Of a stretch of 5,584 nucleotides of DNA, positions 1 through 5,584 are shown in pieces (the first letter of the stretch is position 1; each line of letters opens with the position of its first letter). The position numbers were made by a program, and so were the translations under genes. Source of the stretch: Acidobacteriota bacterium (GTDB taxonomy: Bacteria > Acidobacteriota > Terriglobia > UBA7540); assembly GCA_021789565.1 (NCBI GenBank), contig JAJYJL010000654.1:1-5584 (forward strand), in the 5' to 3' direction. Under the pieces are notes generated by a model. It did no database searches, was not told the origin of the DNA, and worked only from the letters and a program-made list of their open reading frames with translations.

Positions 1-2
1 AG

Positions 3-1160
3 GCAGACTACATCACCACGTTGATCAGCGACCTGCCGCACCAGATGCGGCCGGGAAAGAATTTCCATCGCGGTTTTCACACCTTCCAGTGGATTCGCGG
101 CCAGGAGTTTGACTACTACGGCACAGCCCCCCACCAGTTGCCAGACGTCAGCGACATCGTTTCGCCGGAATATCTCAAGCGCTATCCTGGCATCCAGGGC
201 TTCCTCGCCCAGTACAAGGCCAACCGCAATCTGTGGAAGCAGCAGGGCGAGTCGCTCTCACAGATTGTCGCCGACCGTGCCATCCAGTGGCTGAAGGGGA
301 ATTTCGACCAGCGGCCCTTCTATCTGCATGTGGAAATGTTCGATTCGCACGAGCCGTGGGACCCGCCTCAGCGGTTCCTCGAGAAGTACTGGAAAGGTCC
401 TTACACGCCGAGTTTTATCGAGCCGCCTTACACCACCGTCGAGTTATCGGACGAGATCAAAAACCGGTTTCGCGCCAACTACGCAGGGGAAGTTAGCTGC
501 GTGGATTACTGGATCGGCCAACTGCTTGATACGATCCGGCAATACGGGCTGCTGGAGAATTCCGTCGTCGTCTTCATGTCCGACCACGGCGCCATGCTGG
601 GCGAACACGGCCAGTTCCTGAAAGGGCCGGACAAGCTGCGCGGCCAGGTGACCCACGTTCCGCTGATGATCCGGACACCAGACCAGAAATTGGCCGGAAA
701 GAAAGTCTCCGGGTTCGTGCAGATCCACGATTACATGCCCACGTTACTGCACCTGTTGGGATTAATGCCGCCTGCCCGCGTGACCGGCACCAATTTCTGG
801 CCGCTAGCCGCAGGAGAAACGCGCGGCATCAAGGATTTTGTGGTGCACACTTACGGATGGGTGGGATGCGCGCGCGATCATGAGTGGAGCTACACGGAAA
901 TCTGGAAACCGGAAGCTCGCCAGGACAAGTTTGCTGTTGCTCCAGGGGCAACCCCAGCCATCTATAAGCCGCAGCTCTATAACCTTGAAAAGGACCCCCA
1001 GGAACTCACCGACGTGGCGGACCGCACTCCCGAAGTCTGCCGCCGCATGTCGGCAAAGATGAAGGAATATATCGCTTCCGGCGAAGGGTTGACCTTTGGC
1101 AGTTTCAACCAGAAGGCAAGCCTCAACACGGGCGAAGTCTATGTACAACAGTCGCGATAA
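3..1160 (+). CDS. Type I sulfatase (arylsulfatase/alkaline phosphatase superfamily), 5'-truncated
   Basis: Likely hydrolyses sulfate esters, probably on a sulfated glycan or aryl sulfate; the substrate cannot be read from sequence. The frame is open from the window edge (A-D-Y-I-T-T-L-I-S-D-L-P), so the TTG at 21 is internal and not the start. About 385 residues are visible; families of this kind are usually 450-520 residues, so roughly 100 N-terminal residues, including the C-x-P/A-S/x-R formylglycine motif, lie upstream. Visible family marks are RPGKNFHRGF and WIRGQEFDYYG near the start, FDSHEPWDPP (about 338-367), MSDHGAMLGEHGQFLKGP (about 576-629; its Asp-His pair and the later Lys match the metal- and sulfate-binding positions of the superfamily), VPLMIRTP (about 659-682) and a C-terminal LYNLEKDPQELTDVAD typical of these enzymes. 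It ends at TAA 1158-1160. The location is probably periplasmic, but any signal peptide is out of view. The sulfatase call is firm; specificity is unknown. Confidence 0.94.
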   Translation, partial: ADYITTLISDLPHQMRPGKNFHRGFHTFQWIRGQEFDYYGTAPHQLPDVSDIVSPEYLKRYPGIQGFLAQYKANRNLWKQQGESLSQIVADRAIQWLKGNFDQRPFYLHVEMFDSHEPWDPPQRFLEKYWKGPYTPSFIEPPYTTVELSDEIKNRFRANYAGEVSCVDYWIGQLLDTIRQYGLLENSVVVFMSDHGAMLGEHGQFLKGPDKLRGQVTHVPLMIRTPDQKLAGKKVSGFVQIHDYMPTLLHLLGLMPPARVTGTNFWPLAAGETRGIKDFVVHTYGWVGCARDHEWSYTEIWKPEARQDKFAVAPGATPAIYKPQLYNLEKDPQELTDVADRTPEVCRRMSAKMKEYIASGEGLTFGSFNQKASLNTGEVYVQQSR

Positions 1161-1207
1161 CCCATTGCAGAACCAACCTGAGGGCTAAGAACGCGGCGGC
1201 GTAGTTC

Positions 1208-1216
1208 TGCTATAAT
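1208..1216 (+). promoter_or_regulatory. Extended -10 promoter for glmS
   Basis: The bases TGCTATAAT form a perfect extended -10 element (TGn followed by TATAAT at 1211-1216). About 17 bases upstream the -35 position reads AGAACG, which does not resemble TTGACA; extended -10 promoters often lack a good -35. Transcription would start near 1222-1225, giving a leader of about 80 bases before the ATG at 1303. The match is seen in the sequence; its use as a sigma-70-type promoter is inferred. It implies that glmS is transcribed independently of the sulfatase gene. Confidence 0.6.
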
Positions 1217-1283
1217 GCAGGCTTAGAACGATCACCCCTAGTGCAGCCTGCGGCGGGTGTGGTTTTTTCCGGGCAAGTCCGCC
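1217..1283 (+). promoter_or_regulatory. glmS leader with overlapping inverted repeats and a T6 run
   Basis: Three pairings can be drawn. GCAGGCT (1217-1223) is an exact inverted repeat of AGCCTGC (1245-1251). CACCC (1233-1237) matches GGGTG (1255-1259), and a TTTTTT run follows at 1263-1268. GGCGGGT (1252-1258) can pair with GTCCGCC (1277-1283), using two G-U pairs. The second pairing conflicts with the third, as in an attenuator with terminator-like and alternative hairpins. If transcription starts near 1222-1225, most of the left arm of the first repeat is not transcribed, so that repeat could act only as DNA or by chance. The arms are seen; any regulatory role is inferred and weak. Confidence 0.3.
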
Positions 1284-1288
1284 AGGCC

Positions 1289-1293
1289 AGGAA
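1289..1293 (+). promoter_or_regulatory. Ribosome binding site of glmS
   Basis: AGGAA lies nine bases before the ATG at 1303, a good spacing. It supports this start, which matters because the residue right after the initiator Met is the catalytic position of the enzyme. The in-frame stop TAA at 1213-1215 leaves no upstream ATG, GTG or TTG in the frame, so no other upstream start is available. Confidence 0.65.
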
Positions 1294-1302
1294 CCTCAAT
1301 CC

Positions 1303-3177
1303 ATGTCAGGAATTATCGGTTACATCGGCAACAAGCGCGTGGTACCTGTGCTGATCGAGGGCCTTCAGCGGCTTCAGTATCGAGGTTATGACTCCGCCGG
1401 CCTTGCGGTAATGAAGGATGGCAATCTGGCCATTCGCCGTGCCATGGGCAAACTGCGCAATCTGGAAGAAGTGATCCGGCTGAACCCCGTTGACGGCACT
1501 TACGGTATTGGGCATACCCGCTGGGCCACGCACGGAGCGCCGACGGAAGAAAACGCCCATCCTCACCGCGACTGCCACGGCAGCGTTGCGGTTGTTCACA
1601 ACGGCATCATTGAAAACTACATGGAGTTGAAGCAGGAACTGGCGGAAGAAGAGCACATCTTCACGACCGAAACAGATACCGAGGTGATTGCGCACTTGAT
1701 CGAGAAATATCTCGACAAGCCGTCGAAGCCTTCCACTCAGGTCACGCTTGACGAAGCTGTCCGATCGGCTGTACAGCGGCTGACTGGTGTTTTCGCCCTG
1801 GCGATCATGTCCACAAGAGATTTGAACAAGATTGTTGCGGTCCGCCAGGGTCCGCCGGCCGTAATCGGTCTCGGCAAGAATGAATATCTGGTTGCCAGCG
1901 ACGTTCCAGCCATCCTGTATCACACCCGTGATCTTTTCTTTCTTGCAGACGGCGACATCGCGGTGCTGACGCCCAATGGCGTGAAGCTGATGGACTTCCA
2001 GGGCGAGCCGGTGACCCGGCGCGTGCAACACATCAGCTGGGACCCCATTCTGGCGGAAAAAGGTGGCTTCAAGCATTTCACCCTGAAAGAGATTTACGAG
2101 CAGCCGCGCGCCGTCCGCGATACAGCGTTGGGCCGTGTTTCTCCGGAAACGGGGCAGATTTTCCTGGATGAAATGGAAATTACTGAAGATGAATTCCGCG
2201 CCTTCCGGGAAATCAAAGTCGTTGCTGCGGGAACCTCGCGGCACGCTGGTCTCGCGGGGAAGATCATGTTTGAGCGTCTGGCGCGCGTACCGACGGAAGT
2301 TGATTATGCCTCGGAATTCCGCTACCGGGATCCGCTGGTGGACTCCCGCACGCTGACCGTGCTGATCACACAGTCGGGTGAAACCGCCGACACGATTGCA
2401 GGGCAGCGCGAGGCCCAGGCCAAAGGGTCCAAGACGCTAGCCATCTGCAATGTACTTGGCAGTATGGTGCCCCGTGAAGCCAACGGGACCATCTACACGC
2501 ATGCAGGACCTGAAATCGGCGTGGGTTCCACCAAGACTTTCACCTCGCAACTGATCGGACTTTACCTGTTCGCGGTTTATCTGGGCCAGCTTCGCGACCT
2601 GATTCCTCCCGCTGAATCGAAGGAACTGCTTAGCGCGCTCACCATGCTACCCCGCCAGCTCGAGTCCGTCCTGCAAAAAGACGAAGAGTATGAAGAGCTG
2701 TCCCGTCACTTCGATCGCGCTTCAGACTTTTTGTTTCTTGGCCGTGGCGTCCATTTTCCAGTGGCGCTTGAAGGCGCCCTCAAGATGAAGAAGGTTTCTT
2801 ACATTCACGCTGAAGCCTACCCGGCAGGCGAACTGAAGCACGGTCCCATCGCCCTCATCACGGAAGGTCTGCCGGTGGTGGTGATGGCAACCTGCGACAG
2901 CAAGTCCAACGATTCGAAGCTCCGCCACGAGCGGACGGTTTCAAACATCAAGGAAGCCAAAGCCCGCGGCGCCGTAATCGTCGCTTTGGTCACCGAAGGC
3001 GACCGGGAAGTTCAGGACATGGCTGACCACCTGATCACACTTCCCCAAACTAACGAGTACCTCTCCGCAGTTCTCGAGGTCGTACCCTTGCAATTGTTGG
3101 CCTACCACATCGCCGTCCTGCGAGGATGCGACGTTGACCAGCCCCGAAACCTGGCAAAATCTGTCACAGTAGAATAG
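1303..3177 (+). CDS. glmS: GlmS-type glutamine:fructose-6-phosphate aminotransferase with altered catalytic residues
   Basis: By family, GlmS makes glucosamine 6-phosphate from fructose 6-phosphate and glutamine in the cytoplasm, the first step towards UDP-GlcNAc for peptidoglycan and LPS. The 624 residues (E. coli has 609) comprise an N-terminal class II glutaminase domain (about 2-230), a hinge (LKEIYEQP, 261-268), SIS1 (about 300-430) and SIS2 (about 467-610), ending in the canonical [10 protein letters not shown]. Retained glutaminase residues include RGYDSAG (27-33), HTRWATHG (71-78), HNGIIEN (99-105) and TDTE (124-127). Retained isomerase residues include GTS (310-312), QSGETADT (357-364), Lys494, GELKHGP with His513, and Schiff-base Lys619. 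Odd points: the N-terminal nucleophile Cys is Ser2, E. coli Glu488 is Lys497, Cys300 is Ala309, Ser347 is Thr356, and the hinge Met is Thr260. Seven extra residues lie between the two catalytic stretches 513 and 619. The family is certain; normal activity is doubtful. Confidence 0.95.
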
Positions 3178-3252
3178 AATAACGGCCCTTCAGGGTGCGA
3201 AGCGTACAAGGCAAGTTCCATTTTTGGTCAAAGGCATTTTCCGGCCCGGCTG

Positions 3253-5584
3253 ATGGCGCAACGAATTCGATCTTTCAGGTCTCTGGAGTACAGCCGAGCT
3301 GCCGCTCTCGGAAAGCCTGACCGTAGTTCATCCACGCACCATGTTTTCCTCGATAGAGTCCTTCGGCCTGCTCTGGTGATTGGGCTGGTGATTCTTTGTG
3401 CCTGTGGAAGATCTTATGGCCAGTCTTCCGCTTCGACAGGCCTTACTGAAACTCGTCCCACCGTCACAATCCGGCGCGTGAGTCCGCCACCCAAGCTCTC
3501 AGACTTTCTGGATATGAGACCGGACGCAGCCATGGCGGGCAAGATGCTCAAGATCGATGGATTCATTCAGCGCACGCCCAAAGACGATGTGGCACCCAAC
3601 CAGCGGACAGATGTTTATCTGGGTTACGACAACAAGTACCTCTACGTAGTTTTTGTCGCCTTTGACAATGAGCCCAGCAAGGTACGCGCCCACATGACGG
3701 TGCGTGACCATTTGACCGGCGACGAACGGCTTGATCTGTTTCTTGACACCTTCCACGACCATCGTCACGCCTATGTCTTCACCGTCAATCCATTTGGGCT
3801 GCAGCAGGATGGCAGCTACGAGGAAAATGCCAATCCGAATTACGACAGCTCGTTCGATACGGTGTGGAAATCAAAAGGCCAGCGAACCAAACAGGGCTTT
3901 GTCGTGTGGGAGGCGATCCCGTTCAAGAGCCTGCGCTTTCCGGCCGCGCCAAAGCAGACATGGGGAATCCTGTTCATCCGCTGGATTCCGCGCAATAACG
4001 GTTCGGACACGTGGCCGCGCGTTTCGACGCGCATACAGGGGCGGCTTGGCCAGGAGGCCACTCTGGAGGGGCTGGACTCGATTTCGCGCGGACATAATGT
4101 GCAATTGATTCCGTATGCCTATGAGCGATCCTACCGCGCGCTCGACACGCGCGACCCCGCTAATCCTCAATTCATTTCCCGGCATTTCGACCCGCGGGTC
4201 GGAATTGATGGTAAGGCCGTCTTGAAGGACAGCCTGGTGGTGGACGCCACGGTAAACCCCGACTTCAGCCAGGTGGAATCTGACCAGCCCCAAGTCACGG
4301 TCAACCAGCGGTTTGCTGTCAACTTTCCAGAGAAGCGGCCGTTTTTTCTGGAGAATGCGAATTTTTTCCAGACGCCGCTTAACCTGTTTTTCTCCCGCAA
4401 TATCGCAGACCCCCAGTTCGGTGTCCGCCTCACGGGAAAGGTGGGACATTACGCCATCGGAACACTGCTGGCAGATGACAAATCGCCGGGAGAGGTGGTT
4501 CCGACGAACGATCCCCTGGCGGGCAAGCGCGCGCACTTCGACGTCGTGAGGGTCAATCGGGACATCGGGAAACAGTCAACGATCGGCATGATCTATACCG
4601 ACCGCGAATTCGCAGGCACCTATAACCGCGTGGGAGGTATCGACGGCCATTTCAAATTTACGCCCAACTGGACATTGGACTGGCAGGGGGTCGCCAGCGC
4701 AACCACTTCTCCCAGCGCACCGCGCTCCGCAGGCCCGGCGTATAAACTACACTTGCAACGTACCGGTTACCAGTTTTATTACGACTTTGATTATGAGGAT
4801 CTCAGCCCCGGCTTTAATACGGAAACCGGCTTCCTCGGCGAAAATAGGGTGGATAATTTTGTGCCTTACAGTCGCGCGATTCCGAGGCCGGCCGTACGAC
4901 CCGATTTCAGAAGCCTGGGGCAATTCATCACCTATCGCTTCCGGCCGGAAGGCAAGGCGCTGATTTCCTGGGGACCAACGCTTTATCTCGATCCGGTGTG
5001 GGACCACGCCGGCAACCAGCTTGACCAATACTACGATACCGGGTTGAGCTTTGAACTAACCGGCCAAACCTACATTGAGTTTTATCAGGCGGCGGACCAT
5101 GAATTGCTCCGCCCCAAGGACTTTTCCGTGCTGACTGCCAACCAGACTTACGTCCATCAGCACAAGGGCATCTACGTAGGCAGCCAGTACTATCAACCTT
5201 TCACTTTTAGTGCGCAATACGAGTGGGGTACGGATGTGAATTTCGTGCCCCACAGCGGCCAGGCCCCCATGCTGGGTAACCTGACCCACGGCCAGGTGCT
5301 GATGACAATCCGGCCGCTTACAAAACTGGAGGTTGACAATACTTACATCCTGGAGCGGCTCACCAGCCGGGAGGGGGGTGCGAGTATTTTTGATAATCAC
5401 ATCATCCGTTCCAAATGGAACTGGCAGTTCAGCCCGCGCCTGGGGGTTCGAACAATTTTCCAGTACAGTACCGTCCTGCCCAATACAGCGCTGACGTCGC
5501 TGCAACCGACAAAACAATTCAACGCCGACTTCCTGATCTCCTACATTGTGAATCCATGGACGGCCCTTTATATGGGCTACAACA
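3253..5584 (+). CDS. Exported CBM9-like/DUF5916 outer-membrane beta-barrel protein, 3'-truncated
   Basis: The frame is open from the glmS stop to the window end without a stop codon; 777 codons follow ATG 3253, the only in-frame ATG before the signal sequence. Residues 39-51 (PALVIGLVILCAC) form a hydrophobic core after Arg38, with a plausible signal peptidase site at SYG-QSS (56/57). About residues 77-275 resemble the CBM9-like domain of this family, with DVYLGYDNKYLYVVFVAFD, ERLDLFLDTF, AYVFTVNPFG and WEAIPFKSLRF. The family hallmark DATVNPDFSQVESDQ lies at 331-345, followed by NFPEKRPFFLEN (357-368), then an aromatic, beta-rich region consistent with an outer-membrane barrel. The function of DUF5916 proteins is not established; surface binding or passage of a glycan or other polymer is a guess. 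It lies 75 bases after glmS with no clear terminator between, so cotranscription is possible. No good ribosome binding site precedes 3253 (AAAGG at 3230-3234 is 18 bases away), so the start is uncertain; GTG 3376 is an alternative but gives a very short signal sequence. Confidence 0.85.
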   Translation, partial: MAQRIRSFRSLEYSRAAALGKPDRSSSTHHVFLDRVLRPALVIGLVILCACGRSYGQSSASTGLTETRPTVTIRRVSPPPKLSDFLDMRPDAAMAGKMLKIDGFIQRTPKDDVAPNQRTDVYLGYDNKYLYVVFVAFDNEPSKVRAHMTVRDHLTGDERLDLFLDTFHDHRHAYVFTVNPFGLQQDGSYEENANPNYDSSFDTVWKSKGQRTKQGFVVWEAIPFKSLRFPAAPKQTWGILFIRWIPRNNGSDTWPRVSTRIQGRLGQEATLEGLDSISRGHNVQLIPYAYERSYRALDTRDPANPQFISRHFDPRVGIDGKAVLKDSLVVDATVNPDFSQVESDQPQVTVNQRFAVNFPEKRPFFLENANFFQTPLNLFFSRNIADPQFGVRLTGKVGHYAIGTLLADDKSPGEVVPTNDPLAGKRAHFDVVRVNRDIGKQSTIGMIYTDREFAGTYNRVGGIDGHFKFTPNWTLDWQGVASATTSPSAPRSAGPAYKLHLQRTGYQFYYDFDYEDLSPGFNTETGFLGENRVDNFVPYSRAIPRPAVRPDFRSLGQFITYRFRPEGKALISWGPTLYLDPVWDHAGNQLDQYYDTGLSFELTGQTYIEFYQAADHELLRPKDFSVLTANQTYVHQHKGIYVGSQYYQPFTFSAQYEWGTDVNFVPHSGQAPMLGNLTHGQVLMTIRPLTKLEVDNTYILERLTSREGGASIFDNHIIRSKWNWQFSPRLGVRTIFQYSTVLPNTALTSLQPTKQFNADFLISYIVNPWTALYMGYN

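Follow-up and report, generated by a model that had tools for sequence, protein, structure and literature searches.

The first amino sugar of the cell wall is the product of GlmS, and GlmU acts later in the same pathway. Penicillin acylase is a Ser-type Ntn hydrolase. More generally, an excerpt of PMC10866355 lists Ser, Thr and Cys as common N-terminal residues of the Ntn hydrolases. In GlmS, as described in a portion of PMC9272926, the glutaminase half has a single catalytic residue, Cys1, which is also where the glutamine-analogue antibiotic anticapsin alkylates the enzyme, while the catalytic residues Glu488, His504 and Lys603 belong to the isomerase half. Our search of the open-licence literature found no natural GlmS of the Ser type and, among class II glutamine amidotransferases, none with a natural Ser nucleophile.

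The window, that is, the whole stretch of 5584 bases that was analysed, contains one complete glmS-type gene between a partial sulfatase gene and a partial DUF5916 gene. In the profile search, residues 3-624 of its product matched TIGR01135 (glmS) with 786 bits, against a curated cut-off of 418.05, and residues 1-624 aligned end to end with the E. coli GlmS chains 4amv, 1jxa and 2j6h. The protein shares with E. coli GlmS/GFAT (TIGR01135) the two-half architecture, the glutamine pocket, the gate Trp, His504, Lys603 and the C-tail, but differs from it in having Ser1, Lys488, Ala300 and Gln24, which are fixed or nearly so in its clade. Judged from the alignment, then, it is a GlmS by architecture whose catalytic residues would set it apart on two defining points: the N-terminal Cys nucleophile is Ser, and the isomerase catalytic set of Glu488, His504 and Lys603 is incomplete, with Lys in place of Glu488 and the other two residues kept. 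The features of the window are as follows.

3-1160: 3' part of a sulfatase gene (PF00884), upstream of the glmS-type gene
1211..1216, + strand: TATAAT, putative -10 of the gene's own promoter; present within 130 nt upstream in 27/31 clade members
1303..3177, + strand: glmS-type gene, the Ser clade copy (copy A), 624 aa plus stop; TIGR01135 match and E. coli GlmS alignment
1306..1308, + strand: Ser (TCA) for the glutaminase nucleophile Cys1 (E. coli numbering); clade alignment and database proteins
1375..1377, + strand: Gln (CAG) for invariant Glu24; Q in 31/31 and 119/119, E in 114/114 Cys-type
1519..1533, + strand: RWATH, glutamine pocket and ammonia gate (R73, W74, T76, H77), kept in 120/120
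1600..1605, + strand: Asn-Gly (E. coli N98-G99), kept in 120/120
1675..1677, + strand: Asp (E. coli D123), kept in 120/120
2056..3174, + strand: isomerase (SIS) half; two SIS stretches, and from residue 252 on it matches 1moq, the structure of the E. coli isomerase domain
2227..2229, + strand: Ala (GCG) for Cys300, sugar-phosphate site; A in 30/31 (S in 1) and 118/120 (T in 1, S in 1), C in 114/114 Cys-type
2791..2793, + strand: Lys (AAG) for the isomerase catalytic Glu488; K in 31/31 and 120/120, E in 114/114 Cys-type
2839..2841, + strand: His (E. coli H504), kept in 120/120
3157..3159, + strand: Lys in the C-tail (E. coli K603, presumably with its Schiff-base role), kept in 120/120
3253-5583: 5' part of a DUF5916 gene (PF19313), downstream of the glmS-type gene and running to the window end

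Re-reading of the sequence confirmed the Met-Ser-Gly start with TCA at 1306-1308 that the initial annotation had reported. The open reading frame begins at the first ATG, GTG or TTG after the in-frame stop TAA at 1213-1215, namely the ATG at 1303. The initial annotation had fixed this start by the lack of an earlier in-frame start, which holds, and by a ribosome-binding site, which offers weak support because the upstream sequences vary across the Ser clade. What does fix it is the conservation of MSGIIGYIG, and a wrong start codon is ruled out by this conserved N-terminus. Removal of the N-terminal Met should, as was argued earlier, still expose the Ser, and the protein would thereby share with the Ser-type Ntn hydrolases both the Ntn fold and an N-terminal Ser.

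The Ser is not confined to this gene. A search of 5.8 billion proteins gave 120 best matches, the window included, and all 119 that bear an N-terminus begin with Ser, never with Ala, Gly, Thr or Cys; the remaining one, P0063, is truncated. These 119 proteins are 81-100% identical to the window protein, itself counted. Among 80 related loci of named Acidobacteriota genomes, Ser was found in 7 (L001-L006 and L008, 73-94% identical to the window), the N-terminus was cut in L007, and Cys was found in 72, none of which exceeds 70% identity. Using a start pattern that detects only Ser (TCN), Ala or Thr within the canonical N-terminus, we found a Ser start in 37 of the 40 genomes of the window's order, taken as the order of the closest genome; G011, G015 and G028 gave no match to the pattern, and no A-type gene was found in them. 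Outside the order, among the other 359 of the 399 genomes sampled in the class, Ser was found in one (G168) and Ala in two (G156 and G218). The claim that the Ser is not a sequencing error is thus borne out by 119/119 proteins and 37/40 genomes, and the proposed search for Ser-bearing relatives, whose absence was to count against the substitution, found many of them.

The Ser codon in 31 clade genes is TCA in 15, TCG in 9, TCC in 4 and TCT in 3; this drift through all four TCN codons shows that synonymous change has been large while the amino acid stayed the same. PurF of G041 and its counterpart in G005 keep Cys, which rules out a change affecting all class II amidotransferases. In a quick-method tree, built from 36 of the 72 Cys loci among L009-L080 together with all other sequences, the Ser order forms one branch (SH-aLRT 100) inside the Cys-type GlmS of Terriglobia; the method warns of long branches, L149 and L220 among them. 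The set of 148 aligned proteins takes only open reading frames longer than 590 aa with the N-terminal motif, which leaves out L007, L209 (the Cys copy of G596) and any copy truncated at a contig end.

We compared 31 clade sequences, the window included, with 114 Cys-type GlmS, of which 113 are from the Acidobacteriota genomes analysed and one is that of E. coli. The Cys set has 117 invariant positions, and at six of them (1, 24, 252, 300, 400 and 488) most sequences of the Ser clade carry another residue. Four substitutions are fixed or nearly so, C1S, E24Q and E488K in 31/31 each and C300A in 30/31, and at these positions the Cys-type proteins are invariant (114/114). The database proteins of the clade agree, with K488 in 120/120, A300 in 118/120 and Q24 in 119/119. 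Conversely, the pocket residues R73, W74, T76, H77, N98, G99 and D123 are present in 120/120, in line with the earlier list of kept glutaminase residues (R73, W74, T76, H77, N100-G101 and D125 in window numbering), every one of which we found. R26, S303, Q348, S349, T352, K485, H504 and K603 are likewise kept in every protein that covers them, none of the 120 proteins lacks the gate W74, and each site of the C-tail LAKSVTVE is kept in at least 119/120. At position 71 (E. coli), beside the glutamine pocket, an invariant His of the 114 Cys-type GlmS is Glu in 4/31 clade members, including the gene of G005 (GIGETRWATHG).

With Cys1 and Glu488 both replaced, two of the four named catalytic residues have been swapped. 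The probability of finding at least two of these four among the 6 changed of 117 invariant sites is P = 0.013 (hypergeometric), which is modest, and the argument therefore rests on which residues changed rather than on the P value. The initial annotation was right that Ser stands in for the Cys nucleophile in an undecayed pocket, but it overlooked the isomerase half, where Glu488 is Lys and Cys300 is Ala. These two residues shift the reading from a new nucleophile to a protein rewired at both active sites, one that seems to be in use but would not be expected to follow the standard GlmS mechanism.

The Ser copy is not decaying and is under strong purifying selection. Omega was 0.02-0.07 in both halves (window, L005, L112, L113 and L114), and no lesion was found in any of 37 genomes, 30 copies being full length and 7 cut by contig ends only. 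If the inactive paralogue among the options first raised is taken to mean a copy in decay, these results contradict it. The median ratio of pN in the glutaminase half to that in the isomerase half was 1.03 in the Ser clade (400 pairs) versus 1.08 in Cys-type A copies (400 pairs); the same ratio for the second copy described below, copy B, was 1.63 (136 pairs). Among the five relatives, codon changes unique to one gene numbered 2 nonsynonymous and 26 synonymous in L005 and 3 and 13 in L112, both without B, and 2 and 31 in L113, which has B. On these counts, there is no clear relaxation of the Ser copy.

Copy B is a divergent, Cys-type GlmS, 42-48% identical to the window protein, and was detected in 32 of the 40 order genomes (27 in the main search; G012, G014, G020, G022 and G036 in further searches; G016 was covered by the main search alone). 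It accompanies the Ser gene in 30 of 37 genomes and is broken in 3 of these. Its N-terminal Cys was read in 20 genomes, 2 of them without the Ser gene. Over the 40 genomes, B is intact in 23, broken in 3, missing from its locus in 2, cut by a contig end in 6 and not found in 6. A PHP-type gene and galE lie near B in G042 and G033, and one of the two adjoins B in several others. G041 and G005 are among the three genomes most closely related to the window; in both, a single contig carries the PHP region together with the galE region, and B is gone. The genome search found no other full GlmS besides the Ser copy in G041 and G005. B has frameshifts and lacks segments in G012 (L193/L265) and G020 (L257); the B gene of G036 (L256) has lost an internal stretch in frame. 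Counting deleted and broken genes together, B was affected in 5/28 genomes in which it could be judged and the Ser copy in 0/37 (Fisher P = 0.012) or, against full-length copies, 0/30 (P = 0.021); counting lesions alone, the comparison was 3/26 versus 0/30 (Fisher P = 0.09), with the B lesions coming from metagenome assemblies and possibly in part artefacts.

Most of these genomes are metagenome assemblies, and recovery of GlmU, found in 34/40 order genomes, serves as a rough guide to missing genes. GlmU was found in G041, G005, G012 and G020 (the G020 match spans one stop) and was not found in G036, in a search that missed it in 6/40 order and 2/14 control genomes. With GlmU present, UDP-GlcNAc synthesis is to be expected in G041 and G005 at least. 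Both also encode a SIS-only protein that scores below all curated cut-offs and whose best-named relatives include GlmS and NagB-II deaminase; their GlcN6P might come from the Ser protein, from the SIS-only protein or from salvage. As for copy number elsewhere, one copy above the cut-off was found in 10/10 hand-picked Cys-type genomes outside the order, and a hand count, with at most 5 candidates scored per genome, gave two or three GlmS matches in 19 of 210 sampled class members outside it. None of those 19 has a Ser, Ala or Thr start, so that a second copy alone was rejected as the cause of the Ser.

Two further Ser groups keep the pocket motifs. Among the 120 best matches to L217, 16 proteins have Ser, 103 have Cys and 1 is truncated; the 16 make up a Blastocatellia-type group (P0121-P0126, P0128-P0135, P0139 and P0140, with P0121 and P0126 as named members). 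Like the window clade, this group combines Cys1 to Ser with an intact glutamine pocket, and a Cys copy was present in the 3/3 genomes searched. Unlike it, the group lies on a separate branch, keeps Glu488 and Cys300, and carries T302G (16/16, and 0 of the other 104 proteins listed), mostly with H493Y (14/16; H493F in 1) and K485L (12/16). A third group (G320; P0241-P0243, 3 of the 120 proteins listed) has R26H or R26Q and changed tails. Over these other Ser groups, a Cys copy was also present in all four genomes searched (G596, G546, G539 and G320). Parsimony on the quick tree requires four changes, of which the well-supported branches force at least two. The Ser lineages, having changed in parallel, offer a ready comparative set. 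That the window clade represents a class II amidotransferase with Ser1 and Lys488 which is the sole GlmS of some Acidobacteriota, the Cys-to-Ser change having occurred independently in a second lineage, is a possible but on the whole doubtful reading of these sequences.

Quite another picture is given by the copies of G168 (Ser; L149 and L191), G156 (Ala; L237) and G218 (Ala; L238), which have decayed: neither HTRWATHG nor HNG survives in them. The search for GlmU found no match in any of the three genomes, which is weak evidence given that the search also missed GlmU in 2/14 controls (Bacteroides among them) and in 6/40 order genomes; the usual route to UDP-GlcNAc may have been lost or replaced in them. 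In G168, the decayed gene lies on a 6.19 Mb contig and is the only GlmS over the cut-off.

One possible explanation, which we favor tentatively and at rather less than even confidence, is that the Ser protein would be a rewired, working GlmS with a Ser nucleophile that is kept in use. Given the substitutions, their fixation, the selection on the gene, its co-occurrence with a Cys-type GlmS and its better preservation than B, all of which were observed, we infer each catalytic step as follows. An ancestral Terriglobia-type GlmS would have been rewired once, at the base of one order. After Met removal, the freed Ser1, with its own amino group as the base and with E24Q in the same half, would replace Cys1 in attacking glutamine held in the unchanged pocket. 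Ammonia would then pass the unchanged gate of Trp74 and the C-tail, Lys603 and His504 would still bind and open the sugar phosphate, and proton transfer would fall to Lys488 instead of Glu488, which might alter the rate or the balance of products. The invariance of His504, Lys603 and Trp74 points to activity of the Ser protein, and the fact that it persists in genomes whose canonical copy is absent or damaged points to a function of its own. Against a rewired enzyme, the replacement of both Cys1 and Glu488 would most simply mean loss of activity, and the change from Glu488 to Lys reverses the charge of that residue. Moreover, B is kept in most genomes (the 32 of 40 above, with 23 full length and intact), and the SIS-only protein or GlcNAc salvage could feed the pathway, as salvage does in Akkermansia, which lacks GlmS according to the part of PMC5902328 consulted.

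A second explanation is that the Ser protein is a non-catalytic sensor or regulator, which would bind glutamine and fructose-6-phosphate in its intact pockets, undergo a conformational change and thereby control the Cys-type GlmS or another partner with no turnover. Loss of Cys1 and Glu488, two of the four catalytic residues named in the excerpt of PMC9272926, with the glutamine- and sugar-phosphate-binding residues kept, is what such a pseudoenzyme would display, and the B-type copy in 30/37 Ser-gene genomes (3 of them with B broken), like the Cys copy in 4/4 searched genomes of the other pocket-intact Ser lineages, would supply it with a partner to control. Precedents, each known to us from part of the source, are GlmR, a proposed stimulator of B. 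subtilis GlmS (PMC7525490), and PDX1.2, a non-catalytic paralogue that regulates vitamin B6 synthesis (PMC6829848). Like PDX1.2 as it is portrayed there, the Ser protein is a paralogue that keeps the fold and the binding residues and not all of the catalytic ones; unlike it, the window clade keeps His504 and Lys603, and the Ser paralogue stays where the canonical partner is missing (two relatives). The Ser copy is retained without clear relaxation where B is missing, and His504, Lys603 and Trp74 are invariant although a pure binder would need them less. On this balance we regard a sensor as plausible but unlikely.

Third, the isomerase half might use a different sugar phosphate or halt at a different product, Ser1 and Lys488 being adaptations to the new reaction. 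It is suggestive that the two larger pocket-intact Ser lineages each changed other conserved isomerase residues (C300A/E488K in one and T302G/H493Y/K485L in the other), but S303, Q348, S349, T352 and K603 are unchanged in 120/120, and the neighbourhoods, read in 12 of 14 Ser loci, share no gene and thus none that points to another pathway. We think a new reaction improbable.

The initial annotation also offered an ammonia-dependent enzyme, in which Fru6P would be aminated from free ammonia by the isomerase half, with the glutaminase half no longer functional. The loss of Cys1 would be accounted for, and an excerpt of PMC10866355 reports that asparagine synthetase B still carries out ammonia-driven synthesis after formaldehyde has blocked its N-terminal Cys. 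The option is nevertheless disfavoured because the glutamine-contacting residues stay fixed in 120/120; in addition, Glu488 is gone too, and GlcN-6-P synthase is described, in the portion of PMC9272926 at hand, as unable to use ammonia, unlike other amidotransferases. We consider it very improbable. Finally, it is scarcely credible that the gene is an inactive paralogue in decay or that the Ser reflects an error of sequencing or assembly. Nothing speaks for this directly; real decay is seen elsewhere, in G168, G156 and G218, but those cases look entirely different, while Ser recurs in 119/119 proteins from several sources, omega is 0.02-0.07 and lesions number 0/37.

If the rewired enzyme works, other residues are able to perform both chemical steps, and a long-held view of these enzymes becomes testable; if it does not, the clade would be a large natural family of GlmS-like metabolite sensors. 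In either case, the gene is annotated as GlmS without warning, by its TIGR01135 score and by its source names, so that pathway models may rest on the wrong gene.

Upstream of the gene, a consensus scan of 1100-1400 found no full two-box promoter around the putative -10. In 9/31 clade members the TATAAT lies only about 15-21 nt before the ATG, which suggests that the messages of the Ser-type gene would be nearly leaderless there. We also considered, and rejected, an attenuator or other leader RNA in the stretch from the TATAAT to the ATG: no Rfam match lies nearby in the window, and stability in three leaders was not above that of shuffles (z 0.3 to 0.4). Conserved operon partners were likewise rejected, no neighbour gene being common to the 12 of 14 Ser loci read across the clade. 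A DUF5916-related gene follows in L139 and L141 and not in the other Ser loci read, and in L142 a sulfatase-related gene lies upstream with one open reading frame between.
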